Part shown: piece by piece, positions 1 through 64,000 of the stretch
Numbering within the stretch: position 1 is the stretch's first letter
Layout: every line of letters starts with the position of its first letter
From: Lachnoclostridium sp. An118
GTDB taxonomy: Bacteria > Bacillota > Clostridia > Lachnospirales > Lachnospiraceae
Reading direction: 5' to 3'
DNA: 64,000 bases
Assembly (NCBI RefSeq): GCF_002160985.1
Contig: NZ_NFLQ01000012.1
Coordinates: 1 to 64,000 of the forward strand
Notes under the pieces: generated by a model
The model's database searches: none
Seen by the model: only the letters and a program-made list of their open reading frames with translations
What the model was told of the DNA's origin: nothing
Translations under genes and position numbers: made by a program

Positions 1-113
1 CGCTTTCGCTCGATCTGATTTCCGTTCTGAATATTTCTCTTAGAAATTTTCAGGGTCGTTGTCTATTGTTCAGTTATCAAGGTTCTTTTTGTTTTTTGCT
101 GTCTCTCGCGAGT
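1..113 (-). other. rRNA operon leader, partial
   Basis: Read on the minus strand this stretch contains CTTGATAACTGAACAATAG followed by an AT-rich leader, the kind of sequence found between the promoter and the 16S rRNA gene in Firmicutes. A strong promoter (124-152) lies directly upstream and no plausible protein start is present. The 16S gene itself would lie beyond the left edge. A leader of this type can also occur in the 16S-23S spacer, but the adjacent promoter argues for the operon start. The minus orientation is co-directional with replication from the origin near 22 kb. Confidence 0.55.
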
Positions 114-123
114 CAGCTTAAAT

Positions 124-152
124 ATAATACCATTTGTTTTTCTTTGTGTCAA
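124..152 (-). promoter_or_regulatory. Promoter of the rRNA operon leader
   Basis: On the minus strand a perfect -35 TTGACA (147-152) and a -10 TATTAT (124-129) are separated by 17 bases. It points into the rRNA leader and has the near-consensus form expected of a stable-RNA promoter. Confidence 0.75.
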
Positions 153-261
153 TGCTTTTTTTGAAGTTTTTTTATTTTTTCTCCAGCACTCAATTGGTAG
201 TATATTTATAATAGAAGAAACACAATATATTCCATTGTTTTCCTTCCTCAATAAGGCAAAC

Positions 262-291
262 AAAAAACCACTGAGCCTGTCAGCAGTTTTT
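262..291 (-). terminator. Terminator of tRNA-Ser
   Basis: On the minus strand a 12-bp stem (280-291 with 263-274, two G-U pairs) is followed by a T run, starting seven bases after the tRNA-Ser 3' end. It separates the tRNA transcript from the rRNA promoter downstream. Confidence 0.7.
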
Positions 292-297
292 GCCTAA

Positions 298-385
298 CGG
301 AGAAAGAGGGATTCGAACCCTCGCGCCGGTTGCCCGACCTACACCCTTAGCAGGGGCGCCTCTTCGGCCTCTTGAGTATTTCTCC
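298..385 (-). tRNA. tRNA-Ser (anticodon GCT)
   Basis: The 88-base minus-strand sequence folds as a class II tRNA: acceptor GGAGAAA (379-385) pairs with TTTCTCC (299-305), the anticodon loop reads CTGCTAA giving GCT for AGC/AGU codons, there is a long variable arm, and the T arm carries GGTTCGAATCC. The discriminator base is G and no CCA is encoded. It has its own promoter (396-424) and terminator (262-291). Confidence 0.93.
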
Positions 386-395
386 AGCAGAAGTT

Positions 396-424
396 ATTAT
401 ACTAAACCCCTGCTTGATTGTCAA
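396..424 (-). promoter_or_regulatory. Promoter of tRNA-Ser
   Basis: On the minus strand a perfect TTGACA (419-424), a 17-base spacer and a perfect TATAAT (396-401). The -35 box overlaps the stop codon of the MATE gene (421-423), so the tRNA promoter is packed into the end of the preceding operon. The expected start of transcription is only a few bases before the mature tRNA. Confidence 0.85.
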
Positions 425-1782
425 CGCATTTTTTTCTCATTCTCCAAAAACGTCTTCCGCAAGTAATATACAATGAATGCCACGGCTGTCAAAATCCATG
501 TCACCGGGTAACTGAAAATGATCGCGTCGATAGTAGGTGATATCTCCATAGCGCCCACAAGCCACACAATCCGGAGCACGCAGATCCCAACCAGTGTGAT
601 GATCATGGGCACAAGTACATCTCCCACACCTCTCATAGCTCCTGCCAGCACTTCTATAAATACGTACACAATATACCAGGGTGTAATGAGCAGGACCATC
701 TGGCTCCCTATTTCAATGACATTCTGATCCGACGTGAACATGCGGAAAAGAGGTGTCCTCAGCGCGACCAGCACGATCACGATGACAGCTGACACGGCAA
801 AGTCCATAAGAAGGCATATTTTTGTACTCTTTTTTACCCTTTCTCTTTTTCCTGCACCGTGGTTCTGTCCTACAAATGAAGTGATGGCAATTCCAAAGGA
901 AGTGCTGACCATCCAGAATACGGCGTCCATCTTTCCAAAAGCTGACCAGGCTGCCGCCGTATCCGTTCCAAATGTATTGAGGGCCGCCTGGATGGCTATA
1001 TTTGTAATGGCAAACAGGACAGACTCAACCGCAGTAGGTATCCCGAGCTTAAGCTGCGAAACAAGGATCGATCCTGTAAAGCGCATTCTTTTCCATGTGA
1101 TCCGCAGCGATCCTCTGTCTCTTGCCAGCCTGATCGTGATCAGAACGGCACTGAGCGCCTGGGAAATGAAGGTGGCAATGGCAGCTCCGGCTACTCCCAT
1201 ATCAAGGGCAGCCACCAGTAATATGTCCAGCACGATATTGGTAAGGCAGCATACGATCAGATAATAGAGCGGCGTGTGCGAATTTCCCGCTGCCCGCAGT
1301 ATGCTGGCTCCCATATTATATATGAAAGTAAAAGTGAGAGCCCCAAAATAGATGCGAAGATAGAGGACTGCATCCCCCATAGTCGCTTCGGGCGTATTCA
1401 TCCAGGTGAGCATATGCGGCGTCAGTAAAATGCCAAGCACGGTCAGCACAATTCCCCCTGCCACAGCCAGAGCATAGGCATTATGTACTGCCTTGCTGGC
1501 AGATCTTCTGTCTCTCGCCCCAAAGAAGTGGGCAATAATGACAGAGGCTCCTGAAGACAGCCCTGTAAAAAATCCCACAATGAGACTGGCAATCTGTGCT
1601 GAGGAACCTCCCACTGCTGCCAGCGCTGCTTTTCCCACAAACTGTCCTACTACCACTGTATCTACTGTATTGTAAAGCTGCTGAAAAAAGCTCCCCAGCA
1701 TGATCGGAAAGAAAAAGATAAGGAGCTGTTTCCATATAACTCCCTCTGTGATCTGCCGGGAAGCATCCATTTTTACAGACAT
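421..1782 (-). CDS. MATE family efflux transporter
   Basis: The 453-residue, strongly hydrophobic protein has the usual length for a MATE (multi antimicrobial extrusion) transporter and about 12 predicted membrane helices in two homologous halves. The N-terminal segment with PIMLGSFFQQLYNTVDTVVVG and the following AALAAVGG are typical of the family, which exports cationic drugs or metabolites by Na+ or H+ antiport. It is probably the last gene of the fumarase-plsC-MFS run, 42 bases after the MFS gene. The start is preceded by a G-rich stretch; an internal Met four residues later is an alternative. The substrate cannot be told from sequence. Confidence 0.85.
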   Translation of the reverse strand: MSVKMDASRQITEGVIWKQLLIFFFPIMLGSFFQQLYNTVDTVVVGQFVGKAALAAVGGSSAQIASLIVGFFTGLSSGASVIIAHFFGARDRRSASKAVHNAYALAVAGGIVLTVLGILLTPHMLTWMNTPEATMGDAVLYLRIYFGALTFTFIYNMGASILRAAGNSHTPLYYLIVCCLTNIVLDILLVAALDMGVAGAAIATFISQALSAVLITIRLARDRGSLRITWKRMRFTGSILVSQLKLGIPTAVESVLFAITNIAIQAALNTFGTDTAAAWSAFGKMDAVFWMVSTSFGIAITSFVGQNHGAGKRERVKKSTKICLLMDFAVSAVIVIVLVALRTPLFRMFTSDQNVIEIGSQMVLLITPWYIVYVFIEVLAGAMRGVGDVLVPMIITLVGICVLRIVWLVGAMEISPTIDAIIFSYPVTWILTAVAFIVYYLRKTFLENEKKMR

Positions 1783-1824
1783 AAAAATCCCCCATATGTT
1801 TGTGTATGCTATTCAGAAATATGC

Positions 1825-3000
1825 TTATTTCTCCTGAACGTCCAGAGCCTGGGCATCTGTAACGGGAGCCTTGATACAGATTACTGCGCCAATGATCACC
1901 AGTGCTGCTGCGGAGAAGATGAATCTTTTTTCTATTCCCTCTCCCAACACTCCAGCCGCTGCATTGACAATGTATGCAGAGATGAAATTTCCGATATTGT
2001 AGGCCGCAGATACAATGGCAATTGCCAGGGATGCCTGTTCGGCAGGAACCATGTTGGCTGTAAATGTGACCGCTCCCGGATTACGGACAGCGAAGCCAAG
2101 ACCAACCACTGCCGCTCCCCCGCAGATGACGGGCAGACTTGTAGAGAAGCCTGCCATCGCTGTTCCGGCAGCCATCAGCAGTATGGATAAGCCTATAGTA
2201 AATCTCTTAAATATCTTCACAATACCGCCAAAAAGAAGACCTCCTGCAATCCCCGCCACCTGCATAACAGAAGCGACCGTACCTGCTGTACCTGCATCTC
2301 CGATTCCGTTTCTGTCAATGTACATAGCAATATTTGTGTTAAAGGCGGCCACAAAAATTCCTGTAATCAGGCAAAGAAGAGCAAAATACATCAAGCCGCC
2401 CGAGATGCCGCACTCTTTCTTTTTGGACTTTGGCACAGTTTCTCCTGCTGGCACTGTCAGAAGAACAACCACCACGATGGGAATACAGATCAAAAAAACA
2501 AGATACCCTCTCCACCAGTCTGTCATGACCGCAAAAAATCCACTCCCTTTGGCAATGAGTGTTCCTCCGATACTGATAAAAATGGACTGGAAGCCCATGA
2601 CGCGGGATTTCTCAATACCAGTAAAATAATCAGATATCAGGGAAGAACTCACCACTACCACCAGGGAAAGACCGGCTCCAATCACTATGCTCGCCCCATA
2701 TATCATCCAGAGCCGCGAATGAAAAGCTTGGGGCAGAAGGCCGCCTGCCAGCATGAGTACCGTACCCGCAACAGCAATCCCCCTCTTTGTGAACCTGGAC
2801 TCCAGAAACGGTTCTATAAGCATCACAGGTAAGGTCACCAGATTGATAAGCGTCAATACAATCTGAACAGCCGCATCCCCGGCGTTTGGAAAGGACTTGC
2901 CTATCTCTGCCAGGATCGGCGACAGGGAACTATTGCAGGATGTCGTCATTGACAGGCACAAAAGTCCTGCCGCTATAACTTTTTTGCTTTTCCCTGACAT
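1825..3000 (-). CDS. MFS transporter
   Basis: A 391-residue protein with about 12 hydrophobic segments in two six-helix halves and a short basic loop between helices 2 and 3 (ESRFTKRG), as in major facilitator superfamily proteins. A good ribosome site (AAAGGAGAA) sits about 10 bases before the ATG. It follows plsC by 46 bases and precedes the MATE gene by 42, so the two exporters are likely co-transcribed. The N-terminus (SCNSSLSPILAEIGKSFP) resembles small-molecule efflux members of the family. Substrate unknown. Confidence 0.8.
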   Translation of the reverse strand: MSGKSKKVIAAGLLCLSMTTSCNSSLSPILAEIGKSFPNAGDAAVQIVLTLINLVTLPVMLIEPFLESRFTKRGIAVAGTVLMLAGGLLPQAFHSRLWMIYGASIVIGAGLSLVVVVSSSLISDYFTGIEKSRVMGFQSIFISIGGTLIAKGSGFFAVMTDWWRGYLVFLICIPIVVVVLLTVPAGETVPKSKKKECGISGGLMYFALLCLITGIFVAAFNTNIAMYIDRNGIGDAGTAGTVASVMQVAGIAGGLLFGGIVKIFKRFTIGLSILLMAAGTAMAGFSTSLPVICGGAAVVGLGFAVRNPGAVTFTANMVPAEQASLAIAIVSAAYNIGNFISAYIVNAAAGVLGEGIEKRFIFSAAALVIIGAVICIKAPVTDAQALDVQEK

Positions 3001-3046
3001 CTTCTCTCATTCTCCTTTATCCTGTACTCTCCTACAGATGCATTTT

Positions 3047-3760
3047 TTATTTCGCATACTGCCCGATGACCGCCTCGATCCGCCTCTTCACCTCAGCCGC
3101 GATCTCTGTAGTCTTCATATCCTTGTACTCATCGTAATACAAGGGCTCCAGGAAATGCACCTGGACCGTGACCGGGCTGATGGTGTTGGTGTCAAAGGGC
3201 TTGAAGGAATCGATAAGGGCTACCGGAACAATGGGACATTTCGCCTTTGTGGCGGATTTAAAGCTTCCTCCCTTAAACTCCCCGGGATGATTGCCGTTTT
3301 TCGAACGTGTTCCCTCTGCAAAGATCAGGTAGTTGCGGCCCTTTTTCACTTCCTCCGTCACGTGGATGATGACCTGCATGGCCTGGCGCACATCCTCTCT
3401 GTCCAGCATGTATGCCTTCATGCAGGCAAACACCTGCTTCAGGAACTGAATGTTTGCAATCTCTTTTTTGGCTACCACGGCAAAGGGTCTCGGGCAGGCT
3501 TCAATGATGGCCAGCACATCATAAAGACCCTGATGGTTTGGAAAAAACATAAATCCATTCTCTTTCGGAAGATTTTCCACACCGGAGGAGGCAATCTTCA
3601 CATTTCCTCCCCGGTTTGCCCTGAGAGTAATGTATTTCAAAAGAGCGTACTGCTCCTCATCCGTATATTTTTCCGTGTGGGCCGCATGATAGCAGAGCTT
3701 GCACCACGCATACGGAACGAGGAGAATGTTCCGGAAGATCATAAGTAATATCCTTTTCAT
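3047..3760 (-). CDS. plsC: 1-acyl-glycerol-3-phosphate acyltransferase
   Basis: The 237-residue protein carries the acyltransferase motifs NHQGLYD (the NHxxxxD catalytic box) and FAEGTRS (phosphate binding), in the correct order and spacing for PlsC, which acylates lysophosphatidate to phosphatidate at the inner face of the membrane. The N-terminus is hydrophobic and could serve as a membrane anchor. It lies 21 bases after the fumarase beta gene and 46 bases before the MFS gene, inside the same minus-strand run. Closely related LPLAT enzymes with other acceptors cannot be excluded. Confidence 0.85.
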   Translation of the reverse strand: MKRILLMIFRNILLVPYAWCKLCYHAAHTEKYTDEEQYALLKYITLRANRGGNVKIASSGVENLPKENGFMFFPNHQGLYDVLAIIEACPRPFAVVAKKEIANIQFLKQVFACMKAYMLDREDVRQAMQVIIHVTEEVKKGRNYLIFAEGTRSKNGNHPGEFKGGSFKSATKAKCPIVPVALIDSFKPFDTNTISPVTVQVHFLEPLYYDEYKDMKTTEIAAEVKRRIEAVIGQYAK

Positions 3761-3781
3761 TATTGTAAGCTCCTTCTGTGT

Positions 3782-4330
3782 TTATTTTCTGTATTCTCTG
3801 ATGGCTGTCTCGTAGAGATTATTTCCCCGGCTGTCTATGACAACAATGACCGGGAAATCCTCCACCTCCAGGCGGCGTATAGCCTCTGTCCCCAGGTCAT
3901 CGTAGGCGATCACCTCGGATTTTTTGATACATTTAGACAAAAGAGCTCCTGCTCCTCCCACTGCGGCAAAATAAACGCAGCCGTTGCGCACGATAGCGTC
4001 CATCACCTCCTGAGTTCTTTTGCCCTTGCCGATCATGGCTCCCAGTCCCAGGTCAAGAAGCCGGGGCGTATATCTGTCCATTCGGCTGGCTGTTGTGGGG
4101 CCCGCTGATCCGATAGGACGGCCTTCCCTTGCCGGGGAGGGGCCCATGTAGTAGATGATCTGATTTTTTATATCAAGGGGAAGATCCTCCCCCCTGTCCA
4201 GCGCCTCGTCCATTCTCTTGTGAGCTGCGTCCCGGGCTGTGTATATCGTGCCCGTGAGATACACGTAATCTCCGGACTTAAGGCCTGCTGCCTCTTTCTT
4301 TGTCATTGGCACTTTCATGTGTTTTTCCAT
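3782..4330 (-). CDS. Fumarate hydratase class I, beta subunit
   Basis: The protein matches the C-terminal (beta) half of class I iron-sulfur fumarases and tartrate dehydratases, with GPSPAREGRPIGSAGPTTASRMD, the GKG loop of the swivelling domain, and FPVIVVIDSRGN near the end. I chose the ATG at 4330 (182 aa) because TAGGAGGG lies nine bases upstream. An upstream ATG at 4363 has no ribosome site and would overlap the alpha gene. The alpha stop codon TAG falls inside this ribosome site, so the subunits are probably translationally coupled. Tartrate dehydratase (TtdB) is the main alternative. Confidence 0.85.
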   Translation of the reverse strand: MEKHMKVPMTKKEAAGLKSGDYVYLTGTIYTARDAAHKRMDEALDRGEDLPLDIKNQIIYYMGPSPAREGRPIGSAGPTTASRMDRYTPRLLDLGLGAMIGKGKRTQEVMDAIVRNGCVYFAAVGGAGALLSKCIKKSEVIAYDDLGTEAIRRLEVEDFPVIVVIDSRGNNLYETAIREYRK

Positions 4331-4343
4331 ATTTTCAGCCCTC

Positions 4344-5186
4344 CTATACTTCTCGCACAACATGCCGGTTCACATGACAGCATATGTTTACTGCCACCGG
4401 CAGTCCTGCAATGTGGGTGGGATAGGTGTTTACATTGACCGCAAAGGCTGTCGTACTGCCTCCCAGACCGCCCGGTCCTATGCCAAGGCCATTGATCTTC
4501 TCCAGCATTTCCTCCTCCAGCTCTCTCACCCACGGGATGGAGGAGCGGGACCCGGCTTCCCTTGTCAGGGCCTCCTTGGCCATGAGAGCGCATTTTTCAA
4601 AGGTACCTCCCACACCCACGCCCACCACCATGGGGGGACAGGCGTTGGGGCCTGCATCCTTTACTGCGGTCAGTATGGCATGTTTGACTCCCTCCAGACC
4701 GTCCGCAGGTTTCAGCATGAAGACCCGGCTCATGTTCTCGCTCCCAAAGCCTTTGGGCGCCACTTTGATCCTTACCTTGTCTCCGGCCACGATCCTTGTA
4801 TGGATAACAGCAGGCGTGTTATCCCTTGTATTCTCTCTCAGGATAGGGTCGCCCACCACAGATTTCCGAAGATACCCTTGTGTGTATCCCTGGCGTACCC
4901 CCTCATTTACAGCATCCTCCAGAGGTCCTCCCTCCAGATGCACGTCCTGCCCGATTTCCAGAAAGACGACCGCCATGCCCGTATCCTGGCAGATGGGTAT
5001 CATATCTCTGGCCGCAATATCCAGATTTTCCCTGAGCTGCCCTAAAATCTGCTTTCCGAGGGGAGCCTCCTCCGTCTCTGCTGCGCGCTCCATAACAGCC
5101 TCCATGTCTTTTGACAGATAATGGTTGGCTTCTATGCACATTTCTTTTATATTTTCTGTTATCTCACTTACCTGGACTGTCCGCAT
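4344..5186 (-). CDS. Fumarate hydratase class I, alpha subunit
   Basis: The 280-residue protein is the N-terminal (alpha) half of a two-subunit class I fumarase, which interconverts fumarate and malate. Cysteines likely to hold the [4Fe-4S] cluster are visible in ICQDTG (Cys66), GPNACPP and EKCALMAK. It has its own promoter (245 region, 5245-5273) and heads the run fumarase alpha-beta, plsC, MFS, MATE. In a fermenting anaerobe it would serve succinate or malate metabolism. L-tartrate dehydratase has the same architecture and cannot be ruled out by sequence alone. Confidence 0.85.
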   Translation of the reverse strand: MRTVQVSEITENIKEMCIEANHYLSKDMEAVMERAAETEEAPLGKQILGQLRENLDIAARDMIPICQDTGMAVVFLEIGQDVHLEGGPLEDAVNEGVRQGYTQGYLRKSVVGDPILRENTRDNTPAVIHTRIVAGDKVRIKVAPKGFGSENMSRVFMLKPADGLEGVKHAILTAVKDAGPNACPPMVVGVGVGGTFEKCALMAKEALTREAGSRSSIPWVRELEEEMLEKINGLGIGPGGLGGSTTAFAVNVNTYPTHIAGLPVAVNICCHVNRHVVREV

Positions 5187-5244
5187 TGATTTCCTCCCGT
5201 GAAAATAGTGTAATGGGCGGCTTTATCCCGCATATTCCCTAATT

Positions 5245-5273
5245 AGTATACTGTCTTTATCCACATATTTCAA
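5245..5273 (-). promoter_or_regulatory. Promoter of the fumarase operon
   Basis: On the minus strand TTGAAA (5268-5273), a 17-base spacer and TATACT (5245-5250). It lies about 60 bases before the fumarase alpha ATG, back to back with the plus-strand promoter at 5282-5310. Confidence 0.6.
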
Positions 5274-5281
5274 TTCCGGTA

Positions 5282-5310
5282 TTGACATTTTCCCACTCAC
5301 ATGCTTTAAT
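5282..5310 (+). promoter_or_regulatory. Promoter of the GntR-ABC operon
   Basis: A perfect TTGACA (5282-5287), a 17-base spacer and TTTAAT (5305-5310). Transcription would start near 5317, at the left edge of the inverted repeats 5318-5340. Confidence 0.7.
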
Positions 5311-5317
5311 ACATATA

Positions 5318-5340
5318 TAGTTAATTACTCAACTAATTAA
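5318..5340 (+). promoter_or_regulatory. Likely operator for the YtrA-type regulator
   Basis: Two overlapping inverted repeats sit at the expected transcription start: TAGTT/AACTA (5318-5322 and 5331-5335) and TTAATT/AATTAA (5321-5326 and 5335-5340). YtrA-type GntR repressors commonly bind such dyads and repress their own ABC operon. The assignment is an inference from position and symmetry. Confidence 0.5.
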
Positions 5341-5371
5341 CCACAACACCATTCAAGGAGGTGTCTATGGA

Positions 5372-5740
5372 GTGAATATCAATCCAGGCCAGGATAAACC
5401 TATTTTTATCCAGATCGCAGAGGGAATCGAGGACGGTATCCTCACCGGGGCTTTTCCGGAAGAGTCCCAGATTCCATCTATCACTGAATTTTCCGTAAAC
5501 TATAAGATCAATCCGGCTACTGCCCTCAAGGGGATCAATCTTCTTGTGGACGAGAACATTATTTATAAGAAAAGGGGCGTTGGCATGTTTGTGGCAGAGG
5601 GAGCTGTACAGAAGCTTCGAAAGAAAAGACAGGATCAATTTTATACCAACTATATAAGCAGCCTCATAGACGAGGCCAGGAGACTGGGCATCTCAAGCGA
5701 AGATGTCATTGCCATGATCGAGAGGGGGTTTTCTAAATGA
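5372..5740 (+). CDS. GntR family regulator, YtrA type
   Basis: The 122-residue protein has an N-terminal winged-helix domain (IFIQIAEGIEDGILTGAF, then the recognition-helix region NPATALKGINLLVDENII and the wing KKRGVGMFV) and a short C-terminal helical tail, the layout of the small YtrA subfamily. The start is a GTG at 5372: AAGGAGG lies 10 bases upstream, while the nearby ATG at 5367 hits a stop at once. Its stop overlaps the next ATG (ATGA), so it is coupled to the ABC ATPase. YtrA-type proteins usually repress their adjoining ABC transporter in response to cell-wall or membrane stress. Confidence 0.88.
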   Translation: MNINPGQDKPIFIQIAEGIEDGILTGAFPEESQIPSITEFSVNYKINPATALKGINLLVDENIIYKKRGVGMFVAEGAVQKLRKKRQDQFYTNYISSLIDEARRLGISSEDVIAMIERGFSK

Positions 5741-6597
5741 GAGGTATTGAAGTAAAAAACATATCAAAATCATTTAAAGATACACAGGCGCTTCGAAATG
5801 TGACACTCACTTTTGAGGCGGGAAAGATCTACGGGCTTCTGGGAAGAAATGGAGCCGGTAAATCAACTCTGCTGAATATCATCAGCAACCGCAAATATCC
5901 AAATGAGGGATATGTGTCCGTGGACGGCATGCCCTCTGCAGAGAACGACGAAGCACTGAGGAAAATGTTTCTCATCAATGAGATGAACCTGTACCCGGAG
6001 AGCATGAAAGTAAAAGATGCCTTCAAAGTGACAAAAACATTTTATTCCTCCTTCGACGAGGCGTATGCTCTGAAACTTTCGGAAATGTTTGAACTAAATA
6101 TAAAAAAGAAGATCAAGAGCCTGTCCACCGGCTATCAGTCTATCTTCAGAAATATACTGGCTCTTTCTGTAAATGTACCCTACGTCTTTTTTGACGAGCC
6201 GGTCCTGGGGCTGGACGCCTACCACAGAGATCTCTTTTACAAACTGCTGATCGAGAAATACAGTGAAGATCCCTTTACAGCAGTGATCTCCACCCACTTG
6301 ATCGAGGAAGTGGCAAACGTCATAGAAGAAGTAATTATTATAAAAAAAGGTGAAATTTTGAAAAACCAGTCCAGAGACAGCATCCTGGAAAACAGCTGCA
6401 CTATATCCGGAACTGTCTCCCAGGTAGACTCTTATGTAGCGTCTCTCCCCGCCAGGGCAGAGGTCATTGGCTCGGATGTCATCGGAGGACTGAAGTCCGT
6501 CTACATCTGCGGCGACGACGGCGCGCGGCTGCCTGAGGGGCTGGAGAGGTCGACCATGGACCTGCAGAAGCTGTTTATCCAGCTCACCTCTATGTAA
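5737..6597 (+). CDS. ABC transporter ATP-binding protein
   Basis: The 286-residue protein has Walker A GRNGAGKST (about residues 37-45), a signature region LSTGYQS, Walker B YVFFDEP and a switch His in STHLIEEV, followed by a roughly 70-residue C-terminal extension. It overlaps the GntR gene by four bases (ATGA) and precedes one membrane-protein gene, matching the YtrAB-like arrangement. The signature is slightly degenerate (LSTGY in place of LSGGQ), which is common in this group. Export or immunity against cell-envelope-active compounds is a guess. Confidence 0.9.
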   Translation: MRGIEVKNISKSFKDTQALRNVTLTFEAGKIYGLLGRNGAGKSTLLNIISNRKYPNEGYVSVDGMPSAENDEALRKMFLINEMNLYPESMKVKDAFKVTKTFYSSFDEAYALKLSEMFELNIKKKIKSLSTGYQSIFRNILALSVNVPYVFFDEPVLGLDAYHRDLFYKLLIEKYSEDPFTAVISTHLIEEVANVIEEVIIIKKGEILKNQSRDSILENSCTISGTVSQVDSYVASLPARAEVIGSDVIGGLKSVYICGDDGARLPEGLERSTMDLQKLFIQLTSM

Positions 6598-6624
6598 TTG
6601 GATCTGAAAGGAGTGCGAAAGAGT

Positions 6625-7353
6625 ATGAAAAAGATTTTGAAATATCAGTGTTTTGACCTTGTGAAGGCGCTTATCATCTACTATCTCGTCATCCTGCTCA
6701 TCATTTCTCTCGCCGTGATAGGGATGAATGTGGCAGGCGGCACGAAGAGGAGCGGCCTCGGATTCTCCTCCGAGTTCTTCTGCCTGATCGTGGGGCTGTG
6801 CATGTTCCGGGAGTACTTTTACCTGTTTATGCAGAACGGTGTCTCCAGAAAGAAGATTTTTGCAGGCGCCTGCATGTGCCTTGTGATCTTCAGCGCTGTC
6901 ATGTCCGCCATGGATGTGCTGGCTCTGTATATCCTGGAAGCGCTGCCCGCCGCCAATGTATCGTATATGACCATTTCCTCCACCCTCTACTCGGGCTATG
7001 TGAACAATGCCGGTCCTGTTTTGCGTCTGTTGGTAGAGCTGGTGATTTCCTTCCTTGTCATGTACGTCTTCTTTGTGGCAGGGTATCTCATATCCATCTG
7101 CTTCTACCGCTCTCCCAAGCCCGGGAAGATCGGCATCGCAGTGGGACTTCCGCTCCTGGTAGTCGGCGGCATACCTGTCCTCATGGTGGCTTTCCCGGAC
7201 ATTTTTGCCAGGCTGATATCCTTCTTTCTCTTTATCATGGGGTATTCCGACACCTCCAGCGGAAATCCATTCATCGGGATGGTGACACTGACTGTCTTCT
7301 CCCTGGTCATCACGGGTCTCAGCTACCGTGCCGTGAAAGGCACTCAGATCTGA
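6625..7353 (+). CDS. ABC transporter membrane protein
   Basis: A 242-residue protein with six hydrophobic segments and no catalytic motif, directly downstream of the ATPase gene and therefore its likely permease. The ATG at 6625 is preferred because AAAGGAG (6607-6613) lies 11 bases upstream; reading from the TTG at 6598 would place the ribosome site inside the coding sequence. Family-level similarity is weak by eye, and the assignment rests mainly on the operon. A strong terminator follows at 7377-7412. Confidence 0.75.
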   Translation: MKKILKYQCFDLVKALIIYYLVILLIISLAVIGMNVAGGTKRSGLGFSSEFFCLIVGLCMFREYFYLFMQNGVSRKKIFAGACMCLVIFSAVMSAMDVLALYILEALPAANVSYMTISSTLYSGYVNNAGPVLRLLVELVISFLVMYVFFVAGYLISICFYRSPKPGKIGIAVGLPLLVVGGIPVLMVAFPDIFARLISFFLFIMGYSDTSSGNPFIGMVTLTVFSLVITGLSYRAVKGTQI

Positions 7354-7376
7354 TCCCGCACAAAGTCATGTAGAAA

Positions 7377-7412
7377 CGTCCTCCGGCTTGTCTGTATCCG
7401 GAGGACGCTTTT
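7377..7412 (+). terminator. Terminator of the GntR-ABC operon
   Basis: A perfect 10-bp stem CGTCCTCCGG/CCGGAGGACG (7377-7386 and 7398-7407) with an 11-base loop is followed by CTTTT. It lies between convergent genes and might also slow the minus-strand esterase transcript, although the T run on that side is poor. Confidence 0.8.
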
Positions 7413-7420
7413 ATATGTCT

Positions 7421-8317
7421 TTACCTTCTTTCCAGGATTTCCTTGAAAAAACGGCATGTTTCGTCGTTGCATATGATAGCCTGTGGACATTTCATGTCCA
7501 CGTGGAAGACGTGCTTCAGATCGTGGGTCTCATTGTCGTAAAATCGGAACAGAAAGGGTACCTTCCGCTCCATGAGACATTCCGCCATGGAGAGGGCCTG
7601 GCTCTGTGTAAAATCACCGGAGGAGGTCATGAGGAACACAGGAGGATAGTTTCCCGTTATATGTGAAATGGAGCTGATCATATCCAGTTCTTCCTCCGTC
7701 CCCTTGCCCGGCAGATAGTCCTCCATCAGCGCCGGCGTGTCGCCTCCCATGTCTTTCTCTATTTTGTATACGCCGCAGTTCAGTGCTGCCGCGCGGACAG
7801 AGATGCTGTCCTGTATCTGCAGCCTATATTCTTTTTCCCATTTTTCTTTGAAGGATGCACTTGTGCAGGCAGCCAGGTAAAGCGAAAGGATGTTGCCTCC
7901 CGCCGAGTCCCCCACGGCAAATACCTTCTCCAGATCCATTCCATACGCCTTCCCATGCTCTGCCATCCAGTCAAAGACCAGGTTTGCATCCTCCAAAGGA
8001 GCCGGGAATTTGTGCTCCGGCGCCAGCCGATAGGAAAAATTCACCACCGCAAAACCTCTCCTTGCCAGGTCCATGCAGTAGAACCGGTATCTCTCCTTGT
8101 CCCCGTACACCCATCCTCCGCCGTGGACGCTGACAATGACAGGAAGCAGTCCTTCCTGCCCGGCCGGGCGGTACACATCCATCACCTGCATGGGATCTTC
8201 TGTCCCATAGCGGATGTCCCGGTATTTTTCCACATCTTCCGGCTCTTTAAGACCTGCATCCCGGATATCGTCTCCTGCTTTAAAGAGTTTTCTTATTTTG
8301 TCACTTGTCTCAGACAT
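7421..8317 (-). CDS. Alpha/beta hydrolase, HSL-type esterase
   Basis: The 298-residue protein has the hormone-sensitive-lipase family signature HGGGW (oxyanion hole), the nucleophile elbow GDSAGG, a later Asp in SGDFTQSQ and a His in NETHDLKH, a complete Ser-Asp-His set. HSL-type enzymes hydrolyse short acyl or aryl esters in the cytoplasm. It follows the lpdD-like gene by 21 bases and is probably the last gene of that operon. An esterase releasing a phenolic acid would fit a hydroxyaromatic decarboxylase operon, but that link is inference. Confidence 0.85.
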   Translation of the reverse strand: MSETSDKIRKLFKAGDDIRDAGLKEPEDVEKYRDIRYGTEDPMQVMDVYRPAGQEGLLPVIVSVHGGGWVYGDKERYRFYCMDLARRGFAVVNFSYRLAPEHKFPAPLEDANLVFDWMAEHGKAYGMDLEKVFAVGDSAGGNILSLYLAACTSASFKEKWEKEYRLQIQDSISVRAAALNCGVYKIEKDMGGDTPALMEDYLPGKGTEEELDMISSISHITGNYPPVFLMTSSGDFTQSQALSMAECLMERKVPFLFRFYDNETHDLKHVFHVDMKCPQAIICNDETCRFFKEILERR

Positions 8318-8338
8318 ATACTCACGACCTTTTCTTTT

Positions 8339-8692
8339 TTATAGTATCATCTCTTCCACAGCCTGCTGTACTTCCCGGATCTGCTCCTCTGTGATCCCGT
8401 CCGTATGAAATCCCCCTGTACATACGACTACAGCATTTTGGGCTGCTGCCATTTTCTCTGCCAGATACCGGCACAGGTACTCGTCCTTGTGTCCTGTCAC
8501 ATTGATAACAGAGGCTGTGCTGCTGACCTTGCCGTCTCCCTTGAGGGAGGGCCGGGGGATAGCCAGCACTGTACAGCCAATATGGGGGCTGTCTCCTCCC
8601 TGGAGAAGTATATGATAATCTTTTCCAATCTTTGTAAACTTTATAGTTAATTTTGTGAAAGAGAGTTCTCTTTCTATCACTTTTTCTTCCAT
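8339..8692 (-). CDS. LpdD-like protein of a UbiX/UbiD-type decarboxylase operon
   Basis: The 117-residue protein contains GGDSPHIGCTVLAIPRPSLK, then TASVINVTGHKDEYL, and ends with a VVCTGGFHTDGITEEQI segment. I recognise this from the small third subunit (LpdD/ShdD/VdcD-like) of gallate-, vanillate- or hydroxybenzoate-type decarboxylase operons, proposed to help handle prenylated flavin. It is 41 bases after ubiX, in the order C-B-D, but the catalytic C gene is reduced to a remnant (9311-9442). Recognition is from memory of the family. Confidence 0.72.
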   Translation of the reverse strand: MEEKVIERELSFTKLTIKFTKIGKDYHILLQGGDSPHIGCTVLAIPRPSLKGDGKVSSTASVINVTGHKDEYLCRYLAEKMAAAQNAVVVCTGGFHTDGITEEQIREVQQAVEEMIL

Positions 8693-8733
8693 TTCAGTCT
8701 CCCTCTAAGACATCCTTCTTCCGGCTCTCCTGG

Positions 8734-9321
8734 TTAAATCCCATCCCACCGGCGGTAACCCTCTGCCTCAATGCCAAAGGGCTCCACAAGCCTGGCCGCT
8801 ATATGATGGACCATATCCTCGATGCACTCCGGCTTCTGGTAAAAGGTGAGCATGGGGGGAATGATTCGGACTCCCGGCATCCTTGAGAGCTCATACATGT
8901 TTCTCAGATGGATGGGACTTAAGGGTGTCTCCCGGGCTTCCAGGACAAGCGGCCGCTGCTCCTTGATAGTCACATCAGCGGCCCGGAGGATCAGGTTATC
9001 CGCATAGCCGCCGCAGATGCCGGCCACTGTCTTCATACTGCAGGGGACAATGATCATCCCCGCCGTCCTGTAGGAGCCGCTGGCCGGCCCGGCCCCAATC
9101 TCCTCCGGACTGTATATATGATCCACCAGCTTTTCCATCTCTTCCCTGGTACATTCCATCTCCTGCTCCATGGTCAGGACCGCACTCCGGCTCATGATGA
9201 GGACCGACTCATACCCAGGCGTCTGTCGGATGATATGCAGGCACTCCTGCAAAATCGGCATACCGCTGGCGCCGGTAGCCGCAATGATTATTTTTTCATT
9301 TCTTAAATTATTATTTTGCAT
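8734..9321 (-). CDS. ubiX: Flavin prenyltransferase UbiX/LpdB type
   Basis: The 195-residue protein shows the UbiX hallmarks: N-terminal AATGASGMP (flavin binding), VPCSMKTVAGICGGYADNLILRAADV, and KEQRPLVLEARETPLSPIHLRNM. UbiX transfers a dimethylallyl group to FMN to make the prenylated flavin used by UbiD decarboxylases. Its ATG overlaps the end of the UbiD remnant (ATGCAAAATAA), so it was once translationally coupled to that gene. The ribosome site of its own is weak (AAAAG region), which may limit expression now. It could still supply prenyl-FMN to another UbiD enzyme in the cell. Confidence 0.9.
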   Translation of the reverse strand: MQNNNLRNEKIIIAATGASGMPILQECLHIIRQTPGYESVLIMSRSAVLTMEQEMECTREEMEKLVDHIYSPEEIGAGPASGSYRTAGMIIVPCSMKTVAGICGGYADNLILRAADVTIKEQRPLVLEARETPLSPIHLRNMYELSRMPGVRIIPPMLTFYQKPECIEDMVHHIAARLVEPFGIEAEGYRRWDGI

Positions 9322-9442
9322 CTTTTACCCATTTTTCTGGTTCTACATCCATAAATCTCGCTCTCACAAACCGTTCCTTCTGGTCATAGGGAACCGTGCA
9401 GTCAAAAATCGTCTTGCAGGCAATGCCATGGTCCCTGATCCT
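9311..9442 (-). pseudogene. 3' remnant of a UbiD/LpdC-type decarboxylase gene
   Basis: The minus strand reads 43 codons containing GIACKTIFDCTVPYDQKERF, then RARFMDVEPEKWVKDAK and a stop. This looks like the extreme C-terminus of UbiD-family hydroxyarylate decarboxylases (about 470-490 residues). Two in-frame stops directly precede it, and the rest of the gene is absent. The fragment overlaps the ubiX start by 11 bases, as in intact C-B-D operons. Upstream, a promoter (9519-9547) and a LysR-type dyad (9568-9582) remain, so the pattern is of an internal deletion that removed the catalytic gene. Confidence 0.62.
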
Positions 9443-9518
9443 TCATCACTTGGCGAGAGCTTTTGGAACTGAAGGACAGCCATATATTTTCCTCATCCTG
9501 CATTTGATTTCTGACTCT

Positions 9519-9547
9519 ATTTTATCTGCTTTTCTGTATCCTATCAA
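9519..9547 (-). promoter_or_regulatory. Promoter of the ubiX-lpdD operon
   Basis: On the minus strand TTGATA (9542-9547), a 17-base spacer and TAAAAT (9519-9524). It faces the UbiD remnant and ubiX, just downstream of the LysR-type dyad, and is probably the original promoter of the decarboxylase operon. Confidence 0.55.
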
Positions 9548-9567
9548 TTCAATTTGCGGTACAATCA

Positions 9568-9582
9568 ATTCCATAATGGAAT
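9568..9582 (+). promoter_or_regulatory. LysR-type operator dyad
   Basis: ATTCCATAATGGAAT is a perfect 6-bp inverted repeat with a 3-base centre and fits the T-N11-A rule for LysR regulators. It lies between the divergent lysR start (9621) and the minus-strand promoter at 9519-9547, the standard place for activation and autorepression. Confidence 0.55.
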
Positions 9583-9620
9583 GAATGCTTTTATGCATAC
9601 ACAGATAAAGGAGAGCTTTT

Positions 9621-10550
9621 ATGACCTTTGACCAGATCCGGTATTTTATTGCAGTGATGGAAAGTAATACATTTTTTGAGGCTGCGGAAAAGCTCCATAT
9701 CACCCAATCCACCCTCTCCAAGCAGATCATGAAGCTGGAGAAGGAACTGGAGGTAAGACTCCTCGACCGGAGCCGCCGCAGGGCATCTGTCACTGAGGCA
9801 GGGAAGCTTTTCTATCAGGACTGTCTCCGACTTTCAGATGGATATGAAAACATGCTGGGGCATCTGGCTCCCTATCGCCACAGGGGTGAGCAGGTACTGT
9901 GCCTTGGCACGCTCCCTGTCCTTCCGCAGTACCACCTGACCAGTAAGCTCAGAGAATTTTCAGAAAGATATCCTGAGCTTAGACTGATTCTTGAGGAGGT
10001 GGAGGAGCCGGAGCTTCTGCCCGGATTTCTGAGTGGAAAATACGATATCATCATTTCCAGAAAAAATGTGGCAGAGGAACTGAATGCCGCCTTCTTTTCC
10101 CTTGCGGATGACCGCCTTTTTGCCGTTGTCCCGGACAGCGAGGCACTTTGCCGGAAGCTGGGCTTCTCCCCTGAGCTTTGCAGGGAGCTTTTCTCTCCAT
10201 GCCCCTCTCCACTTTCTCTTGAAAGACTGGGGCGTGTGCCTCTTATTTTGATGAACCGCTATACGTCCATCTTCCAGTTCTGCATCAGGCTTTTTCAAAG
10301 CAGCGCCACATGCCCCAACATTGTCCGCACCGGGAGGGTGGAGTCCATCATAAGCGCCGTATCCATCGGCGAGGGAGTCAGTCTGCTTCCCGGGAGCAAT
10401 TTTGAAATTTTTCACCATGAAAATGTCCGTCTTATCCCCCTTAAGGAGAACACGGATATTCCGATCGTCATGTGTATGAAAAAGGGCGGACCCACCTCGC
10501 CCGCCCAGAAAAAATTAATTGATTTCTTTCAGAAAATGACTCCCTCCTGA
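9621..10550 (+). CDS. LysR family transcriptional regulator
   Basis: The 309-residue protein begins with the LysR winged helix-turn-helix (FDQIRYFIAVMESNTFFEAAEKLHITQSTLSKQI within residues 1-60) and continues with a two-lobe effector-binding domain of normal length. AAAGGAGAG lies just before the ATG. It is divergent from the ubiX operon across a T-N11-A dyad, so it probably once activated the decarboxylase genes in response to a phenolic acid. With the catalytic gene gone, its present target is uncertain. Confidence 0.9.
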   Translation: MTFDQIRYFIAVMESNTFFEAAEKLHITQSTLSKQIMKLEKELEVRLLDRSRRRASVTEAGKLFYQDCLRLSDGYENMLGHLAPYRHRGEQVLCLGTLPVLPQYHLTSKLREFSERYPELRLILEEVEEPELLPGFLSGKYDIIISRKNVAEELNAAFFSLADDRLFAVVPDSEALCRKLGFSPELCRELFSPCPSPLSLERLGRVPLILMNRYTSIFQFCIRLFQSSATCPNIVRTGRVESIISAVSIGEGVSLLPGSNFEIFHHENVRLIPLKENTDIPIVMCMKKGGPTSPAQKKLIDFFQKMTPS

Positions 10551-10561
10551 TCATCCCCCTC

Positions 10562-12049
10562 CTAAGGGGAAATCCTGGAGGCCATCCACACGGAAAAATT
10601 ATATTCCCTCAGGCTCCTGCTGTCTATATCCTGCTGCGCCTTCCTGAAATACTGCCGGTGGATATTTTCCACTATGCTCTCCGTGTAGAGCCCGTCTGTA
10701 TAGTCCAGTGCTCCCACATCAATTTTTGCGAGAGCCGGCGCCGCATCGTAGGAGGATGTCTCCATCATATAGACCGCGTCTGCGGCGGTCATCTGTTCCA
10801 TCGTGCGGATATTGTAGGATGCTGCCAGATAATCCGGATGCAGAAAGGAAAGCAGTATATATCCGCAGGATACGACAGCCGTTATAAATCTGAATAACAA
10901 AAAAGTTTCTTTATAAATGAAAATCACGACTCCTGTCATCATGACCAGATTGAGTATCAAAAACCAAAGCACAAGGACGCGGAGGAATGTCATATGGTAC
11001 ACATGGACATACATGAACATCCTGTACATGGCGGAGATGGTCATGACAAAAGTACAGCCGCATATGACTGTCAGTATCATCTTTAAAATCCTGTTTTTCT
11101 GAAATGCATATACAACCGAAATGACAAGGATGAGATTGATGATCCCCACAAAGAGCAGCTGCCAGAAACCTTCCCGGGCATAGCTTGCGTATGTGACCCC
11201 ATCCGGGAGTCCCCCTTCATTTTTCAGGAAGAGAACATAAATCTGTACGCAGCAGTACACCACATAGACAACAGCCAGGATCACTGTAAAGGTGATACCT
11301 GTGACGGCCTCGTAATTTCTGTCCTTCCCCTCCTTTTTCCTGCATCCGCCTGAGGCAAAGGCACAGAAGACGCCGTAGATGATCAGCACTCCAAAGAGGG
11401 TCATGCACACCATTCCCACCACAGAGCCGACATTCAGGTTTTCCGGCATCCGGAAGATAGATGCAAAAATGCCTGCAAAAACCCGGTCTGAGCTCGCAAG
11501 AAGGGGGAATATGACTGCAAGCAGAAGGGCTGCTATCACGATCCCTGTCACCACAGAACCTGTTTTCTCCTTTTTCTTGTTTTCCTCCTGCCCACTTTCC
11601 TCCCACATTTCCATGCTTTCTTTTCTCCAGTCTCTGATATGAAAGATGTGAAAGGAATATACCACCGTTTTTGCTCCCATGAGTATGAATTCCTTCATGT
11701 ATGAAAAGAAGTCCCACTCTTCATCCCCGCAGAAACATCGTATCATTCCCGCCATGAAGAGGAGCATAATGCCTACCCAGTTAAAAAGCACGAGAAATCC
11801 CGAGTCCGTCATCACTGTGGAAGCTCCAAGGAGAAGGATCCCTGCACCGTACGGGAGGAATCTCCTCCGGCAGGACATACCCAGCCTCCCAAAAAAGAGA
11901 TACGCAATTCCCACTGTCATGGCTGTGTGCAGTAAAAATGTTATTCCATTCAGATTTTTATAACAAAAGATTGTAAACAGGATTCCATATATGAGGCTCA
12001 TACCTGCAAAATAGCGATTATTTTCCTCAAATCTGTCTGTTTTTTTCAC
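10562..12049 (-). CDS. DUF4153/DUF4173-type membrane protein
   Basis: A protein of about 495 residues with roughly 11-12 hydrophobic segments and the YASYAREGFWQLL motif that I associate with DUF4153/DUF4173. A charged, soluble-looking loop lies around the SMEMWEESGQEENKKKEK segment and the C-terminal 90 residues are hydrophilic. I prefer the GTG at 12049, four bases after the HTH gene stop and preceded by AGGAGG 12 bases upstream; an ATG at 12088 inside the HTH gene is the alternative. It is coupled to a small HTH regulator. Function unknown. Confidence 0.75.
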   Translation of the reverse strand: MKKTDRFEENNRYFAGMSLIYGILFTIFCYKNLNGITFLLHTAMTVGIAYLFFGRLGMSCRRRFLPYGAGILLLGASTVMTDSGFLVLFNWVGIMLLFMAGMIRCFCGDEEWDFFSYMKEFILMGAKTVVYSFHIFHIRDWRKESMEMWEESGQEENKKKEKTGSVVTGIVIAALLLAVIFPLLASSDRVFAGIFASIFRMPENLNVGSVVGMVCMTLFGVLIIYGVFCAFASGGCRKKEGKDRNYEAVTGITFTVILAVVYVVYCCVQIYVLFLKNEGGLPDGVTYASYAREGFWQLLFVGIINLILVISVVYAFQKNRILKMILTVICGCTFVMTISAMYRMFMYVHVYHMTFLRVLVLWFLILNLVMMTGVVIFIYKETFLLFRFITAVVSCGYILLSFLHPDYLAASYNIRTMEQMTAADAVYMMETSSYDAAPALAKIDVGALDYTDGLYTESIVENIHRQYFRKAQQDIDSRSLREYNFSVWMASRISP

Positions 12050-12053
12050 TCCT

Positions 12054-12281
12054 TCACTGCACCTCCTTTTTCTCTTCCTCCGGGACATATTTCAGGATGT
12101 CCCCGGGCTGGCAGCCAAGCTCTCTGCAAAGGGCATCCAGTGTTGTAAATCTGACTGCCTTTGCCTTGTTATTTTTCAGGATAGACAGATTTGCCATGGT
12201 GATATCTATCCTCTCAGCCAGCTCCTTAACTCCCATTTTTCTCTGAGCCATGACCACATCCAAGTCGATCACGATTGCCAT
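12054..12281 (-). CDS. Small XRE/YozG-type HTH regulator
   Basis: The 75-residue protein is essentially one Cro/CI helix-turn-helix: VMAQRKMGVKELAERIDITMANLSILKN with a recognition helix, then TLDALCRELGCQPGDILKYVPEE. This matches the YozG-like group, usually found beside DUF2975 membrane proteins, as here. GGAGG precedes the ATG by 10 bases. It probably regulates the cluster; the palindrome TTTATCGATAAA at 12935-12946, upstream of the DUF2975 promoter, is a candidate site. Confidence 0.9.
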   Translation of the reverse strand: MAIVIDLDVVMAQRKMGVKELAERIDITMANLSILKNNKAKAVRFTTLDALCRELGCQPGDILKYVPEEEKKEVQ

Positions 12282-12369
12282 TTTGTGCCACCTCCTGCTG
12301 CTCTTATTCTCTACACATCCTTCTCCCCATCAGAAGCCTTTTGTCAAAACAGGCCAGGGACCTGCCCCA

Positions 12370-12822
12370 TTATATGGTCAGGTCATTTTCCTCCTTATAG
12401 CGGACCGCCTCCCCGAATACCTGCGACAGCACCTGACTGAACAGCGCTGCCACAAAAAAGATGACGACTATGACCACAGTCGCAATAGTGGGCACAAAGA
12501 ACATTTCAATGAGAAACGCTGCCGAGATACAGAGGCTGAAGCCTGTCATCAGGCGCAGGCTCTTCACATTCTCATACACAAAGCAGGAACCGCTTACCAC
12601 AGTCCTCATCATCTTCCGAAGCTGTCCCACAATCAATATTCCGAATATTCCGGAAACTGCCAGCGTAAGCAGCATAGGAACATACTGCTCCAGTATAACG
12701 GCATCATAGTATCTTCCAGCCAGGTTCAGCGTCCACGGGAGCGTCACCACAACCATGATTCCCGAAAAAAACATAAAGTCCAGGATCAGCTTTGTCGCCC
12801 TGACAATTTTTTCATTTCTCAT
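12370..12822 (-). CDS. DUF2975-type membrane protein
   Basis: The 150-residue protein has four hydrophobic segments and a pattern (GILIVGQLRKMMRTVVSGSCFVYENVKSLRLM) that I recognise as DUF2975, whose members travel with YozG-like regulators. The ATG at 12822 is chosen because AAGGGAGAG lies about eight bases upstream; an ATG at 12846 lacks a ribosome site. It heads the run DUF2975 / HTH / DUF4173. Function unknown; a signal-sensing or regulatory partner for the HTH protein is a guess. Confidence 0.75.
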   Translation of the reverse strand: MRNEKIVRATKLILDFMFFSGIMVVVTLPWTLNLAGRYYDAVILEQYVPMLLTLAVSGIFGILIVGQLRKMMRTVVSGSCFVYENVKSLRLMTGFSLCISAAFLIEMFFVPTIATVVIVVIFFVAALFSQVLSQVFGEAVRYKEENDLTI

Positions 12823-12893
12823 ATATCTATCTCTCCCTTCCCACATTTCTTGTTATCTTGAGTTCCATTTTGACTTGTAACTTTCTAAGAGGA

Positions 12894-12921
12894 ATATAAC
12901 ACAGGATAGATTGATTTTCAA
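12894..12921 (-). promoter_or_regulatory. Promoter of the DUF2975-HTH-DUF4173 cluster
   Basis: On the minus strand TTGAAA (12916-12921), a 16-base spacer and TTATAT (12894-12899). A perfect 12-bp palindrome TTTATCGATAAA (12935-12946) lies just upstream within a larger AT-rich dyad and may bind a regulator. Confidence 0.42.
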
Positions 12922-12991
12922 TATTTATTTATTGTTTATCGATAAATATTAATTTCAATTGTATATCAATTACAACAATACAAGGGGAATG

Positions 12992-13069
12992 ATACACAGT
13001 AGCGCAGGGGTAACTGCAATTGGGGACGTAATATTTTTACAAAATATTACGTCCCCAATTGCAGTTTTT
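12992..13069 (+). repeat. Palindromic repeat element, copy A
   Basis: The element starts ATACACAGTAGCGCAGGGGT and continues into a perfect 26-bp inverted repeat (13012-13037 with 13041-13066, loop TAC) followed by a T run. Copy B at 58133-58212 shares the 5' block (ATACACA-TAGC-CAGG) and the GGACGTAA/TTACGTCC hairpin core. Both lie just before a gene start. Such elements are usually dispersed, MITE- or REP-like; the hairpin with its T run could also terminate transcription. Confidence 0.7.
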
Positions 13070-13109
13070 CCCCCTCCGTCCTATAATATCTACAAAAGGA
13101 GGTTTTTCT

Positions 13110-13577
13110 ATGAATACATCAATCGATATGGAGAAATTGAGGGAAGATGCCGTACATATTTTTAATTCCGGCTTCACCTGTTCAGAGTCTGTCATCTACG
13201 CTATCAAGAAAAACTTTGAGCTTGAGATGTCTGATGATGCGATTGCCATGAGCTCCGGATTTCCGTGGGGACTTGGCGGGGCAGGCTGCATCTGCGGCGC
13301 TCTCGCAGGAGGCACTATGTGTATCGGCTATTTTTACGGGCGCACCGAGCCGGGTGACCCTCGCAATCAGCTCTGCTTCAAGCTCTGCAATGAGCTTCAT
13401 GATTTCTTTAAGGAGAACTACGGTGCCGCATGCTGCCGCGTTCTGACGAGGGGAATGGAAAAAATGTCCCCTGAGCGGAAGGCCCACTGTACAAAGATGG
13501 TATCCGGGACAGTAGTGAAGACTGCCGAGATCATCCTGTCCAATCTGAAGGACAGCAGATTTCAGGATGTCTGTTAG
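13110..13577 (+). CDS. C_GCAxxG_C_C family protein
   Basis: The 155-residue protein carries the family pattern: a Cys in the N-terminal segment (FTCSESVI), then GGAGCICGALAGG, and paired cysteines in CFKLCNEL and GAACCRVL. The cysteine spacing suggests redox chemistry or metal binding; no precise function is established. The ATG at 13110 follows AAAGGAGG. The palindromic repeat copy A lies between this gene and its upstream neighbour, so any promoter must be inside or after it. A bidirectional terminator follows. Confidence 0.85.
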   Translation: MNTSIDMEKLREDAVHIFNSGFTCSESVIYAIKKNFELEMSDDAIAMSSGFPWGLGGAGCICGALAGGTMCIGYFYGRTEPGDPRNQLCFKLCNELHDFFKENYGAACCRVLTRGMEKMSPERKAHCTKMVSGTVVKTAEIILSNLKDSRFQDVC

Positions 13578-13615
13578 TCAATCTTCGCACGCGCTCCAAA
13601 TAGGGACCCATACAG

Positions 13616-13661
13616 AAAAGACTGGCACAGTCCATATATGATACTGTACCAGTCTTTTTTT
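13616..13661 (+). terminator. Bidirectional terminator, C_GCAxxG gene / gyrA
   Basis: A 16-bp stem with one mismatch (13616-13631 with 13643-13658, AAAAGACTGG / CCAGTCTTTT) has A and T runs on its two sides. It serves the plus-strand gene ending at 13577 and minus-strand gyrA ending at 13673. Confidence 0.85.
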
Positions 13662-13672
13662 CATGTCATCTC

Positions 13673-16174
13673 TTACTCTTCTGTCTGTTCTTCCGGCTTC
13701 TCCACACTTTCAGAAGCCTCTTCTTCCTCCTCGTCGCCCTGCCTCACCTTTGCGATGCTGGCAACTTTATCGTTTTCCTGTAAATTAATAAGCTTCACTC
13801 CGGAGGTTATCCTTCCGAGAATAGATATGCTGCTACATCTCATGCGGATCACGATTCCCTCTGTGTTGATGACCATGATCTCGTCCTCTTCATCCACAGC
13901 CTTGATGCCTACCACATTTCCTGTCTTCTCAGTTATCTTGTAGCATTTCACACCTTTTCCGCCTCTGTTCTGGGGGGAGAATTCCTCCATGGCGGTGCGC
14001 TTGCCCATTCCCTTTTCAGACACGATCAAAAGGTGGCTTCCCTGGGAGTCAAGCTGCATTCCGATAACCTCATCGTGGTCTGTCAGGTTCATTCCTCTTA
14101 CACCCATAGAGGTCCTTCCCGTAGGACGCACGTCAGTCTCGTGGAAGCGGATACACTGCCCGTATTTTGTGGCTAATATGATATCCTTCTGATCATCTGT
14201 ATACTTCACCTCTATCAGCTCGTCGTCATCCCGAAGCGTGATAGCCGCAAGCCCTGTCTTTCTCACATTGGCATATTCTTTGATAGGTGTCTTCTTCACA
14301 AGCCCTCTCCTTGTGGCCATGAAGAGGTACTCACCATCCCTGTACTCGTCAATCGGGATGACGGCCGTGATCTTCTCCTCCGGCTGGAGCTGCAGAAGAT
14401 TGATGATAGCCGTTCCTCTGGCAGTCCTTCCTGCCTCGGGTATCTCATAGCCTTTCATCCTGTACACCCGGCCCGTGTTTGTAAAGAACATGATATAGTC
14501 ATGGGTGTGCGTCATAAAGAGCTCTTCCACATAGTCAGAATCTATTGTCTGCATGCCCTTTATGCCTTTTCCTCCTCTGTGCTGGGATTTGAATGTATCC
14601 TCAGACATGCGCTTGATATATCCAAGCTTTGTCATGGTGATGACCACATTTTCCCTTGGGATCAGATCCTCCATAGAGATATCAAACTCATCGTAGCCGA
14701 TCTTCGTCCTTCGGTCATCTCCGTATTTGTCCTTGATGACAAGGATTTCCTCCTTTATGACGCCCAGGAGGACTTTTCTGTCGGCCAGGATCGCCTTCAA
14801 CTCGCCGATGCGCTTCATCAGCTCATTGTATTCGTTCTCCAGCTTCTCTCTCTCCAGACCTGTCAGAGCCCGCAGACGCATGTCCACGATAGCCTGGGAC
14901 TGTGCGTCCGAGAGGTCGAAGCGCTTCATCAGCTCCGCCTTTGCCTCCTGCACGTTGGCAGAGCTGCGGATGATCTGTATCACCTCGTCGATATGGTCCA
15001 GGGCGATGAGCAGTCCCTGGAGGATGTGGGCTCTCTCCTCCGCTCTGTTCAGCTCATACCGGGTCCTTCTCGTCACGACCTCCTCCTGGTGCTGCAGATA
15101 GCAGTTCAGCATATCCAGAAGGTTCATGACTTTAGGCTCGTTGTTGACAAGAGCAAGCATGATGACGCCGAAGGTATCCTGGAGTTGGGTGTGCTTGTAG
15201 AGCTGATTTAAGATCACATTGGCGTTGGCATCTCTTCTGAGCTCAATGCACACTCTCATGCCTTCCCGGCTGGACTGGTCGCTCAGTTCTGTGATGCCGT
15301 CAATCTTCTTATCCCTCACAAGCTCGGCAATCTTCTCGATGAGTCTTGCCTTGTTCACCATATAGGGAAGCTCTGTGACAATGATACGGCTCTTGCCGTT
15401 TGGCATGGTCTCGATATCTGTCACAGCCCGCACCCTGATCTTGCCACGTCCTGTCCGGTAGGCCTCCTCGATCCCTCTTGTTCCCAGGATGGTTGCTCCT
15501 GTCGGGAAATCCGGTCCCTTTATGATCTGCAGGATTTCCTCCATTGTGGTGGTCTCTTTGTCCCCAATCTGGTCATCAATAATCTTCACCACCGCGTCAA
15601 TGACCTCGCGGAGGTTGTGGGGAGGGATGTTGGTGGCCATTCCCACGGCAATACCGGATGTTCCGTTTACAAGGAGATTGGGAAATCTGGACGGCAGGAC
15701 AGTAGGCTCCTTCTCCGTCTCGTCGAAGTTGGGCGTAAAATCTACCGTGTCCTTGTTGATGTCCGCTGTCAGCTCCATGGAAATCCTGCTTAAGCGGGCC
15801 TCCGTGTACCTCATGGCAGCCGCGCCATCCCCGTCCACAGAGCCGAAGTTTCCGTGTCCGTCCACAAGAGGATACCTGGTAGACCAATCCTGAGCCATAT
15901 TTACCAGGGCTCCGTAGATGGAGCTGTCCCCGTGGGGATGATATTTACCCATCGTGTCGCCGACAATACGGGCACATTTCCTGTGGGGCTTGTCGGGACC
16001 GTTGTTCAGCTCGATCATGGAGTACAGTATCCTTCTCTGCACCGGCTTCAGACCGTCTCTCACATCCGGAAGAGCTCTGGAAGCAATAACACTCATGGCG
16101 TAGTCGATGTAAAATTTCTCCATTCTCTCTTTCAGATCTACTTCCTGGACTTTATCAAAAATATTATCTTCCAT
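13673..16174 (-). CDS. gyrA: DNA gyrase subunit A
   Basis: The 833-residue protein contains the breakage-reunion domain with catalytic Tyr123 in [11 protein letters not shown], the quinolone-resistance region [12 protein letters not shown], and six C-terminal beta-pinwheel blades, including the GyrA-box-like [10 protein letters not shown] (about residue 530). It introduces negative supercoils with GyrB. The position equivalent to E. coli Ser83 is Ser84 and that of Asp87 is Gly88. The last 20 residues are very acidic, as in many GyrA proteins. It lies 14 bases after gyrB. Confidence 0.97.
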
Positions 16175-16188
16175 TGTCCTCTACCTTT

Positions 16189-18132
<1,944 letters not shown>

Positions 18133-19230
18133 CTAGTTTTCCATGGTCACATGTCCCTGATGGACATGAAATACTTTGTTTATAGAAAATCGATGATTTA
18201 CAAATTCATCAACACCCGTGCAGGTGATGAGAGCCTGTATATCATGGATGTTGTCCAGTAAATAGTTTTGCCTGTATTTGTCAAGCTCAGACAGGACATC
18301 GTCAAGAAGCAGGACGGGCGTATCTTTTGTGAGCAGTCTCACAAGCTCTATCTCGGAAAGCTTCAGGGACAGAGCCGCTGTCCTCTGCTGACCCTGGGAG
18401 CCGAATTTTCGGATATCGATACCATTTGTCATAAAGCAGATATCATCCCTGTGGGGACCGCAGCCGGTGCTGCGCATCCGCAGGTCCCTTTCCCTGCCCC
18501 TTTGCAGGGCCTCGTGGAGAGGATGCCCCTTTGTATCCGGCTCGTACCTTACCTCTATGTTCTCCTGTCCCCCTGTGAGCTTTCTGTGTATATCAGAAAT
18601 AATATCATTGACCTGGAGCATAAATTTTTTTCTGGCCTTTATGACCTTCTCGCCGTACCCGGCCAGCTGCATGTCCCAGACATCCAGCGTCTCTGAAAGA
18701 GAAGTGCCTGCCGCATCCTGTCGGGCCAGCTCCTTTAGAAGATGATTTCTCTGATTCACAATGCGGTTGTAGTTTGATAGATTGCTCAGATATACCTTGT
18801 CAAGCTGGGAGAGCTCAAGATCTATAAACCTCCTTCTCTCAGAGGGACCGTTCTTGATGATGTTCAGGTCCTCCGGGGAAAAGAAAACGATATTGACAAT
18901 GCCAAACAGCTCACTGGCTTTCCTTATAGGCATCTTGTTGACTGCTATACCCTTGGGACTGTTTTTCTTTAGATGTATATCGATCTGATAGGGAATCCCC
19001 CTCTTCTCCACCACAGCCTCAATATGGGACTCCTCCTGCCCAAAGCGTATCATATCCCTGTCTCTCGTCCCTCTGTGGGATTTGGTAGTCCCGCACATAT
19101 AGACAGCTTCCAGGATATTGGTCTTTCCCTGGGCGTTGTTCCCGTAAAAAATATTGGTAGACTCACAGGGCTCCAGCTTCAGAAGCTCATAATTTCTGAA
19201 ATCCTTAAGTTTCAAAGACCTAATCTTCAA
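18133..19230 (-). CDS. recF: DNA replication and repair protein RecF
   Basis: The 365-residue SMC-like ATPase has Walker A GNNAQGKTN (about residues 30-38), a signature region KFGSQGQQRTAALSLKL, and Walker B PVLLLDDVLSELD. RecF loads RecA at gaps with RecO and RecR. Its start overlaps the yaaA gene end by 11 bases, so translation is coupled. Confidence 0.96.
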   Translation of the reverse strand: MKIRSLKLKDFRNYELLKLEPCESTNIFYGNNAQGKTNILEAVYMCGTTKSHRGTRDRDMIRFGQEESHIEAVVEKRGIPYQIDIHLKKNSPKGIAVNKMPIRKASELFGIVNIVFFSPEDLNIIKNGPSERRRFIDLELSQLDKVYLSNLSNYNRIVNQRNHLLKELARQDAAGTSLSETLDVWDMQLAGYGEKVIKARKKFMLQVNDIISDIHRKLTGGQENIEVRYEPDTKGHPLHEALQRGRERDLRMRSTGCGPHRDDICFMTNGIDIRKFGSQGQQRTAALSLKLSEIELVRLLTKDTPVLLLDDVLSELDKYRQNYLLDNIHDIQALITCTGVDEFVNHRFSINKVFHVHQGHVTMEN

Positions 19231-19438
19231 TTTTCACTTCTTCTCCGTTGTAAGAAACGATATCCCCGGGGTAAAGCTTTTTTCCCCGCCTGGTATCCGG
19301 ATGACCGTTCACCTTCACAAGCCCGTCCTGGATGACCTCCTTAGCCTCCACGCCGGACTCCACAAGGCCGGCCGCCTTCAGGGCCTGCCCCAGCTTGATA
19401 AACTCATCTCTCAGATGTAAAACCTGCATAGTCTTCAC
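19220..19438 (-). CDS. yaaA: S4-domain protein YaaA (RlbA)
   Basis: The 72-residue protein is a single S4 RNA-binding fold: FIKLGQALKAAGLVESGVEAKEVIQDG, then VNGHPDTRRGKKLYPGDIVSY. It occupies the conserved slot between dnaN and recF in Firmicutes. RNA or ribosome binding is likely from the fold, while its exact role is not settled. It starts two bases before the dnaN stop region and overlaps recF. Confidence 0.92.
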   Translation of the reverse strand: MKTMQVLHLRDEFIKLGQALKAAGLVESGVEAKEVIQDGLVKVNGHPDTRRGKKLYPGDIVSYNGEEVKIED

Positions 19439-19440
19439 TC

Positions 19441-20547
19441 CTAAATGGCATTAAAATTAACGGGAAGGATAAGATAAATATAGCTCTCTGTCTCATCCTT
19501 GATAAAGCATGGCGCCTTGGCGTTCATGAGATAGAGGTCCACCTCCTCGTCGTCGATGACCCGGAGGGCATCGATGAGGAACTTTGGATTAAAGCCTATC
19601 ATAAGATCCTTTCCTTCCTTGGTTATCATGATGTCCTCATTCATGGAACCGAACTGGGATTTGATCCGAAGCTCCATCACATCGTCTCCAATATTGATGA
19701 TGATGGGCTTTTTGTCCCCCTCCTTCACGAGCAGAGTGGCCCTGTCGATACAGTTGAGGAAATCCCGCTTGTTGATCCTCACCTTTGTCTCGTAGTCGCT
19801 GGAGAGCATCTGGTCTATCTTAAAGTACTCTCCCTCTATCAGACGGGAAACGACCACTGTCCTGTCAAATTCAAACACGATGTGGTTTCCTGTAAAATAC
19901 ATGCTGACCTGGCTGTCTGCCTCTCCTGAGAGGATCTTGCTTATCTCCATGAGAGTCTTTCCGGGTACCACTATCTTGTGGTCCTGGCACTCCTCCCTCA
20001 GCTCGATCTTCCGGATAGAAATGCGGTGTCCGTCAAGAGATACCACCCGGAGCATACCTCCTTTTATCTCAAACAGTTCTCCGGTCATCAGCTTGTTGCT
20101 CTCATTGTCAGCGATAGAGAATATCGTCTGGCGTATCACCTCTTTCAGGGTAAACTGTGAAATGGTCACTGTCTCTGTCTTCTCTATTACAGGGAGATAG
20201 GAAAAGTCGTCTCCTGCCCTTCCCATGATATCAAATTTAGCCTTCTCACAGGTGATAGTCATCTGGTCCTTCTCGTCTGTCTCTATAACGATATCACTGT
20301 CAGGCAGCTTGCGGACGATCTCGGAAAAGATTTTTGCGTCTATGGCTATCATTCCGTGTTCCCTGATATCTCCTTCTATCTCCGTCTGGATGCCGAGCTC
20401 CATATCATTGGCTGTCAGTCTGATAATGTCAAGTGTGGCATCTATCAGTATACATTCAAGGATAGGCATGGTTGTTTTGGAAGGAACTGCCTTGGATACG
20501 ATCCCGACTCCCTTTGCAAGCTCAGATTTACTGCATATGATCTTCAT
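19441..20547 (-). CDS. dnaN: DNA polymerase III beta subunit (sliding clamp)
   Basis: The 368-residue protein shows the three-domain clamp layout, beginning MKIICSKSELAKGVGIVSKAVP and ending with a conserved YLILPVNFN tail. AAAGGAG lies 12 bases before the ATG. It follows dnaA in the canonical order, separated by about 290 bases that contain DnaA-box-like sites (20779-20821). Confidence 0.97.
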   Translation of the reverse strand: MKIICSKSELAKGVGIVSKAVPSKTTMPILECILIDATLDIIRLTANDMELGIQTEIEGDIREHGMIAIDAKIFSEIVRKLPDSDIVIETDEKDQMTITCEKAKFDIMGRAGDDFSYLPVIEKTETVTISQFTLKEVIRQTIFSIADNESNKLMTGELFEIKGGMLRVVSLDGHRISIRKIELREECQDHKIVVPGKTLMEISKILSGEADSQVSMYFTGNHIVFEFDRTVVVSRLIEGEYFKIDQMLSSDYETKVRINKRDFLNCIDRATLLVKEGDKKPIIINIGDDVMELRIKSQFGSMNEDIMITKEGKDLMIGFNPKFLIDALRVIDDEEVDLYLMNAKAPCFIKDETESYIYLILPVNFNAI

Positions 20548-20778
20548 TTTTGTGTATAACTCCTTTCACGCGCCTCTATATAGATACATATATAAAATAT
20601 TTCCGTCTTCTCCGTAGTAGGGCTTGGGATAGAGTGGAAAAGTCCTCTCGTCCCTGTATTTTCAAGCCTTACGCGTTTTAAAAACGCTGTGGAGATCATA
20701 AAAATCACATGTGGAAGAGGTTGGGAAAACTTTTTTGTGCTCCTGATAAGGAAATTGTTTATCTTATTTGTGAGCAGT

Positions 20779-20821
20779 GAATCCACATAGTTTTTCACAG
20801 CCTTTCCACAGGTTGTCCACA
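20779..20821 (+). other. DnaA-box cluster between dnaA and dnaN
   Basis: Three same-orientation near matches to TTATCCACA occur close together: GAATCCACA (20779-20787), CTTTCCACA (20802-20810) and TTGTCCACA (20813-20821). They lie just beyond the dnaA stop. Together with the cluster upstream of dnaA they suggest a bipartite origin of the Bacillus type. The rest of 20548-20833 shows no gene. Confidence 0.6.
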
Positions 20822-20833
20822 TCCTGGAATGCT

Positions 20834-22210
20834 TTAAACAGGATTTATCTTTTTCTTTATGATATCGATGGTGTTGCTGAGACTTTCATTTTCCCTGATC
20901 TCCGCCTGTATCTTCTTGATGCCGTGGTTGATAGTGGAGTGGTCCTTTCCTCCCAGGACGATCCCCATTACCTTCAGGGATGCTGTTGTCATATCACGGC
21001 AGAGATACATGAATATCTGGCGGGGAATGGCAATCTCCGCCGTCCTCTTGCTGCTCTTGAGGTCCGCAATGCTGATGCCGAAGTGCTCCGAGACTACGTC
21101 CAGTATAAGCTCAGGTGTCACCTCCCGGTTTGCCTGGGAGGAGATGATATCCTTCAGCGCCTCCGCGGCAAGGGGGATATCGATCGCAGTCTGGGTATTC
21201 TGGAGCTTGTAGAGTGCGATCAGCTTGTTCAGGGAACCCTCCAGCTCACGGATGTTTGTCTTTACATTGGTGGCGATGTACTCCAGCACATCGTCGGGGA
21301 TATTGTATTTCTGCAGAGAATCCATCTCAATCTTCTTCTGCAGGATGGCCATCCTCGTCTCGTAGTCTGGTGCGGAGATGTCCGCTATCAGCCCCCACTC
21401 AAACCTGGTGCGGAGCCTTGCCTCCAGCGTCTCGATGTCCTTGGGAGGACGGTCGCTGGAGATGATGATCTGTTTTCCTGCGGTGTGCAGGTGGTTGAAG
21501 GTGTGGAAGAATTCCTCCTGGGTACTCTCTTTTCCTATGATAAACTGGATATCGTCAATGAGAAGGACGTCGTTGTTCCGGTATTTGTCCCGGAAATCAG
21601 ACATGGAATTCTCCTTTGGATTCTTCAGCGCCTGGATCAGCTCGTTTGTAAAGGTCTCACTGGTCACGTAGAGGACCTTTTTCTTTGGATTTTTGTCCAG
21701 TATAAAATGAGCTACCGAATGCATCAGATGGGTCTTCCCAAGTCCCACGCCTCCGTAGAGGAACAGGGGGTTGTACACTTCTCCGGGAGATTCTGCCACG
21801 GCCAGGGAGGCCGCGTGGGCAAAGCTGTTGTTGCCTCCAACTACAAAGGTATCAAATGTATATTTGGGGTTAAGACCAGCCTTCTGAGCAGCTGTCTTTG
21901 TGCGCTTTTTCTCGGAAGCCCTGGATGCCATCTCCATGATCTCGTCCAGGCGGTCGTCATCTTCCGACACGAGAACGACCTCAAACTCCTTTTCCGTGAT
22001 CTCGGCAATGGACACCTTCAGCGGGAGTCTGTACTTTTTATCAATGTACTCAACGCTGGCGTTCATATTGACAAGAATGAAAACCGTATGATCTACTACT
22101 TTGTATACCTTCAGAGGCTTGATCCAGGTGTTGAAGGACACATTGGAGAGCTCGTGCTCCACTCTGAGGTGTTCTATGATTTCCGGCCATTTTTCTTCTA
22201 CGATATTCAT
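20834..22210 (-). CDS. dnaA: Chromosomal replication initiator DnaA
   Basis: The 458-residue protein has all four DnaA domains: an N-terminal interaction domain, a variable linker (MASRASEKKRTKTAAQ), an AAA+ domain with Walker A GGVGLGKTH (about 150-160) and Walker B VLLIDDIQF, and a C-terminal DNA-binding domain with KDHSTINHGIKKI, the DnaA signature. Both flanks hold DnaA-box clusters, so it likely autoregulates: a near-match box (22313-22321) lies directly upstream of its promoter. Confidence 0.98.
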   Translation of the reverse strand: MNIVEEKWPEIIEHLRVEHELSNVSFNTWIKPLKVYKVVDHTVFILVNMNASVEYIDKKYRLPLKVSIAEITEKEFEVVLVSEDDDRLDEIMEMASRASEKKRTKTAAQKAGLNPKYTFDTFVVGGNNSFAHAASLAVAESPGEVYNPLFLYGGVGLGKTHLMHSVAHFILDKNPKKKVLYVTSETFTNELIQALKNPKENSMSDFRDKYRNNDVLLIDDIQFIIGKESTQEEFFHTFNHLHTAGKQIIISSDRPPKDIETLEARLRTRFEWGLIADISAPDYETRMAILQKKIEMDSLQKYNIPDDVLEYIATNVKTNIRELEGSLNKLIALYKLQNTQTAIDIPLAAEALKDIISSQANREVTPELILDVVSEHFGISIADLKSSKRTAEIAIPRQIFMYLCRDMTTASLKVMGIVLGGKDHSTINHGIKKIQAEIRENESLSNTIDIIKKKINPV

Positions 22211-22272
22211 TACAAAATAACTCCTAATCTAACATACATTTCATGCATCGTATCATATGCTTATTCTTATCT

Positions 22273-22301
22273 ATTTTACATCAAAATAAGGTATTAAGCA
22301 A
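22273..22301 (-). promoter_or_regulatory. dnaA promoter
   Basis: On the minus strand TTGCTT (22296-22301), a 17-base spacer and TAAAAT (22273-22278), about 65 bases before the dnaA ATG. A DnaA-box-like TTATCCACC (22313-22321) abuts it upstream, consistent with autoregulation. Confidence 0.55.
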
Positions 22302-22503
22302 CGAAAAATCGGGGTGGATAAGTTTTGGAAAATGAGAAAGTGGCTAAAATAGTGCCTTTCAGCTTGGAAATCCACAGGAATTTTCCTGTTATCCACATAA
22401 TTTTGAAAAGATATCCACATTTTGTTGATAACTTTTCTTCCTATATTATATGATGCCATGGGCGCAGCTGAGAGGAAAAACTTTATGAAATCATCGGTTT
22501 TGC
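22302..22503 (+). other. oriC region with DnaA boxes
   Basis: This gene-free stretch between dnaA and rpmH holds TTATCCACA (22389-22397, perfect), ATATCCACA (22411-22419), AAATCCACA (22368-22376), and minus-strand TTATCAACA (22423-22431) and TTATCCACC (22313-22321). The AT-rich run after 22440 (CCTATATTATATGATG) could be the unwinding element. Position beside dnaA, the box cluster and the strand switch of all neighbouring genes support origin function. Confidence 0.82.
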
Positions 22504-22532
22504 TTGACTTCACGGAACTTATTGAATATAAT
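22504..22532 (+). promoter_or_regulatory. rpmH operon promoter
   Basis: TTGACT (22504-22509), a 17-base spacer and a perfect TATAAT (22527-22532). It lies 65 bases before rpmH and points away from dnaA. Confidence 0.8.
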
Positions 22533-22597
22533 CAAAACTGATGTCTAGGAAAAGTGCGGGAGTATTCCTGTGTAAAATATAAGGGAGGTGGATATCT

Positions 22598-22732
22598 ATG
22601 AAAATGACATTCCAGCCAAAAAAGAGACAGAGAGCTAAGGTTCATGGCTTCAGATCCAGAATGAGCACAGCAGGCGGAAGAAAGGTTCTTGCTGCAAGAA
22701 GAGCTAAAGGAAGAAAGAAATTATCAGCGTAG
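22598..22732 (+). CDS. rpmH: 50S ribosomal protein L34
   Basis: A 44-residue, very basic protein beginning [18 protein letters not shown] and ending [12 protein letters not shown], which is L34 in full length. AAGGGAGGTG lies just upstream. It heads the conserved rpmH-rnpA-yidD-yidC-jag operon. Confidence 0.98.
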
Positions 22733-22778
22733 GCCGCAGCATTGTGGCCTTTTCTTCTCTTAAAATCAGGAGATGAAA

Positions 22779-23123
22779 ATGAAATTTTCCGAGTCACTGA
22801 AAAAGAACAGAGATTTTCAGCATGTCTACAAAAACGGAAGATCCAATGCCAACCGGTATCTGGTCATGTATGTCATGGATAATGGCCTTAAAAAAAACAG
22901 ACTGGGGATCTCCGTCAGCAAGAAGGTTGGCAACAGTATTGTCAGGCACAGACTGACAAGGTTGATACGTGAAAGCTATCGTCTGAATGAAGAATTGTTC
23001 CCATACGGTAAAGATATAGTGGTCATAGGCAGAGCGGCGGCAAAAGGAAAGAAATGCCGTGATATTGAAAGTGCATTCCTGCATCTGGGACGCCTTCATG
23101 GGATGGTACAGATAAATCAGTAA
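22779..23123 (+). CDS. rnpA: Ribonuclease P protein component
   Basis: The protein (114 aa) contains the RNP signature in RLGISVSKKVGNSIVRHRLT followed by RLIRESYR, which contacts pre-tRNA and the RNase P RNA. Of two ATGs six bases apart, the second (22779) is better spaced from AGGAG (22768-22772). It follows rpmH by 46 bases. Confidence 0.96.
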   Translation: MKFSESLKKNRDFQHVYKNGRSNANRYLVMYVMDNGLKKNRLGISVSKKVGNSIVRHRLTRLIRESYRLNEELFPYGKDIVVIGRAAAKGKKCRDIESAFLHLGRLHGMVQINQ

Positions 23124-23136
23124 AACGGAGTGATGT

Positions 23137-23352
23137 ATGGTGAAAAAAATCCTGATAGGTCTGGTGAGAGTTTACCAGAAATATCTTTCTCCCCTCAAGG
23201 GACATTCCACATGTATCTATTTTCCTACATGCTCCCAGTATGCGGTGGAGGCGATTGAAAAGCACGGGGCGCTCAAGGGAGGGCTTCTGGCTGTATGGAG
23301 GATACTCCGCTGCAATCCCTTTTCTAAAGGAGGCTACGATCCGGTCCCGTAG
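23137..23352 (+). CDS. yidD: Membrane protein insertion efficiency factor YidD
   Basis: The 71-residue protein has the YidD features: an amphipathic N-terminus ([18 protein letters not shown]), [15 protein letters not shown], and [14 protein letters not shown] at the C-terminus. It assists YidC-dependent insertion. It lies between rnpA and yidC as usual. Confidence 0.95.
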
Positions 23353-23424
23353 CATTACAAAATAACAGGATAGAAGGCAGACCGGGGCGATCTGAGCGGT
23401 CGCATGAACGGAGGAAAAGAAAAT

Positions 23425-24498
23425 ATGGAAGGTGTAGTATTGACAGCCGCAAACTGGCCAATCATAGGACAGATTGCGGATCTGCTCGGTATTGTCATGA
23501 ATTTTATCTATGAGATACTGGATAAGATTCTTCCCTCAGACGTTGGTCTGGTGGGACTGTCGATCATCTTATACACGATACTTGTATATATGATCATGAT
23601 GCCGCTTACCATCAAGCAGCAGAGAACATCCAAGATGACTGCGGTCATGAACCCTGAGCTTCAGGCAATCCAGAAAAAGTATAAGAACAAGAGAGACCAG
23701 GCATCTCAGATGAAGATGCAGGAAGAGATGCAGCAGGTATATGATAAATATGGGACGTCCATGACAGGCGGATGTCTTCCCATGCTCCTGCAGATGGTAC
23801 TTCTGTTTTCACTGTATCCGGTTGTTTACCAGATGGAAAACTATGTTCCGGCTATCAAGAACGCTCCGGCGGATGTGCAGAAATTCCTCACTATCCCGGA
23901 TCTGTCCCTCTCACCGATGCAGCTGTTCTCTGAGAGAGCGCAGATTTCCGAGCAGTTTGGAGTGTCAGCCGTAATCCTTATCATCACGGCGATCGCTCTT
24001 CCGGCCATATCTGTCCTGACACAGTTCCTGAGCATGAAGCTTTCTCAGGCGCTCTCCGGACAGGCTATGGACAAGGACAATCCGATGTACAGCACCATGA
24101 GGACAATGAACATCACAATGCCTCTGTTCTCACTGTTCGTCGTTGTGTCACTTCCGGCAGGCCTTGGTCTTTACTGGATCATCAGTGCGGTGGTAAGATG
24201 TCTGCAGCAGGTATTTATCAACAGTCATCTGAAAAAAATATCCGTGGAAGAGCTCATCGAGAAAAATAAAGAGAAGGCTGCGAAAAAGCGTGAGAAGAGG
24301 GGCGAGAGAGCAGAGAAGATAAATGCCATGGCCCAGACAAACACGCGGAGCATCCAGAGCAAGGCAAAGACATCTGTGCAGACAGATAAATCGAAGGAAG
24401 AAAAGCTCCAGAAGGCTGCAAACAACAAGAATGCTGCAAAGGAAGGAAGTCTTGCTTCCAAGGCCAATCTGGTCAAAAAATACAACGAAAATAATTAG
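23425..24498 (+). CDS. yidC: Membrane protein insertase YidC/OxaA
   Basis: The protein (357 aa from the ATG at 23425, preceded by GGAGG) has the Gram-positive YidC layout: a short hydrophobic N-terminus, a first core helix (LSIILYTILVYMIMMPLTIKQQ), a long cytoplasmic hairpin with coiled-coil character (residues about 70-110), then four more helices and a highly basic C-terminal tail. It inserts proteins into the membrane with or without SecYEG. An upstream ATG (23404) would put the ribosome site inside the gene. Confidence 0.96.
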   Translation: MEGVVLTAANWPIIGQIADLLGIVMNFIYEILDKILPSDVGLVGLSIILYTILVYMIMMPLTIKQQRTSKMTAVMNPELQAIQKKYKNKRDQASQMKMQEEMQQVYDKYGTSMTGGCLPMLLQMVLLFSLYPVVYQMENYVPAIKNAPADVQKFLTIPDLSLSPMQLFSERAQISEQFGVSAVILIITAIALPAISVLTQFLSMKLSQALSGQAMDKDNPMYSTMRTMNITMPLFSLFVVVSLPAGLGLYWIISAVVRCLQQVFINSHLKKISVEELIEKNKEKAAKKREKRGERAEKINAMAQTNTRSIQSKAKTSVQTDKSKEEKLQKAANNKNAAKEGSLASKANLVKKYNENN

Positions 24499-24565
24499 GA
24501 CACAGGCGGGGACTTTTTCTTAAGTGAGGAAGTCCCTCTAAGTGGATATAGGGAGGGATAACAAA

Positions 24566-25450
24566 ATGGAAGGAAGACGAAGGGAAGAGATCACAGTATC
24601 GGCAAAGACGCTGGATGATGCCATCACAGAGGCTCTTGTTCAGCTTGGCGTCACGAGCGACAGGCTGGAATATGATGTCATTGAAAAGGGAAGCGCAGGA
24701 TTTCTCGGGATAGGCATGAAGCAGGCAGTGATCCGGGCATGGAGAAAGGAAGAACCCCAGGAGGAGACTGTTGACGAGATCGCAGAGGAGTTTATAAAGG
24801 AGGCGGTTCCAAGCGATATTACTCTGGATATAAAAGAGGAGAAGGAGCCAAGGAAGCCTAAGAAAGAAAACAGAGAGCCTAAAAAAGCCCCTCAGAAGCA
24901 GGTGCGAAAAGAAACAAAAAAAGAATACAGGAAAGAAAATAAGTCTGAAGAGAAGCCGGAGATAAAGCGTGAGACAGAACTTGCAAGGGTGGAGGACGCC
25001 ACTGTCGCCGAGTGTGAGAATTTCCTTCGCAGCGTGCTCCATGCCATGCATATGGAAGTGGAGCTCCACTCAGAAGTTGACGAGGAGGGAGCTCTCGCCA
25101 TTGAGATGAAGGGAGATAACATGGGAATCCTCATTGGAAAGAGAGGACAGACCCTTGATTCCCTGCAGTATCTTACAAACAGAGTTGCCAACAAGATGCA
25201 GGCGGGCTATGTGCGGGTGAAGCTGGACACAGAGGATTACAGAAGAAGAAGAAAAGAGACGCTTGAAAATCTTGCAAAAAATATTGCCCATAAGGTGAAG
25301 AGGACAAGAAAACCGATTACTCTTGAGCCCATGAATCCCTATGAGAGAAGGATCATCCACTCTGCTCTGCAGGGAGACAAAAATGTAACGACACACAGCG
25401 AAGGCGAGGAGCCTTACCGCCGCGTAGTAGTGACACTGGTGAGAAAATAA
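24566..25450 (+). CDS. jag: RNA-binding protein Jag/KhpB
   Basis: The protein (294 aa) has a Jag-N domain (TVSAKTLDDAITEALVQLGV, then the GFLGIG loop), a Lys/Glu-rich linker of about 70 residues, a KH domain with GILIGKRGQTLDSLQYL and a C-terminal R3H domain (NPYERRIIHSALQ). The start is the ATG at 24566, eight bases after GGGAGGG; an upstream GTG at 24542 is less likely. It is the last gene of the rpmH operon and is followed by a strong terminator. Confidence 0.94.
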   Translation: MEGRRREEITVSAKTLDDAITEALVQLGVTSDRLEYDVIEKGSAGFLGIGMKQAVIRAWRKEEPQEETVDEIAEEFIKEAVPSDITLDIKEEKEPRKPKKENREPKKAPQKQVRKETKKEYRKENKSEEKPEIKRETELARVEDATVAECENFLRSVLHAMHMEVELHSEVDEEGALAIEMKGDNMGILIGKRGQTLDSLQYLTNRVANKMQAGYVRVKLDTEDYRRRRKETLENLAKNIAHKVKRTRKPITLEPMNPYERRIIHSALQGDKNVTTHSEGEEPYRRVVVTLVRK

Positions 25451-25482
25451 AAAAAGGCAGAGGTTAAAACCTCTGCCTTTTT
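25451..25482 (+). terminator. Terminator of the rpmH-jag operon
   Basis: A 15-bp perfect inverted repeat (25451-25465 with 25468-25482: AAAAAGGCAGAGGTT/AACCTCTGCCTTTTT) ends in a T run, starting at the first base after the jag stop codon. Confidence 0.9.
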
Positions 25483-25507
25483 AACTCCGGGGAAAGGAGA
25501 GAAAGCT

Positions 25508-26905
25508 ATGTACAGCGAAAGCAGCACGATCGCCGCTATATCGACTTCCATGTCAGAGGCCGGGATAGGCATTGTAAGGATGAGCGGGGAAGACGCATTT
25601 GAGATTGCAGACAGGATTTACAGAGGAAAAAATAATAAGAGACTCTCCGGGCAGAAATCCCATACGATACACTACGGGTATATTGAGGAGGACGGAGAGA
25701 CCATAGACGAGGTACTCGTCATGCTCATGAGAGGCCCCCGCACATTTACAGGTGAAGACACGGTGGAGATAAACTGCCACGGCGGTGTCTATGTCCTGCA
25801 AAGAGTCCTGGAGGCGTGTCTGCGGGGAGGAGCCAGACCGGCCCAGCCGGGGGAGTTTACCAAGAGAGCGTTCTTAAATGGAAAGCTGGACCTCTCCCAG
25901 GCGGAGGCGGTCATCGATGTGATACAGTCCCGCAATGACTATGCTCTGAAGAGTTCTGTAAGCCAGCTTCGGGGAAGTGTAAAAAAGAAGGTGAGTGATA
26001 TACGGGCCAAAATCCTCTATCACACGGCCTTTATCGAATCAGCGCTGGACGACCCGGAGCATATCAGCATAGACGGATACAGCCGGACTCTGGAGAAGGA
26101 TGTGAGAGAACTGCTGGACAGCCTGAGGAAGCTCCTCGACTCGGCAGATAACGGGCGTATCATGAAAGAGGGGATACAGACTGTGATCGTTGGAAAGCCA
26201 AATGCGGGCAAATCCTCCATACTGAATATGCTCCTCGGCGAGGAGAGGGCCATCGTCACGGATATAGCCGGAACTACGAGGGATATCCTCCAGGAGCACA
26301 TGAACCTGCACGGCATTTCCCTGAATATCGTGGACACGGCAGGCATAAGAAGGACTGATGATCAGGTGGAAAAAATAGGCGTGGACCGGGCGCTGAGTCA
26401 GGCAGAGGGGGCTGACCTCATCATCTGCGTGGTGGACTCCTCCCTTCCCCTTGACGAAAATGACCGGAAGATCTTTCAGTTTATAGCCCAAAAGAAATCC
26501 ATCATCCTCCTCAATAAGTCAGACCTGGAGCGAAGGACAGGGGAGGAAGAAATACGGCAGATGTGCAGGGAGCAGGACATGGAAGAGCCTCCTGTCATAT
26601 CCGTCTCCGCAAAGGAGGAAGAGGGGATGGAGGAGCTGGAGCAGGCGGTGAAGGAAATGTTCTATCACGGCGACATTTCCTTTAACAGTGAAGTATATAT
26701 CACAAACGCGAGACAGAAGCACGCCCTGGACAGCGCGCGCCAGGGACTTGAGAGGGTGTTGGAGAGTATTCGTATGGATATGCCGGAGGATTTCTATTCC
26801 ATAGACCTGATGGATGCTTACGAATCGCTGGGAACGATCACAGGAGAGACAGTAGGAGAGGATCTTGTCAATGAAATTTTCAGTAAATTCTGTATGGGAA
26901 AATAA
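25508..26905 (+). CDS. mnmE: tRNA modification GTPase MnmE
   Basis: The 465-residue protein has the N-terminal tetrahydrofolate-binding domain ([20 protein letters not shown]-like segment about 75-95), a helical domain, an inserted G domain ([29 protein letters not shown]) and a C-terminal FCMGK, a variant of the usual FCIGK with its conserved Cys462. With MnmG it makes the cmnm5/nm5 modification at U34. The mnmG start lies inside its 3' end. Confidence 0.96.
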
Positions 26906-28793
26906 GGATACGTATGATGTGGCTGTCATCGGGGCCGGACATGCCGGCTGTGAGGCGGCTCTTGCCTGTGCGAGGCTTGGATTTAAAACCATTGTGTTCA
27001 CGGTCAGCGTGGACAGCATTGCTCTCATGCCCTGCAATCCCAATATAGGAGGGACATCCAAGGGACACCTGGTGCGGGAGGTGGACGCCCTGGGAGGGGA
27101 GATGGGAAAGGTCATAGACCGCGCTTTTATCCAGTCCAAGATGCTCAATAAGTCAAAGGGACCTGCCGTACATTCTCTGCGTGCTCAGGCTGACAAGGCC
27201 CTCTACAGCAGGACCATGCGGCAGGTGCTGGAGGACCAGGAAAATCTGGATATCAAGCAGGCGGAGGTGGTGAACATACTGACAGAGGAGAATGCCGGAA
27301 GAAAAAGGGTGACCGGTGTACAGCTCTACTCCGGCGCTGTTTTCCGCTGCCGCGCGGCCATACTCTGCACCGGCACATATCTGAAGGCCAGGTGCATTTA
27401 CGGGGATGTGAGCACCAACACAGGCCCAAACGGACTCCAGGCCGCCAACCATCTGACAGAGTGCCTGAAGGAGCTGGGAATAAAAATGTACCGGTTCAAG
27501 ACAGGGACTCCGGCCAGGATTGATAAGAATACGGTAGATTTCAGCAGGATGGAGGAGCAGAAGGGGGATGAGAGGGTCGTTCCCTTCTCCTTCACGACAG
27601 ACCCGGACTCCATCCAGAAGGAGCAGGTGTCCTGCTGGCTGACATACACAAATGAGAGGACCCATGATATCATAAGGAAAAATCTGGACAGGTCCCCTCT
27701 GTTTTCAGGGATGATCGAGGGAACCGGGCCAAGATACTGCCCGTCTATCGAGGACAAGGTGGTGAAATTTGCGGACAAGAGCCGCCATCAGGTCTTTATC
27801 GAGCCGGAGGGACTGGAGACAAATGAGATGTATATCGGAGGCATGTCCAGCTCCCTTCCGGAGGACGTGCAGTATGAGATGTACCGTTCGGTGCCTGGAC
27901 TGGAGAATGCAAGGATTGTGAGGAACGCCTACGCCATTGAATATGACTGCATTGATGCCAGGCAGCTCCTCCCCACACTGGAGTTCCGCACGGTAGACGG
28001 GCTTTTCAGCGGCGGGCAGTTTAACGGCAGCTCAGGATACGAGGAGGCGGCGGCTCAGGGGCTCCTGGCAGGCATCAACGCGGCCAGAAGGCTGCAGGGA
28101 AAGGAAGGGATCGTCCTGGACAGGTCAGAGGCCTATATCGGTGTTCTGGTGGATGACCTGGTCACGAAGGAAAGCCATGAGCCTTACAGGATGATGACCT
28201 CCAGAGCTGAGTACCGGCTGCTGCTCCGGCAGGACAATGCGGACCAGAGGCTGACGAAGAAGGGGTATGAGATTGGTCTCATAGATAAGGAGAGGTATGA
28301 GAGGCTGCTGGAAAAGGAGAGACTCATCCGTGAGGAGACAGACCGGCTGAAGAGGACCTATGTGGGAACCACGGAGGAAGTGCAGGGGCTGCTGGCGGAG
28401 CACGGGAGCACGCCGCTCACATCCGGGTCTGATCTGGCGGAGCTCATACGGCGCCCGGAGCTCTCGTATGAGATACTTGCTCCTGTTGATAAGGAGCGCC
28501 CGGCTTTTCCGCCTGACCTTAGAGAAGAGGTGCAGGAACAAGTTAACATAAATATAAAATATGAGGGGTACATCTCCCGTCAGAAAAAGCAGGTTGAGCA
28601 GTTTAGAAAGATGGAGAACAAGAAAATACCGGAGGATATTGACTACGATAAAGTGAAGAGCCTGCGGATAGAGGCAGTACAGAAGCTGAAGCAATACCGT
28701 CCGGTGTCAGTGGGACAGGCTTCCCGCATATCAGGTGTATCGCCTGCAGACATTTCCGTGCTCCTTGTGTACATGGAACAGTTAAGAAGATAG
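26871..28793 (+). CDS. mnmG: tRNA modification enzyme MnmG (GidA)
   Basis: The 640-residue protein has the FAD-binding [10 protein letters not shown] (about 20-30), [18 protein letters not shown], and the C-terminal helical region ending with [21 protein letters not shown] and DISVLL. It works with MnmE on tRNA U34. The ATG at 26871 follows GGAGAGG by nine bases and overlaps the mnmE end by 35 bases, so translation is coupled. Confidence 0.96.
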
Positions 28794-28817
28794 AGAGTGA
28801 AAGAAGCAGGAGATTTT

Positions 28818-29534
28818 ATGGAAGAGAGAATATTTGATATAAAGCTGAGGAAGCTTGGGATTGTCCTGACAGAGAAAATGAAGGAGCAGTTTGACCGGTA
28901 TTTTGAGCTCCTGGTTGAATGGAACAGGATAATGAACCTCACAGGCATAACAGATTACAACGAAGTAAATGAAAAGCATTTTCTGGACAGTCTTGCTATC
29001 GTGAAGGTCCAGGATATGGAGATGATCTCGACCGTCATTGACATAGGGACAGGCGCCGGATTTCCCGGTATCCCTCTGAAAATCGTGTATCCTCACCTGA
29101 AGGTCACGCTTCTGGATTCTCTGAACAAGAGGATCAAATTCCTGAACTGCGTGATACAGGAGCTTGCACTGGAAGACATATCTGCCCTTCACGGCAGAGC
29201 AGAGGATTTTGCTAAAAAGGGAGAGTACAGAGAAAGATATGACCTCTGCGTCTCAAGAGCAGTCGCTAATCTGGCCACTCTCTCGGAGTACTGTCTTCCT
29301 TACGTGAAGAGGAATGGCCTCTTTGTTTCCTATAAATCCGGAGAAATAGAGGAGGAGCTCTGTAAATCTGAGAAGGCAGTCTCAGTCTTGGGAGGAAAAA
29401 TTGAGAAGGTAGAGAAATTCTGTCTGCCAGAGAGCGATATTTCAAGGTCCTTTGTCATGATAAGAAAGGACAGAAGTACTCCGGGAAGGTTTCCGAGAAA
29501 AGCCGGACTTCCGTCAAAAGAACCGCTGCAATAG
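28818..29534 (+). CDS. rsmG: 16S rRNA m7G527 methyltransferase RsmG
   Basis: The protein (238 aa) has the class I methyltransferase motif VIDIGTGAGFPGIPLKI and downstream RAVANLATLSEYCLPYVK. It methylates G527 of 16S rRNA. GCAGGAGA precedes the ATG at 28818; an upstream GTG at 28797 is unlikely. The stop codon lies inside the terminator hairpin 29516-29547. Confidence 0.95.
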   Translation: MEERIFDIKLRKLGIVLTEKMKEQFDRYFELLVEWNRIMNLTGITDYNEVNEKHFLDSLAIVKVQDMEMISTVIDIGTGAGFPGIPLKIVYPHLKVTLLDSLNKRIKFLNCVIQELALEDISALHGRAEDFAKKGEYRERYDLCVSRAVANLATLSEYCLPYVKRNGLFVSYKSGEIEEELCKSEKAVSVLGGKIEKVEKFCLPESDISRSFVMIRKDRSTPGRFPRKAGLPSKEPLQ

Positions 29535-29547
29535 CAGCGGTTCTTTT
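29516..29547 (+). terminator. Bidirectional terminator, rsmG / hydrolase
   Basis: A 14-bp perfect stem (29516-29529 with 29534-29547, AAAAGAACCGCTGC/GCAGCGGTTCTTTT) with a four-base loop spans the rsmG stop codon and has A and T runs for both directions. The minus-strand gene ending at 29569 also uses it. Confidence 0.88.
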
Positions 29548-29568
29548 ATATACCTATACTCTCTTTCG

Positions 29569-30525
29569 TTAATCCAGGTCAAGACATATCTTAAGCTGAT
29601 CCATAAGTCTGTTGGGAGTCTCCAGCTGAGGCAGATATCCTGCGTCAGACAGGTTGAATATTTCAATGGATGGAAGAAGCCTCTGATATTCTGCTGCTTC
29701 CGTTTTGTTTTTTTCATTGGTCCCTGTTATGATAAAGATACTGTTGGAAAGGTCTTTCAGGTACAGTTTTATGTTTGCGGTCAGATAATTTCCGCTCATG
29801 CTCGCAAAAAGATACTTGGAGGATGCGTTTCCACAGTGAGCGGCCTCGTAGTACGTCATGATCTCTTCATGTCTGATCTTGCTCTTGTCATAGAAATAGT
29901 AATCCCTGAACAGCTTCTCTATATTTTCCTTTCTGACAAGTATGTTGTAAAGAAGGGTACCTACAAGAGGCAGGAGGATCAGCTTTGTCAGTATACGGCT
30001 GCTGTTAGTGGGAATATGAGCCGTTGTATATATATCAGCTGGATTTATCATGATAATACTGTCAATGTTCTCTTTATTGTTCTGACAGGCCCCTAAAATA
30101 AAGGAGGATGACTGCCCGGTTACGACCACATCGCTCTTCTCTTTTATGACATTTTTTATAAAATCATTGATGAGCTGCACATACAGGTAGTTTGTGTATG
30201 TCAGGTTTGGCTTTTCTGAGCGGCCGCACCCGAGCAGATCCAACGTGTAGACTGTCCTGTACTCGGAGAGCATACTGACGATTTTTTTCCATTCATATTC
30301 CGAGCTTGATGTATTTAGGTCGTGTATAAGAAGCAAGGGAGTGCCCTGCCCCTGCTTTGTATAAAATATTTTTCCGAATTTCCAGTCATAAAAGGTCTCT
30401 GAAGCAGGTTTTAGCAGATGGTCCATCGTGGCTGAAATATGGATTGCTTTATTTATAAGATGGATGCCGACGGAGGTTGCTCCGGCGAGAATTGTTGTGA
30501 TAGTAAGGGCTTTTTTCCAACTCAT
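29569..30525 (-). CDS. Alpha/beta-hydrolase-fold protein, atypical active site
   Basis: The 318-residue protein starts with a hydrophobic anchor (ALTITTILAGATSVGIHLI) and has the alpha/beta hydrolase order: LLLIHDLNTSSSEYEW (oxyanion region, His68-Asp69), TLDLLGCGRSEKPN, then nucleophile elbow GQSSS (residues 137-141; the final Gly of GxSxG is Ser). Near the C-terminus, where the family has Gly-His before an ExP motif, it reads GYLPQLETP with Tyr297 in place of His. It may be an inactive or altered member. It is the only minus-strand gene in the origin-right block and faces away from the parS cluster. Confidence 0.7.
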   Translation of the reverse strand: MSWKKALTITTILAGATSVGIHLINKAIHISATMDHLLKPASETFYDWKFGKIFYTKQGQGTPLLLIHDLNTSSSEYEWKKIVSMLSEYRTVYTLDLLGCGRSEKPNLTYTNYLYVQLINDFIKNVIKEKSDVVVTGQSSSFILGACQNNKENIDSIIMINPADIYTTAHIPTNSSRILTKLILLPLVGTLLYNILVRKENIEKLFRDYYFYDKSKIRHEEIMTYYEAAHCGNASSKYLFASMSGNYLTANIKLYLKDLSNSIFIITGTNEKNKTEAAEYQRLLPSIEIFNLSDAGYLPQLETPNRLMDQLKICLDLD

Positions 30526-30604
30526 ATTAATACTCCTTTCTACAGTGTCTATATGAATAGTTTATCATATCTCAAAGAAGAACTAAAGATATATCTGCAC
30601 AAAA

Positions 30605-30620
30605 TGTTTCACGTGAAACA
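30605..30620 (+). other. parS site 1
   Basis: TGTTTCACGTGAAACA, a perfect 16-bp palindrome identical to the Bacillus subtilis consensus for ParB/Spo0J binding. It is the first of three copies between the hydrolase gene and parA. Confidence 0.95.
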
Positions 30621-30668
30621 TCTGTGATCAACAGCTGCTATTGTTAAAAAAAGTATCCAAAAGCAAAA

Positions 30669-30684
30669 TGTTTCACGTGAAACA
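30669..30684 (+). other. parS site 2
   Basis: TGTTTCACGTGAAACA again, perfect, 64 bases after site 1 centre to centre. Confidence 0.95.
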
Positions 30685-30706
30685 TTTATGAAAAACAGAA
30701 AAAATA

Positions 30707-30722
30707 TGTTTCACGTGAAACA
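30707..30722 (+). other. parS site 3
   Basis: A third perfect TGTTTCACGTGAAACA, 38 bases after site 2. It ends 26 bases before the parA extended -10, so ParB bound here could influence parA transcription. Confidence 0.95.
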
Positions 30723-30747
30723 TGTTCTGGAATATAAATCCGAAAGG

Positions 30748-30756
30748 TGATATACT
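30748..30756 (+). promoter_or_regulatory. Extended -10 promoter of parA
   Basis: TGATATACT is an extended -10 (TG-N-TATACT) 31 bases before the parA ATG. No good -35 is visible at the right spacing; the parS site 3 occupies that zone. Confidence 0.5.
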
Positions 30757-30786
30757 ATTACTAATCACTGAGAGAGGTAAAGCAAA

Positions 30787-31551
30787 ATGGGAAGAATAAT
30801 AGCGATAGCAAACCAGAAGGGCGGAGTTGGAAAGACGACAACAGCTATCAATCTGTCAGCATGTCTTGCGGAAAAGGGTAAGAAGGTCCTTTCAATTGAT
30901 ATGGATCCACAGGGAAACATGACCAGTGGATTGGGCGTTGATAAAGACAATGTTGAAAAGACAGTGTACGACCTTATTATAGGTGAAGGCCGGATTGAAG
31001 AAATCATATGCAAGGATGTGTTGGAAAATCTGGATGTGATGCCTACAAACATAGATCTGTCAGCTGCTGAGATAGAATTGATAGGTATCGAAAATAAGGA
31101 ATATATCATCAAAAATGAGGTCGAAAAAATAAAAGACGACTATGATTTTATTATTATCGACTGCCCGCCTTCCCTGAGTATGTTGACGATCAATGCGATG
31201 ACGACAGCAGATTCAGTACTTGTGCCTATTCAATGTGAATACTATGCGCTGGAAGGACTGAGCCAGCTCATACATACGATAGAACTCGTAAAGGAGCGTC
31301 TGAATTCAAATCTGGAAATAGAAGGTGTTGTATTCACGATGTATGATGCGAGGACCAATCTGTCCCTCCAGGTTGTGGAAAATGTAAAGGATAATCTAAA
31401 CCAGAATATCTACAAAACGATCATACCGAGAAACATCAGACTGGCGGAGGCGCCAAGCTATGGTATGCCTATCAATCAGTATGATCCAAAGTCGTCAGGT
31501 GCTGAGAGCTACAGACTGCTTGCAGATGAAGTGATAGAAAAAGAGGAATAG
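30787..31551 (+). CDS. parA: Chromosome partitioning ATPase ParA/Soj
   Basis: The 254-residue protein has the deviant Walker A KGGVGKTTT (residues 11-19), the A' motif DMDPQGNMTSGLG and the Walker B FIIIDCPPSL. It has no N-terminal DNA-binding extension, as in chromosomal Soj. It forms the ParABS system with parB and the three upstream parS sites and lies beside oriC. Confidence 0.96.
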   Translation: MGRIIAIANQKGGVGKTTTAINLSACLAEKGKKVLSIDMDPQGNMTSGLGVDKDNVEKTVYDLIIGEGRIEEIICKDVLENLDVMPTNIDLSAAEIELIGIENKEYIIKNEVEKIKDDYDFIIIDCPPSLSMLTINAMTTADSVLVPIQCEYYALEGLSQLIHTIELVKERLNSNLEIEGVVFTMYDARTNLSLQVVENVKDNLNQNIYKTIIPRNIRLAEAPSYGMPINQYDPKSSGAESYRLLADEVIEKEE

Positions 31552-31578
31552 CAGAAAAACAGAAGGTGGAGGAAAAAT

Positions 31579-32496
31579 ATGCCGGTAAAAAGAAAGGGGC
31601 TGGGAAAAGGACTGGACAGTCTGATCCCGGAAAATAAATCTGCTAAAGTATCCAGCTCTGAGAGTAAAAAGACAGAAGAAACAGCCGAATTAAAAAGCGG
31701 CGAGCAGATGATGAAGATCAATATGGTGGAGCCAAACAGAGATCAGCCGAGAAGAAACTTTGAGGAGGACGCGCTTCTCGAACTGGCTGACTCTATTAAA
31801 CAATATGGTGTGCTCCAGCCGCTTATTGTCAGAAAAAGAAATGACTATTATGAAATCATTGCGGGAGAGAGAAGATGGCGTGCTGCAAAGATGGCAGGTG
31901 TGAAGGAAGTCCCTGTTATCATAAAGGAGTACAATGAACAGGAAATCCTCGAGATCGCGCTGATCGAGAACATTCAGAGAGAAAACCTTAATCCCATTGA
32001 GGAGGCGATGGCCTTTAAAAAGCTCCTGGAGGAATTCAACCTCAAGCAGGATGAAGTGGCTGAGAGAGTATCCAAGAGCAGGACAGCTGTCACCAACTCT
32101 ATGCGTCTCCTTAAGCTGGACCAGAGAGTGCAGCAGATGATCATAGATGATATGATAAGTACAGGTCATGCGAGAGCTCTTCTTGCCATTGATGACCCGG
32201 AACAGCAGTATGTCCTGGCCAATAGGATATTTGATGAAAAGCTGAGTGTGAGGGAGACAGAAAAGCTTATCAAGGAGATCAAGAATCCGAAAAAACAAAA
32301 AGAAAAGAAGATCATAGAGAACGCGTTTATATATGAAGATATTGAGGATAAGATGAAGCAGGTGCTTGGAACAAAGGTCCATGTGGCATCAAAGGGAAAA
32401 GGAAAAGGAAAAATAGAGATTGAATACTATTCAGATAAAGAACTGGAACGTATGTTCGATATGATCATGTCCATAGGAAAAGGAGAACAGATTTAA
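31579..32496 (+). CDS. parB: Chromosome partitioning protein ParB/Spo0J
   Basis: The 305-residue protein begins KRKGLGKGLDSLIPENK (the ParA-activating peptide), followed by the CTP-binding ParB domain with IAGERRWRAAK and ENIQRENLNPIEEA, an HTH (KQDEVAERVSKSRTAVTNSMRL) that reads parS, and a C-terminal dimer domain. It loads SMC and spreads from parS. Its stop overlaps the next ATG by one base. Confidence 0.96.
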   Translation: MPVKRKGLGKGLDSLIPENKSAKVSSSESKKTEETAELKSGEQMMKINMVEPNRDQPRRNFEEDALLELADSIKQYGVLQPLIVRKRNDYYEIIAGERRWRAAKMAGVKEVPVIIKEYNEQEILEIALIENIQRENLNPIEEAMAFKKLLEEFNLKQDEVAERVSKSRTAVTNSMRLLKLDQRVQQMIIDDMISTGHARALLAIDDPEQQYVLANRIFDEKLSVRETEKLIKEIKNPKKQKEKKIIENAFIYEDIEDKMKQVLGTKVHVASKGKGKGKIEIEYYSDKELERMFDMIMSIGKGEQI

Positions 32497-33071
32497 TGGA
32501 AAGTGCAATTTTGGCAAAACTGGGCATCGATCCGGCATTTATCTTTCTTTTTATGCTGATACTGATCATCGCCCTCTTTGTACTGTACGTAAATGTGAGT
32601 ATGAAATATGACCGGTTGAAAAACAGCTACAACTCGTTTATGAAGGGAAAAGATGGAAAGACTTTAGAGGAGAGTCTTCTCTCTAAATTTTCAGAGATAG
32701 ACGGACTTGCGAAGCTGACCAAGCAGAACAGACAGGATGTCAAAGATATTTACCGCAAGATGGAGAAAGACTTTAAAAAGGTCGGTATCGTCAAGTATGA
32801 CGCATTTAACGAGATGGGAGGCAAACTGAGCTTCGCACTGGCCATGCTGGATGGAAACAACAGCGGCTGGGTGATCAACGCCATGCACAGCAGGGAGGGC
32901 TGCTATACTTATATAAAAGAGATCGTCAAGGGAGAGAGCTATGTAGAGCTTGCGGAAGAAGAGACAGAGGCTCTGGACCGTGCGATCTTCAGCGAGGCCT
33001 ACAGCATGGATGTGAAGGAAACCAGGGATACCAAAAAGAGAACAAATAAGAGTGAAAAGGATGAGGTGTAA
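32496..33071 (+). CDS. DUF4446 family protein
   Basis: The 191-residue protein has one N-terminal membrane helix (FIFLFMLILIIALFVLYVNV), a coiled-coil-like region (about 35-90) and the conserved KVGIVKYDAFNEMGGKLSFALAMLD, which I recognise as DUF4446. It is translationally linked to parB (TAATG) and lies two bases before serS. The constant neighbourhood with parAB in Clostridia hints at a chromosome- or envelope-related role, but none is established. Confidence 0.88.
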   Translation: MESAILAKLGIDPAFIFLFMLILIIALFVLYVNVSMKYDRLKNSYNSFMKGKDGKTLEESLLSKFSEIDGLAKLTKQNRQDVKDIYRKMEKDFKKVGIVKYDAFNEMGGKLSFALAMLDGNNSGWVINAMHSREGCYTYIKEIVKGESYVELAEEETEALDRAIFSEAYSMDVKETRDTKKRTNKSEKDEV

Positions 33072-33073
33072 AA

Positions 33074-34360
33074 ATGCTTGATATCAAATTTGTAAGAAAC
33101 AATCCGGACGTAGTAAAAGAAAATATAAAAAAGAAATTCCAGGATGAGAAGCTTCCCCTTGTAGACGAAGTGCTGGAGCTGGATAAGAGGAACAGGGAGA
33201 TAAAGCAGGAGGTAGAGGCTCTGAGAGCTGAGAGAAACAAAATCTCAAAGGAGATCGGCGCCTGCATGGCACAGGGGAAGAAGGAGGAGGCTGAGGAGCT
33301 TAAGAAGAAGGTCCAGGCCAATGCTGACAGAGTGGAGAGCCTTTCCACAGAGGAGAAGGATGTTGAGGCAAACATCAAGAAAATCATGATGACCATCCCA
33401 AATATCATCGACCCCTCCGTGCCCATCGGAAAAGATGACAGCGAGAATGTAGAGATTGAAAAGTTCGGTGAGCCGGCTGTTCCGGATTTCGAAATCCCCT
33501 ACCACACAGATATCATGGAAAGCTTCAATGGCATCGACCTGGAGAGTGCGGGAAGAGTGGCCGGAAACGGATTCTACTATCTGATGGGAGATATCGCAAG
33601 GCTTCACTCCGCAGTCCTGGCGTACGCGAGAGATTTCATGATCGACAGGGGATTTACCTACTGCGTTCCTCCTTTCATGATCCGGAGCAACGTGGTGACA
33701 GGCGTTATGAGCTTTGCTGAGATGGATTCCATGATGTACAAGATAGAGGGAGAGGACCTGTATCTTATCGGGACAAGTGAGCATTCCATGATCGGAAAAT
33801 TCATCGACACCATGCTGGAGGAGGAGCAGCTTCCGCAGACACTGACATCCTACTCACCCTGCTTCCGAAAAGAAAAGGGTGCTCACGGGATTGAGGAGAG
33901 AGGTGTATACAGGATACATCAGTTTGAAAAGCAGGAGATGATCGTTGTATGCAAGCCTGAGGACAGCATGATGTGGTATGACAGGCTGTGGCAGAACACA
34001 GTGGACCTGTTCCGCTCCCTGGATATCCCTGTGCGCACGCTGGAATGCTGCTCAGGTGACCTGGCGGACCTGAAGGTGAAATCCTGCGATGTGGAGGCGT
34101 GGTCTCCGAGACAGAAGAAATATTTTGAGGTGGGCAGCTGCTCCAACCTGGGAGATGCCCAGGCAAGAAGACTGGGTATCCGCGTAAAGGGAGCGGATGG
34201 GAAATATTTTGCCCATACACTGAACAACACGGTAGTGGCGCCGCCGAGAATGCTGATCGCCTTCCTGGAAAACAACCTGCAGGCAGATGGCTCTGTCAGG
34301 ATCCCGGAAGTGCTGCGTCCATATATGGGCGGCCTTGATAAGATTGAAAAGAAAAAATAA
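33074..34360 (+). CDS. serS: Seryl-tRNA synthetase
   Basis: The 428-residue class II synthetase has the N-terminal tRNA-binding coiled coil (about 30-105), motif 2 (PCFRKEKGAHGIEERGVYRIHQFEK in the region 265-290) and motif 3 with NNTVVAPPRMLIAFLEN. The length is normal. It is co-transcribed with parAB and DUF4446, without a T-box of its own in front. Confidence 0.96.
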   Translation: MLDIKFVRNNPDVVKENIKKKFQDEKLPLVDEVLELDKRNREIKQEVEALRAERNKISKEIGACMAQGKKEEAEELKKKVQANADRVESLSTEEKDVEANIKKIMMTIPNIIDPSVPIGKDDSENVEIEKFGEPAVPDFEIPYHTDIMESFNGIDLESAGRVAGNGFYYLMGDIARLHSAVLAYARDFMIDRGFTYCVPPFMIRSNVVTGVMSFAEMDSMMYKIEGEDLYLIGTSEHSMIGKFIDTMLEEEQLPQTLTSYSPCFRKEKGAHGIEERGVYRIHQFEKQEMIVVCKPEDSMMWYDRLWQNTVDLFRSLDIPVRTLECCSGDLADLKVKSCDVEAWSPRQKKYFEVGSCSNLGDAQARRLGIRVKGADGKYFAHTLNNTVVAPPRMLIAFLENNLQADGSVRIPEVLRPYMGGLDKIEKKK

Positions 34361-34369
34361 AGGTGACAG

Positions 34370-35245
34370 ATGCATAAATATTTGAGGTCAATTGGTTACG
34401 GCTGTATCAGCTCAAGGACAGAGTTAAATGGATTCCTGAAGAAGATAGAGAGCGACTATACCTGCCATGAGCTGGTCTCCCTTGACGAGGAGGCGGACTT
34501 CTGTGAATACCAGAGGGAATGCGGAGCAGGTATAGGTGTTGCCGTGTGCGGAGATATGGATATGCGGGAAAGATTTTACAGACAGTACTACTATCCCTAT
34601 TTCATCGGAAGCGGCATCTCCTCCTACGCTGATATCGTCGTTGAAAAAAGAATGGACCGGGAGGCCTATGTGGGAATATGCGAGGATGTGAAGGTAGGTG
34701 TCAGCCTCATCTTCCACCTGCAGAACACAGTGGAATATATAAAAGAGAGGCAGCTTGCCGGAGACAGGCTTAAATTCGGCTCCGTGACTCTGGCAGGACT
34801 GTGCAATTCCGGAACTGTCCTTCTCCCTGTCATGAAGAGCAAGGAGACGGAGAAGAGGAGGAGAGAGGAATCCCGGAACCGGATGATGCTCCTGAGTGCA
34901 GCCAGGAACGGGGACCAGGCGGCTATGGAAAGCCTGACTCTGGATGACATTGATATCTATACGAAGGTCTCCAGGCGACTTGTGACAGAGGATGTGTTCA
35001 GCATTGTGGACACCTATTTCATGCCCTACGGAGTGGAGTGCGACAGATATTCCATCCTGGGGGAAATCCTGAATGTACATACGATCCAGAACCAGGAGAC
35101 GGGCGAGGAGCTCTATGTCATGAAGCTGGATGTAAATGAGCTGGAGTTTGATGTCTGTGTCCCGGTAAAGAGCGTATTTGGCGAGCCGGCCCGGGGACGG
35201 AGGTTCAAGGCAAACATGTGGCTCCAGGGAAGGATCAATTTTTAA
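34370..35245 (+). CDS. DUF3881-like protein
   Basis: A 291-residue soluble protein without signal peptide or membrane helix. It begins MHKYLRSIGYGCISSRTELN and has a central DIVVEKRMDREAYVGICEDVKVGVSLIFHLQN segment; I recall this as DUF3881, a family common in Lachnospiraceae, but with only moderate certainty. It follows serS by nine bases and is probably in the same operon. No catalytic motif is evident. Confidence 0.62.
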   Translation: MHKYLRSIGYGCISSRTELNGFLKKIESDYTCHELVSLDEEADFCEYQRECGAGIGVAVCGDMDMRERFYRQYYYPYFIGSGISSYADIVVEKRMDREAYVGICEDVKVGVSLIFHLQNTVEYIKERQLAGDRLKFGSVTLAGLCNSGTVLLPVMKSKETEKRRREESRNRMMLLSAARNGDQAAMESLTLDDIDIYTKVSRRLVTEDVFSIVDTYFMPYGVECDRYSILGEILNVHTIQNQETGEELYVMKLDVNELEFDVCVPVKSVFGEPARGRRFKANMWLQGRINF

Positions 35246-35261
35246 AAAGTGGCAGAATGAA

Positions 35262-35291
35262 GGGAAGCAGCAGTATATACTGCTGTTTCCC
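35262..35291 (+). terminator. Hairpin after the serS operon
   Basis: A 13-bp stem with one G-U pair (GGGAAGCAGCAGT / ACTGCTGTTTCCC) lies 16 bases after the DUF3881-like gene. The T run is weak, so termination is likely but not certain. Confidence 0.4.
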
Positions 35292-35368
35292 TCATAAAAA
35301 TGAAAATAACTGTTGATTTTAGTGATACAAGATGATAGAATAATTGAGTACGAGATAAATATAGTTAT

Positions 35369-35440
35369 GTTCCCTTAGTAAAATGGATATTACGGATCCC
35401 TCCTAAGGATCAAGTGCAGGTTCGATTCCTGCAGGGAACG
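35369..35440 (+). tRNA. tRNA-Arg (anticodon CCT)
   Basis: A 72-base cloverleaf: acceptor GTTCCCT (35369-35375) pairs with AGGGAAC (35433-35439), anticodon arm GATCC-CTCCTAA-GGATC gives CCT for AGG codons, and the T arm is TGCAGGTTCGATTCCTGCA. Discriminator G; CCA is not encoded. A strong terminator follows within 10 bases. Confidence 0.93.
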
Positions 35441-35448
35441 GGACGAGG

Positions 35449-35483
35449 ACAGAGCCTCTGCAAGCGCAGAGGCTCTGTTTTTT
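35449..35483 (+). terminator. Terminator of tRNA-Arg
   Basis: A 12-bp perfect stem (ACAGAGCCTCTG / CAGAGGCTCTGT, 35449-35460 and 35467-35478) followed by six T. Confidence 0.9.
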
Positions 35484-35517
35484 CGTAATAAGGGACTATT
35501 GCAGATGGTACGCTTTC

Positions 35518-36366
35518 CTAGCCTTTCCCTTCCAGTCTCTGCTCCAGCTCCCGGCACAGCCATGGGATCTGCGACTCGAATTCGGCCCCGTACCATCTGG
35601 CTTCACTGGAACGGGAAGTGGCCTCGATACATTCCACCACGTAGTCAGCTGCAAGTGAGAGGGCATCTCCCAGGGAAAGACCCCGCATAAGCCCTCCAAA
35701 GGCAGTGGAGGAGTAGAGGTCCCCTGTTCCGTGGTAGCTCTGGGGACATTTTTTTGTAAAGTATGAGAAAGCATTTCCGTCCTGGTCGAGGCTTGCGATT
35801 CCAAGCCTGTCCGGCTCATAGCTGACACCCGTCAGGACGGCTGTCCGGCATCCCAGCCCAAGGAGACGCTGCAGGAGTTCAGTGATGTAAGAGCTGTCAT
35901 ACTCGGTGCGGTAGGGCAGACCGGTGAGGAGGCAGCCCTCTGTGATATTGGGCAGGATCACGTCCGCTTTGGCGCAGACACTGGCCATGGCTGCCGGAAA
36001 ATCCCTGTCAAAGGCCGGATATAATTTCCCGTTGTCCGCCATGGCCGGGTCCACCAGGATCAGATTGTCCCGCGTGCGGAACTGCTCAAAGAAAGTCCTG
36101 ACCTGTCCGCACTGACGGACGGAAGCCAGGTATCCGGTATATATCCCGTCAAAGAAGAGATCCTCCTTTTTCCAGGAGTCAGAGATGGGTCCGATCTGAT
36201 CGGAAAGGTCCTTGCAGGTAAAATGCCGGAACATGGTGTGGGTGGAGAGGACTGCCGTGGGGAGGATACCGCATTCCACCCCCATGGCTGAGATAACAGG
36301 CAGGGCTACCGTGGTCGAGCAGCGCCCTACACAGGAAATATCCTGAAGAGTAACAATCCGTTTCAT
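35518..36366 (-). CDS. Pyridoxamine/pyridoxal kinase-like protein
   Basis: The protein (282 aa) is a PfkB-fold kinase with N-terminal QDISCVGRCSTTVALPVISAMG, DPAMADNGKLY, DVILPNITEGCLLTG and a C-terminal GTGDLYSSTAFGGLMRG carrying the GTGD anion hole and catalytic Asp. This pattern fits the PdxY/PdxK group that phosphorylates vitamin B6 vitamers. The ATG at 36366 follows CAGGAGGCGG by nine bases; the upstream open frame to 36564 lacks such a site. It stands alone between tRNA-Arg and a divergent lipoprotein gene. Confidence 0.82.
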   Translation of the reverse strand: MKRIVTLQDISCVGRCSTTVALPVISAMGVECGILPTAVLSTHTMFRHFTCKDLSDQIGPISDSWKKEDLFFDGIYTGYLASVRQCGQVRTFFEQFRTRDNLILVDPAMADNGKLYPAFDRDFPAAMASVCAKADVILPNITEGCLLTGLPYRTEYDSSYITELLQRLLGLGCRTAVLTGVSYEPDRLGIASLDQDGNAFSYFTKKCPQSYHGTGDLYSSTAFGGLMRGLSLGDALSLAADYVVECIEATSRSSEARWYGAEFESQIPWLCRELEQRLEGKG

Positions 36367-36664
36367 GTTAAAATACCGCCTCCTGATCTTAAGCTTCAGA
36401 TGTTCTTTTCCTATACAGCAAATATAGCAGAAAGTGAACTGGTTAAAAATAGCCAAAACAGCAAAAAGTGACCAGGCCAGTTTGCGGGGAGAGGAGACGT
36501 GCGCGATCAGCCGTGAAATCAGTGAGTACACGGATATCTTGTATCCCTGGAGGAAATATTGCATAAATGTATTGTTATATTTGTGTTAAAATATGGATAT
36601 TTACTATAGTTTATGTTAAAATGTCAACAAAAATATATAATTTATACAAAAAGGGGGCGCGATT

Positions 36665-37453
36665 ATGAAAAAGATTTTAGTATTTATGCTTACCATGATG
36701 ATGTCCTTCAGCCTGACTGCCTGTGGCGGTGGCGAGGAGCAGACAGATCCTGTGGAGACGGAGGACAGCTCTGCGGAAGAGGAGGAAGCCGCAGAGGAGG
36801 AAGAGACGGAGGAGCCGGAGAAAAAAGAAGAAGAGGCTGATACAGGAGACACTGACGTTTCCTCCGCCATAGAGGGATCTTCTACTTCGGAGACAGAGGC
36901 TGTTCCGCTCGGACAGTGGGCAAAGGTGGCAGATTATGCGACAGAGGATGATGCCTACCACACAGTTTACGTGCGGGTCACAAAGGTGACTACTTCCGAG
37001 GCGGATGAGGCGTATGTGCAGTCCTCGATCGAGACAAACAACACAAACAGCTCAGAGTACGGACAGATCAATACTGCGGATATAGAGCTTCCTGACGATG
37101 TGGAGCTGTGCGTGCTGGATTATGAAGTGTTTGTACCGGAGGAATTCCCGGCACCGGAGTATGGGATGGTGGCGCCTGAGATGGATTTCTCCGAGACAAA
37201 TATTGACGGCGGAGGCATACCTTCCGCGGACGGCGCTAGTACCTACATTGGTCTTGGAACCAACAATACCGGGCTGATGATGGAGCCGGATAAGACATAT
37301 GAGCCGGGAAATACCTACTCCTTCAGAACACTCTTCACTATGGTAAAGGGCTATGAGGACTATGTATTTGAGATGATGTCATATCCGGACGGAACTCTGA
37401 GTGACCAGACCTCCGGAGATAACTTATACTATGTGTATTTCGCAAATAAGTAA
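36665..37453 (+). CDS. Acidic lipoprotein of unknown function
   Basis: The 262-residue protein begins with a lipoprotein signal MKKILVFMLTMMMSFSLTAC, lipobox LTAC with Cys20, then a Glu/Asp-rich linker (about 24-62) and a soluble domain of about 180 residues with no motif I can name. The domain (VADYATEDDAYHTVYVRVTKV and later VELCVLDYEVFVPEEFP) looks like an all-beta ligand- or surface-exposed fold. AAGGGGG precedes the ATG. The 36367-36664 gap upstream is AT-rich, with a TATAAT at 36636-36641 but no clear -35. Confidence 0.72.
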   Translation: MKKILVFMLTMMMSFSLTACGGGEEQTDPVETEDSSAEEEEAAEEEETEEPEKKEEEADTGDTDVSSAIEGSSTSETEAVPLGQWAKVADYATEDDAYHTVYVRVTKVTTSEADEAYVQSSIETNNTNSSEYGQINTADIELPDDVELCVLDYEVFVPEEFPAPEYGMVAPEMDFSETNIDGGGIPSADGASTYIGLGTNNTGLMMEPDKTYEPGNTYSFRTLFTMVKGYEDYVFEMMSYPDGTLSDQTSGDNLYYVYFANK

Positions 37454-37532
37454 GCCAGGTGGAGGAAAGACGGACAGAAGGGCTGGGACCGCTGGTCAGA
37501 AAATATGTATCAATTGCTGTTTAGCGGTAAAC

Positions 37533-37760
37533 ATGGTATAATAACCACAGCGTGGTTATTATACCTGCGCATAGAGCGGTTTCTGCGGAACCGCAGAAAC
37601 CCGCTGCGCATCTGCCGAAGGCCCATGGCCGCCATGCGGCCATGGTATAATAATTACAGCGTGGTTATTATACCTGCGCATAGAGCGGTTTCTGCGGAAC
37701 CGCAGAAACCCGCTGCGCATCTGCCGAAGGCCCATGGCCGCACAGCGGCTATGGTATAAT
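37533..37760 (+). repeat. 109-bp tandem repeat of three hairpins, two copies plus a start
   Basis: Units 37533-37641 and 37642-37750 differ at 6 of 109 positions, and a third begins at 37751. Each contains hairpin 1 (37535-37547/37553-37565, 13 bp), hairpin 2 (37578-37588/37591-37601, 11 bp, within a longer imperfect stem) and hairpin 3 (37623-37632/37636-37645, 10 bp). Three differences lie in the loop of hairpin 3; the other three are C-to-T changes in stems and leave G-U pairs in a plus-strand RNA. The region 37454-37810 holds no gene. Confidence 0.9.
37752..37760 (+). promoter_or_regulatory. Extended -10 in the third repeat start
   Basis: TGGTATAAT is a perfect extended -10 located 51 bases before the phosphoglucomutase ATG. 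The same motif occurs at the start of each repeat unit (near 37534 and 37643). No -35 is apparent. Confidence 0.5.
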
Positions 37761-37810
37761 ATCCATATCGTGAGTACGAACACAAAAATCAAGTAGTAGG
37801 AGTGGTGAAA

Positions 37811-39493
37811 ATGTATCAGGAAGATTACAAGCGCTGGCTGGAAGCGGACCTGGAGGATGCGGATCTTCATCCGGAGCTGGCCCGGATCGAGGAAAATGAT
37901 GAGGAGATAAAGGAGCGCTTTGCAGTGGCGCTGAAATTCGGTACAGCCGGACTTCGGGGTGTGCTGGGAGCCGGGACGAACCGCATGAACATCTATGTGG
38001 TGCGCCAGGCTACTCAGGGACTTGCAAACTGGGTGAAGACACAGGGGGGCACACAGACTGTTGCCATCAGCTATGACAGCCGTCTCAAGAGCGATGTGTT
38101 CGCAAAGAACGCGGCGGGAGTCCTGGCCGCAAACGGTATCAACGTGCGGATCTACGACGCGCTCATGCCTGTGCCGGCGCTCTCCTTTGCGACCCGTTAT
38201 TATAACTGCAATGCGGGCATCATGGTGACAGCCTCACACAACCCTGCAAAATACAACGGATACAAGGCCTACGGGCCGGACGGCTGCCAGATGACAGACG
38301 ATGCGGCGGCCATCGTATACGAAGAGATACAGAAGACGGACGTGCTGACAGGCGCAAAGTATATGTCCTTTGCAGCCGGCGTGGAGGAAGGACTGATCCG
38401 CTTTGTGGGCGATGATTGTAAGAGGGCCCTCTATGACGCTATCGAGTCCAGACAGGTCCGTCCGGGACTTTGCAGGACAGCAGGGCTGAAGCTTGTGTAC
38501 AGCCCCCTGAACGGCTCCGGACTTGTGCCGGTGACACAGGTGTTAAAGGATATCGGTGTGACAGATATCACGATCGTCCCGGACCAGGAGTACCCCAACG
38601 GATACTTTACCACATGCAGCTACCCCAACCCTGAAATTTTTGAGGCCCTTGAGCAGGGACTGAACCTGGCGAAGGAGACAGGTGCGGACCTGATGCTGGC
38701 CACAGACCCGGATGCAGACCGGGTGGGCATTGCCATGAAGTGCCCGGATGGCTCCTACGAGCTGGTGAGCGGAAATGAAGTGGGCGTGCTGCTCCTGGAC
38801 TACATATGTGCGGGGCGCATTGAGAAGGGAACCATGCCTGAGAATGCGGTGGCTGTGAAGTCTATCGTGTCCACACCGCTGGCCGACGCGGTGGCAGAGC
38901 ATTACGGTGTGGAGCTGCGCAGCGTGCTGACAGGATTTAAGTGGATTGGTGACCAGATCGCACAGCTGGAGGAAGCAGGCGAAGTGGACCGCTTCATCTT
39001 CGGTTTTGAGGAGAGCTATGGATATCTGGCAGGCCCCTATGTGCGGGATAAGGATGCTGTCATCGGCTCCATGCTGATCTGTGAGATGGCAGCTTACTAC
39101 AGGAGCATTGGAAGCTCTCTGAAGCAAAGGATGGAAGAAATCTATGCGCAGTACGGCCGCTACCTCAACAAGGTGGACAGCTTTGAGTTCCCGGGCCTGA
39201 GCGGCATGGACAAGATGGCAGGTATCATGCAGGGCCTGAGGGACAACCCGCTGACAGAGATTGCCGGGTACAAGGTGGCCAGTGTGACAGACTACACAAA
39301 GCCTGAGGAGACCGGACTTCCGTCAGCCAATGTGCTGATCTACAAGCTGGAGAACAACGAGACAGTGATCGTGCGTCCCTCCGGTACAGAGCCAAAGATC
39401 AAGATCTACTACACAACGCTCGGAAAGGACCTGGCAGAGGCCCAGGCCGAGAAGGACAAGCTGGCAGAGGCTATGAAGTCTGTGATGGCTTAA
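37811..39493 (+). CDS. pgcA: Phospho-sugar mutase (phosphoglucomutase type)
   Basis: The protein (560 aa) has the alpha-D-phosphohexomutase motifs in order: FGTAGLRG, catalytic TASHNPAKYNGYK with phospho-Ser, metal loop ATDPDADRVG, sugar-binding GFEESYGYL and the phosphate loop RPSGTEPKIKIYY. The length matches the PgcA-type enzyme of Firmicutes that interconverts glucose 1- and 6-phosphate. AGGAG lies eight bases before the ATG at 37811. With glgP further right it could feed glycogen-derived sugar into glycolysis. Confidence 0.92.
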   Translation: MYQEDYKRWLEADLEDADLHPELARIEENDEEIKERFAVALKFGTAGLRGVLGAGTNRMNIYVVRQATQGLANWVKTQGGTQTVAISYDSRLKSDVFAKNAAGVLAANGINVRIYDALMPVPALSFATRYYNCNAGIMVTASHNPAKYNGYKAYGPDGCQMTDDAAAIVYEEIQKTDVLTGAKYMSFAAGVEEGLIRFVGDDCKRALYDAIESRQVRPGLCRTAGLKLVYSPLNGSGLVPVTQVLKDIGVTDITIVPDQEYPNGYFTTCSYPNPEIFEALEQGLNLAKETGADLMLATDPDADRVGIAMKCPDGSYELVSGNEVGVLLLDYICAGRIEKGTMPENAVAVKSIVSTPLADAVAEHYGVELRSVLTGFKWIGDQIAQLEEAGEVDRFIFGFEESYGYLAGPYVRDKDAVIGSMLICEMAAYYRSIGSSLKQRMEEIYAQYGRYLNKVDSFEFPGLSGMDKMAGIMQGLRDNPLTEIAGYKVASVTDYTKPEETGLPSANVLIYKLENNETVIVRPSGTEPKIKIYYTTLGKDLAEAQAEKDKLAEAMKSVMA

Positions 39494-39516
39494 CCGGGAT
39501 GGAACAGGGTGAAAAT

Positions 39517-39556
39517 ACAAAAAGATACAATGGCGTCTGCCATTGTATCTTTTTGT
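39517..39556 (+). terminator. Bidirectional terminator, pgm / Crp-type gene
   Basis: A long perfect stem (39517-39534 with 39539-39556; ACAAAAAGATACAATGGC and its complement) with a four-base loop and A/T runs on both sides, between convergent genes. Confidence 0.9.
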
Positions 39557-39648
39557 ACATTTTGCTGTTCTTCGGGCAGATGAGACACCAGATAGCTGTC
39601 AACGGGGAAGAGACACTCCTGCGGCTGTGAGCCGGTGTGTCCATGCCA

Positions 39649-40323
39649 TCACTCTTTCTTCAGGTACTCCCTGGCCTTCTCCTGCTGCTCCCTGGTCATG
39701 GACACCTTCCCCCTGGTGATCCCCACAAGCCCCTCCTCCCTCAGCCGGCGGATGGTACGGTTCAGTGTCTTCACAGAGATGCCGGTCTCCTCGTGGATTT
39801 CCTCCCGGGTCCTTTTTACAACGCAGGAGCCGTACTCCTCTATGTACTGGAGGATGTAGGCCAGGAGGAGATGCTGGGGCGGATAGAACAGGCGGTTTCC
39901 CCGGTTGTAGGAGGAGCGGTACAGCTTGTAGGCCACCTTCTGGGACACGAGACGGAGAAAATGGATGTCCTTTGAGATCCAGTCCTCAAAATCTTTTCTG
40001 GAAAAATAGAGGACCGTGCACTCGGTGGTGGTCTCCAGGGTGACGGAGGTGCGGGGCTTCCCTGCAAGGATGGTGACCTCCCCCACAAAGTCTATGGGGT
40101 CGTTTCTCTCGATCATAAAAATATTCCCGTTTTCAAATTCATTGATGACCCGGTGATAGCCCTCGCAGACGATGCCGAAGTAATCCAGCTCGGCATCCTT
40201 CTGGTGGATGATGGTCCCTGGCGGATAGGTGCGGACCGTGCAGCGGTCCCTGAGCTCGTCAGGCATATAGCGGATATAGGATTCCAGCTCCGGCACTCTT
40301 GTGAGCAATTCTGACAGTGTCAT
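39649..40323 (-). CDS. Crp/Fnr family regulator
   Basis: The 224-residue protein has an N-terminal cyclic-nucleotide-type beta barrel (PPGTIIHQKDAELDYFGIVCEG, NDPIDFVGEVTILAGKPRTSVTLET), a dimer helix and a C-terminal HTH (TREEIHEETGISVKTLNRTIRRLREEGLV). It has no Fnr-type Cys cluster, and the cAMP-binding residues are not clearly conserved. AAGGAGGAG precedes the ATG at 40323. It is divergent from the DUF3100-amidohydrolase operon and is probably its regulator. Confidence 0.85.
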   Translation of the reverse strand: MTLSELLTRVPELESYIRYMPDELRDRCTVRTYPPGTIIHQKDAELDYFGIVCEGYHRVINEFENGNIFMIERNDPIDFVGEVTILAGKPRTSVTLETTTECTVLYFSRKDFEDWISKDIHFLRLVSQKVAYKLYRSSYNRGNRLFYPPQHLLLAYILQYIEEYGSCVVKRTREEIHEETGISVKTLNRTIRRLREEGLVGITRGKVSMTREQQEKAREYLKKE

Positions 40324-40393
40324 GTTGACTCCTCCTTCTTTTTTTACAGTATACATCAAAAACAGCCCATTTGTCCTTTTTTTATACAAGTTA

Positions 40394-40423
40394 TTCTTAT
40401 ATAATACGTGGATGTTATAAGAA
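40394..40423 (+). promoter_or_regulatory. Promoter and dyad before the DUF3100 operon
   Basis: A perfect -10 TATAAT (40400-40405) lacks a -35 at normal spacing and overlaps an 8-bp inverted repeat TTCTTATA/TATAAGAA (40394-40401 and 40416-40423). A weak -35 with a dyad is consistent with control by the divergent Crp-type protein, but the dyad position over the -10 would favour repression. Confidence 0.42.
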
Positions 40424-40449
40424 GTATTAATAGAACAAGGAGAAATGAG

Positions 40450-41352
40450 ATGAAAAAGGAGACCTACGCTTATCCATCTACTATGGCCAGACTGAGAGCG
40501 GAGTACAAGATCTTTCTTCTGGCCTTTGTGTTTATCGTGATCGCGGACAGCATCGGACAGATACAGGTTCCGCTGGGACCGGGGACGCTGATCCTGTTCC
40601 CGATTTTTTATTCCCTCATCATGGGAGTGCTCTCCGGGCCGGAGGTGCTGAAGATTTTTAAAAAGAAGGAGGTAAAGGCGGCTTCCAAGCTGGTCATCGT
40701 GGCTATCTGCCCCTTTATCGCCAAGCTGGGGATCAACGCGGGAGCCAGCCTTGAGGTCATCCTGTCGGCGGGGCCTGCCCTTGTGCTGCAGGAGATAGGG
40801 AACCTGGGAACTATCCTTCTGGCTCTCCCCTTTGCTCTGCTTCTGGGGCTGAAAAGGGAGGCGATCGGAGCCACCCATTCCATCAACAGGGAATCGAACC
40901 TGGCGCTGATCACGGACATGTTCGGACCGGACTCACCGGAGACAAGGGGAAGCCTTTCTATCTACGTAGTAGGCGGTATGGTAGGGACTATTTATTTCGG
41001 CTTCATGACAACTATGGTGGCAGCACTTCATATTTTTCATCCCTATGCCCTGGGTATGGCTTCCGGGGTGGGGGCCGGCATACTCATGGCCAGCGCCACA
41101 GCCAGCCTGGCTCTGATCTATCCGGATATGGCTTCGGAGCTGTCGGCCCTGGCGAGCACGAGCGAGACCATATCCGGCATCACCGGCATCTATGTGGCGA
41201 TATTTATAGGTATCCCTCTTACAAAAAAGCTGTACCAGCTTCTGGAGCCGCCCATCGCCAGACTGAGAAGGGAGCCCAGCGAGGTGCTGGAGAGCAGGAA
41301 AAGAGAATCGGCTGCTGCAGAAGATCATACAAAGAGCAGGGAGGAAAGATAG
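40450..41352 (+). CDS. DUF3100-type membrane protein
   Basis: The 300-residue protein has about eight hydrophobic segments with GPGTLILFPIFYSLIMGVLSGPEV and a GATHSINRESNLALI segment that I associate with DUF3100. The C-terminal 50 residues are charged. AAGGAG precedes the ATG at 40450. It is followed at once by a smaller membrane protein; the pair probably forms a transporter for the substrate of the downstream amidohydrolase. This functional link is inference. Confidence 0.72.
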   Translation: MKKETYAYPSTMARLRAEYKIFLLAFVFIVIADSIGQIQVPLGPGTLILFPIFYSLIMGVLSGPEVLKIFKKKEVKAASKLVIVAICPFIAKLGINAGASLEVILSAGPALVLQEIGNLGTILLALPFALLLGLKREAIGATHSINRESNLALITDMFGPDSPETRGSLSIYVVGGMVGTIYFGFMTTMVAALHIFHPYALGMASGVGAGILMASATASLALIYPDMASELSALASTSETISGITGIYVAIFIGIPLTKKLYQLLEPPIARLRREPSEVLESRKRESAAAEDHTKSREER

Positions 41353-41799
41353 ATGAGATACGCAGAGTGGGGAATTTTATTAGTCATATCAGGGCTTGGC
41401 ATTGCCCTGGCCAACTTTATCGGGTTTGATGTGGGATTTATGGATTCCCTTCCGGGAATACTGATCCTCCTTGGCATCTCCGCCGCGGCAGTGGTGGTCA
41501 GCAAGCTGCTTCCTCTGCGCCTGCCCATCGTGGCCTACTGCTCTATCATCGGCCTTCTCGTGGCGAGCCCTCTGTGCCCTGCCAGGGAGTTTGTCATCGC
41601 GTCGGCGAACAGCATCAATTTTACAGCTCCCCTCACACTGGTGGGGGCCTATGCGGGCATCTCCATCGGAGACCAGATAAAATCCTTTGTGAAGCAGGGA
41701 TGGAAGATGATCATCGTGGGCGTACTGGTCATGACGGGAACCTTTCTCGGGTCAGCCTGCATTGCCCAGATCGTGCTGTCACTGACCAATGCCATATAG
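41353..41799 (+). CDS. Small membrane protein, partner of DUF3100
   Basis: A 148-residue protein with four or five hydrophobic segments and a NFTAPLTLVGAYAGISIGDQIKSF motif. It starts at the base after the DUF3100 stop, so the two are coupled. I do not recognise the family with certainty. The two-gene membrane pair before an amidohydrolase suggests a small two-component carrier. Confidence 0.7.
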   Translation: MRYAEWGILLVISGLGIALANFIGFDVGFMDSLPGILILLGISAAAVVVSKLLPLRLPIVAYCSIIGLLVASPLCPAREFVIASANSINFTAPLTLVGAYAGISIGDQIKSFVKQGWKMIIVGVLVMTGTFLGSACIAQIVLSLTNAI

Positions 41800-41864
41800 A
41801 TACAGGGCAGAGGATGCCAGGAAGCAGTGAGGGGCGTCATAAACGCGTTTGAGAGGAGAAATAC

Positions 41865-43190
41865 ATGGATAGGAAAATAGAAGCCGATCTTCTGCTCCGG
41901 GACAGCGACTACCTGGATGAAGATTTTGAACTGGTCGAGGGGAAAAGCATCCTCATAAAGGATGGAAGGATAGAGGGCATCGACACAGCCGAAAGCCTGA
42001 AGGAAAAATATACCTGGCGTGAGGAGCTGGACGGGAGCGGATGCGTCTACATGCCAGGGCTTGTGGACAGCCACATGCACACGGGGCAGCAGCTCCTGAG
42101 GGGGAGAATACTGGATGAGATGCCCATGATATGGACCCGCGTCATGCTGCCCTACGAGAGCACGCTGACACCGGAGAAAATGGGGCTCAGCGCACGGATG
42201 GCTGCCGTGGAGATGATACATGCGGGGACGACGGGATTTATCGACGCGGGCAGCTATTTCATGGAGGAGGCGGCAGATGTCTACGCCCGCAGCGGCCTGC
42301 GAGGGGCGCTCTCATACTCCACTATGGACCAGGAGGGACTGCCTGCGTCCATTGCCATGGATGCCAGGACGGCTGTGCGAAAGACAGACGAGTTATATAA
42401 AGAATTTCATGGACAAGAAAACATAAAAGTTTATTATTCTCTGAGGTCCCTCATTTCCTGCTCTGAGGATCTGATCCTCATGGCGGCGGAGAGAGCCGCA
42501 GGGAACCATACTATGCTGCAGGCACACATGAATGAGTACCCGGGGGAGATTAATTTTTATATGGAAAGAAAGCAGCTGCGCCCCTACGAGTACCTGGACA
42601 GACTGGGCGTGCTGGGGCCGGATTTCCTGGGGGCCCACAGCCTGCTCCTGTCAGAGTCTGAGATCAGTCTGCTGGAGGAGCGGGGCGTGAAGGTCTGCCA
42701 CTGTCCATTCAGCAACTGTGGCAAGGCAGCGCCCCGGACGCCGGAGCTCCTTGAGAGAGGCATCACGGTGGGGCTGGGGACGGACGGGGCCGCCCACGGG
42801 GGGCTGAGCCTGTTCCAGGAGATGAAGATCTTCCGGTCTGTCATGAACCTGACCTGGGGCGTACCACTGGCGGAGCCTGCTGTCATGCCGGCCAGGACTA
42901 TCCTGGCCATGGCCACACGGGGCGGCCAGGTATGCCTTGGGGGCGAACCGGAAAAGGATGGAAGGCTCCTCCCGGGAGCCAGGGCTGATATCATAGGGAT
43001 TGACAAGAACCGGATCTATATGGCTGTGTACGGACATATGGCCAACACAGTGCTGGAGAGCGCGGGGGCCGGAGATGTGCGGGACTCCCTGTGCGCGGGA
43101 AAGGTGCTCATGAGGGACTATCGCATCCAGACCCTGGACGAGGAGGAGATTTACCGGGAGGCAGTCTCCTGGAAAAACAATTTTGCATGA
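41865..43190 (+). CDS. Amidohydrolase, deaminase/chlorohydrolase type
   Basis: The 441-residue protein has amidohydrolase-superfamily metal ligands: PGLVDSHMHTGQQLLRG (HxH), QAHMNEYPGE (His plus Glu), GAHSLLL (His) and GLGTDGAAHGG (Asp). The pattern fits the MtaD/SsnA/TrzA-like subgroup that hydrolyses amino or halide groups from purines, pterins and similar rings. GAGAGGAG lies before the ATG. It sits between the membrane pair and a TauE-type exporter. The precise substrate is unknown. Confidence 0.88.
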   Translation: MDRKIEADLLLRDSDYLDEDFELVEGKSILIKDGRIEGIDTAESLKEKYTWREELDGSGCVYMPGLVDSHMHTGQQLLRGRILDEMPMIWTRVMLPYESTLTPEKMGLSARMAAVEMIHAGTTGFIDAGSYFMEEAADVYARSGLRGALSYSTMDQEGLPASIAMDARTAVRKTDELYKEFHGQENIKVYYSLRSLISCSEDLILMAAERAAGNHTMLQAHMNEYPGEINFYMERKQLRPYEYLDRLGVLGPDFLGAHSLLLSESEISLLEERGVKVCHCPFSNCGKAAPRTPELLERGITVGLGTDGAAHGGLSLFQEMKIFRSVMNLTWGVPLAEPAVMPARTILAMATRGGQVCLGGEPEKDGRLLPGARADIIGIDKNRIYMAVYGHMANTVLESAGAGDVRDSLCAGKVLMRDYRIQTLDEEEIYREAVSWKNNFA

Positions 43191-43222
43191 AATCCTGCAA
43201 AACAGAAAGGAAAATAACCTGA

Positions 43223-43969
43223 ATGGTGGAATATTTGATCATAATTCTTGCAAATCTTCTGGTGGGAGGGATGATCGGGCTGACAGGGATAGCCGGATTT
43301 CTCCTTCCCATGCTGTACTCCGGTTTTATGGGCATGCCGGCGGCCCAGGGGATGGCACTCAGTTTTTTTGCCTTTCTCATCTCCGGAGTGCTGGGTGCGT
43401 GGAACTATCACAGGGCAAAAAACCTGGACATGAGACTGGGAGTCCTGATCAGCGCCGGGAGTCTCATAGGGGCGTCCCTGGGAGTCTGTCTGAACCTTCT
43501 GATGGACGAGTCGGTGGTGAAGAAGATCCTGTACCTCGTGGTGCTGGCTTCCGGTATCTCCATTTTGCTGCGGAAGGACCGGGAAAGGAGCAGAGAGGGC
43601 GGGGGAAGGCTTCCTGTCTGGGCCCTGCTGGCCTTTGGCCTTGTGACCGGAGCCCTCTGCGCCCTGTCCGGAGCGGGGGGGCCCATCCTTGTGATGCCGC
43701 TCCTCGTGGTGCTGGGCGTGCCCGTGAAGACAGCGGTGGGAGTGGCTCTTTTCAATTCCATTTTCATTGCGATCCCATCCTGTATCGGATACAGCCTGCA
43801 GTGTGAGCCGGGGACCTTCCTTGCGCTCCTGGCAGTCTCCATGGCCAGTCACGGAGCCGGGGTCTGGGCGGGCAGCAAAAATGCAGGCGTACTGCGTCCG
43901 GAGCCTTTGAAGAAAGGCGTTGCTGTATTTTCTGTATGTATTGCGGTTTTTAAGTTGTTTGTGGGATAA
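43223..43969 (+). CDS. TauE/SafE (TSUP) family exporter
   Basis: The 248-residue protein has about eight hydrophobic segments in two related halves. GGMIGLTGIAGFLLPML and GALCALSGAGGPILVMPLLV are the paired TauE/SafE motifs. Members move sulfite, sulfoacetate or other small organic anions. It is the last gene of the Crp-divergent operon, and the recombinase gene follows after 83 bases. Confidence 0.85.
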   Translation: MVEYLIIILANLLVGGMIGLTGIAGFLLPMLYSGFMGMPAAQGMALSFFAFLISGVLGAWNYHRAKNLDMRLGVLISAGSLIGASLGVCLNLLMDESVVKKILYLVVLASGISILLRKDRERSREGGGRLPVWALLAFGLVTGALCALSGAGGPILVMPLLVVLGVPVKTAVGVALFNSIFIAIPSCIGYSLQCEPGTFLALLAVSMASHGAGVWAGSKNAGVLRPEPLKKGVAVFSVCIAVFKLFVG

Positions 43970-43984
43970 AAAATGTCTGTTGTG

Positions 43985-44014
43985 TTGAGAAAAATGAAAA
44001 ATTCAGGACATAAT
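43985..44014 (+). promoter_or_regulatory. Possible promoter of the recombinase gene
   Basis: TTGAGA (43985-43990), an 18-base spacer and CATAAT (44009-44014). The -10 sits in GACATAATAT, which shares nine bases (ACATAATAT) with one half of the recombination sites at 44918 and 45108. Confidence 0.45.
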
Positions 44015-44052
44015 ATCCTTAACTGACAAATAAATGGAAAGGATGAAACAAC

Positions 44053-44907
44053 ATGACAGAGAAAAAGTATATAGACTGGAAAGACGATATGGCACGCTTT
44101 GAGGCGTACCTGAGGGAGCAGGAGAGCGCTGAGGCGACAGTGGCAAAGTATTTGCGGGATATCCGTACATTTATGACGTTTGCTGAGGGACGGACATGGA
44201 TTGAGAAGAGTGATATCCTGCGCTATAAAGACTGGCTGATGGAGAACTACAGCGTGAACAGCGCCAACTCTATGATCGTTGCGCTCAACCAGTTTCTGAT
44301 CTTTATGGAGGCGGGGCGCATGAGGGTCCGCCGGATCAGGGTGCAGGCACAGGGGTTCCGCAGCGGGGAAAAAGAGCTGTGTAAGGAGGAATTTCGCAGG
44401 CTTGTCTGTCAGGCGCGGACGAGCGGACGCCCTCAGATCGCCATGATCATGGAGACTATATGTGCCACGGGGATTCGCGTCAGCGAGTTGAAATTTTTTC
44501 AGGCAGACAATGTGAAAACTGGTGCTGTGAGAGTGTGGAACAAAGGAAAGTACCGGATCGTGCTCATCCCGGATAAGCTTCGCCGGAAGCTGCTTGCCTA
44601 CATGGCCAAGTACGGAATTAAGTCCGGCCCTCTGTTCCGCACACGGTCGGGCAGAGCGAAGGACCGCTCCAACATTTGGCGGGAGATGAAGGAACTGGCT
44701 GGTGAGGCCGGCGTGGACGCCGGCAAAGTGTTCCCTCACAACCTGCGGCATCTCTTTGCAAGAACCTTTTACCGGGTAACAAAGAACCTGCTCCATCTGG
44801 CGGATATCCTGGGACATAGCAGTCTGGAAGTGACGAGGATCTACGCCTGCGATGGCATCAGCGAATGTAGAAAAAGTCTGGAACGCCTGGAGCTGATAGA
44901 CGGATAA
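44053..44907 (+). CDS. Tyrosine recombinase, likely invertase of the pilus switch
   Basis: The 284-residue protein has an N-terminal SAM-like DNA-binding domain (about 10-90) and a catalytic domain with all expected residues: Arg142 (ATGIRVSEL), Lys164/166 (NKGKYR), His229-x-x-Arg232 (HNLRH), His255 (ILGHSS) and Tyr264 (RIYA). The gene has the size of stand-alone DNA invertases (XerC/FimB-like). It ends 10 bases before the left inverted repeat of a promoter-bearing segment (44918-45126), and both are directly upstream of the pilus operon. AAAGGA precedes the ATG. Role as inverter is inferred from this layout. Confidence 0.88.
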   Translation: MTEKKYIDWKDDMARFEAYLREQESAEATVAKYLRDIRTFMTFAEGRTWIEKSDILRYKDWLMENYSVNSANSMIVALNQFLIFMEAGRMRVRRIRVQAQGFRSGEKELCKEEFRRLVCQARTSGRPQIAMIMETICATGIRVSELKFFQADNVKTGAVRVWNKGKYRIVLIPDKLRRKLLAYMAKYGIKSGPLFRTRSGRAKDRSNIWREMKELAGEAGVDAGKVFPHNLRHLFARTFYRVTKNLLHLADILGHSSLEVTRIYACDGISECRKSLERLELIDG

Positions 44908-44917
44908 TAAAAAATAT

Positions 44918-44936
44918 CACATAATATTTGTTATGT
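44918..44936 (+). repeat. Left inverted repeat of the pilus switch
   Basis: CACATAATATTTGTTATGT. It is itself a dyad, ACATAA and TTATGT around the asymmetric 6-base centre TATTTG, which is the shape of a tyrosine-recombinase crossover site. An exact reverse complement lies at 45108-45126. Confidence 0.9.
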
Positions 44937-45044
44937 TGTAAAAAAAAGGGGGTGTCTGTAGAAAATCGGATTTTGATGGTTGAAGGACAGTCTCTTCTGA
45001 CTGATTTGAACACATTTATTCGTGTAGAAGTACTCGAAAATAGA

Positions 45045-45073
45045 TTGATTTTTAAAAATATGTATTGTACAAT
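45045..45073 (+). promoter_or_regulatory. Promoter inside the invertible segment
   Basis: TTGATT (45045-45050), a 17-base spacer and TACAAT (45068-45073), with the perfect 14-bp palindrome GTATTGTACAATAC (45062-45075) over the -10. It reads toward the operon starting near 45162-45195. No other good plus-strand promoter lies between the recombinase and the first pilus-operon gene. Confidence 0.7.
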
Positions 45074-45107
45074 ACAATAGATTAATAGTTTTGCGCAAAA
45101 AGATATC

Positions 45108-45126
45108 ACATAACAAATATTATGTG
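45108..45126 (-). repeat. Right inverted repeat of the pilus switch
   Basis: ACATAACAAATATTATGTG, the exact reverse complement of 44918-44936. In the plus-strand RNA its arms CACATAA/TTATGTG form a weak 7-bp hairpin followed by GTTTTTT, so it could also attenuate transcription. Confidence 0.9.
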
Positions 45127-45161
45127 GTTTTTTCTGTTTCCAGATCTGCGCATATAGCGTT

Positions 45162-46508
45162 GTGGAGACACCAGCGCTTGAGGAGGCGGATATAATTGGA
45201 AAAGTAGATCATAGACTCATTGCGGGTCTTCTGCTTGCATTGATCATTTTCACAGCCTGCGGGACGGCAGTCACTGTCCTAACCAGTTTGACAGGACTTG
45301 CTCTGTGTATGATGGGACTGCTGTGGCCGGAAAGCAGCGCGGATCTGCGGATGGCAATCCTGCTGGTTATATGCAGTGGGACAGGTCTTCTGTCAGCAGC
45401 TGTAACTGCCGGCGATCCCTTTCAGGGCTACGTGTATGGTCAGAGTGTATGTCCGGTGCTTGCCCTTTTGGCGGCTTTGCCGGATGTGAAGGAGAGGGAG
45501 CGTCTGCGAGGGATAAGTATTGTATGGTCCGCAGTGATAGCGGCGGCAGATATAGCGCAGTTTTTGCGGGATACGGCAGCAGGGGTGCCGGGAAGGATCG
45601 GAGGTATCTTTGGAAATGCGAACGTTATGGGGATTTTTCTTGTCATTAGCTGGTTTGCCCTTGCGGATTTCAGGGAGAGGCAGGATCCGAAGAGCAGGTT
45701 CCGGTTGCTGCTGTATGCGGAACCGTTGTTTCTGTATGCGGCTGCGCTCACCCTTTCCATGGGAAGCTATGCGGCGATGGCGGCAGGAATCGTTGTGGCT
45801 ACTGTGTGCGGCAGACGGGAAAAACTCCTGCTTACTCTGGCAAAAGCAGTGATGGGGACAGGTTCCGGCCTGCTCATCTACATTGCGGCGGTTCAAGCGG
45901 ATGCGGGATGGCTCTGCGCGGCGGCTGTGATGTACATGGCTGTACAGGCCGCCTTGTGGGGCAGGCTGGAGCGGTTTCTGTCCCTGCACAGGAAAACGGC
46001 AGCGTTCATCTCCGGGACCGGTATCCTGGTGGCCAGTTCCGCAGCAGTGCTCCGGCCCAATGCGGCAGCTACGTTTGCGGAGCGACTTGAGATGATGGAA
46101 AACGGCCTGCACTACATTGCATCCAGTCCGATTTGGGGGACAGGCCCGCTTCAGTGGCACCTTTTGAATATGTTTGACCCGAAATGTTTTAACACATGGT
46201 ATATCCATAACATGTTTATCCATGTCGGCGTGGAGCTGGGTGTGTGCGCCATGTTTCCCCTTGTTCTTGCGGCAGTCCTGTGCCTGGCAAAAAAACGGCC
46301 GCCGCAGCTGCGGGCCGGTCTGGCGGCGCTGTTTATCCACTATGTTCTGGATGTGGGATTCGCATATACGGGCCTGACGGCAGCCGCAGTGCTGCTTCTT
46401 GGCACTTCGGACGGGGGAAAGCGCCCGCGGAGAACGGTGGCGGCAAGGCCGTTTTATGCAGCGTTTGCAGTTCTGTTTGTCTGCGGACTGCTCCGGCATA
46501 TAAGGTAA
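45162..46508 (+). CDS. O-antigen-ligase-like membrane protein
   Basis: A protein of about 440 residues with 11-12 hydrophobic segments. GIFGNANVMGIFLVISWFAL, LSMGSYAAMAAG and ASSPIWGTGPLQWH match the pattern of the O-antigen ligase / Wzy family (PF04932 type), which transfers lipid-linked glycans at the outer face of the membrane. The start is unclear: GTG at 45162 has no ribosome site, while AGGAGG lies eight bases before an in-frame ATT at 45195. It is the first gene after the switch and may glycosylate pili or the cell surface. Confidence 0.7.
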   Translation: METPALEEADIIGKVDHRLIAGLLLALIIFTACGTAVTVLTSLTGLALCMMGLLWPESSADLRMAILLVICSGTGLLSAAVTAGDPFQGYVYGQSVCPVLALLAALPDVKERERLRGISIVWSAVIAAADIAQFLRDTAAGVPGRIGGIFGNANVMGIFLVISWFALADFRERQDPKSRFRLLLYAEPLFLYAAALTLSMGSYAAMAAGIVVATVCGRREKLLLTLAKAVMGTGSGLLIYIAAVQADAGWLCAAAVMYMAVQAALWGRLERFLSLHRKTAAFISGTGILVASSAAVLRPNAAATFAERLEMMENGLHYIASSPIWGTGPLQWHLLNMFDPKCFNTWYIHNMFIHVGVELGVCAMFPLVLAAVLCLAKKRPPQLRAGLAALFIHYVLDVGFAYTGLTAAAVLLLGTSDGGKRPRRTVAARPFYAAFAVLFVCGLLRHIR

Positions 46509-46521
46509 AGGAGTGACTGAG

Positions 46522-47205
46522 GTGAGCAGGAAAGAGACAGTAAGTATATGGATCCTTCTGTCGGCCTTCTTCTGTCTGGCCGTGCTGACTGCTGTGATGT
46601 GGCACGTTTCGAGGACTGAGGTCCCGGCGTACACAGGCCGGGAGCTGACCGGGGTGAAGAAGGAGGAAGTGGCCGGGCGGAACAGCCCGCTGACAGAGTA
46701 TATTTACCTTACGCCAAACGCGACCTTTCCAAGAGAAGATAAGATCACGAAGATCACCATCCATCACATGGCGGCGGATCTGAGCCTGGAGGAGGCGGGG
46801 GAGCTGTTTTCCAGGACAGAAGGGAACGCATCCGCCAACTATGCGATCGACAGTGAGGGTCACATCGGTCTGTATGTAGAGGAGAAAGACAGGGCCTGGA
46901 CATCCTCCGATCCGGAGAACGATGCCTGCGCCGTGACGATCGAGGTGGCAAATGATGAGATCGGAGGTCAGTGGCATGTGAGCGATGAGGCCTATGCGGC
47001 GCTGCTCGATCTTTGTACAGATATATGCAGGCGCAACGGGATCCGGCAGCTCACCTTTACGGGGGCGGCGAACGGAAGCCTGACGATGCACCGGATGTTC
47101 AGCGATGAGACGGAGTGTCCGGGGCCGTATCTGGAGAGCCGTATGGCTGAGATTGCGGATGCAGTCAATGAAAGACTGACTCAGGAAAGACAGGATACTT
47201 TTTAA
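46522..47205 (+). CDS. Membrane-anchored N-acetylmuramoyl-L-alanine amidase
   Basis: The protein (227 aa) has an N-terminal membrane helix (IWILLSAFFCLAVLTAVMW) and an amidase_2/PGRP domain with zinc ligands in ITIHHMA, TMHRMF and ECPGPYL, plus the conserved ASANYAIDSEGHIGLYV. Such enzymes cut the MurNAc-L-Ala bond of peptidoglycan. The GTG at 46522 follows AAAGGAG by eight bases; the GTG at 46513 overlaps that site. In a pilus operon it may open the wall for pilus passage or anchoring (inference). Confidence 0.85.
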   Translation: MSRKETVSIWILLSAFFCLAVLTAVMWHVSRTEVPAYTGRELTGVKKEEVAGRNSPLTEYIYLTPNATFPREDKITKITIHHMAADLSLEEAGELFSRTEGNASANYAIDSEGHIGLYVEEKDRAWTSSDPENDACAVTIEVANDEIGGQWHVSDEAYAALLDLCTDICRRNGIRQLTFTGAANGSLTMHRMFSDETECPGPYLESRMAEIADAVNERLTQERQDTF

Positions 47206-47234
47206 TAGAAAAAAGCAGCTGGAGGAAAAGGAGA

Positions 47235-48497
47235 ATGAAAGTGAGAGAAAAACTGAAAATCATATGGTCCGGTGTCATGCTGGCCCTGCTGGGGATACTG
47301 GCCTGTGCGGCGGTTGTCATGGCCGCAGGGAACACATCAGCGGATGTCTATGCAGATCCCTATCAGACAGAGATGACCATCCAAAAGGTATGGGATGACG
47401 CCGGGCAGGAGGATAAGAGGCCGGAGTCTGTGGATGTAAACTACAGGATGACCCTTGTACTGTCAGATAATGCCGGCAAGTCGGAGACGCTGGCCAAGGA
47501 AGGGAGCGTAACACTGAATGAAGCCGGAGGCTGGCAGGCAGTCGTACAGTGGGATTACAGTAGGGAGCCGAAGGAGTTCAAGGGCTCTTACAGCGCGGCG
47601 AACAGGGAATTGACCTTTGAGGTGGAGGAAGTCCGGGTGGACGGCTATGTGGCTGACTATGAATGGGACAAGTCGGGGACAGTCATCATCACCAATACGT
47701 ATACGAATCCGACCGGCGATCTGTCTGTGAAAAAGACCGTATCCGGCGAAGGAGCAGATACTGGGAAAGCTTTTGATTTTACACTGCATCTGACAGACGG
47801 CAGCGGCGCTGCCCTGACAGATGACTACTCCTATGCTGTCTTCGGCGGGGATGGCAGCCAGATCAGCACGGGAACCATCGGAGACGGCGGGACCTTCAGC
47901 CTGTCCCATGGCCAGACGATCACAGTGACCGGTCTGCCGGCGGGGACGCAGTATTCTGTGACGGAAGTGCAGACAGAGGACTACACGTCCGAGATTGTAT
48001 CCGGTCAGGCGTCCGGGATGATCCAGGCCGATGCGGAAGCGGACGTTCTGTTTAACAACAGGCGCGTGGAAGAACAGCCGGAGACAGTTGATCTTTCCGG
48101 GACAAAGACATGGAACGACAGCGATGACCAGGCAGGAGCCCGCCCGGACAGCATTGAGGTCAACCTGTGGAAGGGGGAAACCCTGGTGGCAAAGCAGACA
48201 GTCAGCGAGGAGAGAGGCTGGACATACTGCTTTGCGGATCTCCCAAAGTATGACGACCAGGGCGTCGAGATAACGTATACAGTCACAGAGACACCGGTGG
48301 CCGGGTACACTACGTCTTATGATGGGTACGACATTATAAACACATACACACCGGATCCGGCTGCAGAGAAAGAAAACCCGCCGGCCCCGAAGACAGGAGA
48401 TGCGGCAGATATCGCTCTGACTGGAGCGACGGCGGCTCTGGCAGGTGTTCTGGCAGCCGCAGTTCTGGGAATGAGAAGACGCAGGAACCACAGATAG
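47235..48497 (+). CDS. Cna_B-type pilin or minor surface protein
   Basis: The 420-residue protein has a signal peptide (to about residue 31), an N-terminal Cna_B-like domain (EMTIQKVWDDAGQEDKRPESVDV), a middle repeat (GDLSVKKTVSG, about 160-275), a second Cna_B domain (DLSGTKTWNDSDDQAGARPDSIEVNLWK, about 285-376) and a cell-wall anchor APKTG (about 383), a membrane helix and a basic tail. The anchor lacks the Leu-Pro of LPxTG. Cna_B domains often carry isopeptide bonds. It is probably the basal or minor pilin. Confidence 0.85.
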   Translation: MKVREKLKIIWSGVMLALLGILACAAVVMAAGNTSADVYADPYQTEMTIQKVWDDAGQEDKRPESVDVNYRMTLVLSDNAGKSETLAKEGSVTLNEAGGWQAVVQWDYSREPKEFKGSYSAANRELTFEVEEVRVDGYVADYEWDKSGTVIITNTYTNPTGDLSVKKTVSGEGADTGKAFDFTLHLTDGSGAALTDDYSYAVFGGDGSQISTGTIGDGGTFSLSHGQTITVTGLPAGTQYSVTEVQTEDYTSEIVSGQASGMIQADAEADVLFNNRRVEEQPETVDLSGTKTWNDSDDQAGARPDSIEVNLWKGETLVAKQTVSEERGWTYCFADLPKYDDQGVEITYTVTETPVAGYTTSYDGYDIINTYTPDPAAEKENPPAPKTGDAADIALTGATAALAGVLAAAVLGMRRRRNHR

Positions 48498-48549
48498 AAA
48501 GCGGTAAAAACTGTTCCCCGAAAATGGAGAGGGGAGGAAGGAGAGTGCG

Positions 48550-51500
48550 ATGAGGAAGAAGAAAAGCAGGATCCTTGCGTTTGTACTTTGTATGGCCATG
48601 CTTCTTGGCAACAGCATCCTGTCCTTTGCCGGGGAAAGTGCGGAGGCTGAGGATACGCAGAGCGGGACTGTCGTCCTTATGGGCAGCGCGGCAGACTATG
48701 ATGTCACCCTGACCGGCCCGGCGGAAAGTTTCCCGACAGACGGCGAACTGGCTGTCTCTGTGGAGCAGGTCAGCGCAGATACAGAGGCGCTCGTGAAGAG
48801 TGCGGTGGACGCACAGGCCCAGGCGCAGCAGATGGAAGTGGCGGATTACACCGCACTGGATATCAGGCTTCTCTGCGACGGCCAGGAGGTGCAGCCGCAG
48901 GGGCCGGTGAGCGTGGCCTTTGCCGGGAAGACTACCAGAGAGGCCGGACCGGAGGAGACAAAGGTCTACCATGTGGATGAGACGGCCGGCACGGCGGAAG
49001 ACATGGGCGCATCGGTTGCGGAAGACGGACAGATCACCATGGAGACAGACCACTTCTCCATATATGTGGTGGTGGATCTGGAAGGCCTGGGCGGGAGCAT
49101 TGATCTGACCGTGCAGCACTGGGCCAACCTGGAAATTCTGGACGGCGTTGACGGCAGGGACGGACTTGTAGGGATGGCGGGAGCTGATGGAAAACCCTTT
49201 AACAATCCGGTCAGCCTGAAGACAAAGCAGGAATTCTGTGAGATCTACAGTGACGATGAGATCGAGATGGACAATACGCTCACAAAAAGCGTGGAAGAGC
49301 TCAGCAAGATCCTGCTGTCTGATCCGGATGAGGCGTCCGGGCGCTACGAGCTTGCAGAGGTCTGGTTCCTGGAAGAGGGAGATCCGGACAGCGAAAATGC
49401 CAGGTGGAATAAAAAATCAGCTTCATCAGAGGAAACGGTGACTCTGACAGAAGACACGACCATCCGTTTCGTATACGATCCGGTCACCCAGGACAACGCG
49501 CTTGTCCGGGACGTGACGTTCTACGATTACGATGTCACGGACGGGAAGACCTATAACGCAAACGGACAGGAAGATTCGAACGGCAAGTATCTGAACACGA
49601 CCAACCAGGGCATCAACTCGGGTAGCAATTATTCCGGCGGCGATACTTCAAACAGGCTTGCCGTGGGGCAGGTGGACACCTTTGTCGACCATTCCTATGG
49701 AAACGCCACAGGGAAAAACGGGGTAGCCCTCAACGGGAGAGGAACCAGCGCTGATGTGGCGAAGAAAGGGATTGTAAAGGGGTTTGATGAAAAAAGCGGC
49801 CCTGTCTATGACGGGGTATTCGATCCCGGCCTGTTTACGGACGATCCGAAGACCGGGAAAACAATCCTGCAAGATTATAATCTTGTATTCGATCAAAACG
49901 GAGATACCTATACGCTGACATCCGTCAAAAAGGATGATGGAACAGTCGCCGAAGATAACCTTGACTATCTTACAGATGTATATGATGCGAGCAACAGACA
50001 GATTTTTTCCAATAATTTCTGGCCGCTTGACGAAGAAAAGCATAATAACCAGGATCCTCTCATAGGGGGAACCTATATGGAGTACAGTGCTTTTTATTCA
50101 GACGGAGGCACCAGGGCAACGGCAAATTCAGATGACAATCGGTATCACAACTGGTTCTTCGGGATGCGGTACAGCATGGGTTTTGTCCTTGGCGATTACA
50201 CCGGGCCTCTGAATTATTATTTCCGCGGGGACGATGACTTCTGGCTGTTCGTGGACGGCGAGCTGGCAACAGATCTGGGAGGTATCCACAGTTCTGTCGG
50301 TGAACTCCTGGATCTGAGCGGCTATGTCATGGAAAATCCGGAAAATGGCCCGACAGAAGAAGAGAAGTGGACGCTTCACAGGATCGACATTGTCTATGCA
50401 GAGCGAGGCGCGTTCGGCTCGACCTGCTACATGCAGTTTACCCTTCCGAACCTGCGGCCGGTGGATTTTGACACGGATGTCCCGAAGACGGAGATCACCG
50501 TCCAGAAGAACTGGCAGGATCATAACAATCCGGAGCGTCCGGATTCCATCCAGGTGGAACTCTACTATCAGAAGGACGGGACAACAGAGTGGACACTGTA
50601 CGACACGCAGACTCTGAGCGTGGCAAACGGCTGGACGTACACGTGGAAGGAGATGCCGAAGGAAGGCTACACCTACAAGATCAAAGAAGTGGGAGAAGAG
50701 GATGGCAAGAACGGGAACTATACTGTGACCTACGGATCCGGGGACAAAACGGACGGTACGCTGGCGCCCGGCAGCGGCGCGGATGGTTCCTTTGCCGGTG
50801 TGATCACAAACCGGATCACACCTTCCACATATATCACAGTGAACAAAGTGTGGAATGATCAGAATGATCAGCTTAAGGAGCGTCCGGAGAGCGTGGACTT
50901 CTACTTATATTACAGGCATACCGGAGACACGTCCTGGACGCCTTACCCGGATGGACGCCTCACCCTCACACAGGGAAATGCGCTGGCCGGGGGAGATGGA
51001 AATACCTGGAGTGGAACATATGCGGATCTGCCGGTTTACGCAGCAGACGGGAAGACATTGCTGGAGTATACGGTCATGGAGGTCAGCGGTGATACACCCC
51101 TTGGCCAGGGAGACTCCTGCGATGGAGCGGTAACAGAAGATGTCTACACCGTTTCCTATCCGGACAGCCACTTCGGTGCGGATGGTACATGGAATGGATA
51201 CAAGGCGATGGAAAATGATGAGACAATGAACCTGACGGTGACCAATGTCGTGCCGCAGCCATGGCAGCTTATCAAGCGGAGCAGTACATCGGAAGACCTG
51301 ACACTGCCCGGAGCTCAGTTTACACTGACAGGCCCCGCAGGCGGAACATCCGTGACTCTTACCGGCGAGTCGGGTAAGGATGGGGTCATACAGTGGACAG
51401 ATGCGTCAGGAGCGCCGTTTACAGGATTTTTGAAGGACGGAAGCTATACGCTGAAAGAGACGGCTGCGCCGACAGGATACAAGCTGGAGACCGATGAATG

Positions 51501-51729
51501 GACGTTAAAGATCGAAAATGGGAAGCCGGTCATGATCGCAGCCGGACAGGAGGATAAAGGCAGCATCGAAGGCGATATTGTAACTTTCTATTTTGACAAC
51601 GAGCCCATGTACGCGCTTCCGAGCTCCGGGGGTCCGGGCATCTATGTGCCTGTCATCGGCGGCATCCTGCTGATGGCATCGGGCGCGCTGGCAGGTTTCA
51701 GATACAGAAGGAAAGGATACAGAAAATAA
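48550..51729 (+). CDS. Large pilus tip adhesin with fibro-slime/PA14-like domain
   Basis: The 1059-residue protein has a signal peptide (about 1-28), an N-terminal surface domain (30-180), a fibro-slime/PA14-like region (about 318-636: YYFRGDDDFWLFVDGELATD, LGGIH, HRIDIVYAERGAFGS), two Cna_B domains (about 648-755 and 758-897, each with a KNW/KVW motif and ERPDSI/ERPESV), a SpaA-type domain (about 902-997, GAQFTLTG and APTGYKL) and an anchor LPSSG (about 1022) with membrane helix and basic tail. The domain order fits a tip adhesin. The last Cna_B shares a clear pattern with those in the first pilin. Confidence 0.88.
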   Translation: MRKKKSRILAFVLCMAMLLGNSILSFAGESAEAEDTQSGTVVLMGSAADYDVTLTGPAESFPTDGELAVSVEQVSADTEALVKSAVDAQAQAQQMEVADYTALDIRLLCDGQEVQPQGPVSVAFAGKTTREAGPEETKVYHVDETAGTAEDMGASVAEDGQITMETDHFSIYVVVDLEGLGGSIDLTVQHWANLEILDGVDGRDGLVGMAGADGKPFNNPVSLKTKQEFCEIYSDDEIEMDNTLTKSVEELSKILLSDPDEASGRYELAEVWFLEEGDPDSENARWNKKSASSEETVTLTEDTTIRFVYDPVTQDNALVRDVTFYDYDVTDGKTYNANGQEDSNGKYLNTTNQGINSGSNYSGGDTSNRLAVGQVDTFVDHSYGNATGKNGVALNGRGTSADVAKKGIVKGFDEKSGPVYDGVFDPGLFTDDPKTGKTILQDYNLVFDQNGDTYTLTSVKKDDGTVAEDNLDYLTDVYDASNRQIFSNNFWPLDEEKHNNQDPLIGGTYMEYSAFYSDGGTRATANSDDNRYHNWFFGMRYSMGFVLGDYTGPLNYYFRGDDDFWLFVDGELATDLGGIHSSVGELLDLSGYVMENPENGPTEEEKWTLHRIDIVYAERGAFGSTCYMQFTLPNLRPVDFDTDVPKTEITVQKNWQDHNNPERPDSIQVELYYQKDGTTEWTLYDTQTLSVANGWTYTWKEMPKEGYTYKIKEVGEEDGKNGNYTVTYGSGDKTDGTLAPGSGADGSFAGVITNRITPSTYITVNKVWNDQNDQLKERPESVDFYLYYRHTGDTSWTPYPDGRLTLTQGNALAGGDGNTWSGTYADLPVYAADGKTLLEYTVMEVSGDTPLGQGDSCDGAVTEDVYTVSYPDSHFGADGTWNGYKAMENDETMNLTVTNVVPQPWQLIKRSSTSEDLTLPGAQFTLTGPAGGTSVTLTGESGKDGVIQWTDASGAPFTGFLKDGSYTLKETAAPTGYKLETDEWTLKIENGKPVMIAAGQEDKGSIEGDIVTFYFDNEPMYALPSSGGPGIYVPVIGGILLMASGALAGFRYRRKGYRK

Positions 51730-51765
51730 AGAGGGGAGAGAAGATCTCTCCGGGAAGGAGCAGTT

Positions 51766-53457
51766 ATGAACAGAGGAAAGAAGCTTTTTGCATTCCTGCT
51801 TGCGGCTGTCATGATCCTGGCAATGGGCATGACAGGCTTTGCGGCAAACGGGAAACCACAGGCATCCGACAGGGCGGATGTGACGATCACAGGGATCACC
51901 GGGGATCCGACAGTGACCCTGTATCAGATTGCAAGGGCAAACTACGGGCCCGGCGATAGGGAGCTGGTGGACTACACATGGGCGGCCGGGGTGACCTTTG
52001 CTAATGAGCAGGCACCTACGGCAGATGAGATCAACGCTGCGGCGAAGGGACTGACAGGCGGAACCATCACTCCCCTTGCAACCATGAGCGGCACCCTGAC
52101 AGGGGAGACCTACACGGCCAATGTGCCGGCCGGCGTGTACATTGCGGTGCTCACAGGTGCGGCGGACGGCTCTGTCTACAACCCGGTCCTTCTGGCGGCC
52201 ACATACGGCGAGGAGGGAAATGTTGTTGTGGATAATCCCAAGCAGGTAAATGCAGGGGATGCGTATCTCTTTGGGATGACAGCTGTTCTGAAGAAGACGA
52301 CGCCGGATGTGGACAAGACCATCACCGGCGGGACGGTAGAAGATGACGGTAGGGATACAGTCGGCATTGGCTCTGTCGTGGACTATCAAGTAGAGATGAC
52401 CATGCCTTCCTACCCGGCCAATGCTGCGAACAAGACACTTTTCCTTACAGACCGGCTCACGGCAGGGCTGACCTTTGATTACAGCACACTGACTGTGACG
52501 GTCGAAGGGCAGACGGTGACAAGAACCGGAGATACATTTATTTTAAACGGCAAAGTGATCGCCACGGCAGCGGAAAAGGACAATGGATTTAACCTGAATT
52601 TTAACTATGACAATCTGGTGTCTAATGCGGCGGGCGCTGTCTACACGCCGATCGTTACATACAGTGCGGTTGTGAACGACACAGCCGTTGTGGGCGCTGC
52701 GGGCAACCCCAATGACGTGACTTACTACTATGCGAACGAGCCGAATACAGGCAATACATGGGATGAGGTGACAGAGGAGCCGGATGAGGCGCCGGGCGTG
52801 ACCAGCAAGAAGGATCAGGAGACGGTATACACCTATCAGCTGGCATTTCAGAAGACAGACGCCGAGACAGACAAGCCCCTGGCAGATGCGGTCTTTGGCA
52901 TCTACAGCGATGCGGACTGCACACAGCTCATCGACAAGGTGATGACAAATCAGGAGGGTTACGCCGTTTCCACCAAGGTGGCAAAAGGCACCTACTATAT
53001 CAAAGAACTTGTGGCACCCACCGGGTACAGCCTGAATACGACAGTATATCCAATCGAGGCTTCCTGGAAGACAGCCACCACAACCGTCACAGGCTCCGTG
53101 ACAAATGCGCAGTACACGACGCAGAAGCCTTCTGATGACGCGGTGCAGGTTGGATGGATCAAGGATGGCCGGTACTACTCCATGGCTGCAGTGGCGGAAG
53201 AGGAAGCGGCGGCAGGCGGCTATCAGGCGGCCTACCTGACGGCTCAGAGCACGACCACAAGCACGGTTACAACGGTAACAGAGAACGGAGCGGGCAGTGG
53301 AACGGCCCTTTTGGGCGATGAGATCCCCAATACGCAGATGCACGCCCTTCCTTCCACCGGCGGCATGGGTACCGTGCTCTTTACGGTCGGAGGTATTGTG
53401 ATCATGGCGGCAGCCGCTGTGCTCTTCTTCCTGAGCAGGAGAAAGACGGACAGATAG
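51766..53457 (+). CDS. Major pilin, SpaH/EbpB type
   Basis: The 563-residue protein has a signal peptide (1-26), an N-terminal domain, an isopeptide-forming D2 domain (about 180-330), a SpaA domain with E-box-like YYIKELVAPTGYSL (about 365-440) and a canonical LPSTGG anchor (about 528-533), membrane helix and basic tail. VVVDNPKQVN with Lys159 is a candidate pilin motif for sortase cross-linking. It is directly before the two class C sortases. The DNA carries an unusually clean Thr/Ala-rich composition, typical of secreted pilins. Confidence 0.9.
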   Translation: MNRGKKLFAFLLAAVMILAMGMTGFAANGKPQASDRADVTITGITGDPTVTLYQIARANYGPGDRELVDYTWAAGVTFANEQAPTADEINAAAKGLTGGTITPLATMSGTLTGETYTANVPAGVYIAVLTGAADGSVYNPVLLAATYGEEGNVVVDNPKQVNAGDAYLFGMTAVLKKTTPDVDKTITGGTVEDDGRDTVGIGSVVDYQVEMTMPSYPANAANKTLFLTDRLTAGLTFDYSTLTVTVEGQTVTRTGDTFILNGKVIATAAEKDNGFNLNFNYDNLVSNAAGAVYTPIVTYSAVVNDTAVVGAAGNPNDVTYYYANEPNTGNTWDEVTEEPDEAPGVTSKKDQETVYTYQLAFQKTDAETDKPLADAVFGIYSDADCTQLIDKVMTNQEGYAVSTKVAKGTYYIKELVAPTGYSLNTTVYPIEASWKTATTTVTGSVTNAQYTTQKPSDDAVQVGWIKDGRYYSMAAVAEEEAAAGGYQAAYLTAQSTTTSTVTTVTENGAGSGTALLGDEIPNTQMHALPSTGGMGTVLFTVGGIVIMAAAAVLFFLSRRKTDR

Positions 53458-53488
53458 AGATAAGCAGGAGGAAGTCCTGAAGGAATTG

Positions 53489-53527
53489 AGTGAACATACC
53501 GGAGCAGACCGCTTCGGTATGTTCACT
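53489..53527 (+). terminator. Intercistronic hairpin, pilin / sortase
   Basis: A perfect 13-bp inverted repeat (53489-53501 with 53515-53527, AGTGAACATACCG / CGGTATGTTCACT) with a 13-base loop sits between the major pilin and the first sortase gene. The T run after it is short (GCTTT), so it may act as a partial terminator or an RNA-stabilising element that keeps pilin in excess over sortase. Confidence 0.6.
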
Positions 53528-53575
53528 GCTTTAAGGGGGATTTGCATAGATTTTTCGTCAGAAGGGAGTGACTGG

Positions 53576-54421
53576 ATGAAGAGGACAGTAGCGGGAGCCC
53601 TTGTGGCACTGCTGTTTCTGGCCGGTTTGTCTTTGCTTGCCTATCCGTTTGTGGCAAATGTATGGAATGATCACCGGCAAAAGCAACTGATGGACAGCTA
53701 TCAGGAGACAGTTACAGAGAGAGAGACTGGAGGAGAGATTGATTATGAAGCCGAATGGCAGCGGGCGAGGGTGTATAATCAGGGACTTTTGCCAACGATC
53801 CTCCCGGATTCCTTCGCCGTGGCTGCCGCAGAGAAGGAGCCTGGCCGGGAATATATGGCCTGCCTTAATCTGGCAGGCGATGGGATCATGGGAAGTGTGG
53901 AAATCCCGAAAATTGATGTTACACTGCCGGTTTTCCACACGACAGCGAAAAATATCCTGCAGCAGGGCGCAGGCCATCTGGAGGGGAGCTCACTGCCTGT
54001 CGGCGGAGAGGGAACGCACGCTGTGATCTCCGCCCACAGAGGCCTCCCCAGCGCGGCGCTTTTTACTGACTTGGACAAGCTGGAGGAAGGAGATCATTTC
54101 CTACTCAGGGTGTTAGACGATACTCTCTGCTATGAGGTGGACAAAATTTCGGTCGTAGATCCGGAGGACACAGGCAATCTGGCTGTAGAGGACACGGAAG
54201 ATCTGGTGACGCTTCTTACCTGTACGCCATATGGGGTGAATACACAGCGTCTCCTTGTGAGGGGACACCGGGTTCCCTATGACCCGGAACTGGTGGAGAT
54301 GGAGAAGCCGGGAGTTCTGATCGGCAGTCTCCACACGAACTATCTGTTCTGGCTGCTGTTTGGCCTGGCTGTGACGGCGGCGCTTGTATTCTGCCTATAC
54401 CGAAGGGAGAGAAAGCGATGA
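53576..54421 (+). CDS. Class C sortase 1
   Basis: The protein (281 aa) has N- and C-terminal membrane helices and the sortase catalytic residues His154 (SAHRG), Cys216 (LLTCTPYG) and Arg225 (QRLLVRGHR). A DSF segment at 78-80 fits the class C lid (DxF/W) that covers the active site. Class C sortases join pilin subunits by isopeptide bonds. The ATG at 53576 follows AAGGGAG. Its stop overlaps the next gene by four bases. Confidence 0.93.
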   Translation: MKRTVAGALVALLFLAGLSLLAYPFVANVWNDHRQKQLMDSYQETVTERETGGEIDYEAEWQRARVYNQGLLPTILPDSFAVAAAEKEPGREYMACLNLAGDGIMGSVEIPKIDVTLPVFHTTAKNILQQGAGHLEGSSLPVGGEGTHAVISAHRGLPSAALFTDLDKLEEGDHFLLRVLDDTLCYEVDKISVVDPEDTGNLAVEDTEDLVTLLTCTPYGVNTQRLLVRGHRVPYDPELVEMEKPGVLIGSLHTNYLFWLLFGLAVTAALVFCLYRRERKR

Positions 54422-55326
54422 GACGGGCATGGATGCGGACGGCCGCTGTTCTACTTTTTGTGGCAGCAGCGGCACTTCTATCATTTCCGGCCGGGCAGCG
54501 GGCGGTGAGGGGGTACCGGGATGGACTGGAGATCCGGACGTTCGAGGAGAACAAAAGCCAGGAGACAGACGGGTATGTGCGTCTGCGGGAAAGCATGGAA
54601 GAGTACAACAGGCGCATTTTTACTCAGGGCCAGAGCGGGCTGAGCGATGCCTGGGGCTATGAGAAAGGCGCATTTAATTTTGAAGGGACAGGGCTGGATG
54701 ACGAGATGATCGGGTATATCTCGATCCCGGCTATGGATATAAGACTGCCGCTCTATATAGGGGCCAGTGAGGAGAATCTGATGAAGGGGGCCGCCGTCCT
54801 GGCGCAGACCAGCATGCCGCTTGGCGGGGAGGACACGAACTGCGTGATCGCCGGGCACAGAGGCGGTTACTTCGGCCAAGCGGTTTTCAGGGATATCGAG
54901 GTACTGCGGGCTGGCGATACGGTGGAGATCACAAATCTGTGGGAAACGCTGGAGTACGAGGCTGTCAAGTGTATTGTCATATCGCCGGACGACCTGGATG
55001 CGGTGAAGATCCGCCCGGGGAGAGATATGGTCACTCTGGTCACCTGTCATCCCTACACACACAATTATCAGCGGTATGTGGTGTACTGCTCCAGAAGCGG
55101 ACAGGACAAAACGCAGGACAACAGGGGGGAGGAAGCGGCCAGTCTGCCGTACGGTCTGCCGTACGAACCGTCTGGGGATGCGGTGCGAAGGGAGGATATG
55201 CTGACCGCAGTGGGGCTTATCGTCCTGGGTGCGGCGGCAGTTTTTGGTGTAGCAGAAATATACAGGAGAAGGAAGGGCAGGCGGAAGTCATGGAAAAAGA
55301 CAGGGAAAACGGGAAAAAGGATCTGA
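54418..55326 (+). CDS. Class C sortase 2
   Basis: The 302-residue protein has membrane helices at both ends and His147 (AGHRG), Cys210 (VTLVTCHPY) and Arg219 (NYQRY). DAW at 77-79 fits the class C lid. It is translationally coupled to sortase 1 (ATGA) and to the AP2-domain gene, which begins inside its last 37 bases. Two sortases may divide shaft polymerisation and addition of the tip or minor pilin. Confidence 0.92.
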   Translation: MRRAWMRTAAVLLFVAAAALLSFPAGQRAVRGYRDGLEIRTFEENKSQETDGYVRLRESMEEYNRRIFTQGQSGLSDAWGYEKGAFNFEGTGLDDEMIGYISIPAMDIRLPLYIGASEENLMKGAAVLAQTSMPLGGEDTNCVIAGHRGGYFGQAVFRDIEVLRAGDTVEITNLWETLEYEAVKCIVISPDDLDAVKIRPGRDMVTLVTCHPYTHNYQRYVVYCSRSGQDKTQDNRGEEAASLPYGLPYEPSGDAVRREDMLTAVGLIVLGAAAVFGVAEIYRRRKGRRKSWKKTGKTGKRI

Positions 55327-56213
55327 CAGGCCGGCGCTTTGGACATCTTGTTGTCCTCGAGAAGACGCAGCGCAGGGAAAATTGTTATGTAGTGTGGCTG
55401 TGCCGCTGCGACTGCGGAAATACAATCCCCGTGAGCACAAAGAAGCTGACTCGGGGGAGCGTGAAGGACTGCGGCTGTGTCCCGCGGGAGACTGCGAGGA
55501 GAGGAGCCTGTGCGGAGGATCTGACAGGCCGGACTTTTGGGCATCTGACAGCGGTATGCCGGTCTGAGAACCGGGGAGGAAGAACATGCTGGATGTGCCG
55601 CTGCGACTGCGGAGGCGAGAAGATTGTTTCAGCCAGGGACTTAAAGAGCGGAAAAGTCAGAAGCTGTGGCTGTATGTGGCATGTGAAAGGCAGGAATATA
55701 GTAGAGCTGAGCGGGCAGAAGTTTGGCAGGCTGACGGCAGTTTCCCCCACGGGAGAGAGGAATGTGCATGGTACGGTGTACTGGCTGTGCCGCTGCGACT
55801 GCGGCAGTGAGATCATGGTGGCAGAGAGCAGTCTTGTAAGCGGATCCTGTAAGAGCTGCGGCTGTCTGAGGAAGGAGAATCAAAAGAAGATCGGTGGCAG
55901 GCTGCATCGGGTGGACGGCACTTGCGTGGAGTTCCTTGAGAAACGAAAGAGCAGAAGAGACAATAAGAGCGGCTTTCGCGGCGTTTACCAGATGCCGAAC
56001 GGCAGGTACAAAGTCAGTATAGGATTTCGGGGAGAGAGGATATCGCTGGGGACTTACGGAGAGTACAGCGATGCCGTCCGGGCGAGAGTCGAGGCAGAAC
56101 AGCGCATTTACGGCGGCTTCTTAAAAGCATACAGAGAGTGGGAGAAAAAAGCGGCTGCGGATCCGGAATGGGCGAGACGTAATCCTTTTACAACGAAGAC
56201 AGGGCAGGACTGA
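55290..56213 (+). CDS. Triple Cys-rich module protein with AP2 domain
   Basis: The 307-residue cytoplasmic protein has three repeats of about 50 residues (10-63, 77-128, 138-192), each with DLTGRRFGHL-like start, then WLCRCDCG and a closing CGC (five cysteines per module, likely zinc), followed by an AP2-type DNA-binding domain (227-272, SGFRGVYQMPNGRYKV then LGTYGEYSDAVRARVEAE). The 19-base stretch TGTGCCGCTGCGACTGCGG is identical in all three modules, a sign of recent internal duplication. Its ATG is within sortase 2. Similar modules occur in phage and mobile-element proteins. DNA binding is likely; the role in the pilus locus is unknown. Confidence 0.72.
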   Translation: MEKDRENGKKDLTGRRFGHLVVLEKTQRRENCYVVWLCRCDCGNTIPVSTKKLTRGSVKDCGCVPRETARRGACAEDLTGRTFGHLTAVCRSENRGGRTCWMCRCDCGGEKIVSARDLKSGKVRSCGCMWHVKGRNIVELSGQKFGRLTAVSPTGERNVHGTVYWLCRCDCGSEIMVAESSLVSGSCKSCGCLRKENQKKIGGRLHRVDGTCVEFLEKRKSRRDNKSGFRGVYQMPNGRYKVSIGFRGERISLGTYGEYSDAVRARVEAEQRIYGGFLKAYREWEKKAAADPEWARRNPFTTKTGQD

Positions 56214-56278
56214 TCCTGTGGAGACGGGGTGTGGAAAGCAGGTGAAAGACAGGCGCGGAAATCAGAACGTTTTTCTGG

Positions 56279-56307
56279 TTGTAGAAAAAGAGAAAATGGC
56301 CTATAAT
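56279..56307 (+). promoter_or_regulatory. Promoter of the D,D-carboxypeptidase gene
   Basis: TTGTAG (56279-56284), a 17-base spacer and a perfect TATAAT (56302-56307), 35 bases before the ATG at 56342. It separates this gene from the pilus operon. Confidence 0.68.
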
Positions 56308-56341
56308 AATAGACGCAGATTCTTTGAGGAGACTATTGAAG

Positions 56342-57715
56342 ATGAAAAATATAATACGGACGGCGGGATGCCTGCTCCTGTCGCTCATGCTTGCCGCGGC
56401 TGCGGTGCCGCGGGCAGTCCGCGCGACGGCGCCGCAGGATGGCGCCCAGTCCCAGGACAGCGTTCAGGGCACGGAGGCGAAGGACCCCTATCAGCAGCAG
56501 CTGGAGGATACGTACAAGCAGGAGGTCCAGACAAATAAGCTGAAGGAGTGGCCCCAGGGTCCCGGCATTTACGGAGATGCGGGGATCGTGATGGATGCGG
56601 AGACAGGGGCTGTCTTATATGGAAAGAATATTGACCAGCAGGAATATCCGGCCAGTATCACAAAGCTGCTGACAGCCCTTCTGGCTTTTGAGTACTGCGA
56701 TATGACAGAGGATGTTGTGATCACGGCGGAGAGTCTCACCTGCCTTGGAGACGGTTATGCGTCCATCGGACTGAAGGAGGGGAATGTCATCTCCATGGAG
56801 CAGGCGCTCTACGCCATGCTTCTGGCCTCCTCCAATGAAGTGGCCTACGCGGTGGGAGAGACGGTGGCAAAGACCCAGGGAGAGGATTACCAGTGGTTCA
56901 TAGACGAGATGAACCGCAAGGTGGAGGAGCTGGGAGGGACGAATTCCCATTTTGTCAACACCAACGGAGTCCACGAAGAAGATCATTATACCTGTGCCAG
57001 AGATATGGCACTGATCGCAAAAGAGCTCTTTGACTATCCGGAGTTCTTCACCATCTGTCAGACGACAAGCTACACCATACCGGCATCTGCCACCACGGAG
57101 GAGCATATATTCCAGCAAAAGCACGAGATGCTGGTGCCCGGCTACAGTGATTATTACGAGTATGCGGTGGGAGGAAAGACCGGTTACACGACCGAGGCCA
57201 ACAACACGCTGGTGACCATGGCGGACAACGGAGAAATGAAGCTTGTCTGTGTCACCTTGAAGGTGTTCCCCGGGCATGTCTACTCTGACACAAAAGCACT
57301 TCTGGATTATGGATTCAGCAATTTCCAGCACATGGCCATTGATGTGGACGGCAGTCAGGGGATAGAAAAAATACTGGATACCGCAAGTGTCACGATCCCC
57401 TCCGGATTCGAGCTGTCCAGCCTGAAGTCGGACCTGGAGCAGGTCACAGGCGGGAACAGCACAGCTATCCTCTCCTACACTTATGAGGACAACCCGGTGG
57501 GAAGGCTCCAGGTCCAGGTGGACAAAGGAGCCTCCTTTGAGGAGGCGGGAGCGCAGGAGGAAGAGGAAGCTTCCGACAGCGGCGTGGGAAAAGTGCTGCT
57601 GGTCGGCGTGGTGGTCATTGTCCTGATACTGGGGATCCTGCTCCTCTTCACTGCCTGGTGCAGGAGGCAGAGGCGCAGAAGGCGCAGGGGCCGGCGGAGG
57701 CGAAGGCGCCGATGA
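56342..57715 (+). CDS. D-alanyl-D-alanine carboxypeptidase with poly-Arg tail
   Basis: The protein (457 aa) has a signal peptide (about 1-28), the SxxK motif SITK (Ser105-Lys108), SxN (Ser163-Asn165) and KTG (279-281) of low-molecular-weight PBPs (peptidase S11, DacA/DacF type), which trim stem peptides. It then has a C-terminal domain, an acidic linker, a membrane helix (VLLVGVVVIVLILGILLLF) and a tail of almost only Arg. The family usually ends in an amphipathic helix, so the tail is odd. GAGGAG lies 10 bases before the ATG. Confidence 0.9.
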   Translation: MKNIIRTAGCLLLSLMLAAAAVPRAVRATAPQDGAQSQDSVQGTEAKDPYQQQLEDTYKQEVQTNKLKEWPQGPGIYGDAGIVMDAETGAVLYGKNIDQQEYPASITKLLTALLAFEYCDMTEDVVITAESLTCLGDGYASIGLKEGNVISMEQALYAMLLASSNEVAYAVGETVAKTQGEDYQWFIDEMNRKVEELGGTNSHFVNTNGVHEEDHYTCARDMALIAKELFDYPEFFTICQTTSYTIPASATTEEHIFQQKHEMLVPGYSDYYEYAVGGKTGYTTEANNTLVTMADNGEMKLVCVTLKVFPGHVYSDTKALLDYGFSNFQHMAIDVDGSQGIEKILDTASVTIPSGFELSSLKSDLEQVTGGNSTAILSYTYEDNPVGRLQVQVDKGASFEEAGAQEEEEASDSGVGKVLLVGVVVIVLILGILLLFTAWCRRQRRRRRRGRRRRRRR

Positions 57716-57798
57716 ATGGACCGGCCGATCCGCCCGGCGCGCCGTTTATCCCGGCGGACAGGCCGGAAGGATACGGGGCAGAATGTCGAAAATACAAG

Positions 57799-57835
57799 GG
57801 AAACCCTTGACTTACCAGGGGTTTCCTATTATAAT
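57799..57835 (+). promoter_or_regulatory. ileS promoter with overlapping inverted repeat
   Basis: TTGACT (57807-57812), a 17-base spacer and a perfect TATAAT (57830-57835). An 8-bp perfect inverted repeat GGAAACCC/GGGTTTCC (57799-57806 and 57819-57826) brackets the -35. It could be an operator or a weak terminator for the gene before it. Confidence 0.72.
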
Positions 57836-57841
57836 TTTAGC

Positions 57842-58114
57842 GTGAAAAAAGTAATAGTATGATAGAACCATATGAGAAAGACCGTGACGAAGACAGTAGG
57901 GCATGTAGGAACGTCAAAGCGAGCCGGTGATGGTGTAAGGCCGGTACAAGTAGGATGTGCCTGAATATCACTTCAGAGTCGCAGCCTCCGAAAAGAGCAT
58001 GAGTAGGAGCTGACGGAGTCCGCCGTTACCGGAAGGCATATGATAGTATGTTAGGTGGTTTATAAATGAAGGGAATACGACTTTCATCCTAATTCGGATG
58101 AAGGTCTTTTTTTT
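57842..58114 (+). promoter_or_regulatory. T-box leader for isoleucine (ileS)
   Basis: The leader holds T-box features: GACGAAGACAGTAG, the distal stem I sequence AGCGAGCCGGTGATGGTGTA, the specifier segment CTGAATATCACTTCAG with codon ATC (57967-57969), and an antiterminator core AGGTGGT (58053-58059). It ends in an 11-bp terminator (58079-58089 with 58096-58106) and an eight-T run. Uncharged tRNA-Ile would stabilise the antiterminator and switch on ileS. The specifier was read by eye. Confidence 0.88.
58079..58114 (+). terminator. Regulated terminator of the T-box
   Basis: GACTTTCATCC pairs with GGATGAAGGTC (11 bp with one G-U) followed by CTTTTTTTT. It lies just upstream of the palindromic repeat copy B and ileS. 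Confidence 0.85.
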
Positions 58115-58132
58115 CATAAATGTTCCAAACAA

Positions 58133-58212
58133 TATACACAATAGCACAGGAGTTAGTGTAATTCCGGACGTAACCCTTTTAAAAAGGGTTACGTCCCCTG
58201 TTAACATTTTCA
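58133..58212 (+). repeat. Palindromic repeat element, copy B
   Basis: The element begins ATACACAATAGCACAGGAGT and contains a 15-bp inverted repeat (58166-58180 with 58182-58196, GGACGTAACCCTTTT). It matches copy A (12992-13069) in the 5' block and in GGACGTAA/TTACGTCC. It lies between the T-box terminator and the ileS ribosome site, so it is transcribed in the ileS leader. Confidence 0.7.
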
Positions 58213-58225
58213 CAAGGAGGAAGCC

Positions 58226-61200
58226 ATGTACAAGAAAGTTCCAACAGACCTGAATTTCGTGGACCGGGAGAAAGAGGTCGAGAAATTCTGGGAAGACAAT
58301 CAGATTTTTGAAAAGAGTATGGAGAACCGCAAAGAGGGTGAGACCTACACCTTCTACGACGGGCCGCCGACAGCCAACGGCAAGCCCCACATCGGTCATG
58401 TACTGACCCGTGTCATCAAGGACATGATCCCCAGATACCGCACCATGAAGGGATACATGGTGCCCAGAAAAGCGGGTTGGGATACCCACGGTCTGCCGGT
58501 GGAGCTGGAGGTGGAGAAAGCTCTTGGCCTGGACGGCAAGGACCAGATCGAGGAGTACGGTCTGGAGCCGTTCATCAACAAATGTAAGGAGAGTGTCTGG
58601 AAGTACAAGGGCATGTGGGAGGACTTCTCCGGCACAGTAGGCTTCTGGGCAGATATGGAAAATCCATACGTCACATACCACAATGATTTCATCGAGTCCG
58701 AGTGGTGGGCGCTGAAGAAGATCTGGGACAAGGGACTTCTCTACAAAGGTTTCAAGATCGTTCCCTACTGTCCGCGCTGCGGTACGCCTCTGTCCGCCCA
58801 GGAAGTAGCCCAGGGCTACAAGGATGTAAAAGAGCGCTCCGCCATTGTCCGCTTTAAAGTAAAAGACGAGGACGCCTACATTCTGGCATGGACCACAACG
58901 CCATGGACACTGCCCTCCAACATCGGTCTCTGCGTAAATCCGGATGAGGACTACGCAAAAGTAAAAGCTGCGGACGGCTATGTGTACTACATGGCACAGG
59001 CCCTGCTGGACACAGTCCTTGGAAAGTTGGCCACAGAAGATCAGCCTGCCTATGAGGTGCTGGAGACCTATACGGGAAAGGACCTGGAGTACAAAGAGTA
59101 CGAGCCGCTGTACCAGTGTGCATATGACTGCGCGGCAAAGCAGAACAAGAAAGCGTTCTTCGTGACATGCGACAGCTATGTAACGCTGACAGACGGTACC
59201 GGCGTGGTTCACATTGCTCCCGCCTTTGGTGAGGACGACGCGAAAGTGGGCCGCAAGTACGACATGCCTTTTGTACAGCTTGTAGATGAAAAAGGAAATA
59301 TGGGCGAGACCACCCCGTTTGCAGGTCTGTTCGTGAAGAAAGCAGACCCGGAGGTGTTAAAGGACCTGGATGCAAGAGGACTTCTCTTTGACGCTCCCAA
59401 ATTCGAGCACAGCTATCCCCACTGCTGGAGATGCGACACACCGCTCATCTACTATGCCCGCGAGTCCTGGTTCATCAAGATGACAGCGGTGAAGGACGAC
59501 CTGATCGCCAACAACAACACCATCAACTGGATCCCGGAGAGCATCGGAAAGGGCCGCTTCGGCGACTGGCTGGAGAATGTCCAGGACTGGGGCATCAGCC
59601 GGAACCGCTACTGGGGAACTCCGTTAAATATCTGGGAGTGTGAGTGCGGACACCAGCATTCCATCGGAAGCATCGAGGAACTGAAATCTATGTCCGACAA
59701 CTGTCCGGACGACATCGAACTGCACCGTCCATACATCGACGAAGTGACCATTAAGTGTCCAAAGTGCGGCAAAGAGATGCACCGTGTGCCGGAAGTCATC
59801 GACTGCTGGTTCGACTCCGGTTCCATGCCTTTTGCACAGCATCATTATCCGTTTGAAAATAAAGAGCTCTTTGAGCAGCAGTTCCCGGCAGACTTCATTT
59901 CCGAGGCTGTGGACCAGACAAGAGGATGGTTCTACTCCCTGCTGGCCATCTCCACGCTGATCTTCAACAAGGCTCCGTATAAGAACGTCATCGTCCTTGG
60001 ACATGTGCAGGATGAGAACGGCCAGAAGATGAGCAAATCCAAGGGAAATGCGGTGGATCCTTTCGATGCCCTGGAAAAATACGGCGCAGACGCCATCCGC
60101 TGGTATTTCTATGTAAACAGCGCGCCCTGGCTGCCTAACCGTTTCCACGGAAAAGCCGTTGTGGAAGGACAGCGCAAATTCATGGGAACACTGTGGAATA
60201 CCTACGCATTCTTTGTGCTGTACGCGAATATTGACGAGTTTGACGCCACAAAATACACGCTGGATTATGAGAAGCTGCCTGTCATGGACAAATGGCTCCT
60301 GTCCAAGATGAACACACTGGTCAAAGAGGTGGACAGCCATCTCGGAAATTACCGCATCCCGGAGGCGGCCAGAGCGCTCCAGGAGTTTGTGGATGACATG
60401 AGCAACTGGTATGTGCGCAGGAGCCGCGAGCGCTTCTGGGCAAAAGGAATGCCCCAGGATAAGATCAACGCCTACATGACGCTGTACACGGCCCTTGTGA
60501 CTCTCTGCAAGGCGGCGGCGCCCATGGTTCCTTTTATGACTGAGGAGATTTACCAGAACCTGGTGCGCAGCATCGATCCCTCCGCACCGGAGAGCATCCA
60601 CCTGTGCGATTTCCCGGAGGCAGATGAGTCCCGGATTGATAAAGAGCTGGAAGCAAACATGGACGAAGTCCTGAAGATCGTTGTCATGGGCCGCGCATGC
60701 AGAAACACAGCCAACATCAAGAACCGGCAGCCCATCGGGCAGATGTTTGTGAAGAGCGCGGTGCAGATTCCGGAATTTTACCAGGATATCATCAAGGAGG
60801 AGCTGAACGTAAAGGATCTAACATTTACAGACGATGTGCGCGCCTTTACTTCATATACATTTAAACCACAGTTAAAGACAGTGGGACCAAAATATGGTAA
60901 AATGTTAGGTGGCATCAAGGCAGCCCTGGACGCGGTGGACGGCAACGCGGCCATGGACGAGGTCAATGCCACAGGAGCATTAAAGCTGGAGGTAAACGGG
61001 CAGGAGGTCACCCTGTTCAGGGAGGATCTTCTCATCGACACAGCGCAGATGGAAGGCTATGTGTCCGAGGACAACAATGGCATCACTGTGGTGCTGGACA
61101 CAAATCTGACACCGGAACTTCTTGAGGAAGGATTTGTCCGCGAGATCATCAGCAAAGTACAGACCATGAGAAAAGAAGCCGATTTTGAGGTAACCGACAA

Positions 61201-61372
61201 GATCCATATCACCTACCAGGGAAGCGAGAAGGCTGAGGATGTCTTTGCCGCCCATAAGGAGGAGATCGGAAGCGAGACACTGGCGCTCACTGTGGAGAAA
61301 GCCGCACCCGCGGGATACGTGAAGGAGTGGAAGATCAACGGCGAGAACGTGACCATCGGAGTCGAGAGATAA
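58226..61372 (+). CDS. ileS: Isoleucyl-tRNA synthetase, type 2 (eukaryote-like)
   Basis: The 1048-residue synthetase has TFYDGPPTANGKPHIGH (HIGH at 55-58), the editing domain, Cys-x-x-Cys zinc-like motifs (CPRCG, CPKCG), KMSKSKGN (601-608) and a long C-terminal tail. Length over 1000 residues and the TFYDGPPTANG / KMSKSKG sequences place it with the IleS2 group rather than the roughly 920-residue Bacillus IleS1. IleS2 enzymes are known for reduced mupirocin sensitivity. AAGGAGG precedes the ATG. A T-box controls it. Confidence 0.95.
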   Translation: MYKKVPTDLNFVDREKEVEKFWEDNQIFEKSMENRKEGETYTFYDGPPTANGKPHIGHVLTRVIKDMIPRYRTMKGYMVPRKAGWDTHGLPVELEVEKALGLDGKDQIEEYGLEPFINKCKESVWKYKGMWEDFSGTVGFWADMENPYVTYHNDFIESEWWALKKIWDKGLLYKGFKIVPYCPRCGTPLSAQEVAQGYKDVKERSAIVRFKVKDEDAYILAWTTTPWTLPSNIGLCVNPDEDYAKVKAADGYVYYMAQALLDTVLGKLATEDQPAYEVLETYTGKDLEYKEYEPLYQCAYDCAAKQNKKAFFVTCDSYVTLTDGTGVVHIAPAFGEDDAKVGRKYDMPFVQLVDEKGNMGETTPFAGLFVKKADPEVLKDLDARGLLFDAPKFEHSYPHCWRCDTPLIYYARESWFIKMTAVKDDLIANNNTINWIPESIGKGRFGDWLENVQDWGISRNRYWGTPLNIWECECGHQHSIGSIEELKSMSDNCPDDIELHRPYIDEVTIKCPKCGKEMHRVPEVIDCWFDSGSMPFAQHHYPFENKELFEQQFPADFISEAVDQTRGWFYSLLAISTLIFNKAPYKNVIVLGHVQDENGQKMSKSKGNAVDPFDALEKYGADAIRWYFYVNSAPWLPNRFHGKAVVEGQRKFMGTLWNTYAFFVLYANIDEFDATKYTLDYEKLPVMDKWLLSKMNTLVKEVDSHLGNYRIPEAARALQEFVDDMSNWYVRRSRERFWAKGMPQDKINAYMTLYTALVTLCKAAAPMVPFMTEEIYQNLVRSIDPSAPESIHLCDFPEADESRIDKELEANMDEVLKIVVMGRACRNTANIKNRQPIGQMFVKSAVQIPEFYQDIIKEELNVKDLTFTDDVRAFTSYTFKPQLKTVGPKYGKMLGGIKAALDAVDGNAAMDEVNATGALKLEVNGQEVTLFREDLLIDTAQMEGYVSEDNNGITVVLDTNLTPELLEEGFVREIISKVQTMRKEADFEVTDKIHITYQGSEKAEDVFAAHKEEIGSETLALTVEKAAPAGYVKEWKINGENVTIGVER

Positions 61373-61395
61373 GTCTCTAAGAAAGGAATGGAAAA

Positions 61396-63873
61396 ATGTA
61401 TAATCCCAGATTTGAAAAAAAGGCTTTTAAGAAGGAAGTAGAACACAACGTAAAGACCCTCTACCGCAAGACCATAGACGAGGCTACGCCACAGCAGCTT
61501 TTCCAGGCAGTATCCTACGCGGTAAAGGAGGCCATCATCGATGACTGGATCGCCACACAGAACCAGTTCAAGAAGGATGACCCGAAGACAGTTTACTATA
61601 TGTCCATGGAGTTTCTGATGGGCCGGGCCCTGGGAAACAACCTGATCAACATGACAGCCTACAGGGAGGTAAAAGAGGCCCTGGATGAGATGGGCATTGA
61701 CCTGAACACCATCGAGGACCAGGAGCCGGACCCGGCTCTCGGGAACGGAGGCCTTGGCCGTCTGGCGGCCTGCTTCCTGGATTCCCTGGCTACCCTCGGA
61801 TATGCGGCCTACGGCTGCGGTATCCGCTACCGCTACGGTATGTTCAAGCAGAAGATCGAGAACGGCTACCAGGTGGAGACACCGGACAACTGGCTCAAGG
61901 AGGGAAATCCCTTTGAGCTGCGCCGGGAGGAGTACGCAAAGGAGGTCCGCTTTGGCGGAAATATCCGGGTAGAGTACGACGACGCTACAAACCGTACAAA
62001 ATTTGTGCAGGAAAACTACGAGTCCGTTCTGGCTATCCCTTATGACATGCCTATCGTGGGCTACGGCAATCACCATGTGAACACCCTCAGGATCTGGGAT
62101 GCCCAGGCTATCACGGACTTCCAGCTGGAGTCCTTTGACCGGGGCGACTACCACAAGGCAGTGGAGCAGGAAAATCTGGCCAAGACCATTGTGGAAGTAC
62201 TCTATCCAAACGACAACCATTATGCGGGAAAAGAACTCCGCCTGAAGCAGCAGTATTTCTTCGTGTCAGCCAGCATCCAGGCGGCTGTGGCAAAATATAA
62301 GAGGTCTCACGATGACATCCACAGCCTGCCGGAGAAGGTCCTCTTCCAGATGAATGACACGCACCCCACGGTAGCAGTGGCAGAGCTGATGCGCATCCTT
62401 CTGGACGAGGAGGGACTTGGATGGAACGAAGCGTGGGATATCACCACCAAGTGCTGCGCCTACACAAACCATACGATCATGGCAGAGGCCCTGGAGAAAT
62501 GGCCTATAGACCTGTTCTCCAAGCTCCTCCCGAGAGTGTACCAGATCATCCAGGAGATCGATCGCCGGTTCATCATCCAGGTGCGGGAGATGTATCCGGG
62601 AAATGAGGAGAAGGTAAAGAAGATGGCTATCCTCTACAACGGGCAGGTTCGCATGGCACATCTGGCCATCGTGGCAGGCTTCTCCGTTAACGGTGTTGCA
62701 AGGCTCCATACAGAGATCCTGAAGCACCAGGAGCTGAGAGATTTCTATGAGATGATGCCTGAGAAATTCAACAACAAGACAAACGGCATTACCCAGAGAC
62801 GCTTCCTCATGCACGGAAACCCGCTCCTGGCAGACTGGGTGACAGAAAAGCTGGGAACAAAGGACTGGATCACAGACCTGTCCCTCATGTCCGGGCTGAA
62901 AAAGTATGCGGATGACCCGAAGGCCCTGGCCGAGTTCATGGATATCAAGTACAAAAATAAAGAGCGGCTCGCAGCCTATATTTTAAAACACAACGGCATC
63001 GAGGTGGATCCCCGGTCCATCTTTGACGTGCAGGTAAAACGTCTCCACGAGTACAAGAGACAGCTCCTCAACATCCTCCATGTGATGTATCTGTACAACC
63101 AGATCAAGGAGCATCCGGAGATGTCCTTCTATCCGAGGACCTTTATCTTCGGCGCGAAGGCATCCGCCGGCTACATCCGGGCAAAGGAGATCATCAAGCT
63201 TATCAACTCCGTGGGGGACGTGGTCAACAACGACCGCAGCATCAACGGAAAGCTGAAGGTCATCTTTATCGAGGACTACCGCGTGTCCAATGCGGAGATC
63301 ATCTTTGCGGCGGCAGATGTCAGCGAGCAGATTTCCACAGCCTCCAAGGAGGCATCCGGAACAGGAAACATGAAATTCATGCTGAACGGCGCTCCCACAC
63401 TGGGAACTATGGACGGAGCCAACGTGGAGATCGTGGAGGAAGTGGGGGCGGAGAATGCCTTCATCTTCGGACTGAGCTCTGAGGAGGTCATTAACTACGA
63501 GAATTACGGCGGCTATCATCCCCAGGATATCTATCACAATGACCAGGATATCCACAAGGTGGTGGACCAGCTCGTGGACGGCACCTACTCAAACGGCGAT
63601 ACCGAGATGTACCGTGACCTCTACAACTCCCTTCTCAACAATCAGGGCGGCAACAAGGCGGATATGTACTTTATCCTGAAGGATTTCCGCTCCTACGCAG
63701 AGGCCCAGAAGAAGGTGGAGGAGGCCTACAAGGATACAGAAGGCTGGGCAAAGAAAGCGCTTCTCAATACAGCCTGCTGCGGCAAGTTCACCTCCGACAG
63801 GACCATCCAGGAATATGTGGATGACATCTGGCATCTGGATAAGATCAAGGTGGAAGTAGACACGGAAGAATAA
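61396..63873 (+). CDS. glgP: Glycogen/starch phosphorylase
   Basis: The 825-residue protein is a GT35 phosphorylase of normal length. PLP-binding Lys660 lies in KEASGTGNMKFMLNGAPTLGTMDGANVEI, and conserved GNGGLGRLAACFLDSLATL is near residue 115. It releases glucose 1-phosphate from alpha-glucan. It lies 23 bases after ileS but has a ribosome site AAAGGAATGG, so read-through from ileS is possible. A terminator follows at once. Confidence 0.96.
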   Translation: MYNPRFEKKAFKKEVEHNVKTLYRKTIDEATPQQLFQAVSYAVKEAIIDDWIATQNQFKKDDPKTVYYMSMEFLMGRALGNNLINMTAYREVKEALDEMGIDLNTIEDQEPDPALGNGGLGRLAACFLDSLATLGYAAYGCGIRYRYGMFKQKIENGYQVETPDNWLKEGNPFELRREEYAKEVRFGGNIRVEYDDATNRTKFVQENYESVLAIPYDMPIVGYGNHHVNTLRIWDAQAITDFQLESFDRGDYHKAVEQENLAKTIVEVLYPNDNHYAGKELRLKQQYFFVSASIQAAVAKYKRSHDDIHSLPEKVLFQMNDTHPTVAVAELMRILLDEEGLGWNEAWDITTKCCAYTNHTIMAEALEKWPIDLFSKLLPRVYQIIQEIDRRFIIQVREMYPGNEEKVKKMAILYNGQVRMAHLAIVAGFSVNGVARLHTEILKHQELRDFYEMMPEKFNNKTNGITQRRFLMHGNPLLADWVTEKLGTKDWITDLSLMSGLKKYADDPKALAEFMDIKYKNKERLAAYILKHNGIEVDPRSIFDVQVKRLHEYKRQLLNILHVMYLYNQIKEHPEMSFYPRTFIFGAKASAGYIRAKEIIKLINSVGDVVNNDRSINGKLKVIFIEDYRVSNAEIIFAAADVSEQISTASKEASGTGNMKFMLNGAPTLGTMDGANVEIVEEVGAENAFIFGLSSEEVINYENYGGYHPQDIYHNDQDIHKVVDQLVDGTYSNGDTEMYRDLYNSLLNNQGGNKADMYFILKDFRSYAEAQKKVEEAYKDTEGWAKKALLNTACCGKFTSDRTIQEYVDDIWHLDKIKVEVDTEE

Positions 63874-63881
63874 ACAGACAT

Positions 63882-63917
63882 CCCCTCTCATACACTACTG
63901 TATGGGAGGGGTTTTTT
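63882..63917 (+). terminator. Terminator of glgP overlapping a ribosome site
   Basis: A 12-bp stem (63882-63893 with 63900-63911, one G-U) with a six-base loop is followed by six T. The 3' arm GTATGGGAGGGG also reads as a ribosome site six bases before the ATG at 63918. Confidence 0.88.
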
Positions 63918-64000
63918 ATGCGCAACAGACTGAAAAAAATAGGCTGCTACATCATCATCATCGTACTGCTTCCCTATATAGTGACCGTTTTCATGAACGG
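63918..64000 (+). CDS. Membrane-anchored protein, cut by window end (SpoIID-like N-terminus?)
   Basis: The visible 27 residues read MRNRLKKIGCYIIIIVLLPY followed by IVTVFMNG: a short basic N-terminus and one membrane helix. The LPYIVTVFMNG stretch resembles the start of SpoIID/LytB-like proteins in Lachnospiraceae, but too little is present to be sure. The ribosome site GGGAGGGG lies in the glgP terminator arm. Confidence 0.45.
   Translation, partial: MRNRLKKIGCYIIIIVLLPYIVTVFMN

Follow-up and report, generated by a model that had tools for sequence, protein, structure and literature searches.

The pilus operon in the 64,000-nucleotide stretch of Lachnoclostridium sp. An118 DNA analyzed here (the window) is, judging from its sequence, in all likelihood controlled by a promoter-inverting phase-variation switch (inverton). 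The adjacent recombinase very probably flips a promoter segment, turning the surface-pilus genes on or off. Related bacteria carry predicted switches of the same design next to surface genes of many kinds. Control by a promoter that inverts next to a recombinase gene is already known; new are the dif-like anatomy of the sites, the presence of an entire sortase-pilus operon as the cargo, and the breadth of the recombinase–switch family. For a clostridial bacterium, the locus offers a concrete, easily tested candidate mechanism by which sortase pili could be turned ON and OFF.

Recombinase and Recombination Sites

The predicted switch comprises the following elements:

44053–44907, + strand: tyrosine recombinase, Xer type (P0001), presumed invertase of the switch; intact ORF, 284 aa
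44918–44936, + strand: left recombination site CACATAA-TATTTG-TTATGT; exact 19-bp inverted repeat
44937–45107, no strand: predicted invertible segment of 171 bp between the two sites
45045–45073, + strand: promoter match TTGATT-17-TACAAT facing the operon (predicted ON orientation), from motif scan and position
45108–45126, − strand: right recombination site, inverted copy, spacer CAAATA as read on the + strand; exact 19-bp inverted repeat

The earlier note described an intact tyrosine recombinase gene, and 44053–44907 is indeed a full ORF whose 284-aa product matches Pfam Phage_integrase in a profile search. Residues R142, K164/K166, H229, R232, H255 and Y264 are invariant across 13 aligned relatives; we take them to be the R-K-H-R-H-Y catalytic set. 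The closest solved relatives, 4a8e (XerC-like), 5hxy (XerA) and 1a0p (XerD), identify the protein as a member of the Xer type. Assignment as a housekeeping XerA/XerC/XerD equivalog was rejected, all scores falling under the curated NCBIfam cut-offs (XerA, 127.6 bits against 220; XerD, 102.9 against 329.6; XerC, 93.9 against 335.15). The source genome carries three such recombinases, the window copy and two paralogs, and relatives (E ≤ 1e-30) were detected in 96 of the 397 genomes of the family.

The exact 19-bp inverted repeats reported earlier at 44918–44936 and 45108–45126, 171 bp apart, are both present. Each arm amounts to a full recombinase core site, ACATAA-N6-TTATGT; the spacers TATTTG (left) and CAAATA (right) are reverse complements. 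A site-specific recombinase gene is thus followed by a short intergenic segment lying between inverted repeats, the arrangement by which invertons are recognized.

We propose that the recombinase would bind the ACATAA and TTATGT half-sites flanking the 6-bp spacer at each segment end and cut at the spacer edges, with strand exchange to follow. The spacer lacks symmetry and has opposite orientations at the two sites, so recombination would yield an inversion. With the segment as shown, its promoter would transcribe across the right site and on into the pilus genes (ON). Once flipped, it would point back at the recombinase gene, approaching its 3′ end in the antisense direction, and the operon would be deprived of its main promoter (OFF). 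A scan of 44850–45250 found no terminator-like site between recombinase and operon; transcription starting at the recombinase promoter could therefore leak into the operon when the switch is OFF.

Recombinase–Switch Family in Relatives

A search free of any motif detected inverted pairs having the ACATAA-N6-TTATGT core, or part of it, at 31 of 37 recombinase loci. For the motif search, recombinase matches reaching query residue 260 were kept, and 198 matches were collapsed to 158 distinct loci, among which 66 of 80 earlier-named loci remained. An inverted pair of this type lies downstream of 104 of the 158 distinct recombinase relatives, a count that includes the first 37 loci, in which (with the window) the core motif was first noticed. 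The arrangement is far from chance, because no inverted pair of the core motif occurred in shuffles or in 110 control windows. Segment length has a median of 242 bp (range 147–450). Twenty-five of the 158 recombinases have at least 450 bp after them and no pair of the core motif, at least five of these loci having pairs with other arms; a further 29 lie at contig ends and are only partly judgeable. Used as a sequence rule, ACATAA-N6-TTATGT pairs downstream of recombinases of this one family may allow phase-variable surface genes to be found without reads in many Clostridia genomes.

Palindromic spacers are absent both from the 104 pairs (5.8 expected, P 0.003) and from the 72 distinct spacers among them (3.3 expected, P 0.03), in statistics that ignore relatedness. 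A spacer is shared by 4 of 32 within-genome switch pairs versus 23 of 1738 pairs between genomes, the higher within-genome sharing being as expected from duplication. A private spacer for every switch in a genome therefore holds only partly. With such a spacer rule, one could predict and test which switches of a single cell would cross-talk. Arms of the ACRGAA type do not form one clade: 4 changes between two arm types occur on a quick FastTree tree (156 of 158 proteins, 50 of 153 branches poorly supported).

The family bears directly on an alternative reading, in which a mobile element left the recombinase behind as an integrase and the repeats have nothing to do with it, being protein-binding or hairpin sites. 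Phage integrase families do match the recombinase, and the right site is folded into a hairpin in the predicted leader RNA (z −2.8). However, pairs of this kind recur at the corresponding position in relatives, where the spacers differ; Pfam identifies no other mobile-element protein among ten locus proteins (the AP2-like one resembles phage proteins); and the scan of 44850–45250 revealed no terminator-like site. We regard a leftover integrase as very improbable.

Predicted Promoter in the Segment

A TTGATT-17-TACAAT promoter facing the operon had been claimed for the segment. The match exists at 45045–45073 on the + strand, but it is weak alone: its score of 9.5 is below the family mean of 10.4 and is reached by 20% of 20 shuffles of the segment, and the 400 bp scanned at the locus contain 4 promoter-like sites versus 1.8 expected in shuffles. 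A strong reading from the hexamers alone was accordingly dropped, the window match taken alone being not above chance.

The position of the match and the pattern in the family are consistent with promoter activity. One promoter direction is clearly better in 63 of the 104 family segments, with 17 facing the cargo, the one in the window among them, and 46 facing the recombinase (about 9 and about 10, respectively, in shuffled segments). For 51 of the 63, the distance between the end of the −10 element and the exit site is 20–60 bp, versus about 3.8 of 18.7 per shuffle; in the window the −10 ends 34 bp before the right site.

The 46 of 63 clear-direction promoters that face the recombinase could also be expected if the pilus were driven mainly by read-through from the recombinase promoter, with inversion tuning the recombinase via antisense rather than the operon. 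There is a 10/12 promoter match upstream of the recombinase gene, which is colinear with the operon with no terminator-like site between them. Such a scheme is nevertheless unlikely, as promoters of either direction lie close to the exit site, the placement expected of one that reads outward, and recombinase genes are usually weakly expressed.

Evidence for Inversion

The 104 segments were compared all against all, and 14 homologous pairs were picked from the hits: six fit better inverted, seven in the same orientation and one in neither. In the clearest inverted pair (L202/L209) the values are 0.72 versus 0.53, with flanks colinear at 0.81 and 0.79. The window's own segment has no relative at E ≤ 1e-5 in this comparison. 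Among the matches listed, 8 of 19 contigs of relatives with a visible site end 0–9 bp after it; the contig-end bias, counted on listed matches with partial ones left out, is 16 to 6 within 450 bp (p 0.05) and 11 to 1 within 150 bp (p 0.006). Together with cognate inverted sites, non-palindromic spacers and promoters facing both ways, these observations in relatives lend support to the earlier note's suggestion that the segment inverts.

A single orientation is known at the locus itself: no copy of the window switch in the other orientation was found in genome collections with one genome per species. Along with a promoter match weaker than in many relatives, this would fit a fossil switch: sites and recombinase would be inherited from a working one, the window copy could no longer leave the ON state, and the operon would be expressed constitutively. 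Yet the recombinase is full length with its invariant residues, and the arms are still identical over 19 bp, which drift would erode; a locked copy is quite improbable, and an active promoter-inverting switch is the reading we retain. Viral contigs contained neither the exact window site nor a confirmed copy of the recombinase.

Comparison with Known Systems

The fim switch of E. coli, where an invertible promoter acted on by the tyrosine recombinases FimB and FimE drives a pilus operon, resembles the predicted switch of the window, in which a tyrosine recombinase likewise adjoins a putative invertible promoter of a pilus operon. It differs in its chaperone-usher pili, its two recombinases and another site.

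For SZO08560 of Streptococcus zooepidemicus H70, a recombinase gene is described with a neighbouring promoter segment bounded by 10-bp inverted repeats; five sequence reads showed the segment reversed, and it is proposed to turn a surface protein on or off (PMC2654543). The predicted switch of the window likewise has inverted repeats, an adjacent recombinase and a Gram-positive host, and its segment holds a promoter match. The streptococcal repeats (GTAGACTTTA/TAAAGTCTAC) differ from those of the window, and the cargo there is described as one surface protein with Listeria-Bacteroides repeats, unlike the pilus operon (PMC2654543).

Clostridioides difficile RecV is an XerC/XerD-family tyrosine recombinase acting on cwpV and the flagellar switch Cdi4 (PMC2784873, PMC5903667). 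By description, the 195-bp cwpV segment with its 21-bp inverted repeats resembles the window segment, and surface structures are concerned in both cases; unlike the predicted promoter segment of the window, it is reported to act through a terminator and to hold no promoter (PMC2784873, PMC5903667). A terminator inside the segment, as at cwpV, was rejected for the window, the scan of the locus revealing no such element. Furthermore, RecV is described as serving several switches (PMC2784873, PMC5903667), whereas here a recombinase adjoins each switch studied. Sortase-dependent pili of the gut commensal Bifidobacterium breve are likewise switched ON/OFF by phase variation, with replication slippage given as the mechanism rather than DNA inversion (PMC9187656).

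A 2025 paper on the hCom2 gut community describes inverton group 139 with invertase group 35 (PMC11892184). As presented there, the group contains 33 invertons, 32 of them from Clostridia and nearly all with a nearby tyrosine recombinase, like the window family; they were detected from reads in both orientations and are enriched in the 'non-regulatable' orientation. The example from Intestinimonas butyriciproducens has repeats 227 bp apart. Group 139 is likely the recombinase–switch family of the window; we keep the link at likely because no match was found at the published Intestinimonas place, around G779, G553 and G415 (40, 38 and 70 genomes, the strain being possibly absent). The main text of PMC11892184 does not mention sortase, pilus or pili, nor does that of PMC10939037.

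Pilus Operon and AP2-like Gene

The predicted cargo consists of eight genes, all on the + strand:

45162–46508, + strand: O-antigen ligase-like (Wzy_C) protein, first cargo gene, start codon uncertain (Pfam)
46513–47205, + strand: N-acetylmuramoyl-L-alanine amidase domain protein, Amidase_2 (Pfam)
47235–48497, + strand: Cna_B-type pilin-like protein (Pfam)
48550–51729, + strand: large pilin-like protein with fibro-slime, Cna_B and SpaA domains (profile searches)
51766–53457, + strand: backbone pilin, GramPos_pilinBB with LPXTG anchor (profile searches)
53486–54421, + strand: class C sortase (profile searches)
54418–55326, + strand: class C sortase (profile searches)
55251–56213, + strand: AP2-like protein, gene beginning inside these coordinates with its exact start not fixed, overlapping the sortase gene (weak and phage-family similarity)

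Class C sortases accompany Cna_B/SpaA-fold pilins with sorting signals, the composition of a sortase-assembled pilus operon. We infer that the genes would be read as one transcript and that their switching would alter the pilus phenotype. The gene list given earlier stands for the ligase-like protein, the amidase, the three pilin-like proteins and the two class C sortases. Its 'AP2 protein' has no Pfam AP2 match; such a match occurs only in the copy of the congener G005, below the cut-off (13.2 bits versus 33.3), and the window protein matches phage families labelled HNH endonuclease. A strict tie of this protein to switches was rejected, as it also occurs in the genus members G003 and G004 without a close recombinase; the stretch examined at these two loci contains no recombination site.

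We speculate, as a possible but doubtful extension, that the dif-derived recombinase family forms a Clostridia-wide modular switchboard. A symmetric dif-like core would carry a changing, never-palindromic 6-bp spacer as an address, and several surface programmes of one cell would flip independently unless a spacer is shared. The AP2-like protein would bind DNA, would be produced at loci like the one in the window solely while the switch is ON, and might feed back on switch or cargo.

Cargo Genes across the Family

By unweighted choice, 84 of 97 loci have their first ORF past the right site directed away from the recombinase (92 of 97 when the + strand is favoured), 7 of the 104 loci with less than 600 bp after that site being left out. 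Cargo was counted within 9 kb and only for the 80 loci with 5 kb, using Pfam scans of proteins cut at 360 aa. At least 8 of these 80 switches are followed by sortase/pilin operons, a lower bound because of the limits on loci and distance, and 11 of the 80 loci have a sortase. The earlier note had suggested looking for the repeats and recombinase beside pilus operons in relatives; the congener (G005, L050) has the identical recombinase–switch–pilus order. At another locus, L096, a sortase and pilins were seen in a separate domain search.

Architecture of the probable pilus switch

The window locus is genuine and probably works to switch a sortase pilus ON or OFF, and it combines a known mechanism with a distinctive family of recombination sites. 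Promoter inversion next to a recombinase is a classical mechanism. On re-reading of the sequence, the coordinates assigned in the earlier note to the recombinase, the 19-bp inverted repeats and the 171-bp segment proved correct:

44053–44907, intact tyrosine recombinase, 284 aa
44918–44936, left 19-bp repeat, starting 10 bp after the recombinase gene
45108–45126, right repeat, exact inverted copy of the left, with 171 bp between the copies

Each 19-bp arm is a two-sided recombinase site, CACATAA-TATTTG-TTATGT, in which a 6-bp spacer separates two inverted half-sites, a telling detail absent from that note. The spacer of one arm is the reverse complement of the other's; inversion by a tyrosine recombinase requires such geometry. 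By its sequence, the core of the site (ACATAA-N6-TTATGT) recalls the chromosomal dif site, whose core in E. coli is CATAA-TGTATA-TTATG. A dif-like sequence, AGATAA-TGTATA-TTATGT, which may be dif itself, is present in the genome of the window.

A match to the proposed TTGATT-17-TACAAT promoter does lie in the segment, but it is not significant taken alone. Its −10 element is 34 bp from the exit site, and it faces the genes beyond the right site (the cargo), the predicted ON orientation. In the corresponding leader RNA (45079–45200), the right site is folded into a long predicted hairpin (z −2.8), which could possibly affect transcription or translation. The start of the first cargo gene is uncertain, because a ribosome-binding-like GAGGAGG (45180–45186) has only ATA/ATT codons in frame behind it and the candidate GTG start at 45162 lacks such a site.

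Of the Gram-positive cases seen, S. zooepidemicus SZO08560 comes closest: an invertible promoter adjoining a recombinase precedes the gene for this surface protein (PMC2654543). The C. difficile RecV switches are well-studied clostridial examples (PMC2784873, PMC5903667). Inverton group 139 of Clostridia, tied to one tyrosine recombinase group (PMC11892184), is, judged by its description, likely the same family as the window switch. Among the open-licence papers listed, no title or abstract opening reports an invertible promoter that controls a sortase pilus operon.

A widespread recombinase family with a common site rule

Because the sites follow a rule and the family is broad, the finding is more useful than the single locus alone. 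Recombinase relatives occur in 96/397 genomes of the bacterial family (E ≤ 1e-30) and, by alignment profile, in 69/391 genomes of the class (E ≤ 1e-40). Of 37 loci searched for inverted repeats without a motif, 31 showed the whole core or a portion of it. When 158 distinct loci were searched with the motif, 104 had an inverted pair within the first kilobase, 29 had no pair and a contig stopping within 450 bp, and 25 had enough sequence, yet no pair of the core motif; shuffled sequences gave no pairs, and neither did control windows 2–3 kb downstream (0/110). At least 5 of these 25 loci (L123, L144, L193, L240, L241) have inverted pairs with other arms, ACRGAA-N6-TTCYGT, hinting from sequence comparison at a changed site preference within the recombinase family.

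Segments are 147–450 bp long (median 242), and the extended half-site consensus is ACnACATAA. Spacers begin with T in 89/104 loci and end with A in 90/104, their interior being variable, with 72 distinct spacers overall. None of the 104 is palindromic (5.8 expected from column shuffles), nor is any of the 72 distinct ones (3.3 expected). A palindromic spacer would permit the enzyme to delete as well as invert; therefore, finding none is what selection for inversion predicts. One locus of a further genome (G260:C2:187889–188342) carries three tandem sites per side, 34 bp apart, with the spacer TAACAA, which also occurs at a second locus of that genome, on contig C13.

Evidence for inversion

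The earlier note inferred that the segment inverts. Among relatives, 6 of the 14 homologous segment pairs compared fit better inverted, 7 in the same orientation and 1 in neither. Two switches of one genome with different spacers (L202 and L209) match at 0.72 inverted and 0.53 direct, with flanks at 0.81 and 0.79; L145 and L147, from two genomes and with the same spacer, match at 0.73 and 0.53, with the left flank at 0.87. The inverted fit is weaker for L184 against L188 (0.60 vs. 0.52 direct) and L192 (0.61 vs. 0.51); L136 and L138, each compared with L145, give 0.59 and 0.61 inverted and 0.49 direct.

One promoter direction was clearly better in 63/104 segments (about 19 in shuffles), the −10 element ending 20–60 bp ahead of the exit site in 51 of these 63 (about a fifth in shuffles). 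The promoter faces the cargo in 17 and the recombinase in 46; therefore, assembled genomes display both states, the predicted OFF state being commoner.

Among the matches listed, the site is visible in 19 of 29 contigs that stop within 450 bp of the recombinase; 8 of these 19 stop 0–9 bp past the site and 5 at 123–136 bp. Across 66 named loci, a contig end lies within 450 bp downstream in 15 and upstream in 3. Breaks at the site would be expected if reads held both orientations, an indirect indication, as breakage may also have other causes.

Cargo and related switches

The first ORF past the right site is directed away from the recombinase in 84/97 loci. The 92 first genes include signal peptidases I (9, five matching SipW), von Willebrand (3) and leucine-rich-repeat (2) proteins, CpsB/CapC (2) and LoaP antiterminators (2); the 134 second and third genes include capsule synthesis proteins, sortases (5), pilin domains and S-layer domains (2). 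Sortase and pilin operons stand behind at least 8 of the 80 switches with at least 5 kb of sequence. Pilus cargo is clustered on the recombinase tree and needs 6 changes; thus, switch modules and cargo have seemingly been re-paired more than once. L145 and L147 have related recombinases and non-homologous right flanks (0.50 identity), and here the switch module seems, on sequence grounds, to have acquired different cargo by moving. Of the 97 loci scanned, 8 encode AP2-like proteins, the window's own lying outside the scanned 9 kb. Within the genus they are also found in G003 and G004, two genomes where no close recombinase was found.

Two further recombinases in the window's genome (57 contigs) are close paralogs of the one in the window, sharing 61 and 62% identity with it, both with the same core site directly behind the gene and spacers differing from the window's. 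One, on contig C8 (L047:7671–19001), is followed by an inverted pair (spacer CGTTAA/TTAACG), an AP2-like gene and an adhesin-like ORF of >3061 aa, its promoter in the predicted OFF orientation. The other (C4:106487–107530) has a left site with spacer CGCTGA, and its contig stops 201 bp past the site; no exact partner of this site is present in the assembly. Contig C35 of this genome begins with a broken AP2-like gene, and a single core site, ACATAATAGCAATTATGT (C34:38811–38828), precedes the gene of a tyrosine recombinase that is only distantly related (25% identity).

The earlier note proposed to seek the repeats and recombinase beside pilus operons in related genomes. In the congener G005, a recombinase of the family is followed by an inverted pair and then by genes for a large pilin, a backbone pilin, two sortases and an AP2-like protein. 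This pilus switch and an adhesin-type switch of G005 (L050, L051) have the spacer CATTAA in common, so recombination between both loci is conceivable.
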